Source: an uncultured Caldilineaceae bacterium | GTDB taxonomy: Bacteria > Chloroflexota > Anaerolineae > Caldilineales > Caldilineaceae | DNA: 64,000 nt | Assembly: GCA_951813625.1 (NCBI GenBank) | Contig: CATOTS010000014.1 | Span: 62,001 to 126,000, forward strand | Direction of reading: 5' to 3' | In this document: positions 1 through 64,000 of the stretch, piece after piece | Layout of the letters: the number at the start of each line of letters is the position of its first letter | Position numbering within the stretch: the first letter of the stretch is position 1 | The notes under the pieces: generated by a model | Told to the model about the DNA's origin: nothing | The model's database searches: none | Seen by the model: only the letters and a program-made list of their open reading frames with translations | Translations under genes and position numbers: made by a program

Positions 1-498
1 GCGGCGATGGCGGCCACGCCGTAGCGAAAGGGGTGAGATATCTCGCGGAAGGCAAAGGCGATGTAGGCCAGGATCAGTATCGAAGCGGCAACGACCGCCA
101 AGAGCGCGGCGCGGCTGACTTCACCGCCGATGGCCGGCCCGATGCTCCGGTAGAGCCGCTCATCGAATTCGCCGAATCGTCCCACAAGTGACTCTGCAAT
201 CAACTCTTTCTGTGAGATATCGATGTTCTTGAACTTGACCTGGACGGTGCGGTCGTCGTCGACCAGAAACGCCTTTGTATCGGTGTACCCTGCATCGACA
301 AAGACGCTGCCAACATCGGTCGGGGCGACGGGCGCGTTGAAGCGCATCTCCCATTGCGTTCCCCCGGTATAGTCGATGCTGAGGGGTAGGAGGGTGCCCG
401 AGGAGGTCAGATTCCAGAGCATGAAGAGGACTCCGGGCAGTATTCCGACCAGCGAGAGTAGAAACCAAAGGGGTCGTCGTTCAACCAAGCGATACATA
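1..498 (-). CDS. secF: Protein translocase subunit SecF (N-terminal part; runs off the window start)
   Basis: Own translation of the minus strand from ATG at 498: MYRLVERRPLWFLLSLVGILPGVLFMLWN...IDYTGGTQWEMRFNAP...; follows secD. Absent from the ORF track because no stop lies inside the window. Confidence 0.9.
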
Positions 499-525
499 GA
501 AGTCTCTTTAGTGTATTTCCTGTCC

Positions 526-1926
526 TTAGTAGCCCAGAAGCCCGCGACTGCCGAGGAGCCTTTGCCCCTGCGTCGCCAGAAAACTGCGCATGAAGGTACG
601 AGTGACAAAGACGGCTGTGAACATCGACAGCAGGACGCCGACCGCGAGCGTGATGGCGAAGCCCTTGACTATGCTGGCGCCGAAGTTATTGCCGAACCAG
701 TACAGAACTGCACATGAGATGAGCGTCGAGAGATTGCCGTCGCGAATGGCGGGCCAGGCGCGACTGAATCCGGTCTCGACCGCCAAGCGGAGGGAGCGGC
801 CGTTGCGCAGCTCCTCCTTCATTCGTTCAAAGATGAGGATGTTGGCATCTACGGCCATGCCGATTGAAAGAATGAAGCCGGCAATGCCGGGCAGTGTCAG
901 GGTTACGGGCATCAGCTTGTACATGGCCAGGTTCAGCGTTACGTAGATGGCGAGAGCGCCATCTGCCAGCACACCGGGTAGTCGGTAGAGCAGGACCATG
1001 AAGATGAGCACAAGCGCGCCGCCTACGATGCCGGCCTGAAGGCTGCGATCGATCGAGTCCTGCCCCAGACTGGCGCCGATTGTGCGAACATCCACCACCT
1101 GCAACGGGATCGGCAGTGCGCCGTAGCGCATCTGGATGGCGAGGCTATCGGCCTCATCGGCGGTGAAGTTGCCGCTGATGACGCCCTGGTCGTTGATGGC
1201 GGCGTTGATTACGGGCGTGGAGAGCACGCGCCCGTCCAGCACTATCGCCAGCACGCGGCCGATGTTGTCGCGTGTGTAGGCAAAGAATTCTCCGCTGCTC
1301 TCGCTGGTCAGGTCGAACTGAATCTGCCACTGGGTGAATTCGTCCTGCGCTGCCACGACGCCTTCGAGGATGTCGCCCGTCATGATCGTGGCGAAGACTT
1401 CATCCGGGAAGGGAACTGATTGCGGCGCGGCTTCGCCGGCGGCAACCGCCTGCTGCAGTTTTGCGACGGCGTCGGGGCGGTTGGTTGTATTGATGAAGTC
1501 TTCCGGGCCGACGGGCATGCCGCCGAGGTCGACGAATTCCAACTGGCCGGTCGAGCGGATCGTCTCGATTGCCTGGTCGGGATTCTTGACGCCAGGCAGC
1601 TCGACGATCATGCGGCGGTCGCCCTGCAGCTGGACGGTGGGTTCGGTAAGGCCGAGGCCGTTGACGCGCTGTTCGACGATGACTTTGGCCGAGTTCAGCG
1701 CCTCGGCCACAAGTTCCTGGTCCTCGCCGACATCGGCCTCGAGCAGGATCTGGGTGCCGCCTTTGAGGTCGAGTCCCAATGTCAGCTCGCGGATGTCGCG
1801 TTGCGTATCGATTCCCGGCGCCAAGCTCTCTTCCAGCCAGGCGGGATGGTCGATTGGCAGCGCGACGAATAACGAGGCTGCAAAGAGGCAGGCGATGACC
1901 ACGACGACGGTGATATGGTTCCGCAT
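526..1926 (-). CDS. secD: Protein translocase subunit SecD
   Basis: [38 protein letters not shown]-type motifs, adjacent to secF. Confidence 0.95.
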
Positions 1927-2257
1927 GAATGTCCTTCGCTCAAGGCGAGTGCTTTGCTTGGCGTCGCGTCGACAGGAACGGCGCGGCTGGCGCCGCGTGA
2001 CGAAAATGCACGCGATTCAATCCTATCAATTATAAGCTCTGACCTAACCGATACCAAAATCATGACCGCTTTTCCGTCGGTGTGAGATTGCAATCCGCTG
2101 CGTCGACGATAGACTGCGGCCATTGCAAAGAGATCGTTTTGCGCGGCAAGACCCTGTTCCGGGTGCGGTGTAGTGACGATGGCGGGCGCGGAGGAAGCTA
2201 TTGATTTGCCGGGGCGAGCAGTTGAGATTGCGCATGGTTCCGGCAAGGCGGGAGAAT

Positions 2258-2800
2258 CTATCTAGGGTCGTCATCGTTTTCCTCTATGGGTGGGTGGGTT
2301 TCGAGCAGCTTGTTGGCTTGCTCGAACAGTTTGGGCCAGTTGTCTGTGGGGTGTTTGTCGGGCTCGGGGAGGGTGGGCAGCTCGAGGCGTTCCTGTTCGA
2401 GCAGCCTGGCATAGATGGGTCGTAGGGTCGGGAGCAGGGCGCGGGCTTCTTCTTTCGAGAGGTTTTCGAGTTCTGCTTTGTCGATGACGTTGGAGATGAT
2501 GTTGATGATTCTGTCGAAATGGTCGAGGCGTCGCTGGCGAGCGGCGGCGGCGCGAGCGGCCTCACCTTCGCGTTGGTCCTGGTCGTAGGCGAGGGCGCGT
2601 TGATCCCAGTTGAACTGTTGCGCCCTATCTGAAGCGGTCTTAGAGGGTTTGCCGTTGCTGTGCGTCCAGATGCGATAGGCAGCGGTAAGGGAGCGAAAGG
2701 GTCCCAGGTCGAGGTAGACCTGGAAGCGGGCGAACCATTCGATGGGTTCGTCATCCAACTGTTGCCAAGGTTTGTGTGATTGAGCGTCTGTCATAGCCAA
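2258..2800 (-). CDS. Phage terminase small subunit-like / HTH protein
   Basis: DEPIEWFARFQVYLDLGPFRSLTAAYRIW...W.RALAYD pattern resembles short terminase-small-subunit-like proteins; no terminase large subunit seen nearby. Confidence 0.5.
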   Translation of the reverse strand: MAMTDAQSHKPWQQLDDEPIEWFARFQVYLDLGPFRSLTAAYRIWTHSNGKPSKTASDRAQQFNWDQRALAYDQDQREGEAARAAAARQRRLDHFDRIINIISNVIDKAELENLSKEEARALLPTLRPIYARLLEQERLELPTLPEPDKHPTDNWPKLFEQANKLLETHPPIEENDDDPR

Positions 2801-2979
2801 GTCAGGCTCCTAAGTTCTATGGGACCGAAGTCCATTCAAATTGACGCGATAGGTCGACTGATGTCGACGAGAGTGGGCCGATGTAGCACAATGTCGTCCA
2901 ATTATTTTTTTCTGGACGGGGTGTGCGGCGGCGGGATTGGGGGTAAATTGGGCGGAAATTGGCGGTTGGAATTGCAAGA

Positions 2980-3455
2980 TATTTGCAGCGTAGCAGGGTT
3001 TCGGATCTCTTGCAGGGGAGGGTGCGAAATTGGGAGTTGGTGTCGGTATGATAGGCATGATGAATACAGCGTAGCAGGGTTGCGGATCTCTTGCAGTAGA
3101 GGGGGTGGAATTGGGTTGTGGTGTCGGTATGATAGGCATGATGAATACAGAGTAGCAGGGTTTCAGATCTCTTGCAGGGGAGGGGGTGGAATTGGGAGTT
3201 GGTGTCGGTATGATAGGCATGATGAATACAGCGTAGCAGGGTTTCAGATCTCTTGCAGGGGAGGGGGTGGAATTGGGTGGTGGCGTCGGTATGATAGGCA
3301 TGATGGTGACAGCGTAGAAGGGTTTGGGATCTCTTGCAGGGGAGGGGGTGGAATTGGGTGGTGGTGTCGGAATAATAGGCATTATGATGACAGCGTAGCA
3401 GGGTTGCGGATGTCTTGCAGGGGAAGGGGTGGAATTGGGTTGGAGCGGGTGTTGT
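2980..3455. repeat. Tandem repeat, 81-bp period, about 6 units
   Basis: Anchor TAGCAGGG or variant starts at 2991, 3072, 3153, 3234, 3315, 3396 (exactly 81 bp apart). Unit includes GATCTCTTGCAGGGGAGGGGGTGGAATTGGG...GTCGGTATGATAGGCATGATG. Confidence 0.95.
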
Positions 3456-3945
3456 CTGAACTGAAATTTGTCTGATTTGAGTGATGGGCAGGATTTGGTA
3501 AGTTGGGGGGGGAGCTGTCTGAACTGTCCAGCAATTCTTCCATCAACTCCTCCCGCAGCGGCGGCGACTCCGCCGCCATCTCGTTCGACGCGGCTTGCGA
3601 GTGATCTTCGCCCCATGACCAAAACGGCCCAGATACAGTTTCTGCCTCCCCCAAAATACTTCGCCTTCCCCTTTTCCTTGTCCATCTCGACCTACGTCGC
3701 TCTCGTAAGGATCTCGGATGCATTCGCGGAATTGGGTGCAGCCCACATTTGGGATGGGAATCGTTGGGCGTGGAATTCATTCCAGTGGAGACTGAAGTTG
3801 TTTGTCGGCTTTTGGGAGAGGCACAGGGCAGGCACAAGGCCCGCCCCTACGGGGGCTGCGGCGTTCGCTGATATTGGGGGCGGCGCGATGGGCTGCAGGC
3901 ATCACGGGCTACATGGAATCTACACTCGGCGGGGGGAGAACATCA

Positions 3946-4003
3946 GGGGGGCGTTGCGGGGGGAGTCCCCCCGCACAAGGGAGGGCCGCAGGCCCGACCG
4001 TCC
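3946..4003. repeat. Dispersed double-hairpin module, copy A
   Basis: GGGGGGCGTTGCGGGGGGAGTCCCCCCGCACAAGGGAGGGCCGCAGGCCCGACCGTCC; stems GCGGGGGG/CCCCCCGC and GGGCC/GGCCC. Confidence 0.9.
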
Positions 4004-4248
4004 AGAGCTGCAGTGGTCAGTTGCTAATGGCCAGTTGCCAGTTGCCAGTGGTCAGTTGCCAGGAACTGCCGGGCGTGGTGGACAGTGGACTGACCATGAC
4101 TCGGTCGCTACATGAGGTAGAGGAACATGTCCTCAATTTTGGACTGCACTCCCCCTGAATTTCGGAGGTTGACAAAAGACAAAAAGTTCATATATATATG
4201 AAATCGTACGAAGATTGAGCCAAATCACCTACTATTCTTTCATTTTTG

Positions 4249-4556
4249 GTAACTACTAAGCCACATACAGCATCGGTCTCGATCAGTCTTCCATCCCCGC
4301 CGCCATTCAGATTATCTGACTGCGTATACAGTTGGCCGCCACCGCGTTGGATAAGCCGCACTGCAGGAATGACGACGTACCGTCGGTGAGCGATGGTTTT
4401 GGAGGGGGGCGTTGCGGGGGGAGTCCCCCCGCACAAGGGAGGGCCGCAGGCCCGACCGTCCCAAAAGCAAGGAGAACGTAAAGCGGAGTGAGGAGAGAGA
4501 AAACACCTTCGCTCACCTCATTCAGGGTTACAGACTGATTGCGGCTGAGTAGTTAC
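4249..4556. mobile_element. 308-bp MITE-like element, copy 1
   Basis: Ends GTAACTACTAAGCC...GGCTGAGTAGTTAC (14-bp TIR, 1 mismatch); flanked by perfect 8-bp duplication CATTTTTG (4241-4248 and 4557-4564); contains hairpin module copy B (4404-4461). Confidence 0.93.
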
Positions 4557-5036
4557 CATTTTTGTGGCGTGAGTCAGGTTCATTTCGGACGCATCAGGGC
4601 GGCTGGTAATTGATGCGTTCGCTTCGGTCAGGTACGGTGGCTCTGAGCGGCGACGGAGTGCCGCTTCCATGCGAGTCTCCTTCTACAATCCTACTCCCAT
4701 TTCACAACAGTAATGCCGCGGGTAAACCCAGCGTTGCTCATTTCTGAGGAATCGCGCTGTGGGCGCCGCAGCCTTACGCGCTTACGCAATTGAACTTAAG
4801 CCCCGCTTTTGCCGGACAGCAGCGGCGTCGGTGCGCCCGCCGCGATTGCCTACGAGGCGGAGTCATTCCGATGAGGGAAATCGCTTGGGCAGCTTACCGT
4901 ATCGTGTAATAGCAGGACCTGGCTCGTGCGCGTTCCAAACGGAGTCGCCTTGGTGCAAAGGAGATAGCCAATGGGAAACGTAAAGGTCGCAGAAATCGGT
5001 TTGCGTCATTTGCCGGTAGACCCGAAAGGAGGGACC

Positions 5037-5965
5037 TTGACAGTCGCAAAGCGATGGAGCAGTCGGCGGGACTTTCTGTAAGCTTCGGTTGCAGGGGCGG
5101 CTGGTGTTTTGGCGGCGGGGTGTGTCGTCCCGGTAGCGACTGGGGAGGAAGTGGCCGGTGAGCCGGCCGAGGTCCAAAGGGAGCTGACTTTCATTGGCGG
5201 CGGCAGCGAGGTATGGCAGAACATCTCCAACTATTTCACCGAGAACACAGGCATCAAGGTCAACTTGCAGAGTTATCCCACCGGGGGCGGCGATGCAGTG
5301 ACCCAAAAGTCCATCATGCTGGGTGAAATCGAGTATGACGAGATCGACATTCAGGTCCGCATGGACACAACCACTGCCGTCTACCTGCAGAAGGAGTGGT
5401 TCGAAGACCTGAAGGATCTCTACTCCGAAGAGGACATTGCGGACATACCGAGCTCGATTCGCAACTTCAGCGATACCTACGGTTGGGGCCGCCATCCACA
5501 CAACCTGGCCGCCATCGTTTTCTACCGTAATACCGAGCTCGTTCCCGAGGCGCCGGCCATGTGGGAAGAAATGGTCTCGGTTGCACAGGAACTGACCAAC
5601 GCGGACGAGGAAAGATGGTGCTGGCGCTCCTCCGGGGCCGGCTGGGCGGCAAACGTCACGGCCGTCATGGTTCGTCAGGCCGGCGGCGACATCAGCATCA
5701 TGGACGACGAGGCGTCGCGCGCGGCGTTGCGGTATCGTTCGTCCGCTGGTCAAGCCAGGCGTTTCGGGCACATTCATCGTTCTCTTCATCGGCGCCTGGA
5801 GTGAGTTTCTGTTCGCGTTTTTCCTGACCTTCAGCGATCACGCCAAGGCGCTCACCGTACGCATCCTCGAAGTCCCTGCCGATTTTTTCACGCCGCTGCA
5901 TCGCATGGCCGCGGGCGGTCTGATCGATCTGATTCCAATCGCAATCATTATCCTGATCGCGCAGC
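5037..5965 (+). pseudogene. ABC sugar transporter remnant: Tat-signal solute-binding protein N-terminus fused to the C-terminus of a MalG-like permease
   Basis: TTG start 5037 with AGGAGGG upstream: LTVAKRWSSRRDFL*ASVAGAAGVLAAGCVVP... with in-frame TAA at 5079-5081; SBP sequence up to about 5727, then in another frame ...GIVRPLVKPGVSGTFIVLFIGAWSEFLFAFFLTFSDHAKAL..., a MalG C-terminal signature. Confidence 0.85.
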
Positions 5966-6065
5966 GATATATCGTTAGGGCCTGGTTGCGGGCGCTCTCG
6001 GCGGCGGGCAACCGGCGAGACTCCGGGCGCGCACCATATCCTCGCAAACGCGGACGGGCCATCAG

Positions 6066-6135
6066 AGCAACAGGAAGACAGCAACAGGAATACAGCAACA
6101 GGAAGACAGCAACAGGAATACAGTAAAAGGAAGAC
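6066..6135 (+). repeat. 14-bp tandem repeat (about 5 units) directly before the start codon of the next gene
   Basis: GCAACAGGAAGACA / GCAACAGGAATACA alternating; each unit contains AGGA. Confidence 0.9.
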
Positions 6136-6136
6136 T

Positions 6137-7759
6137 GTGACACTGGAATTCAGGAGCCAAGGCGTCGGCGTTGCGCTTGAATTTGACCTGGAGCCGGGCG
6201 TCTCGGAGTGGACGTTGCAGTCGGATGGCGGCGGCAACGCCGAAATGCGCTACGCGGGCGGCGGCTATACGCTGACCCTTCGCCAGCGACGTCGGGAGGG
6301 CCATTGCCTGGCCGAGTTCAACCTGAGGCGAGCATCCGGCGAGCCCTTTCAGCTGCGCCGCTATGCTCTGAAGGCGGACGCCAGCACCGCCGGTCTCGAC
6401 CGGATCTGGCGGCCCTGGCATCTCCATTGGTTTACTGAGTATCTCGGCTTCTATCCTAACGGCCTGCAGAGCACACACAGCCGCCATCGCCAGTTTGACG
6501 AGCTGCACCGGACGATGGCCGACCGCCGCATCCCCAACGTCGTGGGCATCGACAGAACCGTGCGCACCGTGCACGCGGTGGGCCTGCTGGACCAGCGCAT
6601 CGAGACCGACATTCGCTACCGCGCCCTGACACATTACGCCACTGAACTGCAGCCCAAGGGCGCTGTGCGCTATGATTTCCGACGGCCGATTGAAGGCGGC
6701 ACGCTTCACGAGCTAACCGAGTACAAAGACGGCTTCTTCGTTTCGAGCGGCTCTTCCTGGTTCGACACCATGGGGGCCTACCGCGCGCTGCACGACGAAA
6801 GCCTGGGGCGGTCTGTGCGACCCAGCCCCGACGCGGCCTGGGAACCTCTGTGGACGCTCTGGGGGGGATCGAAAGGCGACTGGGAGTGGGGACGTGAAGA
6901 GGCGTTGCAGGAGGACGAGCTGTTCGAGGCGGCCCAGATTGCCGCCGACCTGGGCATCCGCGGCATGAACGGTTGGGGGGGCTGGTTCCGAGAGATGCTG
7001 CCCCATTCCTACAAGTCCGAGGATTTGCTCTGGGCCTACCCCGACGACGTCGGCGACTACCAGCCCGCGGACAAGTACCCGGACCTGCGCGCCTTTGTGC
7101 GCAGGCTGCAAGGGATCGGGATCAAGGTTATGCCCTGGGTCTCGCCGTGGATGGCGGGACGAGGCACCCGGTTCAGGCAACAGGTCAAGGAGACCCTGGT
7201 CGAGGTTGATCTTGATCCCTCCGACCGATGGCAAAACGAGGCAACCTCACGTCTGTGTCCGCGTCATCCCTTCACCCAGAAGTACGTGCCCGAACTGATG
7301 GCGCGCCTGCTGCGCGAGTACGAGTTTGACGGTTTTTGCGTCGACATGGTTGACGCCTGGGTGCTGGAGAACTGCACTGCCGACCATGAGCACACGACCG
7401 GCTCCGTCGGCCTGGCCATGGCCGAAACTATCGAGCGTATGCGCGAGGCGATGTACGCCGTGCATCCCGAAGCCGTGATTGAGTTCAAGCCCATGTACTC
7501 GAACATCAGCAACCTGTACAAGGCCTCGACGCACCGCGCACCAGACACCGGCTTTGTCTCGGCATACGATGCCGACCGACGCTGCTGCGTTATGCTGCGC
7601 ACGTATGTGCCCAGCGGCGTCGCCGTCCACAAGTTGACCCAAACGGTGATTGTTGAGGAAGCAGGAGAGCAAAGCGGTGGCGGAGCGACCGGCACTAGGA
7701 CTACCCTGCGTGATGATACAGATTCTATGTTCCCGTGCTTATGCATTGGCTGGACGTGA
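6137..7759 (+). CDS. Glycoside hydrolase (alpha-galactosidase-like TIM barrel), 3'-truncated paralog of 19895..21910
   Basis: Collinear with 19895..21910 through VPSGVAVH, then unrelated sequence KLTQTVIVEEAGEQSGGG... Confidence 0.75.
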   Translation: MTLEFRSQGVGVALEFDLEPGVSEWTLQSDGGGNAEMRYAGGGYTLTLRQRRREGHCLAEFNLRRASGEPFQLRRYALKADASTAGLDRIWRPWHLHWFTEYLGFYPNGLQSTHSRHRQFDELHRTMADRRIPNVVGIDRTVRTVHAVGLLDQRIETDIRYRALTHYATELQPKGAVRYDFRRPIEGGTLHELTEYKDGFFVSSGSSWFDTMGAYRALHDESLGRSVRPSPDAAWEPLWTLWGGSKGDWEWGREEALQEDELFEAAQIAADLGIRGMNGWGGWFREMLPHSYKSEDLLWAYPDDVGDYQPADKYPDLRAFVRRLQGIGIKVMPWVSPWMAGRGTRFRQQVKETLVEVDLDPSDRWQNEATSRLCPRHPFTQKYVPELMARLLREYEFDGFCVDMVDAWVLENCTADHEHTTGSVGLAMAETIERMREAMYAVHPEAVIEFKPMYSNISNLYKASTHRAPDTGFVSAYDADRRCCVMLRTYVPSGVAVHKLTQTVIVEEAGEQSGGGATGTRTTLRDDTDSMFPCLCIGWT

Positions 7760-8076
7760 AGCCCAATTCGGCGTAATTCTGGGCAGAAATACCAGGTTTG
7801 GTCCAATCTTATAAGAACTCATAGATGCAACTTGGATTTCCTGATAACTATCTCATATTAGGATGGTAGAGTGTAGTGGGATATGCCGTTTTAGGGAGGT
7901 TCACATTTGGTGTTTATGGTGAGCCCCAATCGTTTGGTGTCGCTGGCAACTTCCCCGGGAACATACGAACAACGGGGCAAGATGCGCCGAAAGCCGGGGG
8001 CATATGACTTTCGTACCCACTTCATTACTTTTGGCACTGCAAAGCGCTCCCACCATCTGTTAATCTGGAACTACGC

Positions 8077-8163
8077 ACCAAAAACATGACGGGCTCTCAC
8101 CAAAAGCAGGATGGACTCTCACCAAAAACAGGACGAGTCCTTACCAAGGCCAGGATAGATTAG
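8077..8163. repeat. 22-bp direct repeat, about 4 units, upstream of the histidine kinase
   Basis: ACCAAAAACATGACGGGCTCTC / ACCAAAAGCAGGATGGACTCTC / ACCAAAAACAGGACGAGTCCTT / ACCAAGGCCAGGATAGATTAG. Confidence 0.85.
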
Positions 8164-8212
8164 TCAATTCTGGAAACAGACAGGATTTCCCCTGCAGAGG
8201 TGGCCGATTTCC

Positions 8213-8875
8213 ATGTCCACGTCCCGTCAGAGTATTACCGAGCAAGTTGCAGTTCTGGCCGTAGCGGAGGAACGCAAACGCTTAGCCAGGGATTTGCACG
8301 ATTCGCTTGGCCACGTGCTGACCATCTCGATCGTTCAGCTGGAAATCGCTGAGCAGTTGTTGGATGGGAAGCCGCGGCAGGCGCAAGAGCTCATCAGGAC
8401 TGTGCGCGGGCATCTATCCTCCGGCCTGGATGACCTGCGCGTGACTCTCGGCGCCGTACACATCCGCAGCATCGACAGAGACAATCTACTCCCATCGTTG
8501 CAAAAGGTCGCCGACGAGTTCGCGGATGCGACCGGCATTGCGCTCCATACGCATCTGCCCGATGCGTTGCCTCCCCTGTCCGAGGCCCAGGCCCAGGCAC
8601 TTTACCGGACCGTCCAGGAAGCCCTCACAAACATATTCAAGCACGCCCTGGCTCTGAACGTCTGGATAGATTTGCATGTCTGTGACACGGAGTTGGCTCT
8701 GGAGATCAGGGACGACGGACAGGGTTTCGGCTCGACCGGGGGCAGCGGATTTGGACTGCAGGGGATGCGAGAGCGGGCGGCCGAACTCGATGGAACGATA
8801 CGCGTCAGCAGACCTGCGGACGGCGGTATGTTGTTGTCCATGCACCTGCCTTTCGGGGGTGTCATCTATGCCTGA
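8213..8875 (+). CDS. NarL-family sensor histidine kinase lacking an obvious sensor or membrane domain
   Basis: EERKRLARDLHDSLGHVLT (HisKA_3), EALTNIFKHA (N box), DDGQGFG, GFGLQGMRERAAELDG. Confidence 0.9.
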   Translation: MSTSRQSITEQVAVLAVAEERKRLARDLHDSLGHVLTISIVQLEIAEQLLDGKPRQAQELIRTVRGHLSSGLDDLRVTLGAVHIRSIDRDNLLPSLQKVADEFADATGIALHTHLPDALPPLSEAQAQALYRTVQEALTNIFKHALALNVWIDLHVCDTELALEIRDDGQGFGSTGGSGFGLQGMRERAAELDGTIRVSRPADGGMLLSMHLPFGGVIYA

Positions 8876-9548
8876 GACGGTGACTCTGCTGCTTGTGGAC
8901 GATCAGAAGTTGCTTCGCGAGGGGACCAGAGCTCTCCTCAATATGAAAGATGACCTGACGATCGTCGGCGAAGCCGGCGACGGGCGGGAGGCCGTCGACC
9001 TCTACTTCAGACTGAGACCGGATGTCGTGTTAATGGATGTACAGATGCCGAAGATCAACGGTGTCGAGGCTACGCGGCGGATTCGAGAAAGGGATGCGTG
9101 TGCAAAAGTTATCCTGCTGACGACCTTTGATGATGATGCCTACATCTTTGAAGGTGTGAGGGTCGGCGCAATGGGATATCTGCTCAAGACGCTTTCCGCC
9201 GAAGAATTGGTCAGCGCTGTCCGCGCCGTGCATCGGGGCGGCGCCTTCATTGAGCCGACTGTTGCCCGCAAGTTGCTGGCGAAACTCACTAGCATGCTGT
9301 CTACCTACGCAGCTGCCGATCTGGTTGAACCCCTCAGCGAACGGGAACTGGAAATCCTGTGTCTGATAGCCGACGGTTTGAGCAACCGCAAGATCGCCGC
9401 TCATCTCAATCTGGCCGAAGGGACAGTAAAAAACTACGTTTCATCGCTATTGCGAAAATTGAATGTCCAGGATCGCACACAGGCCGCCTTATTTTACCGA
9501 CATTTGAGGTTGAGTAACGCCCATGCCTACGCTATCAATAGTGGTTGA
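8868..9548 (+). CDS. LuxR/NarL-type response regulator
   Basis: LLVDDQKLLREGTRALL..DVVLMDVQMPKINGVEATR; C-terminal LSERELEILCLIADGLSNRKIAAHLNLAEGTVKNYVSSLLRKL. ATG at 8868 overlaps the kinase stop; the ORF-track start at 8676 is too early. Confidence 0.93.
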   Translation: MPETVTLLLVDDQKLLREGTRALLNMKDDLTIVGEAGDGREAVDLYFRLRPDVVLMDVQMPKINGVEATRRIRERDACAKVILLTTFDDDAYIFEGVRVGAMGYLLKTLSAEELVSAVRAVHRGGAFIEPTVARKLLAKLTSMLSTYAAADLVEPLSERELEILCLIADGLSNRKIAAHLNLAEGTVKNYVSSLLRKLNVQDRTQAALFYRHLRLSNAHAYAINSG

Positions 9549-9830
9549 CGTGACCCGGAATGCAGCGGTGATCCCTTCTGGTTTGTCAAGCATGGATTGA
9601 TAACGGTATGCAGGCGCGTGCCTGAACAGCTCTACGTGGAGTTAAACAAGATGGTAGGCATCTGGCGGGATAGACGGATAAGAGACTGCGGAGCCCGGCG
9701 CGGTCGTTCTGCCAGCGTCCAGCACATGTCGGCACCACTTACCCAATTCCCATTTGCATGGTCAAGAGAAAGGCAATCCCGGTTGGTCTTCAATTGTAGC
9801 AATCCTTTCCACTCAACGGAGGAAGAGAAC

Positions 9831-10916
9831 ATGTCTATGCACTGTCTCAATCGCACCACTGTGACCTTGGTACTGATCCTGGCCCTCGTCTCCACAGTGT
9901 TTGTCGCCCCGGCAACAGCCATTGCCGGTTCCAGTTGCAGTGTCTCTTTGGCCGGCATGGACCCGCCGGTCTGCTTTTCGCCAAGCGGCGTCGGGTTCAA
10001 GCTTTACTTCATCGGCGGAAAGGGCGTTTCGCAGGGCCCGCAAATTCCTGGCGTGGCGGAACTGGCTGAAATGAACCCGAAGGGTTCTGGCAATGTGGTG
10101 GTGTATACAGGTACAAATCCGATGTCGGGCGCGCTCGTTGTCATCAGATACCTGTCCGACGATCAGCTGATCCATGTGCATGCAGGCATCTGGGACAGTC
10201 ACCACGAAGCCTTCAAGCCCATTATTTACGTAGTCGATGGGGAAAACAATGCCACACGATGGGAGGCTGACAACCTGCCATCATTACCTCCTGCGCCCGA
10301 CGAAGAGACGATGGCTTCCGACGAAGAGACGATGGCTTCCGACGAAGAGACGATGGCTTCCGACGAAGAGACGATGGCTTCCGACGAAGAGACGATGGCT
10401 TCCGACGAAGAGATGAAGGCTTCCGACGAAGAGATGAAGGCTTCCGACGAAGAGATGAAGGCTTCCGACGAAGAGATGATGGCCTCCGAGGAAGAGATGA
10501 TGGCCTCCGAGGAAGAGGAGAAGTCCACCATCGATCAACCCCGCGGCGAGATCGACATGGTAGCCTTGGATCCGGCGACGCCGGTTGAGGTGGATACGGT
10601 CGGTTCCGACCTCGTCTTCTATCTTGTCAGCGCTGACGGCGTTGTTCAAGGTCCGCGGCTTCCCATGGTGGCCAGATTGGCTGACAAGTACCCTGAGGGA
10701 TCAGGTAATGTCGTTCTTTACACAGGAACGAATATCCCACCGAAAGCGTCGGTGGCCGCCCCAGTTGTCATCACCTATCTATCCGATGATGCGATTGTCC
10801 ATGTGCATACCTTCACCTGGGACAGCCATAACGAAGCGCTCAAGTCTTATGTCTTTGTGATTGATGCAGAGGACTCCGTTTCATTCTGGGAACAGGGTGA
10901 AGAGGAAGAGAATTGA
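9831..10916 (+). CDS. Secreted protein: two copies of one domain separated by an acidic heptapeptide repeat
   Basis: ATG 9831 after GGAGGAAGAG; signal peptide MSMHCLNRTTVTLVLILALVSTVFVAPATAIA; duplicated VVxYTGTN...VVI(R/T)YLSDDxxxHVHxxxWDSHxEA. Confidence 0.8.
   Translation: MSMHCLNRTTVTLVLILALVSTVFVAPATAIAGSSCSVSLAGMDPPVCFSPSGVGFKLYFIGGKGVSQGPQIPGVAELAEMNPKGSGNVVVYTGTNPMSGALVVIRYLSDDQLIHVHAGIWDSHHEAFKPIIYVVDGENNATRWEADNLPSLPPAPDEETMASDEETMASDEETMASDEETMASDEETMASDEEMKASDEEMKASDEEMKASDEEMMASEEEMMASEEEEKSTIDQPRGEIDMVALDPATPVEVDTVGSDLVFYLVSADGVVQGPRLPMVARLADKYPEGSGNVVLYTGTNIPPKASVAAPVVITYLSDDAIVHVHTFTWDSHNEALKSYVFVIDAEDSVSFWEQGEEEEN
10299..10529 (+). repeat. 21-bp in-gene tandem repeat encoding (DEETMAS)5(DEEMKAS)3 and variants
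   Basis: GACGAAGAGACGATGGCTTCC repeated about 11 times. Confidence 0.95.
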
Positions 10917-10936
10917 CCGTTTCGCCATAAAACCTG

Positions 10937-10979
10937 AGCCCGTTTCCCGTAGCTATGTCAGGACGGGAAACGGGCTTTG
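10937..10979 (+). terminator. Intrinsic terminator-like hairpin
   Basis: AGCCCGTTTCCCGT-AGCTATGTCAGG-ACGGGAAACGGGCT followed by TT; perfect 14-bp stem 20 nt after a stop codon. Confidence 0.85.
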
Positions 10980-11289
10980 ATATGCCGCCAGCATGACGAG
11001 GAAGTAATCGCCCCTTTTTCGCTTTCCCTTCAGCTTGCGGTCCCGCTTTTAGGGCCAATCTCAGCCCTCATCACCGAGACTCTCAGCACTGAATCTGACA
11101 GATCCGATGCCCGGCGAAGCGTAAACCACGTCGAATCCTCGTCCGGTTGCACCGGGGGCGATACTGTTTACTGCCGTCCTGACGCTACTCGTTGCAGGTC
11201 CTTTCTGGCAACAAAGCGGATTGCCTGCGGCCACAGCCGACCAGCAATTGCACGTGCACCGAATGGCAGCAATGGAACGGGCGTTCGCA

Positions 11290-12357
11290 GAAGACGTTTT
11301 CGAGGGCGCGGCCATCCATGCTGACTTGTATGTTGGCTGCGAGCAGGCAGGCGGTGAAGGCATCGGCCGTGAACTGGGCACCCTGGTCGGTGTTGAAGAT
11401 CTTGGGGCGACCTTTGCTGAGCGCCTGACGCAGGGCATCGAGACAGAAGCGACCGTCCAGGGTGTTGGAAAGCTGCCAGGCGAGCACAAAGCGGCTGTGC
11501 CAGTCGATGACAGCGACCAGGTACATGAAGCCACGCAGCAGCGGCACATAGGTGATGTCTGCACTCCAGACCTGGTTGACATGCGTAATCGGCAGATTGC
11601 GTAACAGGTAGGGATAGCGCTTGTGCCCTTTGCCCGGCGCACTGCTGCTTCTCCTGGGGTAGATCGCTTGAATGCCCATCAGACGCATCAAACGTCTGAC
11701 CCGCTTGCCGTTGACAGCATAGCCCAGCCGGCGCAGATACGCGGTCATCTTGCGCCAGCCATAGAGGGTGTGCGCAAGTACTGCTCGTCAATGTCGGCAG
11801 ACCGACCGCTTTGCGAACAGCCGCATCAGGTCCAGGTTCAATGCCGACTCGGAAGCCGCTTGATAGTAGAAGGAGGCCCGATTAAGCCCCAACAGCTCGC
11901 ACCGCCGCCGTACGCTCAAGGTCGCCTGCTGGCTATCCATCACATGCCGTCTCTCACGAACCGCAGCGGGCAATGTTTTTCAGCCACTTAAGAGCCAGCT
12001 TGAGACGACCGATCCGCAAGGGGCGGGCTGCCGCCATCTGTTCATAAAGTTCTGCTTCCTGCGCTTCCTGTGCCTCCCGCTCCCGTTGCTTGCACTCACC
12101 ATTGCCGGCGAAAACGCTTGGCCCGCCTTCCAGCAGTTGCCGTTTCCAGGCACGCATCAGGTTGGCATGAGTCTCGTGTTCACTCGACAACTGGCTAATT
12201 GGTTTGCTGCCTTCGAGTCCTTCCAACGCAATCCGAAACTTGTAGGCCGCCGTGTGGCGCCGCCGTTTCTTGACCATCGTTCTGCCCCTCCATAGGCTCG
12301 GTGAATTGCTCCACAATACACCTTAGCTTGTGGTCCAGTTTTTGGGGCCAAGCTCAC
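11290..12357 (-). mobile_element. IS3-family element remnant (OrfA plus frameshifted and truncated OrfB)
   Basis: OrfA KKRRRHTAAYKFRIALEGLEGSKPISQLSSEHE (12277 to 11954); OrfB pieces LSVRRRCELLGLNRASFYY and HVNQVWSADITYVPLLRGFMYLVAVIDWHSRFVLAW...FNTDQGAQFTADAF..MDGRALENVFCER, after which homology stops. Candidate end TGAGCTTGGCCCCAAAAACTGGACCA on the minus strand at 12331-12356. Confidence 0.85.
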
Positions 12358-12363
12358 AGGTCG

Positions 12364-12737
12364 TTGGGTGGCGGTTGCCCTCCTAGTTGTCGCCGCCTTC
12401 CCGTTTTACACGAACCTGGCCTCGGCGCATCAGACTTCGAAGGAAGCCAACCTCGCTGCACCAACGCTGACAGCCGAAGCCGACAATGGGACGGTCAAGT
12501 TGAACTGGACAGCGGTGACCGGCGCGGAACGCTATGAACTGTGGATCTAAACCAGCGCCGGTAGCTGGCAGCAGATCGGCGAAGACAACCTGACCGGCAC
12601 GACCGACACGCACACGGATGTTACAGTCGTGACGACTTAACAGTTACTCCATCCTCGCGGTGAACGTTTCCGACGGGACGAGCGCTTGGTTTGAGTCTGT
12701 GACTCCGCGACAGGCGCAACTACCGAGAATCGCGTGA
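12364..12737 (+). pseudogene. Fibronectin type III-like surface protein fragment
   Basis: APTLTAEADNGTVKLNWTAVTGAERYELWI*TSAGSWQQIGEDNLTGTTDTHTDVT...; later frame NSYSILAVNVSDGTSAWFESVTPRQ. In-frame stop and frameshift. Confidence 0.7.
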
Positions 12738-12750
12738 TTGGAGAAAGACG

Positions 12751-15700
12751 ATGGAGACGACGAGAAACCATAGACTCGACAGTCCCGGCAGCCACCGCGC
12801 CGGCCCGATAATGCTTGCGGCGTTCATCCTGTTGGCGATTGCCATTGCGGTCATTGGCAGTCTACCCACATCTGCCCAGGAGGACAGTAGGGCTGTCGGC
12901 GATGTGCGCGTGGAGAGCAATCAGAGCGGAGAACTGGAAGTATCGTGGGATGCGCCGACAGATACGCCGCGCGAATATCGCGTCAACTGGGCGCGGGTGG
13001 GCGAGAACTTCCCGACTTGGACCGACAGTTCTGGCAACGCTTTTCCTACAATTTCCTCATACACGATTACCGGTCTGGATCAAGGCGTGCGCTACAAGGT
13101 GAAGGTGCGCGCCCGTTTCGACGGTCCTCCCGGTGCCTGGAGCAACATAGTCGAGGCTGTCGTCGCGTCTGCTGCGCCTACATCTACGGCGACAGGCACA
13201 AACACGCCGATCCCAGCAGACACGCCGACCTCTACATCTAGGGCAACAAGCACGGCTACGCCGATCCCCGTGGACACCGCGACATCGACATCCACGCCGA
13301 CGGCCACACCTACGGCCACATTGGTAATCCTAGAGAGCGTTGTGGTGCTGGATGATGAAACCACACACACGGTCACAGCCACGGCCACGCTGCGGATTCA
13401 GGTGCAGTTCCTGCCGACGGTAACACCTACGGCCACGCCGCGGATTGAATTTCGGGTTCTGCCGACGTTCACAGCCACGGCCACGCTAGAAGTTGCGTTG
13501 CAGCTCATGACTACGCCCACCCCTACGGCCACACCTACGGCCACCGACGACGTTCCAGCAGTAACGGTCAGTTATGCGCAGTCAAGCTACAGCGTTGGCG
13601 AAGGCAGCACCGTCGCCATCACGGTCACCCTGAGTGCCAACCCAGAACGCACGGTGACGATCCCGATCACGAGCACCAACCTGGGCGGCGCGTCCAGCGC
13701 CGACTACTCAGGCGTGCCCGCCAGTGTCACCTTCAACAGCGGCGACACCGAGAAGACGTTTGACTTTGCGGCGGCGCAGGACGCCGACATCGATGTCGGC
13801 GAGTCGGTTAAGCTGGGCTTCGGCACGCTGCCCACAGGGGTAAGTGCCGGAACCCACAGCGAAACCACCGTCAACATCATGTCTCCCTGTGTTGCAGGCG
13901 GGGCGGTACCTGCGGGAGAGGAGTATGCGGGATTGGCCCGCGACTGCGAGATATTGCTGGGGCTGCACGACGACCTCGTCGGAACTGCAACGCTGTCCCC
14001 GGCATGGTCCGTGGATAACAGAATCAATTCTTGGGAAGGGATTAGTCTCGTCGAAGACCGGGTTGACCGCATCAATTTAGGTGCACAGAACCTAGATGGC
14101 ATTATTCCGGCGGCACTGGGCACACTCAGAAAATTGACAAACCTGGACCTTCGAAACAACATGTTGACCGGCACGATTCCGAGCGAATTGGGCAGTCTCA
14201 CGAATCTGAAAGAGCTGAACACGTCTAATAATCAGCTTACGGGTAGCATTCCAGATACACTGGGGGACTTGTCTGCTCTTGAATCCCTTTTGCTGAGTAG
14301 TAACCCGTTTGATGCCGAGATTCCAACTGAGTTGGCCCAACTCACCTCGCTCAAGACTTTGGAAACGGTTCAGGCTCAGTTGAAGGGACCTATTCTTGAC
14401 CTGAGCGTCATGACTAGCCTGGAGTACGTTGACATGTCAAAAAACCAGTTGACGGGTACGATTTCGTCCCTAGCCAACCTCACTGGCCTTAAGCGCCTGC
14501 ATCTACATGAGAATCAACTTAGTGGAACAGTACCAAATATCGCGGACTTGCCTCTGATAAGTTCTTTCAACGGGCAATTTAATCAGTTTACCGGAGCAGT
14601 ACCAGATATCTCTAACTTGCCTCTGATAAGTTTTTTCAACTTGCAAGGAAATCAGTTAACCGGGTCCATTCCCCCCCCCGAGCAATCTGCCCGAGCTTGA
14701 GGAATACTATGTTCACCGCAACATGTTGTCAGGGCAGATTCCCATCGCGAGTAGCCTGCCCAAGCTGGAAATATTTTGGGTCCACTGCAACGGATTCTCC
14801 GGCTCGATTCCTGACGCACTGAACAGTATTACAACCCTGAAACGGTTGCTTCTTTTCGATAACCAGTTGACTGGAGAGATTCCAGATCTGAGCGCATTAG
14901 AAAGTCTGGAATGGCTGTGGCTGAACCACAATCATTTGGAGGGGGACTTTACCGATATAACTGCCACTGCGGCCGAACTACCTTCGACGGTGTGGTTGAC
15001 GCTGAATGCCAATCTGTTTGAAGGCGTGGATAGGGACACAGGAGTAATTGCCGCTACTCTGCCAGACGATGTGTCCTGGACCGTAACCTCCAGGGCCCCC
15101 TGCAACCCGCGGGCCAGCTTTGATGCCACAACTTACTCGGCAACCGAAGGTAGCGTGATAACTGTGACGGTGCGACTGGAAGTGGCAGCAGGGGATTCAG
15201 TGGCGATTCCCCTCGTCGTTGGGCACAACGGGGGAGCGAGTGCTTCCGATTACAGCAGCTTGCCATCCAGCTTGACGTTTGATAGTGATGAAACGTTGAA
15301 GTCGTTTACGTTTACGGTGACTGACGACAACGAAAATGACGATGACGAGAGTCTGACCCTGAGCTTTGGCACGCTACCCACTGGGGTCAATCCTGGGAGC
15401 CCGATGACGACGACGATCAAGCTGGTGGTTATGACTTGGCGACAGTGTCGTTCAGTGCGGCGTCCTACACTGCCATCGAGGGTGGAAGCCCGGTCACCAT
15501 AACGGTGGAACTCAGCGACGAGCTAGAGGAGAGTGTGACGATCCCGATTACGACGACCAACCTGGGCGGCGCGTCCAACGACGACTATTCCGGCGTGCCC
15601 GCTAGTGTCACCTTCAGCAGCGGCGACACCGAGAAGTCCTTCACCTTCAGCGCCACCCAGGACACAGATGACGACGACGACGAGTCGGTGAAACTGGCCT

Positions 15701-18418
15701 TCGGAACGTTGCCCATCAGCGTGACCGCGGGGATGAAGGACGAGACCACCGTCAACATAACCGATGACGATGATCCGGTGGTGAAGGTGAGTTATGAGCA
15801 GTCGAGCTACACCGTTGGCGAAGGCAGCAGTGTCGCTATCACGGTCACACTGAATGCGGCCCCTGAGCGGACAGTGACGATCCCTATCACGACTACCAAC
15901 CAGGGCGGCGCAAGCGCATCCGACTATTCGGGTGTGCCTGCCAGCCTCACCTTCAACAGCGGCGACACCGAGAAGTCATTCACGTTCAGCGCAACACAGG
16001 ACACCGACAACGATGACGGCGAGTCGGTGAAGCTGGCATTCGGAACACTGCCCACTGGGGTAACTGCGGGCACAACCAACGAAACGAAGGTCAACATCAC
16101 CGACGACGACGTGCCGTCAGTAACGGTCAGCTATGAGCAGTCGAGCTACACCGTTGGCGAAGGCAGCAGGGTCGCCATCACGGTCACCCTCAGCGCGGCC
16201 CCTGAGCGGACAGTGACGATCCCTATCACGACTACCAACCAGGGCGGCGCAGCCAACGCCGACTACTCCGGGGTGCCCGCCAGCCTGACCTTCAACAGCG
16301 GCGATACTGCGAAGAGCTTCAGCTTCGCCGCCGTTCAGGACACGGACGACGACGACGGCGAGTCGGTGCTGCTGGCCTTCGGCGCGCTGCCCACGCGCGT
16401 TTCCGCCGGGAGCAACAACGAGTCGACCGTCAGCATCAGCGACGGCGACGTGCCTGCGGTGACGGTCGGCTACGAACAGTCGATGTACACAGTCGGCGAG
16501 GGCAGCAGCGTCGCCATCACAGTCACGCTCAGCGCCGACCCCGAACGCACGGTCGTGATTCCGATCGCCAGGACCAACCAGGGCGGCGCAGCCAACGCCG
16601 ACTACTCCGGGGTGCCCGCCAGCCTGACCTTCAACAGCGGCGATACTGCGAAGAGCTTCATTTTCACGGCTGTGCAGGACAATGTTGACGACGACGGCGA
16701 GTTGGTGCTGCTGGCCTTCGGCGCGCTGCCCGCGCGCGTTTCCGCCGGGAGCAACAACGAGTCGACCGTCAGCATCAGCGACGACGACGTGCCCGCGGTG
16801 ACGGTCGGCTACGAACAGTCGATGTACACAGTCGGCGAGGGCAGCAGCGTTGCCATCACAGTCACGCTCAGCGCCGACCCCGAACGCACGGTCGTGATTC
16901 CGATCGCCAGGACCAACCAGGGCGGCGCAGCCAACGCCGACTACTCCGGGGTGCCCGCCAGCCTGACCTTCAACAGCGGCGACACTGCGAAGAGCTTCAT
17001 CTTCACGGCTGTGCAGGACAATGTTGACGACGACGGCGAGAGCGCCAATCTGGCCTTCGGCACGCTGCCGACCGCTGTCTCCGCCGGCAGCCCGGCCACA
17101 GCGACGGTCAACCTTTTAGACGACGACGCGAGCTTGCAACCCATACTGCAGGTGGCAGCGTCCTTCGCTGCCGCGCGCTACACTGCCGCGGAAGGCGGGA
17201 ATTCAGCATCCGTTACGGTGGAGTTGGATGCCGACGCCTCAGGTACGTTCACAATCCCGTTCAACGTCACGCTCAACGGGGGTGCGAGCGCGGCTGACTA
17301 CAGCGGTGTACCTGCCAGCGTTACGTTCAACAGCGGTGACAGGGAGCAGACTTTCACCGTGACCGCCACCGACGACAGTGTGGACGATGACGGCGAGAGT
17401 CTGACGCTAGCCTTCGGTACGCTGCCCGACAACGTATCCCCAGGCAGCCTGGTCGGCACCACGATTGACCTCCAGGACAATGACGGCAGGGAGCCCAATA
17501 GGCCGACTACAAACTGCGAAGCCGACCACAACGGCTCCTGAGAACAACGGTCTAACTATGGTCGCCGTGTCGTTTGAAAAGGAACAGTACGCGGCGACGG
17601 AGGGCGGCAACCCGGTCTACATTGCGGTGGAGTTGAATGCTGATCCAAGGCGCACGCTTACGGTCCCGCTCAACGTAACCTTAGTCAACGGAACCGGCGC
17701 GGCCGACTTCAGCGGCGTGCCCGTCAGCGTGACCTTCAACAGCGGCGAGATGTCGAAGACCTTTGCCCTTACCGTTATGGATGACAGCAACGACGACGAC
17801 GACGAATGTCTGATACTGACCTTCGGTAGTCTGCCCGTTGGCGTTTCCGCAGACAAGCCGGACACCGCGACGGTCTTTCTTCTCGACACAGACATGCCGC
17901 GGCTAGCGGTGTCATATGGTGCGCCTAACTACACGGCGGCAGAAGGCGGGAGTCCGGCCGTGATCACGGTGGAGTTGGATGCCGATCCGGAGCGCACAGT
18001 TACGGTCCCGATCTCCGTAACGCACAACAGGGGCGCGAGCGAAGACGACTACGACGGCGTCCCCGTCAGCATGACGTTCAGCAGGGGGGATAGGTCGAAA
18101 ACATTCACGGTGACCGCGATAGACGACAGTGCGGTCGACGGCGACGAGCGCGTGGCGCTGTCCTTCGGGCCGCTGTCTGCCGAAGTGTATGCCGGCAACC
18201 CAAGCACGACTGTGGTCAACCTGGTGGACAATGACTCCAGATTGATGCTGGTGACGGCATCGTTCGACACGAGGACCTACTTGATCCCGGAGCTTGCCCA
18301 TCCGGTCGTTGCCTCGGTCACAGGTACCGTCACGGTGGAGTGGGATGTAGTTCCTTGGGGTACGGCGACAGTCCCCGCCGGCGATACGCGCAAACGAGAC
18401 GAGAGCGGCGGCGACTAA
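12751..18418 (+). pseudogene. Large modular surface protein (FN3, Thr/Pro linker, leucine-rich repeats, multiple Calx-beta domains) broken by frameshifts
   Basis: ORFs 12751-14700, 14723-15502, 15436-17541 and 17465-18418 alternate between two frames while domain homology continues. First break at a C9 run (14671-14679); second near 15425-15440 (expected KLVDDDLATVSF); third near 17480-17540. Confidence 0.8.
15436..17541 (+). repeat. Calx-beta repeats with about 339-bp (113-aa) period
   Basis: SVTVSYEQSSYTVGEGSxVAITVTLSAxPERTVxIPI...DYSGVPASLTFNSGDTxKSF repeated; 16447-16785 and 16786-17124 are nearly identical. Confidence 0.9.
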
Positions 18419-18512
18419 GCGCTGAGCCAGCCAGCGTCAGGTTCGTCCAAGGGATATGCAGCCGATGTTCACCTTGACGGCGACCGACAACTGCGAGAGT
18501 CTAGGTACATTA

Positions 18513-19504
18513 ACCTGAGTTCGGAGTAAATGAGCGCCTTAACAAGCAGGTAGAATTGAAGTTCTCCTACAAAAGTTCTCCAGCAAAGAAAGGCGCTCAA
18601 GGATGAGTATACTCAAACTATTCTGTCAGTGGTTGGTTACACGGGAGAATGCCAAACTGTTGGGCGTGACTCGCAAGCGAGGGCCAGCCCCGCGGTTGAG
18701 CTTGCGTGAAGTGATGACGATTCTGATTCACTTCCACCAGTCGCATTGTCGCGATTTCAAGGCCTACGATGCGCAGCACGTATGTGAGCATGTGCGCAGT
18801 GAATTCCCTACTCTGGTCAGTTACACGCGCTTTGTGGCGTTAATGCCGTCAGCCCTGCCAGCAATGTGTCTCTATCCGCATGGGCGCTTTGGCCAGGCGA
18901 CAGGGGTGGCATTCATCGATTCGACCCCGTTGTCCGTCTGCCACAACCGGCGCATCGCCCGCCACCGAGTCTTTGCCGAGGTGGCCACGCGGGGCAAGAG
19001 CAGCCTGGGATGGTTCTATGGCTTCAAGCTCCATCTGATTGTCAATGACCAGGGTGAATTGCTGGCAGTTCAACTCACGCCCGGCAACATAGATGACCGC
19101 AAGCCGGTCCCACAGATGACCAAGAACCTATGGGGCAAGCTGGTCGGCGACCGCTGCCATCTCTCCCAAGCTCTCTTTGAGCGACTCTTCGCACGCGGAA
19201 TGCAATTGATGGCGGCAGACCGCCCGTTGCCGATCACGCCCATTCGCAACAACATACAGAATCGTCTCGTTGTTCTCGAAGACGAACTGCTCACGCGTAA
19301 GCGCTTCGTCATCGGGACCATCGTTGACCAGCTCAAGAATATCCCGCCGATTGAACATACCCGCCACCGGAGTCCAACCAACTCTATCGTCAATCTTATC
19401 GCCGGGCTGATTGCCTACACTTGGCAACCCAAGAAGCCGTCTCTCCATTTCCCAGACAATGACTTGGCTCTCTTGCCAGCCCTAATCTAACTCCGCACTC
19501 AGGT
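18513..19504 (+). mobile_element. IS982-family insertion sequence, diverged copy
   Basis: TIRs ACCTGAGTTCGGAG (left) and CTCCGCACTCAGGT (right); transposase 18603..19490; abuts the MITE at 19505. Confidence 0.9.
18603..19490 (+). CDS. IS982-family transposase, probably inactive
   Basis: LSLREVMTILIHFHQSHCRDFKAY, VAFIDSTPLSVCHNRRI, QLTPGNIDDRKPV. Relative to 52413..53294: 6-aa N-terminal deletion, 8-aa insertion MAADRPLP, VIETIVDQLK changed to VIGTIVDQLK. Confidence 0.9.
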   Translation: MSILKLFCQWLVTRENAKLLGVTRKRGPAPRLSLREVMTILIHFHQSHCRDFKAYDAQHVCEHVRSEFPTLVSYTRFVALMPSALPAMCLYPHGRFGQATGVAFIDSTPLSVCHNRRIARHRVFAEVATRGKSSLGWFYGFKLHLIVNDQGELLAVQLTPGNIDDRKPVPQMTKNLWGKLVGDRCHLSQALFERLFARGMQLMAADRPLPITPIRNNIQNRLVVLEDELLTRKRFVIGTIVDQLKNIPPIEHTRHRSPTNSIVNLIAGLIAYTWQPKKPSLHFPDNDLALLPALI

Positions 19505-19789
19505 TAACTACTAAGCCACATGAAGCGTCTGTCTCGACCAGTGCTTCATCGCCGCCGCCATTCAGATTATCTGATTGCGTATTCGGTTGGCCGCCACCAC
19601 GTTGGATAAGCCGCACTGCAGGAATGGCGGCGTACCGCCGGTGAGCGAAGGTTTTGGAGGGGGGCGTTGCGGGGGGAGTCCCCCGCACAAGGGAGGGCCG
19701 CAGGCCCGACCGTCCAAATAGCAAGGAGAGAGAAAACACCTTCGCTCGCCTCTTTCATGGTCGCAGACTGATAGCGGCTGAGTAGTTAC
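19505..19789. mobile_element. MITE-like element, copy 2 (shorter, left end joined to IS982)
   Basis: TAACTACTAAGCC...GGCTGAGTAGTTAC with the same interior; hairpin module copy C at 19659-19715. Confidence 0.88.
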
Positions 19790-19894
19790 ACAGTATCAAT
19801 AATGATGAACAGGGGATTGACGCGCGCACCGTCTATGCTCGTTCTACAGTTTTCGGTCGGGCTGGCGACTCTTGCGTACAGTTGACAAGAAAGG

Positions 19895-21910
19895 ATGCCG
19901 CAAATCATGAACATCGAACTCAAAGCCCACGGGACGCAGGCAACGCTCGAGTTTACGCTCGACCCACCGGTCTCGGAATGGCGGCCCGGTCCGGCGAGAG
20001 AGGGAAACGGGCGTCATCGCTATGAGGCCGACGGCTACATCCTTGATATCGAGGAGGACCGCCGGCAGGACCACACGTTGTTCGAGTTCCGCCTGCGGCG
20101 AGCTTCGGGCGAGTCGTTCACAATTCATGAGTATCAAGTCAGGACGGAGAGCAGCTCGGCCAAACTCGACAGAGTCTGGCTGCCCTGGCATCTCAACCAG
20201 TACATCGAACCGCACGGGCTCATCCCGCACAGTGTTCACGAGACACACAGCCGCGATCGAGCGCTCGGCGACACGCACCGATCGATGGCCGATCGCAGGA
20301 TTCCGATCGCCATCGGAATGGACCGGGGCGGCGCAACGGTTCACGCCTACGGATTTCTTGACCAGCGCATCGAGACCGAGATCCTCTACCGTACGATGAC
20401 CCATTACGCTTCGGGCTTGCAACCCAAGGGAACGGTCCGCTACCAGCTGTGGCGCCCGATCGACGGCTACTCCATTGGCCCGGTCAGCGAGCACAGCGAC
20501 GGCTTCTTCATTGCCAGCGGCCCGTCCTGGTTCGACACGATGCAGATTTACCGTGCGCTGCACGACGAAAAGGCAGGCAGGGAGGTGCGGCCGAGCCCGG
20601 ACGCCGCCTGGGAGCCGCTGTGGGTGCCCTGGGGCGGCGCCGCAGGCAAGTGGGAGTGGGGTCGCGAAGAGGCACTTGAACCCGAAGAGGTGCTGGCCGG
20701 CGCGCAGATCGCTGCGGAGCTGGGCATGCGCGGCATGGTCAACTGGGGCGGGTGGTTCAGGGATATGCTGCCGCACTACTTCGGTGTCGAAGACATGGTC
20801 TGGGCCTACCCCGACGATGTCGGAGATTTCGTACCCATCCCGCGCAAATACCCTGACATGCGCGCGTTTGTCGATAAGCTGCACGGCCTCGGCATCCTGG
20901 TCATGCCCTGGGTCTCGCCATGGATGGCCGGCCGCGGCACCAAAATTCGGGAGAGTGTCAAGCACGCGCTGATCGAAGTCGACCTCGATCCCTCCGACCC
21001 ATGGTACAACGAGGCGACCTCGCGCCTTTGCCCGCAACAGCCTTTCACCCAGGAATATGTGCCCGAGCTGATGGCGAGGCTCATGCGCGATTACAATTTT
21101 GACGGGTACTGCGTCGACATGGTCGATTCGTGGGTTATGGAGCCATGCACAGCCGACCACGAACACAACTACAGTTCGGTCGGGCTGGCGATGGCCGACA
21201 CGTTTGCGCGCATGCGGGAAGCGATGGATGCTGTCAACCCCGACGCCGTGATCGAGTTCAGAGTGATGTACTCCAACATCAGCAATCTGTACAATGCCAC
21301 AGCCCACCGCGCGCCCGACACCGGGTTCACATCCTCATACGACGCCGACCGCCGCTGCTGCCTGATGCTGCGCTCCTATGTGCCCACCGGCGTCGCCGTG
21401 CACTTCGACCCCCTCTGGTGGCACCGCGATGAAACGAACGAGTCGGTCGCCAAGATGCTGTCGACAATGGTCGTGTCGGGCGTGCCCCAGCTAGGCGTCG
21501 ATCTGGTGAACATGCGGTCGGAGCATCGCGCGCTTGTCAAAGCCTGGCTCTCGTTCTACCATGAGCACAAGGAGGACTTTCGGTACGGGCAAATGAGGCC
21601 TGTTCAGAACGACAATCTCTATTCGACCATCAAAGTTGAACGCGATCACAAGGCATTTGTCAGCTACGCCCAGTATCCGGCCCTACGCGTCCAGCTCACT
21701 CCCGCGGCAGCCGAAATCTATCTTTTCAACTGCACCAACGACGACGCCCTCCACACAATTCTGACCGGCGTCGAGGGTGCATTTACGGCGAGCGTGCATA
21801 GCTACGACCTGAGCCCGGTGACCGAGGCGACGCTGCGCGCCTCCGGCGGCTCCCTTCTCGTTGACCTCGAAGTCCCGCAGGGAGGAGTCGTTGCGCTTTC
21901 CAGGAGCTGA
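19895..21910 (+). CDS. Glycoside hydrolase, alpha-galactosidase-like
   Basis: MPWVSPWMAGRGT...FDGYCVDMVDSW...; full-length paralog of 6137..7759. Confidence 0.75.
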   Translation: MPQIMNIELKAHGTQATLEFTLDPPVSEWRPGPAREGNGRHRYEADGYILDIEEDRRQDHTLFEFRLRRASGESFTIHEYQVRTESSSAKLDRVWLPWHLNQYIEPHGLIPHSVHETHSRDRALGDTHRSMADRRIPIAIGMDRGGATVHAYGFLDQRIETEILYRTMTHYASGLQPKGTVRYQLWRPIDGYSIGPVSEHSDGFFIASGPSWFDTMQIYRALHDEKAGREVRPSPDAAWEPLWVPWGGAAGKWEWGREEALEPEEVLAGAQIAAELGMRGMVNWGGWFRDMLPHYFGVEDMVWAYPDDVGDFVPIPRKYPDMRAFVDKLHGLGILVMPWVSPWMAGRGTKIRESVKHALIEVDLDPSDPWYNEATSRLCPQQPFTQEYVPELMARLMRDYNFDGYCVDMVDSWVMEPCTADHEHNYSSVGLAMADTFARMREAMDAVNPDAVIEFRVMYSNISNLYNATAHRAPDTGFTSSYDADRRCCLMLRSYVPTGVAVHFDPLWWHRDETNESVAKMLSTMVVSGVPQLGVDLVNMRSEHRALVKAWLSFYHEHKEDFRYGQMRPVQNDNLYSTIKVERDHKAFVSYAQYPALRVQLTPAAAEIYLFNCTNDDALHTILTGVEGAFTASVHSYDLSPVTEATLRASGGSLLVDLEVPQGGVVALSRS

Positions 21911-21921
21911 GAGCTGCGCAA

Positions 21922-23103
21922 ATGAGAATCAAGGAAGTAAAGGCAATTGAGATCGACTTCGGGGCGATACGCGCCAAGCGCGGCCCCAAACGGGATGACC
22001 GCGCGCGCGGCTCCTCTTTTCAGTGGGAGGGTCTTGAGCCGGCAGGCCCCATGGCGCGCTACCCGGCGTACAAGGGGCGCAGGTCCTATGGGTCATCGAA
22101 GTGGAAGAGTACAGCCTGCGTCGTAACCGCGGAAGACGGGACATTCGGCCTGGGAGTCTCGAGTTTTGCCGGCCCTGTTGTCAGCATCGTCAACGACCAC
22201 CTTGGGCCGCAAATTGAGGGTGAGGACTGCCTGGCGACCGAGAAGGTTTTCGACATGATGGCGCGTCTGGCCGCACCGTATGGCAGTTACGGTCTGGCCA
22301 GCTATGCCATAAGCGCAATAGACCTGGCTCTGTGGGACCTGAAGGGCAAGATCCTGGACCGCCCCGTTTATGAACTCCTGGGCGGGCCGCAGAAAGAGCG
22401 TATCCCTTGCTACGCTACGGGCTTCGACAGCGCTTGGTATATCGAATTGGGATTCCGCGCCGTCAAGCTGCCCTTGCCATACGGTCCGGCCGACGGTACG
22501 GATGGTCTCTTCAGAGCCGAAGACATGGTCGCGAAGGTGCGCCAACAGGTCGGTCCCAGCGTCGATCTGATGCTGGACTGCTGGATGGCGCTCGATGTCG
22601 ACTACACAGTACGTCTGGCCGAGACACTGCGCCCCTACCGTCTGAGGTGGATCGAAGACTGTCTTCTTCCCGAAGACATGGACGGCTTCGCCCAGGTGCG
22701 CAAACGTTTGCCCTGGCAAACGCTGGCAGCCGGCGAGCACTGGTACATGCCACAAACCTTTTGGCACGCGGCCTACCGGAGAGTTGTCGACATCTTGCAG
22801 CCCGATGCTTCGTGGGCGGGCGGGATCTCCGCCTGCTTGCGGATTTGCCATTTTGCCGAGGCAGCCGGACTGGAAGTCATACTGCATGGCGGCATGAACA
22901 ATCCCTACGGCCAACATCTCTCTTTTGCCATGCCGGCGATATCCTGGGGAGAGCGCTCTGGCGGCGTTTCTCCGCCCGGCGTCCCCCTCGCCGAGACCGT
23001 TCTCCTGCCCGGGACCGCCGTGATCGAAGACGGTTATCTTGTTCCCAGCGACGCGCCCGGTTTCGGGATCGAGGTGGACACTGCCTGGCTAGAGGATATC
23101 TGA
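21922..23103 (+). CDS. Enolase superfamily (mandelate racemase/muconate lactonizing enzyme-like)
   Basis: AISAIDLALWDLKGKILDRPVYELLGG, LMLDCWMALD, RWIEDCLLPED, AAGEH, LQPDASWAGG, LHGGMNNPYGQH. Confidence 0.9.
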   Translation: MRIKEVKAIEIDFGAIRAKRGPKRDDRARGSSFQWEGLEPAGPMARYPAYKGRRSYGSSKWKSTACVVTAEDGTFGLGVSSFAGPVVSIVNDHLGPQIEGEDCLATEKVFDMMARLAAPYGSYGLASYAISAIDLALWDLKGKILDRPVYELLGGPQKERIPCYATGFDSAWYIELGFRAVKLPLPYGPADGTDGLFRAEDMVAKVRQQVGPSVDLMLDCWMALDVDYTVRLAETLRPYRLRWIEDCLLPEDMDGFAQVRKRLPWQTLAAGEHWYMPQTFWHAAYRRVVDILQPDASWAGGISACLRICHFAEAAGLEVILHGGMNNPYGQHLSFAMPAISWGERSGGVSPPGVPLAETVLLPGTAVIEDGYLVPSDAPGFGIEVDTAWLEDI

Positions 23104-23176
23104 GCCGGGCCCACGGGGGGCGGCGCGGGTTGTGACTGGTTTCCGGGGTTGGAGCAGACGTGCGAGGTGAGTAACT

Positions 23177-24433
23177 TTGCCAGAGGGGCCGGTCAACTCA
23201 GACAGGGGAGTGAGCAAGGGGCTGCGTGTCGGCGTTGTTGGCGGCTCCATCGCCGGGTGCGCCGCTGCCATCGAGCTTCAACGCGCGGGCTGCGAAGTCA
23301 CGATCTTTGAGCGTTCCGCCGGCTCGCTCAAGGACCGCGGCGCCGGCATCGGCATTCCTTTCGCGCTGGTCGAACTGCTCCAGGCGCGGGACCTCTTCGA
23401 TGTCGACATGGCGATCGTGCCCATCAAGCTGCGCGACTTTGTCACCCGCGTGCGCGGCAAAGATCGTCTGCTCCTGAAGCAGGGCTTTGTCATCGCCGCA
23501 ACCAGTTGGGACGAGCTCTACCGGAATCTGCGCCAACGCGTGCCGGACGAGATCTACCGCCAGGGCTGCGAAGTAAAGGCGCTGCGCGGAACCGCCGACG
23601 GAGTCGTGGTTGAACTGGCCGCGGGGCAAGACGCGACCTTTGATCTTGTGGTCTGCGCAGACGGCTACACTTCTACCGGCAGGCGCAGGCTCTTCCCCGA
23701 CCAGGGGCTTCGCTACGCCGGCTATATCATGTGGCGCGGCCTGCTCGACGAAGCTCAACTCAGTGACAACACGCCTTATGAGGGCATCAATATTTTCGCG
23801 GTATCGCCCCTGGGTCACCTCATCGCCTATTTGGTACCGGGAAAGAAGGGCGAGACGCAACCTGGCAAGCGGCGGCTCAACTGGGGCTGGTATGTCAACA
23901 CAGCGCACGCCGATTTGGCGGCGTCCCTCACCGACCGCAACGGCAAAACCCACGCCACCTCGCTGCCGGCCGGAAGTGTCGCCGAGAAGCGGGTAGACCG
24001 CTTGCGCGAAATGGCGCGAGAATTCATGCCCAGATTCGTCTCCGAAGCGATCGATTTGACAGAGCAGCCATTTATCCAGGCGATTTTCGATCTGCATACG
24101 CCCAATTATCGCAAGGGAAACGTCCTTCTGCTCGGTGATGCCTCCTCGGTTGCCCGGCCCCACGCGGCGGCCGGGGCCACCAAGGCGCTGTACAGCGCCG
24201 TCGCCCTGGCGCAGTCGCTCAAAACACAACCGTCGCTGGAGAGTGCCCTGACGCTGTGGAACGAGGAGCAGTCGCGCGAAGGCAGGCGGCTTGTGTCGCT
24301 TTCGCAGCGGCTCGGCAAGGCATTGCAGGACCCTAAACAGGACTGGCCAAGCATGGACGAACAGGCGATGAGGCTCTGGTGGAAAGGGGTTATTGGAGAC
24401 GAAGAGTGGTACGTGATGACTGACGACGAATGA
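23177..24433 (+). CDS. FAD-dependent monooxygenase
   Basis: LRVGVVGGSIAGCAAAIELQRAGCEVTIFER (GxGxxG-type FAD motif), VVCADGYTSTGRR, LLLGDASSVARPHAAAGATKAL. Confidence 0.9.
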   Translation: MPEGPVNSDRGVSKGLRVGVVGGSIAGCAAAIELQRAGCEVTIFERSAGSLKDRGAGIGIPFALVELLQARDLFDVDMAIVPIKLRDFVTRVRGKDRLLLKQGFVIAATSWDELYRNLRQRVPDEIYRQGCEVKALRGTADGVVVELAAGQDATFDLVVCADGYTSTGRRRLFPDQGLRYAGYIMWRGLLDEAQLSDNTPYEGINIFAVSPLGHLIAYLVPGKKGETQPGKRRLNWGWYVNTAHADLAASLTDRNGKTHATSLPAGSVAEKRVDRLREMAREFMPRFVSEAIDLTEQPFIQAIFDLHTPNYRKGNVLLLGDASSVARPHAAAGATKALYSAVALAQSLKTQPSLESALTLWNEEQSREGRRLVSLSQRLGKALQDPKQDWPSMDEQAMRLWWKGVIGDEEWYVMTDDE

Positions 24434-24486
24434 CGTGAATTTGATGTTTCTCGTCCGGAAGCGGCCTCCGGCAATTCCATTGCAGA

Positions 24487-24560
24487 CAGTGCCAACAGTG
24501 CCCACAGTGCCAACAGTGCCAACAGTGCCAACAGTGCCAACAGTGCCCAAAGTGCCCACA
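24487..24560 (+). repeat. 9-bp tandem repeat (CAGTGCCAA/CAGTGCCCA, about 8 units) just upstream of the SDR gene
   Basis: Direct reading of 24481-24560. Confidence 0.92.
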
Positions 24561-24571
24561 GGAGAACAATC

Positions 24572-25336
24572 ATGGCAGAGATGCTCGCAGGCAAAGTTGC
24601 GCTCGTAACCGGCAGCGCATCCGGCATTGGCCGCGCGACTGCGTTGGCCTGTGCGCGGGAAGGCGCGCGAACGGTCGTTTCTGACGTAGACGAAGAGGGC
24701 GGCGGCGAGACCGTTGCCATGATAGAGAATTCGGCGGGTGAGGCCATCTTTGTCAGAGCCGACGTTACGGATGAGCAGGAGGTCGCCGCTCTGATTCAGG
24801 CTACCGTCGCGGCCTTCGGGCGGCTCGACTGTGCCTTCAACAACGCCGGACTTGAGCGCGAGTACACGCACCCGCCGGAGCGTTTCAGCGAGGAGGCATT
24901 CCAATCAACCATCGATACCAACGTGCGAGGCGTCTGGCTCTGCATGAAGTACGAGATAGAACAGATGACTGAACAGGGTGCGGGCGCGATCGTCAACTCC
25001 TCTTCGATTGCGGGGCTGGTCGGGATACCGCGCCAGCCAGTTTATGTCGCGAGCAAGCATGCGGTTTCCGGCATGACCAAATCGACCGCCGTCGAATTTG
25101 CCGAGCGGGGCATCCGCATCAATGCCGTCGCCCCCGGCCTGGTCGACACGCCGCTCATGGAGCGCATATACGCCAGCAACCCGGATCTGCGGGAGGAAGC
25201 TGACAGCTGGCAGCCCATCGGCCGTCCGGGCAAGCCGGAGGAGATCGCCGAGGCGGTCGTCTGGCTCCTGTCCGACCGGGCCTCTTACGTGCTCGGGCAC
25301 GTCATGGCTGTCGATGGCGGCTTTGTCGCCCAATAG
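24572..25336 (+). CDS. SDR-family NAD(P)-dependent oxidoreductase
   Basis: ALVTGSASGIGRATALACAREGA, NNAG, YVASKHAVSGMTK, LSDRASYVLGHVMAVDGGFVAQ. Confidence 0.93.
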   Translation: MAEMLAGKVALVTGSASGIGRATALACAREGARTVVSDVDEEGGGETVAMIENSAGEAIFVRADVTDEQEVAALIQATVAAFGRLDCAFNNAGLEREYTHPPERFSEEAFQSTIDTNVRGVWLCMKYEIEQMTEQGAGAIVNSSSIAGLVGIPRQPVYVASKHAVSGMTKSTAVEFAERGIRINAVAPGLVDTPLMERIYASNPDLREEADSWQPIGRPGKPEEIAEAVVWLLSDRASYVLGHVMAVDGGFVAQ

Positions 25337-25440
25337 TACGCGTTTTCGACCGTAGGCCTTTCCACGCGGTACAGGCTGAACCGGGTTTCCAGACGGCTGT
25401 CGATCACTTTTGACATCGGGCGGCACCTGTGGAATACTGT

Positions 25441-25555
25441 CGGCATATCCCATAACAAAGGAGGTGATGCAAATGGATAACTGTAGTCGTAGTACTGGTC
25501 CGGTAGCATCACCTCGGGATATTGTCCTCTAGGGAGTGCTATCGGACCAGAAGCC
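25441..25555 (+). ncRNA. Candidate structured regulatory RNA / leader with alternative stems
   Basis: GAGGTGATGC (25461-25470) pairs perfectly with GCATCACCTC (25506-25515); outer ATATCCC (25445-25451) with GGGATAT (25516-25522); alternative CTGGTCCGGTAGCA (25495-25508) with TGCTATCGGACCAG (25537-25550). Confidence 0.6.
25473..25532 (+). CDS. Short leader-type ORF, 19 aa (MDNCSRSTGPVASPRDIVL)
   Basis: Very strong SD AAAGGAGGTGAT upstream; the SD is inside the predicted hairpin. Confidence 0.4.
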   Translation: MDNCSRSTGPVASPRDIVL

Positions 25556-25556
25556 A

Positions 25557-25589
25557 CAAGACCCCGTCATTGGCGGGGTCTTGTACTTT
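25557..25589 (+). terminator. Terminator-like hairpin
   Basis: CAAGACCCCG-TCATTGG-CGGGGTCTTG then TACTTT; perfect 10-bp stem, weak T tract. Confidence 0.75.
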
Positions 25590-25887
25590 CCCGGCCTGGT
25601 GGGAAGCGCAATCGAAATCCTCGGGCCCGGACCGAGCGCTCTGTAGGGCGAGCGCAGGGCCTGCCCCACTGGTGGCCGCGGCGTTCGCTGACTTGGGGGC
25701 GGCGCGTAGGGCCGCAGGTAGCACAGGTCTGCATTGACCCCATACGCGGCGGGGGACGCGCACTACGGCCGTGTGGGCACGGGGCGGGTTGGCGACGCGC
25801 TGGAATCGCGCAGGCACGGTGGCGGGGCGACGGGCGGCCGGTTGCGCAGGGCTGCATTAGAATCCACACGCGGCGGGTGGGGTTTCA

Positions 25888-25944
25888 GGGGGGCGTTGCG
25901 GGGGGAGTCCCCCCGCACAAGGGAGGGCCGCAGGCCCGACCGTC
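25888..25944. repeat. Dispersed double-hairpin module, copy D (outside MITE context)
   Basis: Nearly identical to copy A; upstream flank also related to that of copy A. Confidence 0.9.
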
Positions 25945-26231
25945 AAAAAGGACACAGGAAGGCGTTTCCCCCACTCCGCCAGTAGATGGACCGTCGACCG
26001 GGCATGACTTAGATGCAACCCGAAGCATGGGAATTCGAACTCCAATAGTTGACTGCATCCATCTCGCCGAAGACCATTGACAGAGGGATTCGGTTCGGCT
26101 ATACTCGACATTGTGAGTATATTCACAATCTGCCGGCGTTGTGCCGGCGCCGGACCTGACTTTCAGGCCTGGAACTCTTGTACTTCGAACGATGTTTCGC
26201 GGCAGAATAGGCCGCGATAAGGAGATCTCGC

Positions 26232-27617
26232 ATGACCAGCGCAGTCGTCTCGACGGAGCGGCGACCGCTACCTCCCGCTCCCAAAGCAAACCCCATTTTC
26301 GGTACAGCCTGGCGTTTCCGCCGCGATCCTCTGCGCTGCCTGCAGGATTTCGTTGCGGAGGTCGGACACGCGTACCGCTATCGGTTTTTCCTCAATTTCT
26401 GGGGCTACGTTTTCGTACACCCCGAACATTGCCAGCATATCCTGCTGGACAATTACAAGAATTACACCAAGAGTCCGCACCCCACATTCGACCTGCTGCT
26501 GCCGCTGCTCGGGTACGGTCTGCTGACGAACGACGGCGAGTCGTGGCTGCGGCAGCGGCGCCTGATGCAGCCGGCCTTTCACCGGCAGCAGATCCAGTCG
26601 TTTGCGAGTACGATGACCGCGGCCGCGGAACGGCGGTTCAGCCGCTGGGAGCAGGCCGCGCGCGCGGAGAAGCTGGTCTCATTCGACCGGGAAATGATGG
26701 AGCTGACATTCGAGATCGCCGGCAGAACGCTGTTCAGCGTCGACCTGACAGAGGAGTCGCAGGAGATCGGCGACATCCTCGGCGAATTGAATCAGCTCTT
26801 CATCAACATGGCGATGGAGCCATTTTCCTTGCTGACATTGCGAATGGCTTTTCTGCCGCGCACGCGCAGGATATTCCGCGACATTGGCACGCTCGATCAG
26901 CTCATCTACGCCATGATCGCGCAGCGGCGCGAGGCGGATGATCATGGAAACGACCTGATGGGCATGCTTCTGGCGGCGCGCGACGAAGAGACGGGTGTAG
27001 GCATGGACGAGAAGCAGATTCGCGACGAGGTGCTGACGCTGCTGATCGCCGGGCACGAGACGACGGCGCTGCTGATGACCTGGCTCTTCTACTGCCTTGG
27101 CAGCAACCCGGACGTGGAGGCGCAGCTGCATGACGAGGTCGATCGCACGCTCAACGGTCGTCTGCCCACGTTTGAAGACATTCCTAAGTTGGTTTACACA
27201 CGCCAGGTTGTCGACGAAACGATGCGGGTCTATCCACCGGCCTACGCGCTCTCGCGCGCCGGCAACAGTGCCGACGTCGTTGGCGGCTACGATGTGCTGC
27301 CGAATTCGATCATCACCCTCAGCCCTTACATCACGCACAGATTGCCCGAATTCTGGCGCGACCCGGAGACGTTCGACCCGGAGCGGTTTACGCCGGCCAA
27401 CAACGCAGCGCGTCATCGATTTGCCTACATTCCCTTCGGAGCGGGGCCGCGGCAATGTATCGGCAACGGTTTCGCGTTGACCGAGGGCGTACTGCTGGCG
27501 GCGGCCATTGCGCAACGTTTTCGCCTGCGTATCCCCTCGGGCTACACGCCCGAGCTCTCCCCGCAGATTACGCTGCATCCCAAGGGGCATATGCCGCTGC
27601 AGTTTGAACTTCGCTGA
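26232..27617 (+). CDS. Cytochrome P450
   Basis: LLIAGHETTALLMTW, DETMRVYPP, DPERFTP, FAYIPFGAGPRQCIGNGFALTEG. Confidence 0.96.
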   Translation: MTSAVVSTERRPLPPAPKANPIFGTAWRFRRDPLRCLQDFVAEVGHAYRYRFFLNFWGYVFVHPEHCQHILLDNYKNYTKSPHPTFDLLLPLLGYGLLTNDGESWLRQRRLMQPAFHRQQIQSFASTMTAAAERRFSRWEQAARAEKLVSFDREMMELTFEIAGRTLFSVDLTEESQEIGDILGELNQLFINMAMEPFSLLTLRMAFLPRTRRIFRDIGTLDQLIYAMIAQRREADDHGNDLMGMLLAARDEETGVGMDEKQIRDEVLTLLIAGHETTALLMTWLFYCLGSNPDVEAQLHDEVDRTLNGRLPTFEDIPKLVYTRQVVDETMRVYPPAYALSRAGNSADVVGGYDVLPNSIITLSPYITHRLPEFWRDPETFDPERFTPANNAARHRFAYIPFGAGPRQCIGNGFALTEGVLLAAAIAQRFRLRIPSGYTPELSPQITLHPKGHMPLQFELR

Positions 27618-27767
27618 TTCACCTTGACATTCCGTCCGCCGGGACCTTCTGGGCCCGGCGGGCATATTCGTTGTCCCATCCGCACGCGGGTGCTATACTT
27701 GCGCGTACGCAATTTGCGCGGGCGCGGCGGTAGGCGAGCAAATCCAAACGCGAGGAGTCAGACGACG

Positions 27768-28418
27768 ATGGCGAAGAGATCGCTGATGGTGTGGGGCGGA
27801 TGGGAGGGCCATGAGCCGAAGCAGTGCGTGGATATCTTCGCGCCGCTGATTCGGGAGGCCGGCTTTGAAGTCGATATCGAGACTTCGCTCGATGTGTACA
27901 CTGACGCCGACCGCATGGCCGCCTACGACGTCATCACGCAAGTGCATACGATGAGCTCGATCACGAAGGAGCAGGAGAAGGGGTTGCTGGACACAGTTGC
28001 CGCGGGCGCGGGCTTTGCCGGCTGGCACGGCGGGATGGCGGACGCCTTCCGGGACAACCCCGAGTATCAGTTCATGGTGGGCGGGCAGTGGGTGTCCCAT
28101 CCGGGCAACATCATCGACTACACGGTCAACATCATCGACGGCGCCGATCCGATTACGGCCGGTCTGGACGACTTCCGCATGCACAGCGAGCAGTACCTGA
28201 TGCACGTGGACCCCAGCAACGAGGTGTTGGCGACAACCACCTTTTCGGGCGAGCATGTATCCTGGATTGAGGGCACGGTGATGCCGGTTGTGTGGAAGCG
28301 CCGCTGGGGCCAGGGCAGGATCTTCTATTGCTCGCTCGGCCACGTGGCGAAGGATTTCAATGTGCCGGAGGCGAAGGAGATCGTGCGGCGGGGCATTATT
28401 TGGGCAACGAGGGATTGA
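27768..28418 (+). CDS. ThuA domain protein
   Basis: [22 protein letters not shown]...[29 protein letters not shown]...[20 protein letters not shown]. Start chosen at ATG 27768. Confidence 0.85.
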
Positions 28419-28481
28419 CAGCCGCCTCCACGAGAAGCTGACTTTTTGCTGGATACGATGCAAAGGTAAGGGGTACAGGAG

Positions 28482-29588
28482 ATGAATCTGCCGGCGCGCG
28501 TAGGATTGATCGGGTGCGGCAACATCAGCGGCCGCTACATTGAGAACATGGCGAAGATTCCGGAGATCGAGCTGGCGGCCTGCGCCGACCTGGTAGCGGC
28601 GGCGGCCGAACGGCAGGCTGAGAAGTATGGACTCAACGTCCTTGCGCAGGATGAACTGCTTTCCTCGCCGGACATCGACATCGTGCTCAGTCTCACGCCG
28701 CCTCCAGTGCACTATGCGGTCTGCAAGGCCGCGCTCGACGCCGGCAAGCCTGTCTACACCGAAAAGCCGCTGGCCGCCGCCTTTGCCGAGGGCAAGGAGC
28801 TGCTGGCCCTGGCAGCGGCAAAGGAACTGCGGCTCGGCTCTGCGCCCGACACGTTCATGGGCGCAGGCTATCAGTCGGCCCGGGCCTACCTGGATGAAGG
28901 GATCATCGGTGAGCCGGTGGCCGTCAACGCTTTCCTGGTGTGGCGCGGCCACGAGTACTGGCATACAAACCCGGCGTTCTACTACAAGCCGGGCGGCGGA
29001 CCGATGCTGGACATGGGCGTCTACTATCTGACCGTTCTCGTACACCTGCTGGGGCCGGTGCGGCGGGTGACGGGGTCGACGCGTGCCACGTGGGCGGAGC
29101 GCACGATTTACAGCGAGCCGCTCAAGGGTCAGATCATCCAGGTTGAGGTGCCCACTTATGTTGCCGGCATTCTGGACTTCGAATGCGGCGCGATCGGCAC
29201 GCTGATCACAACGTTTGACGCGCAGGCAACGGGGCTGCCAAATATCGAACTTTACGGCGCAACCGGTACGTTGAACCTGCCGGACCCGAATACTTTTGCC
29301 GGCCCCGTTCAGCTGCGAAGGACGCCCAATGACAGCTGGCAGGACCTTCCGCTGCGCTTCGGCCACGCCGGCCGCAGTCGCGGCATCGGGATGGCGGACA
29401 TGGCGGTCAGCACGATTGAGGACGCGCCGCACCGGGCGAGCGCGGAGATGGCGCTGCACGTGCTCGAGATCATGGAAGCGATCCACGTTGCCGCGGAGAC
29501 AGGCCGCCACGTCGAGCTGACCACGCGCTGTGCGCGTCCTCAGCCGCTGGCGGAGGGCAACTATCCGGGCGTCAGGCCGGCGACTTAG
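28482..29588 (+). CDS. Gfo/Idh/MocA-family oxidoreductase
   Basis: RVGLIGCGNISGRYIENM; AALDAGKPVYTEKPLA. Confidence 0.93.
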   Translation: MNLPARVGLIGCGNISGRYIENMAKIPEIELAACADLVAAAAERQAEKYGLNVLAQDELLSSPDIDIVLSLTPPPVHYAVCKAALDAGKPVYTEKPLAAAFAEGKELLALAAAKELRLGSAPDTFMGAGYQSARAYLDEGIIGEPVAVNAFLVWRGHEYWHTNPAFYYKPGGGPMLDMGVYYLTVLVHLLGPVRRVTGSTRATWAERTIYSEPLKGQIIQVEVPTYVAGILDFECGAIGTLITTFDAQATGLPNIELYGATGTLNLPDPNTFAGPVQLRRTPNDSWQDLPLRFGHAGRSRGIGMADMAVSTIEDAPHRASAEMALHVLEIMEAIHVAAETGRHVELTTRCARPQPLAEGNYPGVRPAT

Positions 29589-29647
29589 ATCAGCTTCAGT
29601 ATTGCGCTGCCGTGCCGCGACGAACGTAGCTTTCAAAACGGAAAACC

Positions 29648-30892
29648 ATGACGATTCAGTTCATCGAAGGCGTGCCGGTCTGGGGCGTACCCCAAGACAA
29701 TGCCATTGACCAGATACTAAACTGTGCGCCGGAAGCGGATGCCGCCGCGCTGATGGCGGACCATCATCTTGGCTATTCGGTGCCGATTGGCGGTGTCGTC
29801 GCGTACAAAGACAAGCTGAACCCTGCAGGTGTCGGCTATGACATCGCCTGCGGCAACAAGGCGGTGCGCCTCGATCTGCCCGCGGCCGAGGTCAGGGAAC
29901 AGATCGGGCCGATCATGGACGACATCTGGCGCACGATCTCGTTTGGCGTCGGGCGCAAGAACCGGGAGCAGGTCGACCATCCCCTATTCGACGACGACCC
30001 GGCCTGGCAGATTCCCGTTGCCGGCAAGGTAAAGCAGCTTGCGGCTGAGCAGCTTGGCACAGTCGGCAGCGGCAATCACTATGTCGACATCTTCGCGGAC
30101 GAGCAGGACCGTGTCTGGATCGGTGTCCACTTCGGTTCACGCGGGCTGGGGCATCGCCTGGCGACCCACTTTATCAGAGCCAGCGAACACGAGCGGGGCA
30201 ACCGGCAACCGAACGAGGCGAAGTCGGCCGGCGCGTCGCGGCGCAAGCGCGGCGGCGGAGATAAGGCGCCCGCGCTGGTGGGTGTGGAATCGGCGTTGGG
30301 CCAGGAGTATCTTGCCTGCATGTTACTGGCTGGGCGCTATGCCTATGCCGGTCGTGACTGGGTCTGTGAAAGAGTGGCGTCTCTTCTGAGCGCTCCGATC
30401 GTGGAGGAGATCCACAATCATCACAATTTCGCCTGGAAGGAAGAGCACGACGGGCGCACGCTATGGGTGACGCGCAAAGGCGCGACCCCGGCCTTTCCCG
30501 GGCAAAAGGGGTTTGTCGGCGGCTCGATGGGGGACATGTCGGTTGTTCTTGAAGGCGTCGAGAGCGATGAGGGCAAGTTGGCGCTGCGTTCGACGGTCCA
30601 CGGCGCGGGGCGTGTCATGTCGCGTACTCAGGCCGCGGGCAAATTCCGCTGGAAGAAGGGACGGAAAGTGCAGGTATCACGGGGAGAGATTGGGCGCGGC
30701 CGGATGCTCGATGCCATCCGCGGCCTAGGCGTAGAGCTGCGCGGCGCGGGGACCGACGAGGCGCCCCAGGTCTACAAACGCTTGCCCGAGGTCCTGGAGC
30801 ACCATCGTGCTTCGATCAAGATTCTGCACACGTTGACCCCGTTGGGCGTCGCCATGGCCGGCGAGCACGAGTTGGACCCCTACCGCGACTGA
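29648..30892 (+). CDS. rtcB: RtcB-family RNA ligase
   Basis: DHHLGYSVPIGGVVAY..NPAGVGYDIACGNKAVR, GTVGSGNHYVDI, HFGSRGLGH, HNHHNFAWKE, HGAGRVMSRTQA. Confidence 0.95.
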   Translation: MTIQFIEGVPVWGVPQDNAIDQILNCAPEADAAALMADHHLGYSVPIGGVVAYKDKLNPAGVGYDIACGNKAVRLDLPAAEVREQIGPIMDDIWRTISFGVGRKNREQVDHPLFDDDPAWQIPVAGKVKQLAAEQLGTVGSGNHYVDIFADEQDRVWIGVHFGSRGLGHRLATHFIRASEHERGNRQPNEAKSAGASRRKRGGGDKAPALVGVESALGQEYLACMLLAGRYAYAGRDWVCERVASLLSAPIVEEIHNHHNFAWKEEHDGRTLWVTRKGATPAFPGQKGFVGGSMGDMSVVLEGVESDEGKLALRSTVHGAGRVMSRTQAAGKFRWKKGRKVQVSRGEIGRGRMLDAIRGLGVELRGAGTDEAPQVYKRLPEVLEHHRASIKILHTLTPLGVAMAGEHELDPYRD

Positions 30893-30922
30893 GAGTCAGC
30901 CGACAGGCTGCGAATCGCCGGG

Positions 30923-31231
30923 CTACGGGTCGCCGGTCAGCGAATCGCCGGTCTGCGAATCGCCAGTTTGAACCAGGCCCCTGGACTCGGCTTCGGCCAG
31001 CACCGTCTGAATCGTCTCCACGAGTTGTCGTGCCCCCTCAACGCTCAATTCCACGGCTACGCGCGCGCAGGGCCCATAGGCCTCGTTGACAAAGTCGATG
31101 TTCAGCGCGTGTTCCTCGGGCGCGTGAAAGGGATGGTCCCAGCTTACGTTGGCCTGGCTCATGTCGAACCAGCCGTCGGCCCCCTTGCCGAATCCGGCAA
31201 CGGGGGCTTTGTGCATGATCATTGTACACAT
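30923..31231 (-). CDS. Small conserved protein (DUF6295-like)
   Basis: MCTMIMHKAPVAGFGKGADGWFDMSQANVSWDHPFHAPEEHALNIDFVNE; likely start 31231; C-terminal TGDSQTGDSLTGDP repeat. Confidence 0.65.
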   Translation of the reverse strand: MCTMIMHKAPVAGFGKGADGWFDMSQANVSWDHPFHAPEEHALNIDFVNEAYGPCARVAVELSVEGARQLVETIQTVLAEAESRGLVQTGDSQTGDSLTGDP

Positions 31232-31288
31232 GGATTCGATCTCCCAGGGCAAAATTCTTCTGAGCAGCGCCAATCGCTCAGATTCTCA

Positions 31289-32062
31289 CTACGCCAGCGT
31301 CCGGCCCAGAAAGGACCAGATCTTTTCCCAGCCGTCGACCGCCTGTTCCTGGCGGTAGCTGGGCCTGTGGTAGTAGAAGAAGCCATGCCCCGCGTCTTCG
31401 TACATGTGGAACTCGTACGTTTTGCCGTGCTGCTTCAGCGCCTCCTCGTGGCGAGCAACCTCAGCCGTGGTCGGGCTGTGGTCTTCCTCTCCGAATAGAC
31501 CCAGGACCGGGCAGTTCAGGCCGGCGGTATAGTCGATGGGCGCGACCGGACGCTGCGGGGTAATTTGGTCGTCATCCATCACAACGCCGCCACCCCAGCA
31601 GTCGACAACGGCATCGAAACCGGCGACGCGACTCGCCACCAGCACGGCGTGGCGTCCGCCGGAGCAGGTGCCGAAGACGCCGATTTTTCCGCTCACGTTC
31701 GGCAGGGCCCTCAGGTATTTCATGGCCGCTTCCAGGTCGGCGGCGGCGACGTCGTCGGGCACGCCGCCTTCGGCCCGCGCGGCCGCGGCCACATCTTCGG
31801 GCGAGCCGTGCCCGTAGCGGGCGTAGAGGTTGGGCGAAAGGGCGGCGTACCCGTGGTGGGCAAAGCGCCGCGTTGCTTCGCGGTACCACTCATCCCATCC
31901 GGGCATGTGATGGGCAAGGACCATGCCGGGAAAGGGGCCGGCGCCGAGCGGGCGGGCAAAGTAGGCTTGGACAGGATCGCCATTCGCGCCCCGCATGACC
32001 ACGGTCTCTGCCAGCATTCCTTCATATTGGTCGGTCGAATACATGATGTTCTCTCCAGTCAA
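31289..32062 (-). CDS. Dienelactone hydrolase family protein
   Basis: PGMVLAHHMPGWDEWYREATRRFAHHGYAALSPNLYAR; GVFGTCSGGRHA; LGLFGEEDHSPT; DAGHGFFYYHRPSY. Confidence 0.92.
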   Translation of the reverse strand: MTGENIMYSTDQYEGMLAETVVMRGANGDPVQAYFARPLGAGPFPGMVLAHHMPGWDEWYREATRRFAHHGYAALSPNLYARYGHGSPEDVAAAARAEGGVPDDVAAADLEAAMKYLRALPNVSGKIGVFGTCSGGRHAVLVASRVAGFDAVVDCWGGGVVMDDDQITPQRPVAPIDYTAGLNCPVLGLFGEEDHSPTTAEVARHEEALKQHGKTYEFHMYEDAGHGFFYYHRPSYRQEQAVDGWEKIWSFLGRTLA

Positions 32063-32138
32063 GTGAAGTTCCGGTTTGTCGCGGCGCCTCTACCTTTTTG
32101 CGCCGCGTTTCCCGGCTGTTTCGCCGGTCTAGTCTGCG

Positions 32139-33497
32139 TCACTGGCGCCAGGCTTCGGTCAGGTTGTGCTGGGGAAGCGCTGCTCCCAGCAAGCCATTCG
32201 TGTCGACGGCGGCGTAGCGGCCAAAGTAGGTGTCGATAGCGGCGGATAGTTGCTCCGCCGGAAGGCGGTATGCCGGTTCGTCGACCAGGTTGCGGCACTC
32301 GCGGGGGTCTGAAGCCAGGTCGAAGAGCTCGTGCGGTCCGTCGGGAAAGCGGCGGACGAGCTTGTGCCGGCGTGAGCGCGCCATGCGCATTGGTCCATAT
32401 TCGCCGAACTGCACCTGGCGCCATTCCTTGTTTTGGCGGCCGTTTGCGCAGAGCGGCGCCAAGTCCTCGCCGGGGTAATCGAACGCGGGCGGAATCTCTA
32501 CTTCGGCGGCGGCGGCCAGTGTTTGGAAGAGATCCAGGTGATCGACCATCTCATCGCAGCGAGCTCCTGCAGGGAGGACGCCGGGCCAGTTCAGAATCAG
32601 CGGGACGCGAATCGACTCTTCGAGCATATTCAATGGGAGAGTGCCGTTGCCTTTGCCCCAGACGCCGTGATGGCCGCAGTTCAGGCCGTGATCTGAGGTG
32701 TAGACGACCAAAGTGTTTTCGCGCTGCCCGGCGACTTCCAGGAGCTCGAGCAGCCGCCCTACGTTTTCGTCGACGTGGGTGACCGCCGCATGGTATTGGG
32801 CAAGGTGCTCACGCTCACGGCGCCTGTCGACGCTCAGCGACTCCCCGGCCGGCTCACCGAACGGATATGACTCGCTCCTGGGAATGTCAACGAAGTCGTG
32901 ATCTTTGTACAGGTCGACGAAGCGCTGGGGGTGGCCATCCCAAGGGCTGTGCGGGGCGGAGAGACCGACGAGCAGGAAGAATGGTCGTTCGTCGGAGTCT
33001 TGCAAGAAGGTCGCGGCATGTCGAGTAACAATGGCATCAATGGAACCATGAAGGCTGGTCATCCGGCCCTGGCGGCAAAACTCGCGCGTCCCGAAATGCA
33101 GGAAGGGATAGGCGCTCCCGATGCTGAACCAGCTGTCGAAGCCCGGCGCAGGTGTGTCTTCGTTGCCGAGGTGCCACTTGCCGTACATGCCGGTTCGATA
33201 GCCTGCTTTCTGCAGGAGCTGGGGCAGCGTCTGCACCCTTGCGAGCCAGTCGCGATTGTCAAAACGCATGGCGATGTAGTCGTGGATCCCGTGCTGAGAG
33301 GGTGTCAGGCCGGTGAGGAGCGACGCGCGCGCGGGGGAACAGACGGGTGTTGGCGTAAAGGCGTTCTCCATTCGTACGCCGGAGGCGGCAAGCCGGTCCA
33401 GATTGGGCGTGCAGACGGCAAGATTTCCATACGGTCCGCTGGCCCACTGGCCATGGTCGTCGGTGACGAAGAGGAGGATGTTCGGCTGTTGTGTCAT
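32139..33497 (-). CDS. Cys-type sulfatase
   Basis: QPNILLFVTDDHGQWASGPYG; CSPARASLLTG formylglycine motif; YTSDHG. Start at ATG 33497. Confidence 0.94.
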   Translation of the reverse strand: MTQQPNILLFVTDDHGQWASGPYGNLAVCTPNLDRLAASGVRMENAFTPTPVCSPARASLLTGLTPSQHGIHDYIAMRFDNRDWLARVQTLPQLLQKAGYRTGMYGKWHLGNEDTPAPGFDSWFSIGSAYPFLHFGTREFCRQGRMTSLHGSIDAIVTRHAATFLQDSDERPFFLLVGLSAPHSPWDGHPQRFVDLYKDHDFVDIPRSESYPFGEPAGESLSVDRRREREHLAQYHAAVTHVDENVGRLLELLEVAGQRENTLVVYTSDHGLNCGHHGVWGKGNGTLPLNMLEESIRVPLILNWPGVLPAGARCDEMVDHLDLFQTLAAAAEVEIPPAFDYPGEDLAPLCANGRQNKEWRQVQFGEYGPMRMARSRRHKLVRRFPDGPHELFDLASDPRECRNLVDEPAYRLPAEQLSAAIDTYFGRYAAVDTNGLLGAALPQHNLTEAWRQ

Positions 33498-33586
33498 CAG
33501 ATGGGCTATAGGCCTCCGCCGCAGACGGCGGCAGCGGCGTGCGCTCAGCAAATTGCTTCGCTGCCTCTCACGGGCGGGAGGTCCGA

Positions 33587-34477
33587 CTATGCGCCTTCAA
33601 CAGGGAACTGATCCAAACCAAACAGGTAGATGTCCTCTTCTTGCGGCGGCGCTACGCCGCTCTCGATCAGCGCCTGCATCGCATTCGCCATCACAGGTCC
33701 CAGATAGTGGGGGCAGGTGAAGTAGAATTCGGCCATGCTGTCCTGGGAATCGCCCACCCATTCATCACGGCCCTCGGCATGGTTGGAGACGATGCCCACC
33801 GAGGCCAGCCGGACTCCGGCCCGGCGGAAGACCGGTAGTTCATGGGCAAGCGTATGGCCGACCACGTGCGCGCCCATCTCGGCGTAGACCTGGATTTCCT
33901 TGGCCGTTTCAAAACGTCCCCACGCGGTGCAAACGTAGATGCTTGAGTCGTAGACGCCGGCGAATTTCGGCTCCTTTTTCGCCGCCTCGTATAGATGGGC
34001 CCGCATGATCGGGCAAAAAGGGTCTTTCAGACGGGAGGACCTGGCTCTACCGCCCGTGAAAGGTTGATCTTCCTGAGGCCGGAAAAACATCATGTAGTCG
34101 GTGTTGATTGTGACGCTCCACGGAGGCAGCGGCGCGCCCTTTTTGTCCGGCCTCTGGATACCTCCCACCGAAGCTTCCACCATCGCCCACCTGACGCCGG
34201 CCTGCTCCAGGACCCAGGCAACCTGCTTCGCCGCCTGCCACGGGGTACGCGGCCGCTGGCCCTGCCCGTCCCACATGCCGTGCATGGCGGTACGCCAGAC
34301 CGGCTGACCTCCGATGCGCAGCAGCTTGAAGGGCGCCGACCTCCCGTAGGGCGTGTCGAAGCCGTCGAAGACGCCGTCCAGCTCAACATTGGGCATCTCT
34401 ATGTCCTCGGGAAAACGCGCGCCCCAGGTGCCGGAACCGCCAATCAAGGCATAGCTGGCCTTCGCAATTGTCGTCAC
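33587..34477 (-). CDS. Purine nucleoside phosphorylase/MTAP-like protein
   Basis: ALIGGSGTWG; TPYGRSAPFKLLRIGG; HGMWDGQGQRPRTPWQAAKQVAWVLEQAGVRWAMVEASVGG. Confidence 0.7.
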   Translation of the reverse strand: MTTIAKASYALIGGSGTWGARFPEDIEMPNVELDGVFDGFDTPYGRSAPFKLLRIGGQPVWRTAMHGMWDGQGQRPRTPWQAAKQVAWVLEQAGVRWAMVEASVGGIQRPDKKGAPLPPWSVTINTDYMMFFRPQEDQPFTGGRARSSRLKDPFCPIMRAHLYEAAKKEPKFAGVYDSSIYVCTAWGRFETAKEIQVYAEMGAHVVGHTLAHELPVFRRAGVRLASVGIVSNHAEGRDEWVGDSQDSMAEFYFTCPHYLGPVMANAMQALIESGVAPPQEEDIYLFGLDQFPVEGA

Positions 34478-34565
34478 TTTGATCCTTCCTCTCTATCCAA
34501 AAATTGGTGTTTGTATTGTCGCCGGCAATTTCCCGTCCCACTGGCAGCAGGCCGCTCGGACTCCC

Positions 34566-35552
34566 TCAGACGGGCTGCGTGAGCGACTGGCTGAATGAGG
34601 GCGGAGCCACGCCCAGGCTGGAAGTGCACTGGCACTCGCTGCCGTCGGGAACGGGCATCGTCGCCAGCAGGTCCAGCTCCATCGCCAGCGCGATTTCGGG
34701 GAAGACCTCTGTGTAAAGATGATTGATGGTTGTATGGATGTCGTGCTCCGGTTCCAGCCCGTGGGCGTAGTTGCTGATCATGTGATAGTAGAGCACATGG
34801 ATGCCCAGATAGCGCGACAGGAGCGGATTGAGGCAGTCGCCGTGCAGCGTAACGATCGGCGGGCGCTCGGGTTGAATCTCTGACGCGGTCTTGGAGACAG
34901 CCATCCAGTGCAGAATGTCAAAGTCGGACTCGAACGTGATCGAATCGGGCACGATCATCGCCACCCGCGTATCCGCCGGCGTACGTACACTTCTGATCCG
35001 GCCGCTCTCCACGTAGGGCGTCAGCTTCGAAGCCATGAGCCCCTGCAGTTGCGGGCAAAAGGGGTCGCCCAACAGGAACCGGCACTTCGACCACATGCTC
35101 TCGTACTGCGTGCCCGGAAGGCCGCGATGATTGAAGCGCGTATAGAAGCTCCAGGGCAGGACCACGTCGCCGGGGATTATGGCTGCGTCACCTTTCCGCC
35201 AATCGGCGATCCCCGATGTGCCGCCGACCATCATCACCTTGACGCCGGCCTGCCAGATCACCCAGAAGCATTTTTCGAAATTTAGGTGATAGAGCGAGTC
35301 CTCTCCCAGCACCTCGCCGTAGGAGGGAATCCAGATCACGTCGCGGCCGTTGGGGGCGACAAGGTGGACGACCAGTGGAGAGAGTCCGTAGGGTGTATTC
35401 AGCCGCTCGCGGCTGGCAACGGTCCAGCCCTGTTCTTTGGCCCGGTCCAGAATGCCGTCGATGCCATAGCCCCAGAGCGGACTGCCGGTAAAGGAGGCGA
35501 AATCGGCGCTGGGGCCTTCATACGAGACGGTTGGATCGATTTGCGGGTACAT
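34566..35552 (-). CDS. Nucleoside phosphorylase-like protein, related to the neighbouring gene
   Basis: TPYGLSPLVVHLVAPNGRDVIWIPSYG; GVKVMMVGGTSG; DPFCPQL resembles DPFCPIM of 33587..34477. Confidence 0.55.
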   Translation of the reverse strand: MYPQIDPTVSYEGPSADFASFTGSPLWGYGIDGILDRAKEQGWTVASRERLNTPYGLSPLVVHLVAPNGRDVIWIPSYGEVLGEDSLYHLNFEKCFWVIWQAGVKVMMVGGTSGIADWRKGDAAIIPGDVVLPWSFYTRFNHRGLPGTQYESMWSKCRFLLGDPFCPQLQGLMASKLTPYVESGRIRSVRTPADTRVAMIVPDSITFESDFDILHWMAVSKTASEIQPERPPIVTLHGDCLNPLLSRYLGIHVLYYHMISNYAHGLEPEHDIHTTINHLYTEVFPEIALAMELDLLATMPVPDGSECQCTSSLGVAPPSFSQSLTQPV

Positions 35553-35595
35553 GTCACCTTACCAATCAGCCTGAAACTGGCGGGTCGCAAGCCAG

Positions 35596-36345
35596 CTAAC
35601 TGAGGTCTTCGACCTGCCAGCGGAAAAGATACCTTTCGACCGCCTTCACCAGCATATAGGCGCCCACGGCCAGCAGGCTGGCGATCAGCGTAACCGCCCA
35701 TAGCCGGTCGGCCCTGTACTGCGTCATCGACTGTACGATCAGATAGCCCAGCCCCTTGCGTGCGAAGATCCATTCGGCCACGATTGCGCCGATAATGCTT
35801 CCGGTAAAAGCAATCTCGTGGGCGGCAATGTAGTAGGGCAACGCGCTGGGCCAGCGCACCTTGGAGAAAATCTCCCACTGGCTCGAGTCCAAAGTCTGCA
35901 TACGGTCCAGCAGGACTGAATCGGCGGACTTCAGCCCCTTGGTTACGTTGGCCAAAATGGGGAAAAACGTCACCAGGACGACGATGATGATTTTGGGCAG
36001 CGGTGTGTCGCCCAAGATGATGATAAGAATTGTGGCGATGGTGACAAAGGGGACGTTCTTGATGATCACCGTCCAGGGGATGGCCAGCGCCTCAAACCAG
36101 GGCAGATAGAGGAACGAAATCGACAGCGCAATTGCGATCACATTGGCGACGGCATAGCCGGTCATGGCCTCAACAATTGTCGCCCAGGTGTGATCGAGAA
36201 GCAGCTCGCGCTCCGACCAGAGCACGGCTCCGACCATATCCGGCGGCGGCAGCAGGAAAGAAGGATACCCCGAAACTTCGATCGCCAGCACCCAAAGGAT
36301 GGGCACCGACACAAGCATGATGAGGTAAGCAAGACGTTCGTTCAT
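35596..36345 (-). CDS. ABC transporter permease (NitT/TauT/SsuC type)
   Basis: ALPYYIAAHEIAFTGSIIGAIVAEWIFARKGLGYLIVQSMTQYR. Confidence 0.9.
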   Translation of the reverse strand: MNERLAYLIMLVSVPILWVLAIEVSGYPSFLLPPPDMVGAVLWSERELLLDHTWATIVEAMTGYAVANVIAIALSISFLYLPWFEALAIPWTVIIKNVPFVTIATILIIILGDTPLPKIIIVVLVTFFPILANVTKGLKSADSVLLDRMQTLDSSQWEIFSKVRWPSALPYYIAAHEIAFTGSIIGAIVAEWIFARKGLGYLIVQSMTQYRADRLWAVTLIASLLAVGAYMLVKAVERYLFRWQVEDLS

Positions 36346-36568
36346 AGGCTGTACCCGGTTCCGGTGATACTGCTTATTCGAATCGCAGTGCGAAAACAGT
36401 GTACTGCGTCGTGCACTTCCAAGACCTTATCTCGAGACTCTCAGCGGAAGAGTTAATGGGACACCGACAGGCTCCGCCCACTGTATTGGCCCGTCGCCAA
36501 CCGGCCGCTGAGAATTATCCCCCGCCCAGGCTAGCCGAATGCAGGCAGTAAATGAAACAGAGACGAGC

Positions 36569-37321
36569 TCATTCGCTCATCTCCACCGCTCGATAGAGCG
36601 AAGATCGGACCCGGGCCACCTCGTGGAGAAAATCGTCATCGGTGCGGTTCTCCCTCGAGCGGGGACGCGGCATATCAACTTCGATAATTTCAGAAATGCG
36701 GCCGGGACGGGCCGACAGGACGACAATGCGGTCGGAAAGGATGGTCGCCTCCTCCACACTGTGCGTGACGAAGATTACCGTCTTTGACGAACGATTCAGC
36801 ACCGCGCCGAGCCACTCACCCATCGATTCGCGCGTCAACTCGTCCAATGCGCCGAAGGGTTCATCCAACAGCAGAATCGGGGGGTTGTGGACCAGCGCCG
36901 CGGCGATGTTTACCCGCTGCTGCATTCCGCCCGACAGCTGGTGAGGATAGTGATCGTGGAAGCCGCCGAGCCCGAAGTCGGTCAGCAGCTCTCCCGGTGA
37001 AAGAGCGCCCTCACGGCCGGTGATCTCCAGTGTCATGGATACGTTCCTGAGGGCCGTCCGTGAGGCCAGCAGGGCGGGCCGCTGAAACGCCACGCCAATC
37101 TGATGCTGGCGGCAGGCGTTCTTGGGAGTGTCGCCGTTCACCGTCACTGCGCCGCCGCTGGGCGTCTCCAGCCCCGCGGCGATGCGCAACATGGTTGTCT
37201 TGCCGCATCCGGAAGGGCCGATCAGGGAGACGAATTCGCCATCGCTTACCGTCAGACTGACGTCTTGCAGCGCTTCAACCTGCCCGAAACGCTTGTCGAC
37301 GTTGGCAAAGTGGATAGTCAA
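36569..37321 (-). CDS. ABC transporter ATP-binding protein (NitT/TauT type)
   Basis: LIGPSGCGKTTMLRIAAGLETP; QLSGGMQQRVNIAAALVHNPPILLLDEPFGALDELTRE; FVTHSVEEA. Confidence 0.96.
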   Translation of the reverse strand: MTIHFANVDKRFGQVEALQDVSLTVSDGEFVSLIGPSGCGKTTMLRIAAGLETPSGGAVTVNGDTPKNACRQHQIGVAFQRPALLASRTALRNVSMTLEITGREGALSPGELLTDFGLGGFHDHYPHQLSGGMQQRVNIAAALVHNPPILLLDEPFGALDELTRESMGEWLGAVLNRSSKTVIFVTHSVEEATILSDRIVVLSARPGRISEIIEVDMPRPRSRENRTDDDFLHEVARVRSSLYRAVEMSE

Positions 37322-37388
37322 GGGGATGCATTTCCTGTGGTTCTGACGGCGTCAGACGGAACTCGGCATTTTCGAGAAGCAGCGCCGC

Positions 37389-38549
37389 CTACTCGGTGGG
37401 CGCGCAGGCTGGCACATCGACCAGACCATACTGGATCATCGCAGCGACCTGGCTGTTCCACCTGTGGGCCGACATATGCGTGAGCGGCAGGCCGCCTCTC
37501 TCGCGTATCAGCGGCTCTTGAAGCTCGAAGCGTCGCAGCGTTTGCTCTTTCGTCAACTCGGCGTCGACGGCATAGACCAGCGCGATGTCGGCCGAGGCAT
37601 CGGGATTCTCGAGAAGGTACTCGATGCCCTGATTGAGCGCGGCCAAGTATCTCTTTACCAGGTCCGGATTGTCTTCCAGCATATCGCGGCGTACGATCGA
37701 GACATCGGCATAGGTGTCCCATCCTTGTTCGCCGAAATTGAACGCAACCCAGTTCATGTAGCCCAACTCCTCCATTGCCCTGGGTTCATTCACGATCCAG
37801 GCTGCCGTGAAATCGACCTCTCCCTGGACCAGCGGGTCGACTACTGCGGTGGCTGCCGACAACGAGATCCCGCCGGTTTCGAGGCCATGCCGGTTGGCGA
37901 GAAAGTCCAACAGGAACGCCTCTCCTAGGTAGATGGCAATCTTCTTGCCTGCGAAATCGTCCGGCTCCAACTGCCTGTCGGAGCGCTGATCACGCGGCGT
38001 ATTGTGATCGATCCCCAGCCAGACGTAGGGGCTGTGCTGCAGAAATGTGCCTACTGCGACGAGGGAGTTCTGGCCTGAAGATGCAATTGTTCTGGGTGTT
38101 CCGCTTCCCGCCGCGTCGACGGCGACGTCTACCTCGCCTTCGGCCAGCCTGCGCACCTGGTCAACGTCGGGCCCTCCCTTCACCATCTCGACTTCGAGGC
38201 AGACGTCGGCGAAGTAGCCCAATTCAATCGCGTTGTACCATGGCGCGGCCCCATCGTTCAATATCCACGACATGCCTACTTTGATGGGATCGATGCTATC
38301 GCAATCCATTGGTTCCCAGGCAGCGCCGGGCTCGGGCAGGAATTCGTTTGTAGCGTAGCTCTCCGCGGGAAAGTTCTCCTCAACGCAGGCCAGAATCCGG
38401 TCGAAATCGGTCGCTTCGCCACCCTCGGCGAATCCCTCTTCATCGGCGACCGGTAGGGCCACCGGTAAGGCGCACGCGCCCAATAGAAACATCAGGCAGA
38501 GCGGCAACCATAACCCGCGGCCGCACTTATTGAGAAACCTGTACACCAC
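37389..38549 (-). CDS. ABC transporter substrate-binding lipoprotein (NMT1/THI5-like)
   Basis: Lipobox LLGACALP; IELGYFADVCLEVEMVKGGPDVDQVRRLAEGEVDVAV. Confidence 0.88.
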   Translation of the reverse strand: MVYRFLNKCGRGLWLPLCLMFLLGACALPVALPVADEEGFAEGGEATDFDRILACVEENFPAESYATNEFLPEPGAAWEPMDCDSIDPIKVGMSWILNDGAAPWYNAIELGYFADVCLEVEMVKGGPDVDQVRRLAEGEVDVAVDAAGSGTPRTIASSGQNSLVAVGTFLQHSPYVWLGIDHNTPRDQRSDRQLEPDDFAGKKIAIYLGEAFLLDFLANRHGLETGGISLSAATAVVDPLVQGEVDFTAAWIVNEPRAMEELGYMNWVAFNFGEQGWDTYADVSIVRRDMLEDNPDLVKRYLAALNQGIEYLLENPDASADIALVYAVDAELTKEQTLRRFELQEPLIRERGGLPLTHMSAHRWNSQVAAMIQYGLVDVPACAPTE

Positions 38550-38740
38550 GGCAAATCCTCCTGGCTCAAATGTCGTTACGACGACTTGATGGGTTATTCC
38601 ATTCGGGGCCCGGCGTCATGCAACTTGAAGCGAGGGCGAAGGTTGAACCTCCGCCCTCGACTCTTGTTGCTACTCGGCGCTACCCCGGCGGTCCATGGCA
38701 TTCGACCCGGAGGAAGGGCTGTGGTCGGCGCCTTCTTCGC

Positions 38741-39913
38741 CTATTCGCAGGCCTCCAGCTGCAACTGGTCGTATTGGATCATCGAAGCGACCTGCGTGTT
38801 CCATCGCTCGGCCGACATGTGCGAAACGGGCAGATCATCGCTGCCGCGAATGAGGACTTCCTGCAATTCAAAGCGGCGCAAGGCCTGTTCCGTGGTCAAC
38901 TGGGCGTCGACACCGTACACAACTGCAATTTCGGCCGACTCATTGGGGTTCTCAAGGAGATAGCTGAGCCCCTGCGATTGGGCGGCCAGGAATCGGCGGA
39001 CCAGGTCAGGGTTCTCCTCCAGTGTTTCCCGCCGCACGACCGTGACGTCGCCGTAGCCGTCCCATCCCCAATCACTGAATTGGAAAGCCACCCAGTTCAT
39101 GTACCCCTTCTCTTCCATCAGACGCGGCTGGTTCATGATCCAGGCGCCGATGTAGTCCATCGCCCCCAACAGTACCGGGTCCGGTGTGAATCCGGCATCC
39201 ACCAGATCGACCGCATCGTGGTCGATTCCATGCTTGTTGGCAAAGAATTCAAAGAGATAGTCGTTGCCGGGCTGCAGCCCTACCTTCGCGCCGATGAAAT
39301 CTTCAGGCGTCAGCACCTTGTCCGAGCGCTGGTCCTGGGGTGTGTCCGGGTCCAGGCCCAGCCAGACGTAGGGGCTGTGCTTGAGGAAGGTGCCCACGGC
39401 GACCACGTCTGCCGGTGTGGGGCTGGAGACAAGCGTGGGTACCGTGCTGCCGCCGGCGACGACGGCAATGTCGACCGCTCCGCCGGCAAGAGTCTGCAAG
39501 TGGTCCAGGCCCGGGCCGCCGGCGACAAGCTCGACTTCGAGGCAGACGTCGGAGAAGTAGCCCAGTTCTATGGCATTGTACCAGGGCGCCTCCTCGTCGT
39601 TCAGCACCCAGGGCATGCCCACTTTGATGCTGTCGACGCTCTCGCAATCCATCGGCTCCCAGGTCGCGTCGGTTGCGGGCAGATAGTCGTTGGTGAAATA
39701 GGACTCGGCGGGGAAGTTCTCTTGCACACAGGCCAGGATCTTCTCGAACTCCTCCTGGCTGCCCGGCTCAGGCATGGCTGCCATCTCTTCCTCGGCCGCC
39801 GGCGTGGCTGCTGCCTCCATCGGCTCCTCCGCGGCGGGAGGCTGCGCCACACAGGCGCTCAGCACGAGAGCAAGCACAGCAACCAACAAGAATGGAACAC
39901 GCATAAACCTCAT
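38741..39913 (-). CDS. ABC transporter substrate-binding lipoprotein, tandem paralog of the preceding
   Basis: MRFMRVPFLLVAVLALVLSACVAQ lipobox; IELGYFSDVCLEVELVAGGPGLDHLQTLAGGAVDIAVVAGG. Start set to 39913. Confidence 0.88.
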   Translation of the reverse strand: MRFMRVPFLLVAVLALVLSACVAQPPAAEEPMEAAATPAAEEEMAAMPEPGSQEEFEKILACVQENFPAESYFTNDYLPATDATWEPMDCESVDSIKVGMPWVLNDEEAPWYNAIELGYFSDVCLEVELVAGGPGLDHLQTLAGGAVDIAVVAGGSTVPTLVSSPTPADVVAVGTFLKHSPYVWLGLDPDTPQDQRSDKVLTPEDFIGAKVGLQPGNDYLFEFFANKHGIDHDAVDLVDAGFTPDPVLLGAMDYIGAWIMNQPRLMEEKGYMNWVAFQFSDWGWDGYGDVTVVRRETLEENPDLVRRFLAAQSQGLSYLLENPNESAEIAVVYGVDAQLTTEQALRRFELQEVLIRGSDDLPVSHMSAERWNTQVASMIQYDQLQLEACE

Positions 39914-40005
39914 TGTCGACGACTCCTTTCGATAGGTAACCTGCAGAGGTAAGTTATCTGTAGCGACGTCATTGTCTGGAGTTTGTGGCTGTAAAGGGTT
40001 GGCCT

Positions 40006-40761
40006 CTAAACTGCCTGCTGCGCCGCAACCGGATAGTCGTCGCGTCGGAAGTAGGAATCTTCCAACGTGTCCTTGCTGCAAGTAACCTCCTCCGTAACCC
40101 AGTGCGTGGCATAGCCGCGACGCCACTGGTCCGACTCATTCCGATGCGACGTGTGGAGTGCCTGGCTGTGGTGAAAGACAATGCCGCCCTTTCTTACCAG
40201 CGCCAGAGACTCCTTCTCCAGGTCGATCAGTTCAGGAGGAGGCACCAGGTTATAGGGCTCTCCCGGCACGGCCTCATGGGGCAGGATGGGGCCCTTGTGC
40301 GACCCATCAATGTAGCGGAGACATCCGTTCTCCGGTGCGACGTCATCCAGAGCGACCCAGGCTGTGATCACATGGTCGCCTGGTTCGATCTGGAAGTAGA
40401 AGTTGTCCTGGTGATAGGGCTTGGCCGAACCGAAACGCGGCGGCTTCATGAAGATTTGATCGCCCGACAGCAACGGCGGCGCGCCGAGCAGCTCTGCTAC
40501 CAATCGCGTCAGGCGCTGATCCATCACGAAGGCCTGAAACTCGCTGCGTTTCAGGAATGGAGTGTCGATCTTACGCGGCGCGGTCTCGCCTTCGGCGGAT
40601 GCGTCAACGACGTAACTGTCGTTGTCTTCCTGCATCTCCTGCAAGCTTACATCCAGCGCGACCTGGGCGATCCGGTCGGCCTCTTCGCGGCCAAAGACGC
40701 CCTCGGCGACCGCCCACCCTTTCTCCCAATAGTGCGTGTAGAGATTCGACTTCATAAGCAA
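40006..40761 (-). CDS. Phytanoyl-CoA dioxygenase (PhyH) family protein
   Basis: PYHQDNFYFQIEPGDHVITAWVALDDVAPENGCLRYIDGSHKGPILPH; FHHSQALHTSHRNES. Confidence 0.92.
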   Translation of the reverse strand: MLMKSNLYTHYWEKGWAVAEGVFGREEADRIAQVALDVSLQEMQEDNDSYVVDASAEGETAPRKIDTPFLKRSEFQAFVMDQRLTRLVAELLGAPPLLSGDQIFMKPPRFGSAKPYHQDNFYFQIEPGDHVITAWVALDDVAPENGCLRYIDGSHKGPILPHEAVPGEPYNLVPPPELIDLEKESLALVRKGGIVFHHSQALHTSHRNESDQWRRGYATHWVTEEVTCSKDTLEDSYFRRDDYPVAAQQAV

Positions 40762-40859
40762 ACTCCTTGACGGTTCGGCGCGTCCTATTCGGTTGTCCTG
40801 GGTCTGATTTCACACAATTATGCCACAAATGTACCGGTTTCCCATTTGTTTGTTTGAAG

Positions 40860-41167
40860 GTAACTACTAAGCCACATACAGCATCTGTCTCGACCAGTGC
40901 TTCATCCCCGCCGCCATTCAGATTATCTGACTGCGTATACAGTTGGCCGCCACCGCGTTGGATAAGCCGCACTGCAGGAATGACGACGTACCGTCGGTGA
41001 GCGATGGTTTTGGAGGGGGGCGTTGCGGGGGGAGTCCCCCCGCACAAGGGAGGGCCGCAGGCCCGACCGTCCCAAAAGCAAGGAGAAAGTAAAGCGGAGT
41101 GAGGAGAGAGAAAACTCCTTCGCTCACCTCATTCAGGGTCACAGACTGATTGCGGCTGAGTAGTTAC
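40860..41167. mobile_element. 308-bp MITE-like element, copy 3
   Basis: GTAACTACTAAGCC...GGCTGAGTAGTTAC flanked by perfect 8-bp duplication GTTTGAAG (40852-40859 and 41168-41175); hairpin module copy E at 41015-41072. Confidence 0.95.
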
Positions 41168-41800
41168 GTTTGAAGAGAGTTCGAGTATACAGATCGTCGA
41201 TTCAACTTGAATTCTGTCGACGTTCCATAGAACTAAAGCCGCCCGCCAAGTCTCTGTAACAGACGAGTGATCGTCTTGCTCACAGCGTCGAACCCCCAAG
41301 TGCATCTTTGACATTGGCATTCAGATCCAGTATTATGCCCGCTGTCCGGCAAGGTGACGGCAGAGAGGTGGCGAGGGCCTGCGTCCTGAATGTACGTCGA
41401 GCAGGGAGGTCGGGCACTCATCAGTTGGTCTCTCTTCCGAGATCCAGTTGACATCTCTAACTCGCAATTCATACAACTTGAGCAGTTCCCCTCTGCGATT
41501 GAGCCTGCAATCCGGTTTTGCGACTCGCAAGATGCCGTCATTTCAAGGAAGTTGCCGGCGGGCTTTGCCGGAGGCTTTTGCGCGGGGCGGGTGAAGGTTG
41601 CCCGTGCGATGATCTGCCGATGCAGGTGTCGATTTCGGACGGTGAACCTGTCGGGAAAGGGGGTGACGGAAAGGAAAGATAGCAGAGGTTAACTCATATT
41701 GAGGCGGCCCAAGTATGGCGCCGCAAATCCATAAGGATTCAGGCAGTGTCCATGTGCGTCCTCACTTGAGCGCACACATAAAGCAAGGAGTACGGTAGTT

Positions 41801-43546
41801 ATGTCGAGAAATCGATGGCAGTTGATAGTGGGCCTCGTGGTGGTCCTCAGCGTCATGCTTTCCGCATGTGTCTCTCCCGAAGCGCCGGCAGGCGACGGTA
41901 TGGCGGCGGAAGAGTCGGGCGACATGATGGACGAGGTGATGCTTCCCGATGACGCGGCTGAAGACCAGATTCTGAATGTCGTTCACGAGGGCGGTTGCGG
42001 CTCGGGCCCCTTCCCCGGCATCGACTATGGCAGCCCGTGTAACTTTGGCCACATGTTCATGCCGCCGTTCCTGGTGGACATCGACGGCAATGTAACGCCC
42101 GGTCTCTTCACGACAGACTGGGAGGTCAACGACGATTTCACCGAGTACATCTTCCACATCCATGACGACGCGGTTTGGTCCGACGGCAAGTCCATCACAG
42201 CCCAGGACGCGCTCGACTGGTGGAACTATATCTTCCACTCCGATCGCAACTCCTGGCCGCGCAACTTCGTCATGGGCGCTGTCGTAGGCATTGATGAATT
42301 TGCCGACGGTCAGACCGAGACGATCGAGGGCCTGACGGCTCTGGACGACAAGACGCTTAAGGTCGAACTGTGGCGCTCCGAGAGTTCGCTGCCGCAGCTG
42401 TGGGGCTTCCGCGAAGCCGCGCCGGCTCGCTTCGACCAGTATGCCGACCTTCTGGATCGGGCCGACGAGTTCGCGAACGCAGGGGAATGGCGCGGCGCAA
42501 TGGCCGAGCGATTCTTCCAGGGTGAGAATGCCGCCGATCTGATCGTCAGCGGTCCGTTCAAGCCGGTACATCTGTCGCCGGAGCCCGACGCCATTTACCG
42601 CTTTGAGCGCAATCCCAACTGGTGGGGCGAACCAACGCTGCTCGACGGCATTGAAGCGACGACAATCCGTGACTTCCAGACCATGCTCCTCATGTTCGAG
42701 AACGAGGAGATCGATATCGCTCTGAACCTGGCTGGTCCGCCCGCGGTGCTCCTGCGCAGTAACCAGCCCGACGTATTCCGCGAGGTTCCGGTTTCGGCCT
42801 TCTGGGCAATGTACTTCCTCACCGAGCAGGAGCCGGTTGACGACGTGAATCTGCGCCGCGCCCTGATGTCGGCCATCGAGTGGGAAAAGGTGGCTGAGAT
42901 TGCGTGGGAAGGAGAACAGGCGCCGAGCAATGCGGGTAGCCCCATGGCGTCGGCCTACCAGTGCTTCGACGCCAATTTCCAACCCTATCCCTTCAATCCG
43001 GAAAGGGCCAAGGAGTTCCTGTCCGAGTCCAAGTACGGGCCCACCGCCGATACGGTTCCCAAGATTCGCATCATGACCGGGGGCAGTGATCCGCCCCGCA
43101 TCCGCGCAGCCCAGATCATTCAGGAGATGTGGCGTGTCAACCTGGGCATAGACGATGTCGAGATTAAGAACGCCGAGTCCGAGTTCGTTGACGGCGAGGG
43201 CCTGGTAGCGATTCAGGTCACCAGTGGCGGTTCCTTCCTGCCGCGGCCTCCCTACCTGCTGGAGGCGATCGCGCACACACGCGGCGGCTCCTACCAGTCC
43301 TGGACCAAGTACACCGAAGAGGGCTGGGACGAGGAGATCGATGCGCTTCTTTCGATGGATCCGGGCAGCGCAGACTACTGCGAGCGCTCGCTTGCCATGC
43401 TTGAGAAGTTCACCGACGCTGCTCTCGTAATCCCGACCGGCTACATCCGCGGTTGGTATCAGGTTCAGCCCTGGGTCGGTGGCTACGGCCAGAGCCGCAT
43501 CAGCTTCTGGCACACGATGACCGAGACCTACCGCAAGGAGCGTTAA
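41801..43546 (+). CDS. Dipeptide/oligopeptide-type ABC substrate-binding lipoprotein (SBP_bac_5)
   Basis: Lipobox MLSACVSP; IFHIHDDAVWSDGKSITAQDALDWW; YRFERNPNWWG. Confidence 0.9.
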   Translation: MSRNRWQLIVGLVVVLSVMLSACVSPEAPAGDGMAAEESGDMMDEVMLPDDAAEDQILNVVHEGGCGSGPFPGIDYGSPCNFGHMFMPPFLVDIDGNVTPGLFTTDWEVNDDFTEYIFHIHDDAVWSDGKSITAQDALDWWNYIFHSDRNSWPRNFVMGAVVGIDEFADGQTETIEGLTALDDKTLKVELWRSESSLPQLWGFREAAPARFDQYADLLDRADEFANAGEWRGAMAERFFQGENAADLIVSGPFKPVHLSPEPDAIYRFERNPNWWGEPTLLDGIEATTIRDFQTMLLMFENEEIDIALNLAGPPAVLLRSNQPDVFREVPVSAFWAMYFLTEQEPVDDVNLRRALMSAIEWEKVAEIAWEGEQAPSNAGSPMASAYQCFDANFQPYPFNPERAKEFLSESKYGPTADTVPKIRIMTGGSDPPRIRAAQIIQEMWRVNLGIDDVEIKNAESEFVDGEGLVAIQVTSGGSFLPRPPYLLEAIAHTRGGSYQSWTKYTEEGWDEEIDALLSMDPGSADYCERSLAMLEKFTDAALVIPTGYIRGWYQVQPWVGGYGQSRISFWHTMTETYRKER

Positions 43547-43657
43547 GGTCACCTTCGAGGCGGCCCTTGAAGCTAGTTCGACCTTCGGTCGCAGAGGGTC
43601 GTTGATGTCGCAGGCAGTGTTTCAGTGTTGCGGCGACATTGCCTGAGAGTCAGATTT

Positions 43658-43695
43658 CAAGAGGGGGAGCCACTGTGGTGGCGTTCCCCCTCTTG
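43658..43695 (+). promoter_or_regulatory. Intercistronic strong hairpin between SBP and permease genes
   Basis: CAAGAGGGGGA-GCCAC-TGTG-GTGGC-GT-TCCCCCTCTTG, 11-bp outer plus 5-bp inner stem. Confidence 0.8.
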
Positions 43696-43853
43696 CAGAA
43701 GCAGGAGAAGAAGGCGGTGCGCCCATCGGTCGCTTCCATGGGCGTGCCGCCGTCCACCCTCTCCACAATGTTGAGGCTGCACGGTTTCGGAGAGGTCCTC
43801 CGGCAAGCGCGGCAAAGAAGACCTGAGATGACTGAAGCAAATAGGACAGAATC

Positions 43854-44801
43854 GTGACTCGCTACGTCACGATGCGGCTGCTGGTCATTATTCCAACGTT
43901 GTTTGCGACGTTGATGATCGTCTTCCTGCTCGGCTACCTTGGCCCGATCGATCCGGTAACCATTCTCCGCTCCCAGTGGGCTGCGCAGGGAATCTTCCTC
44001 AACCAGGAGGAGTTGGCCGATCTTCGCCACCAATACGGCCTTGACCGGCCCTTCTGGGACCAGTTCGGCACCTACATGGGAAATTTGATGCAGGGCAAAT
44101 TCGGCTATTCCTTCGCCGATGCAGCCCCGATCTGGCCGCGCATTGAACGCGCGCTCCCCGTTTCAGGTCAGCTCGCATTGGGCGTCCTGTTCATAATGTT
44201 CTTTATTGGCATCCCCTTAGGCATGATCGCGGCCCGCTTCCACAATACCTGGATCGACTACTCGATTGTCAGCACGAGTCTCTTCTTCTGGTCCATTCCT
44301 GTCTATGTGCTTGTGCCGGTCGTGCTCATCATTGCCGTCCTGTGGCTTGACATCATGAATGTGCCGCGTGGTTGGAAAGGCATGGGACATCCCTCCTACT
44401 ACATTGCTTGCGCCATCATCTCTACACGATCGCTCGTGAGCGTAATTCGCCAGACGCGCGGCGGAATTCTGGAGGTGTTGCAGAATGACTATGTCAGGAC
44501 AGCACGAGCAAAGGGCCTGACGGAGGTCAAGGTGATGGTCCGCCACGTGGCCCGCAACGCACTTATTCCCGTAGTCACGTCTTTGGGGCTTCTCGTCGAC
44601 GACTTCATGTGGGGGGCGGTTTTTCTCGAACTTGCCTTCAACCTGCCCGGGCTTGGCCGGCTCTTCCAGCAGGGCCTGGCGGGCCGCGACTTCAACATGA
44701 TTAACGGTGTCGTGCTCTTTACCGCCGGGTTGACAATGGCGATCAATCTTATCGTGGACCTCGTCTATCCCTTCCTGGACCCACGCGTCGCCTATGATTA
44801 G
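43854..44801 (+). CDS. ABC transporter permease (DppB-like)
   Basis: LRHQYGLDRPFWDQFGTYMGNLMQGKFGYSF; RTARAKGLTEVKVMVRHVARNALIPVVTSLG. Confidence 0.95.
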   Translation: MTRYVTMRLLVIIPTLFATLMIVFLLGYLGPIDPVTILRSQWAAQGIFLNQEELADLRHQYGLDRPFWDQFGTYMGNLMQGKFGYSFADAAPIWPRIERALPVSGQLALGVLFIMFFIGIPLGMIAARFHNTWIDYSIVSTSLFFWSIPVYVLVPVVLIIAVLWLDIMNVPRGWKGMGHPSYYIACAIISTRSLVSVIRQTRGGILEVLQNDYVRTARAKGLTEVKVMVRHVARNALIPVVTSLGLLVDDFMWGAVFLELAFNLPGLGRLFQQGLAGRDFNMINGVVLFTAGLTMAINLIVDLVYPFLDPRVAYD

Positions 44802-44911
44802 GCTGGCCGCCCGCCCGTCAGGATTGCGAGAGCATTGATTTCGGACTGCGCGGTCAGATATCCCGGCTGCGGAGGAGCAAGCCGGATGCGCAGACATTAC
44901 AGGACGATGGA

Positions 44912-45895
44912 ATGGCTCAAGAGGACGCGAGCAGCACGGCCAAACTGCAGCTGGAACTAGAAGCGCAGAACCTTAAGACACGCGGGCTGTGGACCGATGC
45001 CTTCAAGCGCTTGATCCGCAACCGCCTCTCGATGGTCGGGCTCTTCATCTTTGTGCTGCTCTTCATCACTGCCATTTTTGGTCCATACATCGCTCCCTAC
45101 CCCTATATGCTCCAGAACCTGGACAGAGTTGCCGAGGGACCGAGCATTGACTACCTGCTGGGCACCGACGATCTCGGTCGAGACATGTTCAGTCGAATCC
45201 TGTGGGGGGCCCGAACCGCCGGTATCGTCGCCATCATCTCCACAACGTTCAGCCTGATACTGGGCATCGTTCTGGGGGGACTGGCCGCCTACATGGGGAG
45301 CTGGGCCGACTGGATCATCAGCCGGGCGGTCGACGTGACGATGTCGATTCCGCAACTCCTGTTCGCATCGCTGATGGCTGCCACATTCAGAAAGCCGGTG
45401 GCAGACTGGGTGGACACGATGTACGCCAGGACCGGTCTGGGGTTTTTCGCCACGCCAACCTATGTGGATTTGATTGTGGTCTTTGGCGCCCTTGCGTTGA
45501 TCCAGTGGCCGGCCTATGCTCGAATGATCAGGGGACAGATTCTATCGCTGCGCGAAAAGGAGTTTGTCGAGGCGGCACGCGCCGTGGGCGTCGGCCAGGT
45601 CAAGGTCCTGCTCAAACATCTGATACCCAACGCGCTGGGTCCGCTGATTGTTTTGGTCACCTTCGGCTTCGGCGGCGCGATTGTGGCCGAATCCGGTCTG
45701 AGTTTTCTGGGCGTTGGCGTGCAGCCCCCGCAGGCCAGTTGGGGGGCCATGATCAACGACAACCAGCTGAGCTGGCGCTACCGGCCCTGGCTGGTAGCGG
45801 TGCCTGGACTCACGATTGCCATCGTCTCTGTGGGAATCAATTTCCTGGGCGACGGCCTCAACGATGCTCTGAATCCGCGCCAGGCCGATTCATGA
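44912..45895 (+). CDS. ABC transporter permease (DppC-like)
   Basis: LLGTDDLGRDMFSRILWGART; EFVEAARAVGVGQVKVLLKHLIPNALGPLIV; SGLSFLGVGVQPPQASWGAMI. Confidence 0.95.
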   Translation: MAQEDASSTAKLQLELEAQNLKTRGLWTDAFKRLIRNRLSMVGLFIFVLLFITAIFGPYIAPYPYMLQNLDRVAEGPSIDYLLGTDDLGRDMFSRILWGARTAGIVAIISTTFSLILGIVLGGLAAYMGSWADWIISRAVDVTMSIPQLLFASLMAATFRKPVADWVDTMYARTGLGFFATPTYVDLIVVFGALALIQWPAYARMIRGQILSLREKEFVEAARAVGVGQVKVLLKHLIPNALGPLIVLVTFGFGGAIVAESGLSFLGVGVQPPQASWGAMINDNQLSWRYRPWLVAVPGLTIAIVSVGINFLGDGLNDALNPRQADS

Positions 45896-45938
45896 GTGCT
45901 TTCCCTTTTCTTGTTGTATTCTAGGGCGCCCTACCAAA

Positions 45939-46574
45939 ATGCGGATTGCGATTGAGCAAGAGATTCGAGAATTGGCTAAACGTCATCTCTCGAATCTGCA
46001 GCATAAGATATCCGACCGAATTGAGGAGATGAAGAAGGATGACAAATCCCATTTCCTCATCTATCGCGTCTTGGGAGTTTCGACAGAGGAAGGCAATCTC
46101 ATCGACGTGTATCAGAACAAGGGACGTTTCCTCTACAATACCGCGGGCAGGTTTCTGGAGGAGGCGACAAAGCTTTGTTTTCGAGCAAAGTATTCAGACT
46201 CAGGAAGCTTAAGGATTCCGAATACCAAAGGAAGTCGCCCTCAGAGTTTCGAGGTAGATTGTCTTGTCGGTCTTGATGCCATCGAAATAAAGTGGCGCGA
46301 CGCGACCACGGATGGTGATCACATTGCCAAAGAACACACTCGCATTTCGACTATTGCCGATGCCGGCTATACTCCCATTCGAGTCATGTTCTACTATCCA
46401 AATCGAAGGCAGGCTATTCGTATACAGGAGACCCTGTCCACGCTTTACAAAGGACTAGGTGGACAATACTATTTTGGAGATTCTGCTTGGGACTACGTCT
46501 ACAATCGAACCGAAATCGACCTTAGGGCGATTCTTGAATTGCTTGCAGATGAAAACACAATCAGGTCGAAATGA
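45939..46574 (+). CDS. ApaLI-like type II restriction endonuclease
   Basis: FEVDCLVGLDAIEIKWRDATTDGDHIAKEHTRI...GYTPIRVMFYYPNRRQAIRIQ recalled as the ApaLI-family pattern; ATGA overlap with the methyltransferase. Confidence 0.82.
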   Translation: MRIAIEQEIRELAKRHLSNLQHKISDRIEEMKKDDKSHFLIYRVLGVSTEEGNLIDVYQNKGRFLYNTAGRFLEEATKLCFRAKYSDSGSLRIPNTKGSRPQSFEVDCLVGLDAIEIKWRDATTDGDHIAKEHTRISTIADAGYTPIRVMFYYPNRRQAIRIQETLSTLYKGLGGQYYFGDSAWDYVYNRTEIDLRAILELLADENTIRSK

Positions 46575-47812
46575 TTACACAACTTTATCAGGGTGACTGT
46601 TTGGAAGTAATTCGCAACATACAATCCGACAGCATCCACTTGGTCTATCTAGACCCGCCCTTCTTTACTCAGAAAACACATCGGATGACAACAAGAGATC
46701 GAACATCGGAATTCTCTTTTGACGACGTCTGGTCGTCACATTTCGAATATGCCGAATTCCTGTATGAGCGGTTGAGCGAGATCAAACGCGTCATGCACTC
46801 CTCTGCAGCAATCTTTTTCCATTGTGATCGGAACGCCTCACACATTGTTCGGCTTCTCTTAGATGAGCAGTTTGGCCCAGAGAACTTTCGGTCGGAGATA
46901 ATTTGGCATTTCAGGCGATGGTCAAGTGTCCAGAAGAAGCTCCTTCCCGCGCACCAAACGATATTCTTTTACACGAAGTCTGACACGTACAAATTCAACA
47001 CAGTTTATGAAGACTATTCGTCTGCCACAAACGTTGATCAGATCCTACAACGCCGCAAACGTGATGCGTATGGCAAGACTGTCTATGATCGGGACGAAAG
47101 TGGGGACTTCATTCCCTCCGGAACGAAGAAGGGAGTTCCTCTCAGCGATGTTTGGCAAATACCTTATCTGAATCCAAAGGCGAGAGAAAGGGTCGGTTAT
47201 CCAACCCAAAAGCCCGTTCGTCTTCTCGAGCGGATAATCCACATAGCTTCAAACGAGAATGACTTTGTCCTCGATCCCTTCTGCGGTAGTGGAACCGCGT
47301 TGGTTGCTGCAACTCTCGCTAATCGTCATTCTATCGGCATCGACATCTCGCGTGACGCAATCGAGATCGCACGAAGGAGACTTGCAAAGCCTATAAAATC
47401 TGATTCGCATTTGTTGAATTCGGGACGCGACGCACGTAGACTGGCAGACAAAGAAGCGTTGGCCCTATTGAAAGGGCTGGAAGTTGTGCCCGTACATCGA
47501 AACAAGGGAATCGACGCCTTTCTAAAAGGCGATATAGATGGCCGACTTATCCCTATCCGTGTTCAGCGTCTCAATGAGACTATTCCTGAGGCTGCCGCCC
47601 TTTTGTACAGAGCTGGCAAAACGAAGGGAGCGCCCCTAATGTTTCTGATCGCGATTCAACAAGGTGGCTACTTCTCGTTCGCTGAAGAACTCCCTTCAGA
47701 AATTCGCGTTATACATGGGCCTGCTCTAGCCGTTACGAAATCTTTCGAAGAATTCAAGCTCTCTCATCAGGAGGTGAATTCTCACGGAAATTTGGAGGAT
47801 CTCGATCTTTGA
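46571..47812 (+). CDS. Site-specific DNA methyltransferase (N6A/N4C, DPPF type) with C-terminal extension
   Basis: VYLDPPFFTQKTH (motif IV), FVLDPFCGSGTALVAATLANRHSIGIDIS (motif I). Confidence 0.93.
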   Translation: MITQLYQGDCLEVIRNIQSDSIHLVYLDPPFFTQKTHRMTTRDRTSEFSFDDVWSSHFEYAEFLYERLSEIKRVMHSSAAIFFHCDRNASHIVRLLLDEQFGPENFRSEIIWHFRRWSSVQKKLLPAHQTIFFYTKSDTYKFNTVYEDYSSATNVDQILQRRKRDAYGKTVYDRDESGDFIPSGTKKGVPLSDVWQIPYLNPKARERVGYPTQKPVRLLERIIHIASNENDFVLDPFCGSGTALVAATLANRHSIGIDISRDAIEIARRRLAKPIKSDSHLLNSGRDARRLADKEALALLKGLEVVPVHRNKGIDAFLKGDIDGRLIPIRVQRLNETIPEAAALLYRAGKTKGAPLMFLIAIQQGGYFSFAEELPSEIRVIHGPALAVTKSFEEFKLSHQEVNSHGNLEDLDL

Positions 47813-47893
47813 GGGTGATCATGTGCAAGGTGTGACCTGCCTTTAGAACTACAGTTGGCCGACCACGATGCGAATTGAAGAGAAGAGGTGCCC

Positions 47894-48361
47894 ATGTACG
47901 ATTGGACTGTGCTCAACCAGGCCGTCAGCGCTGCGCTGAACGCAGGACGCGTCGGCACGCCCGTCTTTGTCCGCTGGACAGCCTCGGTCGCCCATACCCA
48001 AGAGGAGCTCAGGCCGATCCTCGTCGACATGGGCGGATTCACAGATCTTTGGCTTGCATCCACTAAGCTGAGGTTGTACGCCGCCGGCGCGGAATCCCGC
48101 GGGCACCTGTCGCTGGCCCTTGACTATGTCAACGGCAGTGCCGCGCTGCTTGCGATCGCACTGGCGCATGGCAGTCCCAGCATGGACCTTGCCGTCTATG
48201 GTTCGGACGGCGCCATTTACCACAGCGACTCACTGGCTCTTCCTCGACGGTACTCTGCCGCTGAACAGTCAGTCTCAACGGCGTCGCCCGAATTGCTGGC
48301 TGCACTCGACAGCTCGTTGGCAGCCAATCAGCCCGTTTCCCTGTCCGGGCAAGGAGGCTGA
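47894..48361 (+). CDS. Hypothetical protein, translationally coupled to the following oxidoreductase
   Basis: MYDWTVLNQAVSAALNAGRVGTPVFVRW...; stop overlaps the next start (TGATG). Confidence 0.6.
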   Translation: MYDWTVLNQAVSAALNAGRVGTPVFVRWTASVAHTQEELRPILVDMGGFTDLWLASTKLRLYAAGAESRGHLSLALDYVNGSAALLAIALAHGSPSMDLAVYGSDGAIYHSDSLALPRRYSAAEQSVSTASPELLAALDSSLAANQPVSLSGQGG

Positions 48362-49524
48362 TGATGTCCGCTCAGCAGTTTGGTGTCTTACTGGTCTCGG
48401 GCAGGCTGACCCACCAGGAAAACTACGCGCTGGATCTGCGCGACGACCCTCGTTGCATCGTTGTGGGCCTCACCGACGAAGCAGATGTCGACCCCGAACG
48501 CGTGCAGCTCAACCGCCAATTCGCTGACGATATGGAAGTCCCCTACTGGCCTGATCTGGATGAGGCGCTGGACAGAGAGGATGTCCACATCGTCTCGATC
48601 TGCGCCGAGCCCGAACGCCGCGGCCGTATCGCCGCCCTCTGCGCCGACGCCGGCAAGCACGTATACGTCGACAAGCCGATGACGCCCTACCTGGCCGCTG
48701 CCGACGCCGCAGTTGCGGCGGTTGAACGGGCCGGCGTCCGCAGCCAGATGTTCAGCTCCAATCATCAGGCCTGGGTGAAGCAGGCTATCCAGGTTGTTGC
48801 GTCGGGGGAGCTGGGCGACCTCGTGGCGATCCACGTCGACAATCTCTTTGCCAAGGGGCCGAGCGGGACGGCTGCGCTGGGCAAGCCGCGCCAGGCCGTC
48901 TATCCGCCCATTATCTCCAATTTCGTCGATACCAAAGCAGAGCTGTACGCCATGGGCGTTTACGCGCTGGGATTGGTCCGCCTGATTACCGGGCTCGAGG
49001 TGGAGACTGTATACGGAAACACCGCCAACTACTTCTTCGCGGCCCACCAAAGCCACAATGTCGAGGACTTCGGTTTTCTCTCCATGACGTTGGAGGGCGG
49101 TGCGACCGCCACCATCACCGGGGGTCGCGTCGGCTGGACCAGCCACCCTGCCGGCGGCGTCAATCAACTCTATCTGATCGGCACGCGCGGCTCCCTGCTG
49201 GTCGACGCCAACCGGCCGCGGCTGGAAATTTACAATTCAGATCCACCCTGGACGCCGCCGCCTGTCAACCCACGCGATCCGATGGGCTTTTGGCGTACTG
49301 CGCAGGAGGACGTCAACGCCCAGCCCAAGCGAACGCTTGTCCCCTTCTCCAATGTGCTGGACAGCAGGTCGGACGCCAGCCACTTTATCGACTGCATTGT
49401 CGAAGGGCGTGAGAGTGGGATGAACGTGCGCGAGGCCGCCATGCTGACCGAGATTCTGCTGGCTGGCTATATGTCCGCCGCCGAGGGGCGGGTCGTGCCG
49501 CTGCCGCTGCCGCGCGACGCCTGA
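48361..49524 (+). CDS. Gfo/Idh/MocA-family oxidoreductase
   Basis: VHIVSICAEPERRGRIAALCADAGKHVYVDKPMTP. Confidence 0.88.
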   Translation: MMSAQQFGVLLVSGRLTHQENYALDLRDDPRCIVVGLTDEADVDPERVQLNRQFADDMEVPYWPDLDEALDREDVHIVSICAEPERRGRIAALCADAGKHVYVDKPMTPYLAAADAAVAAVERAGVRSQMFSSNHQAWVKQAIQVVASGELGDLVAIHVDNLFAKGPSGTAALGKPRQAVYPPIISNFVDTKAELYAMGVYALGLVRLITGLEVETVYGNTANYFFAAHQSHNVEDFGFLSMTLEGGATATITGGRVGWTSHPAGGVNQLYLIGTRGSLLVDANRPRLEIYNSDPPWTPPPVNPRDPMGFWRTAQEDVNAQPKRTLVPFSNVLDSRSDASHFIDCIVEGRESGMNVREAAMLTEILLAGYMSAAEGRVVPLPLPRDA

Positions 49525-49613
49525 CGGGGCAGCATGAGAGAATTTACTCCGACATCACGGCAATAGTGAGAAACCCGGACTTGACCTAGACTCGCCACCG
49601 AGAGGGGCCGCCG

Positions 49614-50663
49614 ATGACACATTCAATTCGCCATTCAGCCAGCTATCTCCAAAGGGTCAGCCGCAACCTCTTCATGGCTGCTGGGACCCCCGAAGACATT
49701 GCAGAGAACGTTGCGGAGATTCTTATCGGCGCAAACCTCGCCGGCCACGACTCCCACGGCGTACAGTTCGTCCCCATGTATCTCGATCGAATCGAGGCCG
49801 GCGACATCGCGCCTTCGGCCTACCCCGAAATCGTGCGCGAGACTTCGACAACGATGCACGTGGACGGGCACTTGGGTTTCGGCCACCACATGAGCCGCCA
49901 GGCGATGGAGTGGGCCATCGGCAAGGCCAGAAGCTCCGCGGTCTGCTGCGTCACTTTTGAGAACACGACCCATATCGGCCGGCTGGGGGAGTATGCCGAG
50001 CAGGCCGCCGCGGCCGGTTGCGTCACAGTCATCACTCTGGGCTGGGCCGGCTCGGGTGGAACACAGGTTGTCCCTTTCGGAGGCGCGAGCCCCGCTCTTG
50101 GAACCAACCCGATTGCGGTAGGCTTCCCCACCGGCGACGACACCCCCTTCGTCATCGACTTTGCCACCAGCGTGATTGCCGGCGGCAAGGCGCTGGTCGC
50201 CCGGAGCAAGGGTGCGGACCTCCCCCCCGGCGCCGCCGTCGATAAGGAGGGTCGACCGAGTACCGATCCGAGTGTCTACTTCGATGGGGGCTCGCTATTG
50301 CCCTTCGGCGGCCACAAAGGCTATGCGCTCTCGCTGTACTTCAGTCTCATGGGCGGGCTGGCCGGTGGTTTCGGCAACGAAGCGACGGCCATGTCGGGCC
50401 TCTTCATGCAGGTCTACGACGTGGCCGCATTTTCGCCTCTCGAAGAATATCGCCGCCAGGTCCGCACTGTTCTGGATGCAGTAAAGGCGACGCCGCCGGC
50501 GCCTGGTTTTGATGAGGTCCTGGTTCCGGGAGATTTCGAGAGCCGTTCGCGGCAGCAGCGACTTGCCGAGGGCATCGAAGTGCCGGAGGATACTTTTGGC
50601 AAGGTCGAAGCATGGGCGGAAAAGCTGAGTGTCTCACTCGATCGCGAAGATGGGGAGGAGTAA
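49614..50663 (+). CDS. Ldh-family (malate/L-lactate dehydrogenase-like) oxidoreductase
   Basis: GHDSHGVQFVPMYLDRIEAG; GTNPIAVGFPTGDDTPFVIDFATSVIAGGK; LLPFGGHKGYALS. Confidence 0.92.
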   Translation: MTHSIRHSASYLQRVSRNLFMAAGTPEDIAENVAEILIGANLAGHDSHGVQFVPMYLDRIEAGDIAPSAYPEIVRETSTTMHVDGHLGFGHHMSRQAMEWAIGKARSSAVCCVTFENTTHIGRLGEYAEQAAAAGCVTVITLGWAGSGGTQVVPFGGASPALGTNPIAVGFPTGDDTPFVIDFATSVIAGGKALVARSKGADLPPGAAVDKEGRPSTDPSVYFDGGSLLPFGGHKGYALSLYFSLMGGLAGGFGNEATAMSGLFMQVYDVAAFSPLEEYRRQVRTVLDAVKATPPAPGFDEVLVPGDFESRSRQQRLAEGIEVPEDTFGKVEAWAEKLSVSLDREDGEE

Positions 50664-50667
50664 AGAG

Positions 50668-51720
50668 ATGCAAAACCGTTATCGTGTCGGCGTCGTCGGC
50701 CTTTCGGGCATTGCGGCAAACAGGCCGGCCCCGGATGCAAACAGCATATTGAAGTCGCCAAGTCCGTCTTCGCATCTGGGCGCCTACCACCTTGTCCCCC
50801 AGACCGATGTTGTCGCCGTCTGCGAGCTGAAGACGGAGCTGTTCGAAAAGGTGGCGCAGACCTGGGGCCAGGAGTTCGGTGAGCTGGAGACGTACACCGA
50901 CTACCGCGCCATGATCGAACGGGAAGACCTGGACATTGTGAGCGTCGTCACTTCTGACCACCGGCATACCGATATTGTAATCGCCGCTGCAAACGCCGGC
51001 GCCAAGGGCATCATCTGCGAGAAACCCTTTGCTACGACTGTAGATGAGTGCGACCGGATGATCGAGGCCTGCGAGGCCAGTGGCTCGCTTCTTGTTATCG
51101 ACCACACCAACCGCTGGAGGCCCCACTACGACGTGGCCAGGGAGGCGATTCGAAACGGGTCGATTGGCAAGGTGCACCGTATCGTCGCCCACCTCGGCAG
51201 CCCGCGCGCCATGATGTTCCGCAACGGTACGCATCTGATTGACGGCGTCTGTTTCTTTGCCGATTCCGACCCGGAGTGGGTCTTCGGGCATCTTGAACCT
51301 GGTTTCGACCACTATGACAGGTATCTGGGTGACGGCGGGCGCGACCCTGCGACCGATCCTGCTGCTTCCGCCTACGTCCACTTTCGCAACGGCGTGCGCG
51401 CCTTCATCAACCTCGCCAAAGAGCAGTTCCAGGACAGCTTCCGCTTCCAGGTTTTTGGCGAATCCGGGCTGATCGAGATCCACAACAGCCGTGTCATCCG
51501 CCGCGACCGCAACACCACCGAGTTCTTCCCATTCCCCGACCACCAGCTGACCGGCATCCCTGCCTGCGTTGCCGAGCTGATCAATGCGATTGAGAACGGC
51601 GGCGAACTTCTCAGTCCGGCAAGGGAGGCCAAGAAGACGGTCGAGATTCTTGTCGCTATATTGCAATCCCATGCCCGCGGCAACGTCCGCGTCGATTTGC
51701 CGCTTCCGCCGGGACACTGA
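50668..51720 (+). CDS. Gfo/Idh/MocA-family oxidoreductase
   Basis: YRVGVVGLSGIAANRP; ANAGAKGIICEKPFATTVDECDRMI. Start at ATG 50668. Confidence 0.92.
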   Translation: MQNRYRVGVVGLSGIAANRPAPDANSILKSPSPSSHLGAYHLVPQTDVVAVCELKTELFEKVAQTWGQEFGELETYTDYRAMIEREDLDIVSVVTSDHRHTDIVIAAANAGAKGIICEKPFATTVDECDRMIEACEASGSLLVIDHTNRWRPHYDVAREAIRNGSIGKVHRIVAHLGSPRAMMFRNGTHLIDGVCFFADSDPEWVFGHLEPGFDHYDRYLGDGGRDPATDPAASAYVHFRNGVRAFINLAKEQFQDSFRFQVFGESGLIEIHNSRVIRRDRNTTEFFPFPDHQLTGIPACVAELINAIENGGELLSPAREAKKTVEILVAILQSHARGNVRVDLPLPPGH

Positions 51721-52322
51721 GGAAGATGCGTGCCGTATCCGACCGGAGTAAGTTCCTCGTTGCCGGTCGGGATAGCTATGGGCCTGAACGGAATTGCCCC
51801 AACCCGCGCGGCTGGTACCATTCGGTCGCCAACGTCGTGAATACGCCGGCGGGGCTGGTCGCCGTTTACCGGCTCTCTGATTCGCATTCGGCCGTCTGCA
51901 CCCATATCATGCTGGCCTACTCGCGAGACGGCGGCCGCAGCTGGTTTGGGCACCGCTCGATCTCCCATCGCAACGTCTGGGAGCACCATAGCGTTTGGGT
52001 CGCCCCGCAGCTGAGCCGCCTGAGGGATGGGCGGCTCGTTATCATCTGCGACCTCGGACGGCGCGCACCGGGCGAGGATTGGCCGCGGCTCGCGTTCTGG
52101 CAGCGCCCGGAACGGGGGATGGCCAACTACCTTTTCTGGAGCGAAGATGACGGCCGCAGTTGGAAGGGACCGGTGAAATGCGACGATGTTGGCGGCGAAC
52201 CGGGCTATATTGTGGAACTGGGCGATGGCACGCTGGTCTACACGCGCACCGAGCCGGCCGAGGCAGATTCGTTTGAGAATCCTCCACCTCCAGGGCACAG
52301 AATCTACCACAGGAACGTAGCT

Positions 52323-53309
52323 ACCTGAATTCGGAGTAAGTGAGCACCTTCACAAGCTGGTAGAATTGAAGTTCTGCAACCGAAATTCTCCAGCAAGGAA
52401 AGGTGCTCAGATATGAGTATACTCAAACTGTACTGTCATGTCGATGATTTCTGTCAGTGGTTGGTTAGACGGGAGAATGCCAACCTGTTGGGCTTGACTC
52501 GCAAACGAGGGCCGGCCCCGCGGCTGAGCTTGAGTGAAGTAATGACGATTCTGATTCACTTTCACCAGTCGCATTATCGCGATTTCAAGGCCTACTATAT
52601 GCAGCACGTATGTGAGCATATGCGCAGTGAATTCCCAACTCTGGTCAGTTACACGCGCTTTGTGGAGTTAATGCCATCAGCCCTGCCAGCAATGTGTCTC
52701 TATCTGCGTGCGCGCTTTGGCCGGGCGACAGGGGTGGCATTCATCGATTCGACCCCGTTGTCCGTCTGCCACAACCGGCGCATCGCCCGCCACCGAGTCT
52801 TTGCCGAGGTGGCCATGCGGGGCAAGAGCAGTATGGGATGGTTCTATGGCTTCAAGCTCCATCTGATTGTCAATGACCAGGGTGAATTGCTGGCGGTTCA
52901 ACTCACACCTGGCAACACAGATGACCGCAAACCGGTCCCACAGATGACCAAAAACCTATGGGGCAAGTTGGTCGGCGACCGCGGCTATCTCTCCCAAGCT
53001 CTCTTTGAGCAACTCTTCGCACGCGGACTGCAATTGATCACGCCCATCCGCAAAAACATGCAGAATCGGCTTGTTGTTCTCGAAGACAAGCTGCTCACGC
53101 GTAAGCGCTTCGTCATTGAGACCATCGTTGACCAGCTCAAAAATATCTCACAAATTGAACATACCCGTCACCGGAGCCCAACCAACTTTATCGTCAATCT
53201 TATCGCCGGGCTGATTGCCTACTCTTGGCAACCCAAGAAGCCATCTCTCCATCTCTCTGACAAAGACTTGGCTCTCTTGCCTGCCCTTATCTAACTCCGA
53301 ACTCGGGTT
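52323..53309 (+). mobile_element. IS982-family insertion sequence, intact copy
   Basis: Ends ACCTGAATTCGGAG and CCGAACTCGGGTT (inverted, imperfect); AGCT direct duplication at 52319-52322 and 53310-53313. Confidence 0.93.
52413..53294 (+). CDS. IS982-family transposase
   Basis: LSLSEVMTILIHFHQSHYRDFKAYY; VAFIDSTPLSVCHNRRIARHRVF; GDRGYLSQ; LITPIRKNMQNRL; IETIVDQLKNISQIEHTRHRSPTNF. Confidence 0.96.
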   Translation: MSILKLYCHVDDFCQWLVRRENANLLGLTRKRGPAPRLSLSEVMTILIHFHQSHYRDFKAYYMQHVCEHMRSEFPTLVSYTRFVELMPSALPAMCLYLRARFGRATGVAFIDSTPLSVCHNRRIARHRVFAEVAMRGKSSMGWFYGFKLHLIVNDQGELLAVQLTPGNTDDRKPVPQMTKNLWGKLVGDRGYLSQALFEQLFARGLQLITPIRKNMQNRLVVLEDKLLTRKRFVIETIVDQLKNISQIEHTRHRSPTNFIVNLIAGLIAYSWQPKKPSLHLSDKDLALLPALI

Positions 53310-54410
53310 AGCTGTCTTCTCTGATGACCGCGGGCAAACGTGGGACCGGACCGCCGTCGTCTCAGATGATCCTTACCATGGCGACGCCGAAGTGGGCATC
53401 GTGGAGCTGGAGCCGGGCCATCTGCTGGCCGTAACGCGCGTCGGCTACGCGAACGGCGACTACGGACAGCCCAGCCGCCTCATCCACAGTTTTGACTCGG
53501 GCAGAACATGGGGCCAGCCGCAGCTGGCGCCGTTCTACGGGCAGCGGACGGCAGTCCACCGGCTGCGATCGGGCAAGCTGCTGGTCACCTATCGCAATCG
53601 CTGGGGGACATTCGCCAGCTATGCATTTGTTTGGGATCCGTCGGAGGACCTCGGATTCGAGCCGGCTTCTTTCATTTGGGATGAATCCCGCTGCAGGCTG
53701 GAACCCGCTGACCTTGTCCTGTCGACCGATCGCGGTGAAGAAAGTCAAGTATTCTTCTCATTGTATCCTGCGCTGACCAGCGGGGCGCGCGTTGAGTTGG
53801 AGGCGGAGGTGCGCCTGGCCAATGCAACCAGCGAAGGATGCGATCTTTTTGCGGGCTGCCACTTGCGATTGACGGCGGACGGAGTAAGTTTGGTAGGCAA
53901 TGAGGAGAAGCAGGTCGGTTCCGTTGTGGGCCCGGACTTGGAGGAGGTCGGTAGCGATAGGCGCTATTTGAGCTATTGCCAACTTGACGCGACAAAGTGG
54001 CGCCGATATAGAATCGTCAAGGCTGATGGGGAGATTGCGGTCTTCGTTGATGGTCGTCTCAGGCTGCAAGAACCGGCCGGCCCATTTGAGAGCCGGCTTG
54101 TTCGCTTTGGCAGCAATCTGCCTTCGGAATCGCATTGGAGAAGCGTACGGGCCAGGGTAGAAAACAGACGCGGGCACAGCATTGACTGGTCCTGGCGGGC
54201 GGACGCGGGGGTCTATCCGGACCAGTTCCGCCGCGATCGAATGGTGCTTCTCGATGCTGCAGCCGACTCGGGCTACAGCAACTGGGACCAGATGGAGGAT
54301 GGCACGATTGTCGTTGCCGACTATACCAATCAGGCGTTTTACGATGCGGCCTCGCGGGTGGGCCCACAGCCAATCATCAGGGCTTATAGAATCAGGGAAG
54401 AGGAGTTGAC

Positions 54411-55496
54411 ATGACAACCTACCGAGCTGGCGTGATCGGTCATACCGGAAGGGGAAATTACGGGCACAGCCTGGATACGGTCTACCTCGGCATGGAGGAA
54501 ATTGAGCTGGTAGCAGTTGCTGATGCCGACGCCGACGGTCTGACCGAGGCCGGCGAGCGCCTCGGAGTGGGGAAGACCAGCCGCTATACGGACTATCGGC
54601 AGATGTTGGCGCAAGAGGAGCTGGATATCGTCAGTGTGGCCCCGCGCTGGCTCGACCAGAAACGTGACATGGTGATCGCAGCTGCCGGGTCCGGCGTGCG
54701 CGGCATCTTCTGCGAAAAGCCGTTCGCGAGGACGGCGGCCGAGGCCGACGCCATGATCGAAGCCTGCGACATCGCCGGCGTCAAGATCGCAGTCTCCCAC
54801 CAGGGCCGCGTCAACCGTCTTTCCCACAAGATGAAGGAGATGATCGCGGACGGCGCCATCGGCGAGGTCGAAGAGGCCCACAGCGCCGGCAAGCAGGACC
54901 ACCGCGGCGGCGGTCAGGACCTGATGGTCCTCGGCACGCACTCGCTCGACATGTTGTGCTTTCTCTTCGGGCATCCTCGTTGGGTGCAGGCATATATTCG
55001 GCAGGATGGACACGACGCCGGTCCTGACGACGCCCGCCAGGGCGACGAGGAGATCGGCCCTATCGTTGGCGACCACCTGCAGGCCACTTACGGATTCGAC
55101 GAAGGCATCATCGCCACATTTTCCTCACGCCGGCAGACCGTCCGGCCCGGGCCGCGTCCCGGCGGCCTTGTGGTCCACGGAACGGAAGGAATCCTCCTCA
55201 ACCGTGATGGCCACCTGTACCACTGTCCCCATCCCAACTGGTCGCCGGCTTTCAGCGACCCGGCCTGGAAGCTCGTGCTCACGCCGAACGATCTCGGTTT
55301 CAACACCTTGAATGCCTACATGGTGCGCGACCTGATTGTGGCCTTCGAGGAGGGCCGCGAGCCAATTTCGAGCGGACGCGACGCCCGCTGGGCGCTGGAG
55401 ATGATCCTCGGCGTCTACGCAGCCTATCGCCATGGCCGGACACCGCTGCCGCTGGCGGACCGCGAACATCCACTGCGCGACTGGGTTTCCCGATAA
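54411..55496 (+). CDS. Gfo/Idh/MocA-family oxidoreductase
   Basis: YRAGVIGHTGRGNYGHSL; GSGVRGIFCEKPFARTAAEADAMI. Confidence 0.9.
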   Translation: MTTYRAGVIGHTGRGNYGHSLDTVYLGMEEIELVAVADADADGLTEAGERLGVGKTSRYTDYRQMLAQEELDIVSVAPRWLDQKRDMVIAAAGSGVRGIFCEKPFARTAAEADAMIEACDIAGVKIAVSHQGRVNRLSHKMKEMIADGAIGEVEEAHSAGKQDHRGGGQDLMVLGTHSLDMLCFLFGHPRWVQAYIRQDGHDAGPDDARQGDEEIGPIVGDHLQATYGFDEGIIATFSSRRQTVRPGPRPGGLVVHGTEGILLNRDGHLYHCPHPNWSPAFSDPAWKLVLTPNDLGFNTLNAYMVRDLIVAFEEGREPISSGRDARWALEMILGVYAAYRHGRTPLPLADREHPLRDWVSR

Positions 55497-55534
55497 CCGA
55501 TTCTTAGCGCGAATTCCACGTACGGAAAGGAAAA

Positions 55535-56407
55535 ATGAAACGCATCAACCAGATCATCGAACTCCTGGAAGCCGGCCAACCGGTCTACTGGGACGGCGGA
55601 CGCAAATTGACCTACGAAGGCGGCGTCAAATCCGCCCAGACACACGCCGACTGGCTCGTCATCGGCATCGAGCACCAGCCCTACGACATCGCCGGCCTCA
55701 ACGCATTCATGCGCGGGCTGGTGGCCGGCGGCCCGACGCGCACCGGCCACCGCACGCCCCCCGTGCTGGTCACGCTCCCGTTCGATGGCGTCGACGAGTA
55801 TGTCGTACGCAACAACGCCTGGATGATCAAGCAGGTCATGGCGACCGGCATTCACGGCATTCTGCTCTGCCACGCCGAGACGCCCGGCGCGGTCAAGGAG
55901 TTCGTCGAGTGGGTGCGTTTCCCCTTCCACACGTCCGGCGTCGGCGCGGGGCTGGAAATGGGACGCCGCGGTTCGGGCGGTCAGGACAATGCAGCCTATG
56001 TATGGGGGCTGTCAACGCAGGAGTATTTGCGCAGGGCCGATGTTTGGCCGCTGAATCTGGATGGTGAAATCGTCCTCGGCATAAAGATCGAGAATTGCCG
56101 CGCGTTGGAGAACGCCGAGGCCAGCACCAGTGTGCCGGGAATCGCCTTCGCCGAATGGGGACCTTCCGACATGCGGATGACCTTCGGCTACGACACAGTG
56201 CGCACGCGTGAAAACACAGAGGAAGGCGAGTTGCGGGCCGCCCGCGACCGGGTCTTCGCCGCATGCCAAGCGGCAAACATCGGCTTCCTTGATGCCGTCT
56301 ATCCCGACACCGTTGCGGAGAAGATAGACGAAGGTGTAACCTTCCCTGCGGGCGACGAAGAGAGCGCCAGGGTCGGGCGGCTGCATACCGAGCGTAGTTT
56401 CGACTGA
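55535..56407 (+). CDS. HpcH/HpaI aldolase family protein
   Basis: VIGIEHQPYDIAGL; GVDEYVVRNNAWMIKQVMATGIHGILLCHAETPGAVKEFV; EWGPSDMRMTFGY. Confidence 0.8.
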   Translation: MKRINQIIELLEAGQPVYWDGGRKLTYEGGVKSAQTHADWLVIGIEHQPYDIAGLNAFMRGLVAGGPTRTGHRTPPVLVTLPFDGVDEYVVRNNAWMIKQVMATGIHGILLCHAETPGAVKEFVEWVRFPFHTSGVGAGLEMGRRGSGGQDNAAYVWGLSTQEYLRRADVWPLNLDGEIVLGIKIENCRALENAEASTSVPGIAFAEWGPSDMRMTFGYDTVRTRENTEEGELRAARDRVFAACQAANIGFLDAVYPDTVAEKIDEGVTFPAGDEESARVGRLHTERSFD

Positions 56408-56418
56408 GGTGCGATGAG

Positions 56419-56850
56419 GTGACGGGCGACGAGTTCCTCTCGATTGCAGTTTTGGGACCATTGGTACTCGCGTCGCCTCCGATCTATTGCCTACTCCTAT
56501 TCAGGCCAAAGAGATTCCTGGCCTGGCAGATAAGGTTATGGCAGCGGTTCTTCAAATTCAAACGGAAGCCGGGCGAACAGTGGCCCGATGTGAAGATAGA
56601 CCCATGGCCATCCTCCTTCTTCCGCTTCTTCCTCGGCGCGCCTTCAGCGGACGTTTTTCTCTATGCAGCCGATGAGCCTGCTAGGTTTCCTCGCGTGCTC
56701 TTTCAGATCAGGCTTTTGGGCCTGCTCCTGTTTATCATGTGGGCCGCCTGGGTGTTTAGGCTGATCTGCGTGTTCGTCTCGGGCAACGAGTACATTGACA
56801 TGCTGCAAAAATGTTCTGGACTCGGGTGTGCTTCGGGAACCGCTTCCTGA
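56419..56850 (+). CDS. Small membrane protein, paralog of 57172..57561
   Basis: LVLASPPIYCLLLFRPKRFLAWQIRLWQ...WPSSFFRFFLGAPSADVFLYAADEPARFPRVLFQIRLLGLLLFIMW matches the second copy. Confidence 0.6.
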   Translation: MTGDEFLSIAVLGPLVLASPPIYCLLLFRPKRFLAWQIRLWQRFFKFKRKPGEQWPDVKIDPWPSSFFRFFLGAPSADVFLYAADEPARFPRVLFQIRLLGLLLFIMWAAWVFRLICVFVSGNEYIDMLQKCSGLGCASGTAS

Positions 56851-57171
56851 AAGGACCGCTTGAGTATCTTCGTATGCTTTCAGGTCCCATTTCAGAGCTC
56901 GAAGGCAATGGACAATCTGGGTCTGGCGGGTTACAGAAACCTGGAAACAAATCTACGACCTGAAATATTATCTCGGCTTGCAAAGTTAGGCGTACGGCCC
57001 TTCTAGACCGCACGAACCGATCTGTACTCATTCCCGTGTCGCTCCAATACTCTGGGCGCAAAACCCCCGTTTTGCCCGCCATCATGCGCCGGCCGGACAT
57101 AGGCTGCAACGAGGAGGAAGAATTGATGGGCGCCTCCGCTCGGACGACGCCTTAGACTGAGGAGGAAAAGA

Positions 57172-57561
57172 ATGCCTTGGAGGGAGCTGCTCGCCATTGC
57201 GATCATGGCGCTCCTTGTTCTCGGCCCGCCTCCCCTGATCTACCTCTTCCTTTTCAAGCCCGAGAAGTACGTTGCCTGGCATGGGAGGTGGGCGCAGGAG
57301 AATTTCTACTCTAAGCGGATTTCTGGCAAGGAGTGGACCGACGAAGAGATCGACGGCATTCCCTGGCCGTCGTGGACCCGTTTCTGGATGGGCGTTCCTC
57401 GTTCGGAGTTCGTCCGCTATGCAGCCGATGCACCCGAGAGACTTCCACGGGTACTCAACCAGGTCAGAATAGGAGGCCTAATTCTGTTCCTGATGTGGTG
57501 CGTTTGGACCCCCGTGGCTGTCTGCGGGATATTCCATATCATCTCGACCCGTCAGGGATGA
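57172..57561 (+). CDS. Small membrane protein, paralog of 56419..56850
   Basis: LVLGPPPLIYLFLFKPEKYVAWHGRWAQ...WPSWTRFWMGVPRSEFVRYAADAPERLPRVLNQVRIGGLILFLMW. Confidence 0.65.
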   Translation: MPWRELLAIAIMALLVLGPPPLIYLFLFKPEKYVAWHGRWAQENFYSKRISGKEWTDEEIDGIPWPSWTRFWMGVPRSEFVRYAADAPERLPRVLNQVRIGGLILFLMWCVWTPVAVCGIFHIISTRQG

Positions 57562-57756
57562 CTCTTATGGCCTCTGCACGGGCATTGCACGAAGATTTCT
57601 CTTAAGAGGGAGACTTGCTGGGGTCAGGTCTTGCCCGCATAGCGACAGCAGTTGCGACGCTCCTGACCTGTTCTTAGTCGAGAAGATTTCCCTTTGCCCG
57701 GCGTCTGACCTGAACTATACTGTCTGCACCGTCCGACTCTAACGAATCCGAATGCA

Positions 57757-58854
57757 ATGTCACTCCAAATCTCCTGGCGCAAGGCCCCAGTCTACCCCGC
57801 TCTGATCAAGGGCCCGGCCGTCGGCATCGTCGATGGACACCTCTTCGTCGCCGGCGGTATGTCATACCCCTGGCGGGAAGTCGAATACGGCTTTGGTGCG
57901 CCTATTCTCGGGCAGGACGAAACAGACTCCCAAGCCGCACCGCCAACAATCGGTGAGTGGTATCCCCTGCCGCCCATCCCAATCGGCCCCGGCTGGACGT
58001 CCGGCGCGGCCGTGGCCGGCGGGCTCGCCGTCGTCGGCGGGAGGCGACGCGCGGTCGGCAACCGCGCCACCGCCGACGTCTGGTTTCTCGATCTCGCAAA
58101 TGGCGCCTCCACCTGGGAACGTCTGCCCGACCGCCCCACCACCGCCATGGTCGCCACGACCTTCGCCCACGACGCCCTGCTCTACTCCGCCTTCGGCACC
58201 GATTGGCATCCGCACGAACACGCCACCGGAGACCCTAACATCTACCGTCTGGACGTGCGCGGCCGCGGCAAGTGGGAGGTTGCAGCCCGCTTCCCAGGAG
58301 ACGCCCGTTGGATGTGCGGCATGGGCGTCTGCCAAGGGAAACTCTACGTCATCGGTGGACACGACATACCCGTTGGCGGTGCGACCAATGTCCAGCCCTA
58401 TAACGCCTTGCAGCTCTTCGACGGCAACCTGGCCCGCGGGGGCCGAGTCAACCACGTCGCCTTTCGCGAGGTCTGGGAGTGCGACCTCTCCTCCGGAAAC
58501 TGGCGCGAGCTGCCCCACCCGCCTCGCGCCTTCGTCGCTGACGCCTTTACAGTCGACGACCGGTGGGTTGTGCTCACAGGTGGCCAGAACTGGATCGTCT
58601 CGCCCGAGGGCGTTTCAACACAGATCATGGGGCACGTGCCCGAGCTCGACTTCGTATGCCATTCCCACGAGGTCTGGGCCTATGATATACATGAACGCGA
58701 ATGGACAGCTCTCGATTCCCTTCCATACGGAATTGCTTCGCACCGCGCTGCAGTCTGGAGGGACCGCGTCTTTCTGGTCGGAAATGAGACCCGTGACAGG
58801 ATACGCGGCAATACGTTCGGAACGGTCTTCGAAGGCCGCATCAGAATCTCCTGA
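57757..58854 (+). CDS. Kelch-like beta-propeller protein
   Basis: GHLFVAGGMSYPW..., GLAVVGGRRRA, GKLYVIGGHD, WVVLTGGQNW, DRVFLVGNE repeats. Confidence 0.8.
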   Translation: MSLQISWRKAPVYPALIKGPAVGIVDGHLFVAGGMSYPWREVEYGFGAPILGQDETDSQAAPPTIGEWYPLPPIPIGPGWTSGAAVAGGLAVVGGRRRAVGNRATADVWFLDLANGASTWERLPDRPTTAMVATTFAHDALLYSAFGTDWHPHEHATGDPNIYRLDVRGRGKWEVAARFPGDARWMCGMGVCQGKLYVIGGHDIPVGGATNVQPYNALQLFDGNLARGGRVNHVAFREVWECDLSSGNWRELPHPPRAFVADAFTVDDRWVVLTGGQNWIVSPEGVSTQIMGHVPELDFVCHSHEVWAYDIHEREWTALDSLPYGIASHRAAVWRDRVFLVGNETRDRIRGNTFGTVFEGRIRIS

Positions 58855-58899
58855 CCAGCACAGGCCGTGCGCCGGCCAACTTGAGGAGACTAACTGACC

Positions 58900-59802
58900 A
58901 TGAGAGCCCCGGCAGTAGAAGATGGAACCAAGGTCTCCATGTCCGGACACGAACTTGTCTTCGGACAGACCATCTTCACGCCTCGCGAGGCCAACGACAT
59001 CGGGCACGACATGGAAGCGCTGCGTGCCCGCATCCGGGAAGACGGCTATCTCCTCATTCGCGGCTTCTATGACCGCGAGACCGTACTGGCCGCCGGAATG
59101 GACATCCTGCAGCAGCTGTCGGATCAGGGGCTTCTCGACGCGGACGCTCCACTGGAGGACGGCGTGATCGGGCAGGAAAACGAAGGCGCGGTCCTGCGCA
59201 ACAACGTTGTTCTCAAGATGCCCAACTACCTGCGCCTGGTCAACTCCGACCGCATCATGACCTTCTTTGAAGCATTCCTGGGCGGGCCGGTCCTCACGCT
59301 CGACCACAAGTGGCCGCGGGCTGTGAAACGAGGAGCCAGCACGGGCGCCCATTATGACATCGTCTTCATGGGGGCAGGCACGAACGAGCTCTACACCGCC
59401 TGGACGCCGTTGGGCGACATTTCGCTCGACATGGGCCCGCTGGTATTCTGTCCCGGCTCAAATCACCTGGAGCATCTGCGCGCCACTTATGGTACGGCCG
59501 ACGCGCACAACGATCTCCTCGACGGCCACCTCAGCCGCGACCCGAATGATCTGATCGAAAGCCTGGGCGTTGAGTGGGCCTCTACGCCCTTTCGCGCAGG
59601 CGACATTATGATCTTCGGCATGTACTTCTTGCACGGCTCGCTTGACAATGTGTCAGACCGATTCCGCATCAGCACCGACACCCGCTACCAGCTGGCATCC
59701 GAGCCGGTCGATGAGCGTCACATGGGACCGCATCCTGATCAGATTCCAAAGGCGGAAAACCGCAAGACGATGTCCGAAATGCGGGAAAAGTGGGGAATCT
59801 GA
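58900..59802 (+). CDS. Phytanoyl-CoA dioxygenase (PhyH) family protein
   Basis: REDGYLLIRGFYDRETVLAA; STGAHYDIVFMG; LYTAWTPLGDISLDMGPLVFCPGSNHLEHL; HGSLDNVSDRFRISTDTRYQ. Confidence 0.88.
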   Translation: MRAPAVEDGTKVSMSGHELVFGQTIFTPREANDIGHDMEALRARIREDGYLLIRGFYDRETVLAAGMDILQQLSDQGLLDADAPLEDGVIGQENEGAVLRNNVVLKMPNYLRLVNSDRIMTFFEAFLGGPVLTLDHKWPRAVKRGASTGAHYDIVFMGAGTNELYTAWTPLGDISLDMGPLVFCPGSNHLEHLRATYGTADAHNDLLDGHLSRDPNDLIESLGVEWASTPFRAGDIMIFGMYFLHGSLDNVSDRFRISTDTRYQLASEPVDERHMGPHPDQIPKAENRKTMSEMREKWGI

Positions 59803-59853
59803 CCCAATCGGCATCCACCAGACCAGTTCCCGCACTCGGAGCTTCAGTGCCAC

Positions 59854-61503
59854 ATGACGCCTCCTGAACCGCAAAGCCCCACCGAACCCCTTGATGTCCA
59901 GAAGAAGGCCGAGGCCCTCCTTTCCGGCGCCCTCCCGGTCGACAGGAACTACCCCTACATTCCGCCCGACTACGACGTGCCCTTCCTGCATATCGGCACG
60001 GACCGCCAGCTCTTCCTCGACAATTTCATCCTCGACCACCTCGACGGCGCCCGTCGCGAGATCTGCGCGCCCGCCAAAACCGCCGAGCCACTGCTTTCCT
60101 GGTCCGACCTGCCTTGGGAGCAGGTGCAGTTCAATCCCGGCACGGCCGGCGTCGTGCACGACCCCGACGACGGTCTCTTCAAGATGTGGTACTGGCAGGG
60201 CTTGACCGGAAATCCCTTCAACGAAGGGCAGGTACTCTGTTACGCCGAATCCAAGGACGCGCTCCGATGGGAGAAGCCCCTGCGCGACGACTGCATACCG
60301 TTTCAGGGACATACGGCAACCAACATCGTCCATCCCGACGTATCGCAGTCCGGCCTTGCGCTCAACCATGACCGCAGCGATCCCGACCGCAAATATCTGC
60401 TTGTCAACTGGCCGCCCGAAGCGGCTCGCGGGCGTCCGCCGGGCAGCCACCGGCTTTCGCGCGTCGACGCCTCGCCCGACGGCATACAGTGGCATACGAT
60501 CAGCGAGGAGAGCGCGTTTCCCCACCACCACGAGCAGAAGATCTTCTGGGACGAGAGCATCCAACGCTGGGTCGGGTTCAGCCAGTACTCCCATCACCAG
60601 AACTTCATCTACCGCAAGCGCCAGATTGGCCGCCAGGAGAGCGCCGACTTCATCAACTGGTCGCCCAAAGAGGTCGCCCTCTCCGCCGACTGGGATCCAA
60701 ACCTGCCGCCCGACCTGGAAATGCACGACATGTCCGTGCGCAAAGTTGGGGGACTCTACATCGGCATCACCGGCGAGTTTAAGGCCGAACCCTTCTGGCA
60801 GGAGCGGCACGGCCACAACTGGCGCGACCAGGCATTCTGCCGTTTGGGCCTCTACACCAGCCGCGACGGCAAGCGCTGGCAGCGGGTCGGCGGCCCCATT
60901 CCCTGGGTCGACACCGGCGCCCCCGGAGACCAGGATTACGGATTCGCCTGCTTCACCCCGGCCGGGTCTCTCGTCCACAACGGCCGCATGGTGATCCCCT
61001 ACAGCGCCAACCCGCAAAAGCAGAACTGGCTGCACCTCGAGCCGCCGACCCTGCTCTATCCCCGGGAAGAGTTCGCACGCCGGCAGCAGGAATGGAAGGC
61101 GCGCGCGGCGATACAAGGCGGGCCTGAGACCCGGAGGGCGGTCAACGGCCTGATTCTGCGCGAAGACGGCTGGGCCCGGCTCGAGCCGGTGTACGAGAGC
61201 GCCCGCGTCTTCACGAAACAGTTTGTGTTCGAAGGGGATACCCTGCGCGTAAACGCCGACTGCCGCTACGGATACGTTCGCGTCGAGCTACTCGATCCCT
61301 GCTTCCAGCCCTATGAAGGCTTCTCGGCGGAGCTCTGCGAACCCCTCGTCGGACCGCCCGACCAGGTCTGGCATACGGTGCGCTGGCAGGGCGGCAGCGA
61401 CCTGCGCTCGCTATGGAACAAGCCGGTCCGCGTCCGCTTCCATCTGCACGAGGCCAGCCTTTACTCATTTCAGTTTCTTTATTCAGAAGATGGTGTAGAA
61501 TAG
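59854..61503 (+). CDS. Glycoside hydrolase-like (GH32/43-type five-bladed propeller) protein
   Basis: GTDRQLFLDNFILD; NPGTAGVVHDPDDGLFKMWYWQG; YAESKDALRWEKP; LYTSRDGKRWQRVGGPIPWV. Confidence 0.65.
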   Translation: MTPPEPQSPTEPLDVQKKAEALLSGALPVDRNYPYIPPDYDVPFLHIGTDRQLFLDNFILDHLDGARREICAPAKTAEPLLSWSDLPWEQVQFNPGTAGVVHDPDDGLFKMWYWQGLTGNPFNEGQVLCYAESKDALRWEKPLRDDCIPFQGHTATNIVHPDVSQSGLALNHDRSDPDRKYLLVNWPPEAARGRPPGSHRLSRVDASPDGIQWHTISEESAFPHHHEQKIFWDESIQRWVGFSQYSHHQNFIYRKRQIGRQESADFINWSPKEVALSADWDPNLPPDLEMHDMSVRKVGGLYIGITGEFKAEPFWQERHGHNWRDQAFCRLGLYTSRDGKRWQRVGGPIPWVDTGAPGDQDYGFACFTPAGSLVHNGRMVIPYSANPQKQNWLHLEPPTLLYPREEFARRQQEWKARAAIQGGPETRRAVNGLILREDGWARLEPVYESARVFTKQFVFEGDTLRVNADCRYGYVRVELLDPCFQPYEGFSAELCEPLVGPPDQVWHTVRWQGGSDLRSLWNKPVRVRFHLHEASLYSFQFLYSEDGVE

Positions 61504-61548
61504 CCGCATAACGGACCTTCTTCCGCATTCCCACAGAGAGGAGCAAAT

Positions 61549-63192
61549 ATGGCAGCCAAACTGAATGTTCACAACCCAATGGGCTACCCGCCCCAGATCG
61601 ACCAGAAACACCTGGCCCCACGCGTCAGCGACCTGGCCGGAAAGACTGTCTACCTGGTCGACTGCCGCTTCGACGACGGCGACATCCTGGTCGAGCAGAT
61701 GGCGAACTGGTTTCGCGAGAACCGGCCCGACATTGGCATCGAAGTGCGGCGCAAATCCGGCGTCTACACCGAGCGCGACGAGTCGCTCTACAACGAGATT
61801 CAGCAAAAGGGGGCAGGGGCCATCATGGCCGTCGGGCATTGAAGTACCTGTGCGCCGGCGGTCGCCGACCAATGCATTATTCTGGAAACCGAGTACAACG
61901 TTGCCACGGCCTCCATCCAGACGGGAATCTTTGAGCCTCTGGTGAAGGCATCCACACTGCAGCAGGGCATTCCCTACCTGCGTCATGCATTCGTGCCGCA
62001 GCCGGTGATGGGCCGTTCGCCGGAGCAGCTGCGCGCCTACGTTGACGGCCCCGACGACATTACGGGGCGTCCGTTCATGAGCGAGGTCATTGCGGCTCTC
62101 ACGCGCGCGCCCTCGGGGGAGGAGGTACGCACGCACGCCTTTGACCGCTCGACGCCCCGCTTTGTCGAACCGGACAGCGAAGAGAACCTGCACCAGTTCT
62201 TCGTGGACAACAGTTGGACCGACATGCTGCCTATCATTTTGCCCACAGAGGAACGGGTAGAGGCGATGCTGCAGGGAACCAGCCGCAGCCCGGACACGGT
62301 GGTGGGACACATGCGGCCAACGTCGACACGTGAAGCCTGGGAGTACACCGTCGAAAAAGTGGCGGTCAACGCGGTGATGGCCGGGGCCAAGCCCGAATAC
62401 TTCCCCGTGATCCTCGCCTTGGCGGCGACCTGCGCGTCGGCCCGCGGCAGCACAACGAGCTCGGCGGCGTCGATGGTGGTGGTCAACGGTCCGGTGCGTC
62501 GCGAGATCGAGATGAACTGGGGCATAGGCGCGATGGGCCCATACAATCATGCCAATGCCACGATCGGCCGCGCCTACGGCCTGCTTTCTCAAAATCTGCA
62601 GGGCGGCTCGATCCCCGAGGTGACCTATCTGGGGTCGCAGGGCAACAACTATTCCTACAATAGTGTCACCTTTGCCGAGAATGAAGAGCGGAGCCCGTGG
62701 GTGCCCTTCCATGTGCAGCACGGCTTCGAAGCGGACCAGAGCGCGGTCAGCGTCTTCGGCGGCTGCCGTTCAACCGCGTTCAACCTGGGTCTGCGGGCGA
62801 AGCACTGGGAGGACCACGTGCGCAACATGCTGCGCGGGCTCAACCCGCACAACCCCCCGACTTTTGTGCTCGATCCGATCACGGCGCAGCAGTTCATCGA
62901 CCGCGGCGGCTTCGACACCAAGGAGAAGCTGATCCAGTGGGTCCACGACAATGCGACCATGCCCGCTGGGATCTACTGGGACTACCAGTTGATCGAGAAT
63001 TACGTATATCCACTTGCGCTGAACGGGGTTGAGCCGCACGCCGGTAAGCTCAAGGTGGCGAGCGATGAGATGATTCCGGTCTACGATCTCGACGACATTC
63101 ATGTCGTAGTGGTTGGCGGCGAGACGAATGGCTACTGGCGCATCATGGGGTGCAACTACAGCGGCACTTCCTCGATCGACGACTGGCGTTGA
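61549..63192 (+). CDS. Putative selenoprotein of the UGSC-like family (TGA at 61840-61842 read as selenocysteine), 547 aa
   Basis: ORF-track entries 61549-61842 and 61942-63192 share one frame with no other stop between: ...GAGAIMAVGH-U-STCAPAVADQCIILETEYNVATASIQTGIFEPLVKASTL... RBS-like GAGAGGAG precedes ATG 61549. Confidence 0.82.
61850..61877 (+). promoter_or_regulatory. Candidate bacterial SECIS hairpin
   Basis: 4-bp stem CGGC/GCCG closing a GGTC loop (61860-61863); further pairing G61854-C61869 and TGC/GCA below, with a mismatch and bulge. The GG of the loop lies 20 nt after the T of TGA. Confidence 0.65.
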
Positions 63193-63399
63193 TTGCGTGG
63201 GCGCCTTCGGTAAACGGGACCGGGCAGAAGGCGGGTTGTGAGTCAGCGAGCTGGCCGATTCAATTCGCGCAAGATGTTCGAATCTATCAGGCAGGGCGAC
63301 GGTAGGAAAACTCTCTTCTCTCCTTCGCCCTGCCTGATGCGCGTACTCAAGCGTAACCCTATTTGCCGTGCCCTTCCGGCACCGTCAGGGAGTGAGTGC

Positions 63400-63443
63400 C
63401 AGCGGAGACAATGGCAGCGGAGACAATGGCAGCGGAGACAATG
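63400..63443 (+). repeat. 15-bp tandem repeat GCGGAGACAATGGCA (about 3 units) immediately before the PhyH gene
   Basis: GCGGAGACAATGGCAGCGGAGACAATGGCAGCGGAGACAATGCGATGG. Confidence 0.92.
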
Positions 63444-63445
63444 CG

Positions 63446-64000
63446 ATGGATGAAATCGCGCACCTACGTTCGGAGGGCTACTGTCTACTCAGAGGGGTAA
63501 TCCCCGGCAACTTGGTTACGGCAATACGCGAGGAGATAGACTGTGCTCGCGATGCCGGCCTTGAAGCATACGACAGGCTCGACTGGTCGGCGGTCACACA
63601 TATGCTGACCCTTGCGCCCTATTTCGCCGACGTCCGTCTGCTTGATGTGGTGCGAACGATGTTCAATCATGCGCAGGTGCGAATCTCGCAGACGGAATTC
63701 AAGAGCGTGCCTCCCCGCAGCGACCCACCTGATTGGCGCGGCTACCACACCGACTGGCCGCATGACCTGACGGATCGCTCACTCTGCGGGCGGGTGAACC
63801 AACCATTTCCCGATAGCATCATGAGCATTACCTCGATCTGGATGCTATATCCATTCACGCGGGAAAATGGCGCTACCTGGGTCGTGCCCGGCACCCATCG
63901 CGACCTCAGAAACCCGCGCGGGGAGAAGGATGGGATCGACGAGCATCGTTCCATTGTGAGTGAGCGGCAGGTCTGCGGCGACGCAGGAGACGTCATCTTG
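63446..64000 (+). CDS. Phytanoyl-CoA dioxygenase (PhyH) family protein, truncated by the window end
   Basis: MDEIAHLRSEGYCLLRGVIPGNLVTAIREEID...GYHTDWPHD...SITSIWMLYPFTRENGATWVVPGTHR...GDVIL. Confidence 0.85.
   Translation, partial: MDEIAHLRSEGYCLLRGVIPGNLVTAIREEIDCARDAGLEAYDRLDWSAVTHMLTLAPYFADVRLLDVVRTMFNHAQVRISQTEFKSVPPRSDPPDWRGYHTDWPHDLTDRSLCGRVNQPFPDSIMSITSIWMLYPFTRENGATWVVPGTHRDLRNPRGEKDGIDEHRSIVSERQVCGDAGDVIL

What the first reader, a model, noticed from the sequence alone, without database searches (positions are those of the whole stretch)
4249..4556. MITE family with IS66-like signatures: 308 bp, 14-bp TIRs, perfect 8-bp target duplications
Seen: copies at 4249-4556 (TSD CATTTTTG) and 40860-41167 (TSD GTTTGAAG) have identical length and nearly identical sequence; a third at 19505-19789 is shorter. 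No transposase gene inside. Established: IS66-family elements end in GTAA and make 8-bp duplications. Inference: a non-autonomous element moved in trans by an IS66-type transposase.
Basis: partly seen in the sequence, partly recalled or inferred. Interest (0 to 1): 0.7.

Follow-up and report, generated by a model that had tools for sequence, protein, structure and literature searches.

The report
IS66-driven MITE with shared hairpin core
A short, gene-less "jumping" DNA element present in dozens of copies in an uncultured Caldilineaceae (Chloroflexota) genome is very probably moved by an IS66-type transposase found in the same genome, and it carries a hairpin sequence shared with a second, unrelated family of jumping repeats, into which extra DNA blocks have been slotted.

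Summary
Window copies 4249-4556 and 40860-41167 are 308 bp, with 14-bp ends (13/14 matched) and perfect 8-bp duplications; 19504-19789 is a decayed 287-class copy. The genome has at least 65 full-length copies. Among 63, duplications are perfect mainly at 8 bp (26 perfect, 41 with at most one mismatch). Four copies have paralogous unoccupied sites with the duplication present once. The family is genus-specific (uncultured Caldilineaceae).

The IS66 inference is supported. The same genome carries a 1539-bp single-ORF IS with GTAACTACTAAGCC ends, 8-bp duplications and an IS66 TnpC: ISBst12-like, with no tnpA or tnpB. A sister species has six identical copies, all with ~8-bp duplications. IS and MITE share only their 14-15 terminal bases, so this is an "ends-only" MITE. 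Transposition was not assayed.

Beyond the finding, a ~59-bp double-hairpin core in the MITE centre occurs about 313 times in the genome. It also sits in a second MITE-like family with unrelated ends. It is about 8 times less variable than the rest of the MITE. It joins swapped arms and cassette blocks: one 479-bp MITE is exactly 308 + 171 bp, with two cores and a perfect duplication. This resembles Neisseria NIME/dRS3 mosaics. New variant of a known kind.

The parts
4249..4556 (+). MITE copy 1, 308 bp
4241..4248 (.). 8-bp target duplication, left (CATTTTTG)
4557..4564 (.). 8-bp target duplication, right (CATTTTTG)
4249..4262 (+). Left terminal inverted repeat GTAACTACTAAGCC, identical to the IS ends
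4543..4556 (-). Right terminal inverted repeat GTAACTACTCAGCC
4403..4461 (+). Double-hairpin core of MITE copy 1 (about 313 copies genome-wide)
40860..41167 (+). MITE copy 2, 308 bp, TSD GTTTGAAG
   Evidence: absent from the syntenic interval in several same-genus genomes
40852..40859 (.). 8-bp target duplication, left (GTTTGAAG)
41168..41175 (.). 8-bp target duplication, right (GTTTGAAG)
41014..41072 (+). Double-hairpin core of MITE copy 2
19504..19789 (+). MITE copy 3, 287-class, decayed (first base mutated, no TSD)
19658..19715 (+). Core of MITE copy 3 (one C deleted)
   Evidence: read from sequence
3734..4151 (+). Copy of the second MITE-like family ('element 2', ends GGGTGCAG...CTGCACTC) carrying the same core at 3945-4003
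25887..25944 (+). Core copy in a non-MITE repeat context

Best explanation
A family of non-autonomous, ends-only MITEs (two size classes, about 308 and 287 bp) is mobilised in trans by the transposase (TnpC) of a resident single-ORF, ISBst12-group IS66-family insertion sequence. TnpC recognises the 14-bp ends GTAACTACTMAGCC and inserts the element with an 8-bp target duplication. The MITE centre is a constrained or homogenised double-hairpin core that also sits in at least one other repeat family. Homologous recombination, or conversion, at this core exchanges arms and adds cassette blocks. Shown: copies, ends, 8-bp duplications, empty sites, resident IS with identical ends and duplications, shared core, mosaic arms. 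Inferred: TnpC acts in trans; recombination at the core is the cause of the mosaics. The confidence given is for the IS66-mobilised MITE; the recombination part alone is about 0.6.
For: Autonomous IS: C1:239620-241158 (TSD CCGGAAGG) and C26:7088-8626 (TSD AGAGCGTG) with intact 495-aa TnpC, and a frameshifted copy at C17 (TSD AAAAATTT). TnpC matches NF033517 IS66 at 305-308 bits, PF03050 and zf-IS66. Conserved acidic residues of the family are present in an alignment with annotated IS66 transposases. Same ends in G018, whose six IS copies are base-for-base identical and all flanked by ~8-bp duplications (five perfect, one with a single mismatch), which argues for recent activity. MITE duplications: 26 of 63 perfect and 41 of 63 with at most 1 mismatch at 8 bp; none perfect at 5, 6, 7 or 10 bp. 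Empty sites for L006, L059, L075 and L087 with the duplication once. MITEs with the same ends in G005, G018 and G019. Core.
Against: No transposition assay. IS and MITE share only 14-15 terminal bases, so subterminal TnpC binding sites, if needed, are not evident. G005 has MITEs and about 198 cores but no TnpC relative at E <= 1e-60, so there the IS is lost, diverged or unassembled. The right MITE end has one base (CAGCC) that the IS ends lack (AAGCC). The recombination step rests on sequence patterns in metagenome-type assemblies.
Confidence: 0.92

Rival explanations
1. The MITE is mobilised by a transposase of another family with similar ends (for example another family that makes 8-bp duplications), and the likeness of its ends to the IS66 ends is coincidence or convergence.
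For: Only the terminal 14-15 bp are shared with the IS; G005 has many MITEs but no close TnpC hit.
Against: A 14-bp identity at both IS ends plus the same 8-bp duplication length in two species. No second transposase with these ends was seen among the loci read, although only IS66 transposases were sought genome-wide.
Confidence: 0.05
2. The core is not a recombination site but a functional hairpin (for example an RNA or DNA protein-binding element) kept by selection in each copy; arms were exchanged only a few times by rare illegitimate events. (A rival for the core only, not for the MITE.)
For: Core-to-flank diversity is about 0.13-0.17 in each of three species, as constraint would give, and G000 MITEs are monophyletic, so one core swap suffices to explain its species-specific version. 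Stem 1 is kept through a C-G/G-C double change.
Against: The MITE ends, which transposition needs, are themselves more variable (0.04-0.11) than the core (about 0.015), so constraint would have to act on hundreds of dispersed copies individually. The clearest cassette addition is exact (308 + 171) and several arm combinations occur.
Confidence: 0.35
3. The mosaic and expanded elements are assembly chimaeras made at a 58-bp identical repeat. (A rival for the mosaics only.)
For: An identical repeat of this length in about 300 copies is an assembly hazard; G000 is a 59-contig assembly of unknown method.
Against: The 479-bp expanded MITE carries the same perfect 8-bp duplication on both sides; in the single-contig genome G018 two cores 184 bp apart lie between conserved genes; hybrids appear at several independent loci.
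Confidence: 0.08

Closest known systems
ISDge4 / ISBst12 group of the IS66 family (Deinococcus geothermalis; PMC12898284)
   Same: Single-ORF transposase; imperfect 14-bp ends GTGACTACTCAGCA / GTAACTGCTCAGCA, nearly the ends seen here; 8-bp duplication CCTCGATG; transposition observed in the laboratory.
   Different: It is the autonomous IS; no MITE is described in the passages read. The host is another phylum and the transposase is 449 aa against 495 aa.
Prokaryotic MITEs (Correia elements, MITEPsy1 and others; PMC10969869, PMC3189936)
   Same: Short, no ORF, terminal inverted repeats matching a resident IS, target duplications, mostly intergenic.
   Different: No IS66 link appears in the review text (one search count 0) or in the combined IS66 + MITE papers looked at. 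A hairpin core shared between families is not part of these descriptions as read.
Neisserial intergenic mosaic elements (NIMEs): RS units separated by dRS3 palindromes (PMC3898611)
   Same: A short palindromic repeat in hundreds of copies separates interchangeable units of 30-160 bp in intergenic arrays; dRS3-dRS3 recombination has been proposed.
   Different: dRS3 is 20 bp (ATTCCC-N8-GGGAAT) and unrelated in sequence; here the core is about 59 bp with two hairpins and is embedded in MITEs with ends and target duplications.
REP / REPIN elements moved by RAYT transposases (PMC3733652)
   Same: Hundreds of GC-rich hairpins per genome; a GTAG/GGAG-like tetranucleotide precedes the core in MITEs.
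   Different: The prefix is not fixed (TCAG in other contexts); two hairpins of a different layout; RAYT association was not tested genome-wide.

Membership tests
MITE (miniature inverted-repeat transposable element) | Short, no coding capacity for a transposase | tested here: met
   308/287 bp; no transposase ORF inside
MITE (miniature inverted-repeat transposable element) | Terminal inverted repeats | tested here: met
   13/14 bp inverted repeat; 190 genome hits against 3 for the control
MITE (miniature inverted-repeat transposable element) | Target-site duplication of constant length | tested here: met
   8 bp in 41 of 63 copies at up to 1 mismatch
MITE (miniature inverted-repeat transposable element) | Empty sites | tested here: met
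   Paralogous empty sites for four copies; no base-exact orthologous one for the window copies
IS66-mobilised element | Termini beginning GTAA and 8-bp duplication | tested here: met
IS66-mobilised element | Resident IS66 transposase flanked by the same termini | tested here: met
IS66-mobilised element | Mobilisation in trans by that transposase | not testable with these tools
   needs an assay
ISBst12 group of IS66 (for the partner IS) | Single transposase ORF (no tnpA, no tnpB) | tested here: met
   One 495-aa ORF fills the 1539-bp element
Internal-deletion derivative of the IS | Subterminal sequence shared with the IS | tested here: not met
   Only 14-15 terminal bases shared
Neisserial NIME (RS + dRS3) | dRS3 palindrome ATTCCC-N8-GGGAAT | tested here: not met
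   The core sequence reads AGGGGGGCGTTGC...; no such motif in it (motif)
Neisserial NIME (RS + dRS3) | Arrays of interchangeable units separated by a common palindrome | tested here: met
   22 inter-core units in 4 clusters plus 1 singleton
REP/REPIN | Constant GTAG/GGAG tag and associated RAYT (Y1) transposase | tested here: inconclusive
   The tag varies with context; RAYT not searched genome-wide

The most novel reading that the evidence does not exclude
The 59-bp double-hairpin core is an active, sequence-specific recombination platform: cassette blocks are inserted and exchanged at it, and it is distributed through the genome by at least two unrelated transposase-driven MITE families. That would be a mobile, NIME-like cassette system in Caldilineaceae (Chloroflexota), possibly with a dedicated recombinase.
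Probability: 0.25. Interest if true: 0.75.

Novelty: new variant of a known kind. Interest (0 to 1): 0.5.

Why it matters
No description of a MITE tied to the IS66 family turned up in the papers searched, and IS66 transposition is little characterised, so a MITE-IS pair with matching ends gives a compact test system for what IS66 TnpC needs at its ends. If the core really is a recombination platform, it would show how one short hairpin can be spread by two different transposons and used to reshuffle intergenic DNA across a bacterial chromosome.

Tried and rejected
1) Base-exact orthologous empty site for the window copy at 40860: flanking genes are conserved in 16 same-genus genomes, and the interval lacks MITE ends and core in several of those read, but the intergenic DNA is too diverged to give the exact site; paralogous sites were used instead. 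2) MITE at L068 as a gene interruption: the apparent joined ORF was spurious on its left side; only the downstream DNA-methylase part is a gene. 3) Internal-deletion origin from the IS: rejected. 4) Known RNA family: nothing near a gathering score. 5) Genome-wide concerted evolution as the only explanation of species-specific cores: weakened, since one core swap plus constraint or homogenisation also fits. 6) Exact 18-base hits in Nitrosopumilus, Chitinivibrionales and Oscillospiraceae MAGs: about the number expected by chance in 257 Gb, so disregarded. 7) Plasmid and phage matches to the MITE, and viral-contig matches to the core: none.

Full report
Observation. The two window copies at 4249-4556 and 40860-41167 are each exactly 308 bp, 97% identical, and bounded by GTAACTACTAAGCC / GTAACTACTCAGCC (13 of 14 matched). 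They sit between perfect 8-bp duplications CATTTTTG and GTTTGAAG. The third copy runs 19504-19789; its first base is mutated and it has no duplication. The terminus has 7 window hits at up to 2 mismatches against 0.16 expected. In the whole genome (5.4 Mb, 59 contigs) it has 190 hits against 3 for the reversed control.

Copies and duplications. Two searches, each capped at 40 matches, together list at least 65 full-length loci in two size classes, 308-like and 287-like. In 63 extracted copies a perfect repeat is found at 8 bp in 26 and at up to one mismatch in 41; no copy has a perfect repeat at 5, 6, 7 or 10 bp in that register, and 2 have one at 9 bp. Chance would give about 0.001 perfect 8-bp repeats in 63. 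Paralogous unoccupied sites carry the duplication once: L006 (CATGATAC, 95% over 148 bp, in a repeat on C19), L059 (CCGTGCTA, inside a tandem array), L075 (ACCATCGT) and L087 (GTTCAAAC, one mismatch). At the 40860 locus the flanking genes are conserved in 16 same-genus genomes and the interval lacks MITE ends and core in several of them, but the non-coding DNA is too diverged for a base-exact orthologous site.

Autonomous partner. Pairs of the same terminus about 1539 bp apart enclose a single 495-aa ORF. It matches NCBIfam NF033517 (IS66 family transposase, 305-308 bits, cut-off 180), PF03050 and zf-IS66. Duplications are CCGGAAGG and AGAGCGTG for two intact copies (19 differences in 1539) and AAAAATTT for a frameshifted one. 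The genome has further degraded copies, three of them within about 9 kb of contig 19. An alignment with annotated IS66 transposases shows conserved acidic residues. In G018, a single-contig genome of the same genus that has the length of OX638330.1, "uncultured Caldilineaceae bacterium", six copies of a 1569-bp version are identical base for base and all flanked by 8-bp duplications, five perfect and one with a single mismatch. One of them sits inside a MITE. This argues that the IS was recently active. The closest described element is ISDge4 of Deinococcus geothermalis, ISBst12 group, with ends GTGACTACTCAGCA / GTAACTGCTCAGCA, an 8-bp duplication and laboratory-observed transposition (PMC12898284).

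MITE-IS relation. A word-7 comparison finds only the terminal 14-15 bp in common, so this is an ends-only MITE, not an internal deletion of this IS. In the family-wide search any similarity is confined to one genus (17 of 46 genomes, all the same genus; full-length relatives in G005, G018 and G019), with the same ends and 8-bp duplications. G005 has MITEs but no TnpC hit at E <= 1e-60; loss, divergence or missing assembly are all possible. The step "TnpC moves the MITE in trans" is therefore well supported but inferred.

The core. The MITE centre (4403-4461) holds two hairpins: TGCGGGGGG-AGT-CCCCCCGCA and GGGCC-GCA-GGCCC. A 48-bp probe from it has 313 hits (up to 3 mismatches) in this genome, at most 8 in any other same-genus genome and none in other genera. 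With a free loop, G018 has 303, G005 198 and G019 138. In the MITE its diversity is about 0.015, against 0.116 for the rest, and about 0.04-0.11 in the terminal 10-bp bins. A similar ratio (0.15-0.17) holds in G018 and G005, although part of the G005 sample was fetched through the core and so is biased towards conserved cores. In G005, G018 and G019 the MITE core is TGCGGGGGC-GCA-GCCCCTGCA; the innermost stem pair switches C-G to G-C with the loop. In 15 distinct core forms that pair is always complementary. These forms were chosen by me, whose pattern fixes most other stem positions, and one form with an unpaired innermost position (CGCAA in G005) was left out. So the covariation evidence is a single pair.

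Mosaics. Outside MITEs the core lies in a second MITE-like family of about 400 bp ("element 2") with imperfect ends GGGTGCAGYCCA...TTGGGG and about 8-bp duplications (L220 GACCGACG perfect; others partial, read by eye and the flanks). A copy is in the window at 3734-4151. By end-based classification of 114 core loci in this genome, 52 have MITE ends on both sides, 14 have element-2 ends on both sides, and 5 have one of each. Left and right arm classes are found in many combinations. Several arrays carry 2-3 cores separated by reused blocks (22 units, in four clusters plus one singleton). The clearest case is L224: a 479-bp MITE with a perfect GTTTTGAG duplication and two cores 171 bp apart; removing one block plus core leaves exactly 308 bp that align without gaps to the window MITE (87.6%). 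This is what insertion of a block by recombination between cores would leave.

How to read the core. Two explanations remain open. Homologous recombination or conversion among hundreds of identical cores explains the mosaics and the low diversity in copies whose ends have decayed. Selection on a functional hairpin plus rare exchanges explains the similar core-to-flank ratio in each species, and a single swap explains the G000 version, since G000 MITEs are monophyletic on their flanks. Assembly chimaeras at a 58-bp repeat are possible in principle, but the duplication-flanked expanded MITE and the two-core interval in the single-contig genome G018 speak against that as a general answer.

Comparison with the known. 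For membership, the element meets every tested MITE criterion and its partner IS meets the tested IS66/ISBst12 criteria. The mosaic arrays look like Neisseria NIMEs (dRS3 plus RS units, PMC3898611) but fail the dRS3 sequence test, so they are not NIMEs. A REP/RAYT relation is unresolved: the GTAG/GGAG-like prefix is seen in MITE contexts but not in the others, and RAYT genes were not searched genome-wide. In the papers that could be searched, no MITE tied to IS66 was found; the library lacks most subscription papers, so this is weak evidence of novelty.

Verdict. As a MITE it is a new member of a known kind; the shared, mosaic hairpin core makes the whole a new variant worth following.

Noticed in passing
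L084 (G000:C19:37000-48500): Three degraded IS66 transposase copies within about 9 kb, spaced about 3.5 kb, alternating with paralogous 252-253-aa genes of unknown function: looks like a tandem segmental duplication.
   Followed up: no
window 18603-19490: A DDE transposase gene (PF13612, PF01609) ends 13 bp before the decayed third MITE, which may explain the missing left duplication of that copy.
   Followed up: no
L059 (G000:C8, around 45898): A tandem array of about 79-bp units, into which a MITE has inserted.
   Followed up: partly
L106 (G019:C1:2537078-2540369): Two MITEs in tandem separated by 8 bp (CTAAAAAC), the pair flanked by CATTCTAG/CACTCTAG: apparently one MITE inserted at the edge of another.
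   Followed up: no
window 3734-4151 and similar loci: Second MITE-like family (ends GGGTGCAG...CTGCACCC, about 400 bp); its autonomous partner was not identified.
   Followed up: partly
L163, L171 (G025, same family, other genus): A related single-ORF IS66 element (TnpC 55% identical) with ends GTGACTATTCAGGC and 8-bp duplications.
   Followed up: no

Follow-up and report, generated by a model that had tools for sequence, protein, structure and literature searches.

What kind of RNA, if any, is encoded between the SDR gene and the P450 gene of an uncultured Caldilineaceae bacterium, and on what would it act? The window analysed here, a stretch of 64,000 nucleotides from contig CATOTS010000014.1, holds between these two genes a Shine-Dalgarno sequence (SD), a very short open reading frame (ORF) and several overlapping helices. 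An earlier note had read these from the letters alone, and its observation holds up on almost every point and lies well outside chance expectation. The features, all on the + strand, are as follows.

25410..25438, +: sigma-70-type promoter, TTGACA-17-AATACT with TG before the -10 (10/12 consensus; 0.1 expected in shuffles of the region)
~25445..25590, +: predicted transcript of ~145 nt (ends deduced from promoter and terminator; unit delimited by alignment of homologues)
25445..25451, +: ATATCCC, the local form of a conserved upstream GCYATCC element
25457..25468, +: near-perfect SD AAAGGAGGTGAT (core invariant in 65 distinct relatives)
25461..25470, +: 5' arm of helix P1, GAGGTGATGC (direct sequence reading and comparison of P1 among relatives)
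25473..25532, +: ORF of 19 codons, MDNCSRSTGPVASPRDIVL, ATG at 25473 and stop TAG at 25530-25532 (conserved in relatives)
25495..25508, +: 5' arm of helix P2, CTGGTCCGGTAGCA (sequence and covariation)
25506..25515, +: anti-SD GCATCACCTC, the 3' arm of P1, inside the ORF (shares 3 nt with P2)
25537..25550, +: 3' arm of P2, TGCTATCGGACCAG, 4 nt past the stop codon (sequence and covariation)
25557..25589, +: intrinsic terminator, hairpin 25557-25583 (CAAGACCCCG..CGGGGTCTTG) and a U-poor tail (fold, and two-sided pairs in relatives)

Given the position of the promoter, the RNA is expected to start near 25445 and to end past the terminator near 25590; genus relatives have similar promoter hexamers at the same position. 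As far as sequence can tell, this is an independent transcription unit with its own promoter and terminator, and its anatomy is well supported. The folded strand has a minimum free energy (MFE) of -92.1 kcal/mol (z = -4.93), and 0/200 shuffles are equally stable. P2 (25495-25550) and the terminator are separate, and both are present in the MFE fold. The terminator hairpin lies 6 nt past the second P2 arm, as had been described, and the predicted fold lengthens it to 13 pairs; its U-tract is poor (TACTTT), so that a simple terminator scan misses it. Many relatives from outside the genus, including L018, L020, L022 and L025, have a further 5' hairpin (such as CAGCTAGGC..GCCCAGCCTG) between the promoter and GCYATCC.

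The SD-sequestering pairing given in the earlier note is borne out: the P1 arms (25461-25470 and 25506-25515) pair 10/10, the second of them within the short ORF, which runs from ATG to TAG as proposed. The second helix likewise has the 14 pairs, the single G-U and the 3-nt overlap with the anti-SD that had been given for it. The claimed outer 7-bp stem, ATATCCC/GGGATAT, is there in the sequence but is confined to the window species and its nearest relative; other members of the genus have a shorter one, and outside the genus it is not conserved. ATATCCC can pair either with the SD or with GGGATAT (25516-25522), 3' of the anti-SD.

The window's genome has one copy of the element, a second match being only the opposite-strand reading of the terminator. 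A scan of IMG/VR did not find the element, and with this and the single genomic copy a mobile element or repeat was rejected. BLASTN places the element in 41/100 searched genomes, including 16/17 of the genus, and scanning one genome from each GTDB species with an exact pattern returned 60 loci, whose titles, with one exception, read Chloroflexota, Anaerolineae or similar, or "bacterium". A 1.5-kb contig labelled Krumholzibacteriia (L079:1-1543) carries an element nearly identical to that of an Anaerolineae locus (L062), and is probably mis-binned. With a covariance model of the class, built on 65 distinct sequences, the element is found in 257/397 class genomes sampled and 147/222 genera, nearly always as a single copy (154/233 among good-quality class genomes). 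The same model is positive in 92/301 genomes spread over the phylum, other classes included, and the lack of a match in many phylum members may reflect either absence or divergence. A second covariance model, made from other lineages only, has the window element as its sole hit (E = 3.7e-4). The layouts described here are those of lineages other than some with weak R1 matches.

Covariation in these homologues supports the helices. P2 is 93% paired in the 65 distinct relatives, with two-sided changes at 9/12 pairs, and in the same set 13/13 terminator pairs show two-sided changes (0/500 shuffles). Taken jointly, P2 and the terminator have 88.7% of cells paired, compared with 70.5% in shuffles, and two-sided changes at 22/25 pairs; 0/500 shuffles are as high. 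P1 is paired in 650/650 cells (10 pairs, 65 class members), where all changes are one-sided G-U and none is two-sided; covariation of P1 within the first class is uninformative because the SD side barely varies. Among 20 sequences of other lineages RNAalifold picked P1 unprompted, with 7 compensatory cells at two pairs, a number that 0/500 shuffles reach. In one within-class group the SD side reads GGAGGAGG and the anti-SD side CCTCCTC, and in L171 a G-C replaces an A-U of P1; both are consistent with a maintained helix.

No Rfam family reaches its gathering score in the window or in 14 loci of other lineages, and 14 relatives searched by E-value have only weak leader or sRNA matches, below gathering, at the element. 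A literature search found no description of such an RNA in the sources within its reach, which took in a minority of subscription papers. The proposal of a novel, conserved, regulatory-type RNA that joins a short ORF to two competing structures is upheld. We conclude that the element is a real, apparently undescribed RNA family at the level of the phylum, one that combines a short ORF with an SD switch.

How do the two helices relate? The earlier note held P1 and P2 to be either exclusive or joined in a pseudoknot. In the window, where they share 3 nt, an H-type pseudoknot could let them coexist. In other lineages they are true alternatives, since the arm past the stop codon mimics the SD region (L172, for instance, has CGGTGATGCCC) and can take up the same anti-SD as its partner. 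This pairing has p<=0.05 in 17/18 cleanly registered frame-2 elements. L185, L193 and L196 have a variant layout, with an SD-like segment within the ORF, and two of them, L185 and L193, have an anti-SD 3' of the stop codon; this is an apparent inversion of the switch.

We folded 111 members in three states: the RNA without its 3' arm, the full RNA, and the RNA with a ribosome footprint over the stop codon. On a score where 0.5 is a complete P1, the mean is 0.42 without the 3' arm, 0.06 in the full RNA and 0.23 with the stop codon masked, and masking brings P1 back in only about half of the set. The SD is mostly paired in all three states (unpaired 0.17-0.23). In the full-length RNA its mean unpaired value is 0.20, its partners being mostly segments further 5', the conserved GCYATCC among them, so a cleanly open state is not predicted from P2 alone.

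The stop codon lies 16-20 nt past the anti-SD anchor in 95/95 cleanly registered elements, and the length from ATG to anti-SD takes five values, all in steps of three and in one frame, in 77/77 elements of the first class. These counts take in 77 + 18 clean elements, with spurious registers (frame 0 and a few of frame 2) set aside. With a ribosome sitting on the stop codon, a spacing of 16-20 nt would bring the ribosome's trailing edge to the anti-SD, although the spacing could also stem from the geometry of the RNA rather than from the ribosome.

We therefore consider it somewhat probable that the element is a freestanding translated RNA with an initiation switch operated by the ribosome. In the computed folds, the anti-SD of the growing RNA would pair with the SD and keep P1 closed; once the post-stop arm is made, P2 would form and remove the anti-SD; and a ribosome masking the stop codon would bring P1 back in many members. 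Translation may thereby have to wait for the complete RNA, and each ribosome at the stop codon may break P2 and let the SD close behind it, which would make initiation self-limiting. Control of the SD switch by the ribosome is the part that we infer, and it is well motivated. More tentatively, and with considerable doubt, the act of translation could be what is sensed, rather than the peptide or a cis gene, with the terminating ribosome resetting the SD, so that the RNA would gauge how active ribosomes or release factors are.

Do neighboring genes support a role in cis? In the window, the P450 gene has its own strong promoter (TTGACA-17-TATACT, 11/12; 26077-26105), ~130 nt before its start, and the element was rejected as a P450 leader on this ground and for want of a conserved cis gene. 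Elsewhere the next genes, called as longest ORFs with Pfam support, are co-directional in some lineages (AIR synthase-like, TilS, photolyase, SurE, PIG-L, lipoate ligase, luciferase-like protein) and convergent in others (HNH nuclease, sigma-70 factor, LMF1, SDR, ABC-F, methyltransferase). No conserved downstream cis gene is found among the lineages compared, where Pfam families and orientations differ, which agrees with the earlier remark that a cis target is not obvious. A role in cis that extends to every lineage can be excluded, and the element may be locally recruited as a leader in some. The window also carries repeats: eight copies of the 9-base unit ACAGTGCCA between the monooxygenase-like and SDR genes (24486-24561), a long tandem array with a 339-base unit in 4.6 copies (15538-17091) and a near-perfect 21-base repeat in 10.5 copies (10297-10517).

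These neighborhoods weigh on two of the four alternatives. A leader-peptide attenuator, governing a downstream gene through read-through of the terminator, would account for the order of SD, short ORF and terminator and for the close co-directional genes of some lineages (AIR synthase-like, TilS, photolyase and lipoate ligase). However, P2 and the terminator do not overlap, hence no antiterminator helix overlapping the terminator is seen, and the downstream genes vary by lineage or, as with HNH, sigma-70, LMF1, SDR and ABC-F, are convergent, while the P450 has its own promoter; we regard this explanation as quite improbable. Still less credible is a sensor of antibiotics or serine starvation acting by early arrest in the ORF, in the manner of erm or Ser-codon leaders. 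The element's size is typical of such leaders and the early Ser codons (codons 2-9) are recurrent, with AGT in 167/226, but no matching pathway gene is found, no regulated resistance or biosynthesis gene is consistently downstream, and the AGT preference may merely keep the start region unstructured.

The other two alternatives turn on the peptide and on the RNA itself. An mRNA for a functional micropeptide, with P1 and P2 as its autoregulation, is possible but doubtful. An in-frame ORF of 16-20 aa, its stop close to the 3' arm of P2, is present in 93/93 loci of the first set, whose search pattern required neither frame nor stop, and other classes have ORFs of 12-22 aa. M-[D/N]-S-S with AGT codons recurs across classes, and in the window's genus pN/pS is ~0.30 for codons 2-9 (14 sequences). 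Yet this estimate is built on few changes, and the ratio is 1.05 in codons 10-14 and 0.76 in codons 15-19. Between classes, conservation also fails to extend to the VASP part or the C-terminus of the peptide, and other lineages, together with the L152/L153 group, read the anti-SD in a different frame (ATC ACC vs GCA TCA CC). The mRNA of a type I toxin was rejected as a candidate, the peptides (e.g. that of the window, and MSSKRMGVTAGEAR) being polar rather than of the hydrophobic membrane type. A dual-function small RNA, in which the anti-SD stretch ATCACCTC is exposed in the P2 state and pairs with the SD regions of target mRNAs in trans, with translation of the ORF as the toggle, is unlikely. 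The independent unit, the strong terminator, the exposed anti-SD and the lack of a cis gene would suit it, but the sole conserved single-stranded stretch in the P2 state is a generic anti-SD, with little target specificity. The earlier note had offered both a translation-responsive element and a dual-function small RNA; these remain the best classes, and the evidence favors a translation-responsive, freestanding RNA. We think an action in trans most likely, through either the N-terminal coding part (M-[DN]-S-S..) or the RNA as such, and not control of a neighboring gene. The third suggestion, a riboswitch-like element, finds no support: the invariant columns are the SD, the P1 and P2 arms, the start region and GCYATCC, i.e. 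paired, SD or coding positions, and neither a conserved unpaired ligand core nor an Rfam match is seen.

The element can be compared with several known systems. In erm-type translation attenuators, a short leader ORF is translated and the ribosome controls SD pairing. The element has an ORF of similar size and a paired SD over which we propose similar control, but it hides the SD of the short ORF itself, whereas erm hides that of the following gene. SgrS, RNAIII and SR1 are dual-function small RNAs, freestanding and with a short ORF and a terminator. The element resembles them in these respects, as judged from sequence, and differs in being phylum-wide and in having its switch built into the ORF. 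Chloroflexi-1 RNA (RF01698) is a structured RNA reported from Chloroflexus aggregans, and the loci searched, among them L183, which is probably from that species, have no match to it at gathering score. Leader-peptide attenuators and uORF leaders (trp/ilvB type; uORF candidates, PMC11109978) share the strong SD, short ORF, alternative helices and intrinsic terminator, but the element lacks a conserved downstream gene and an antiterminator, and its terminator lies outside the switch. Downstream-peptide/yfr6 RNAs (PMC2864571) also tie a structured region to a short conserved ORF; they belong to another phylum and differ in sequence, the element's structure covers both ORF and stop codon, and there is no match at gathering score. 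The element would work like a ribosome-controlled leader but appears to lack what defines attenuator leaders and riboswitches.

With this finding, a large phylum whose RNA biology is little known would gain an RNA family that is undescribed and anciently conserved. Cultivable species, Chloroflexus aurantiacus, Roseiflexus and Herpetosiphon among them, presumably carry members, which would open the question to bench testing. The short ORF is kept while the frame through its key motif shifts, and in this family selection for translation can be told apart from selection for the peptide.
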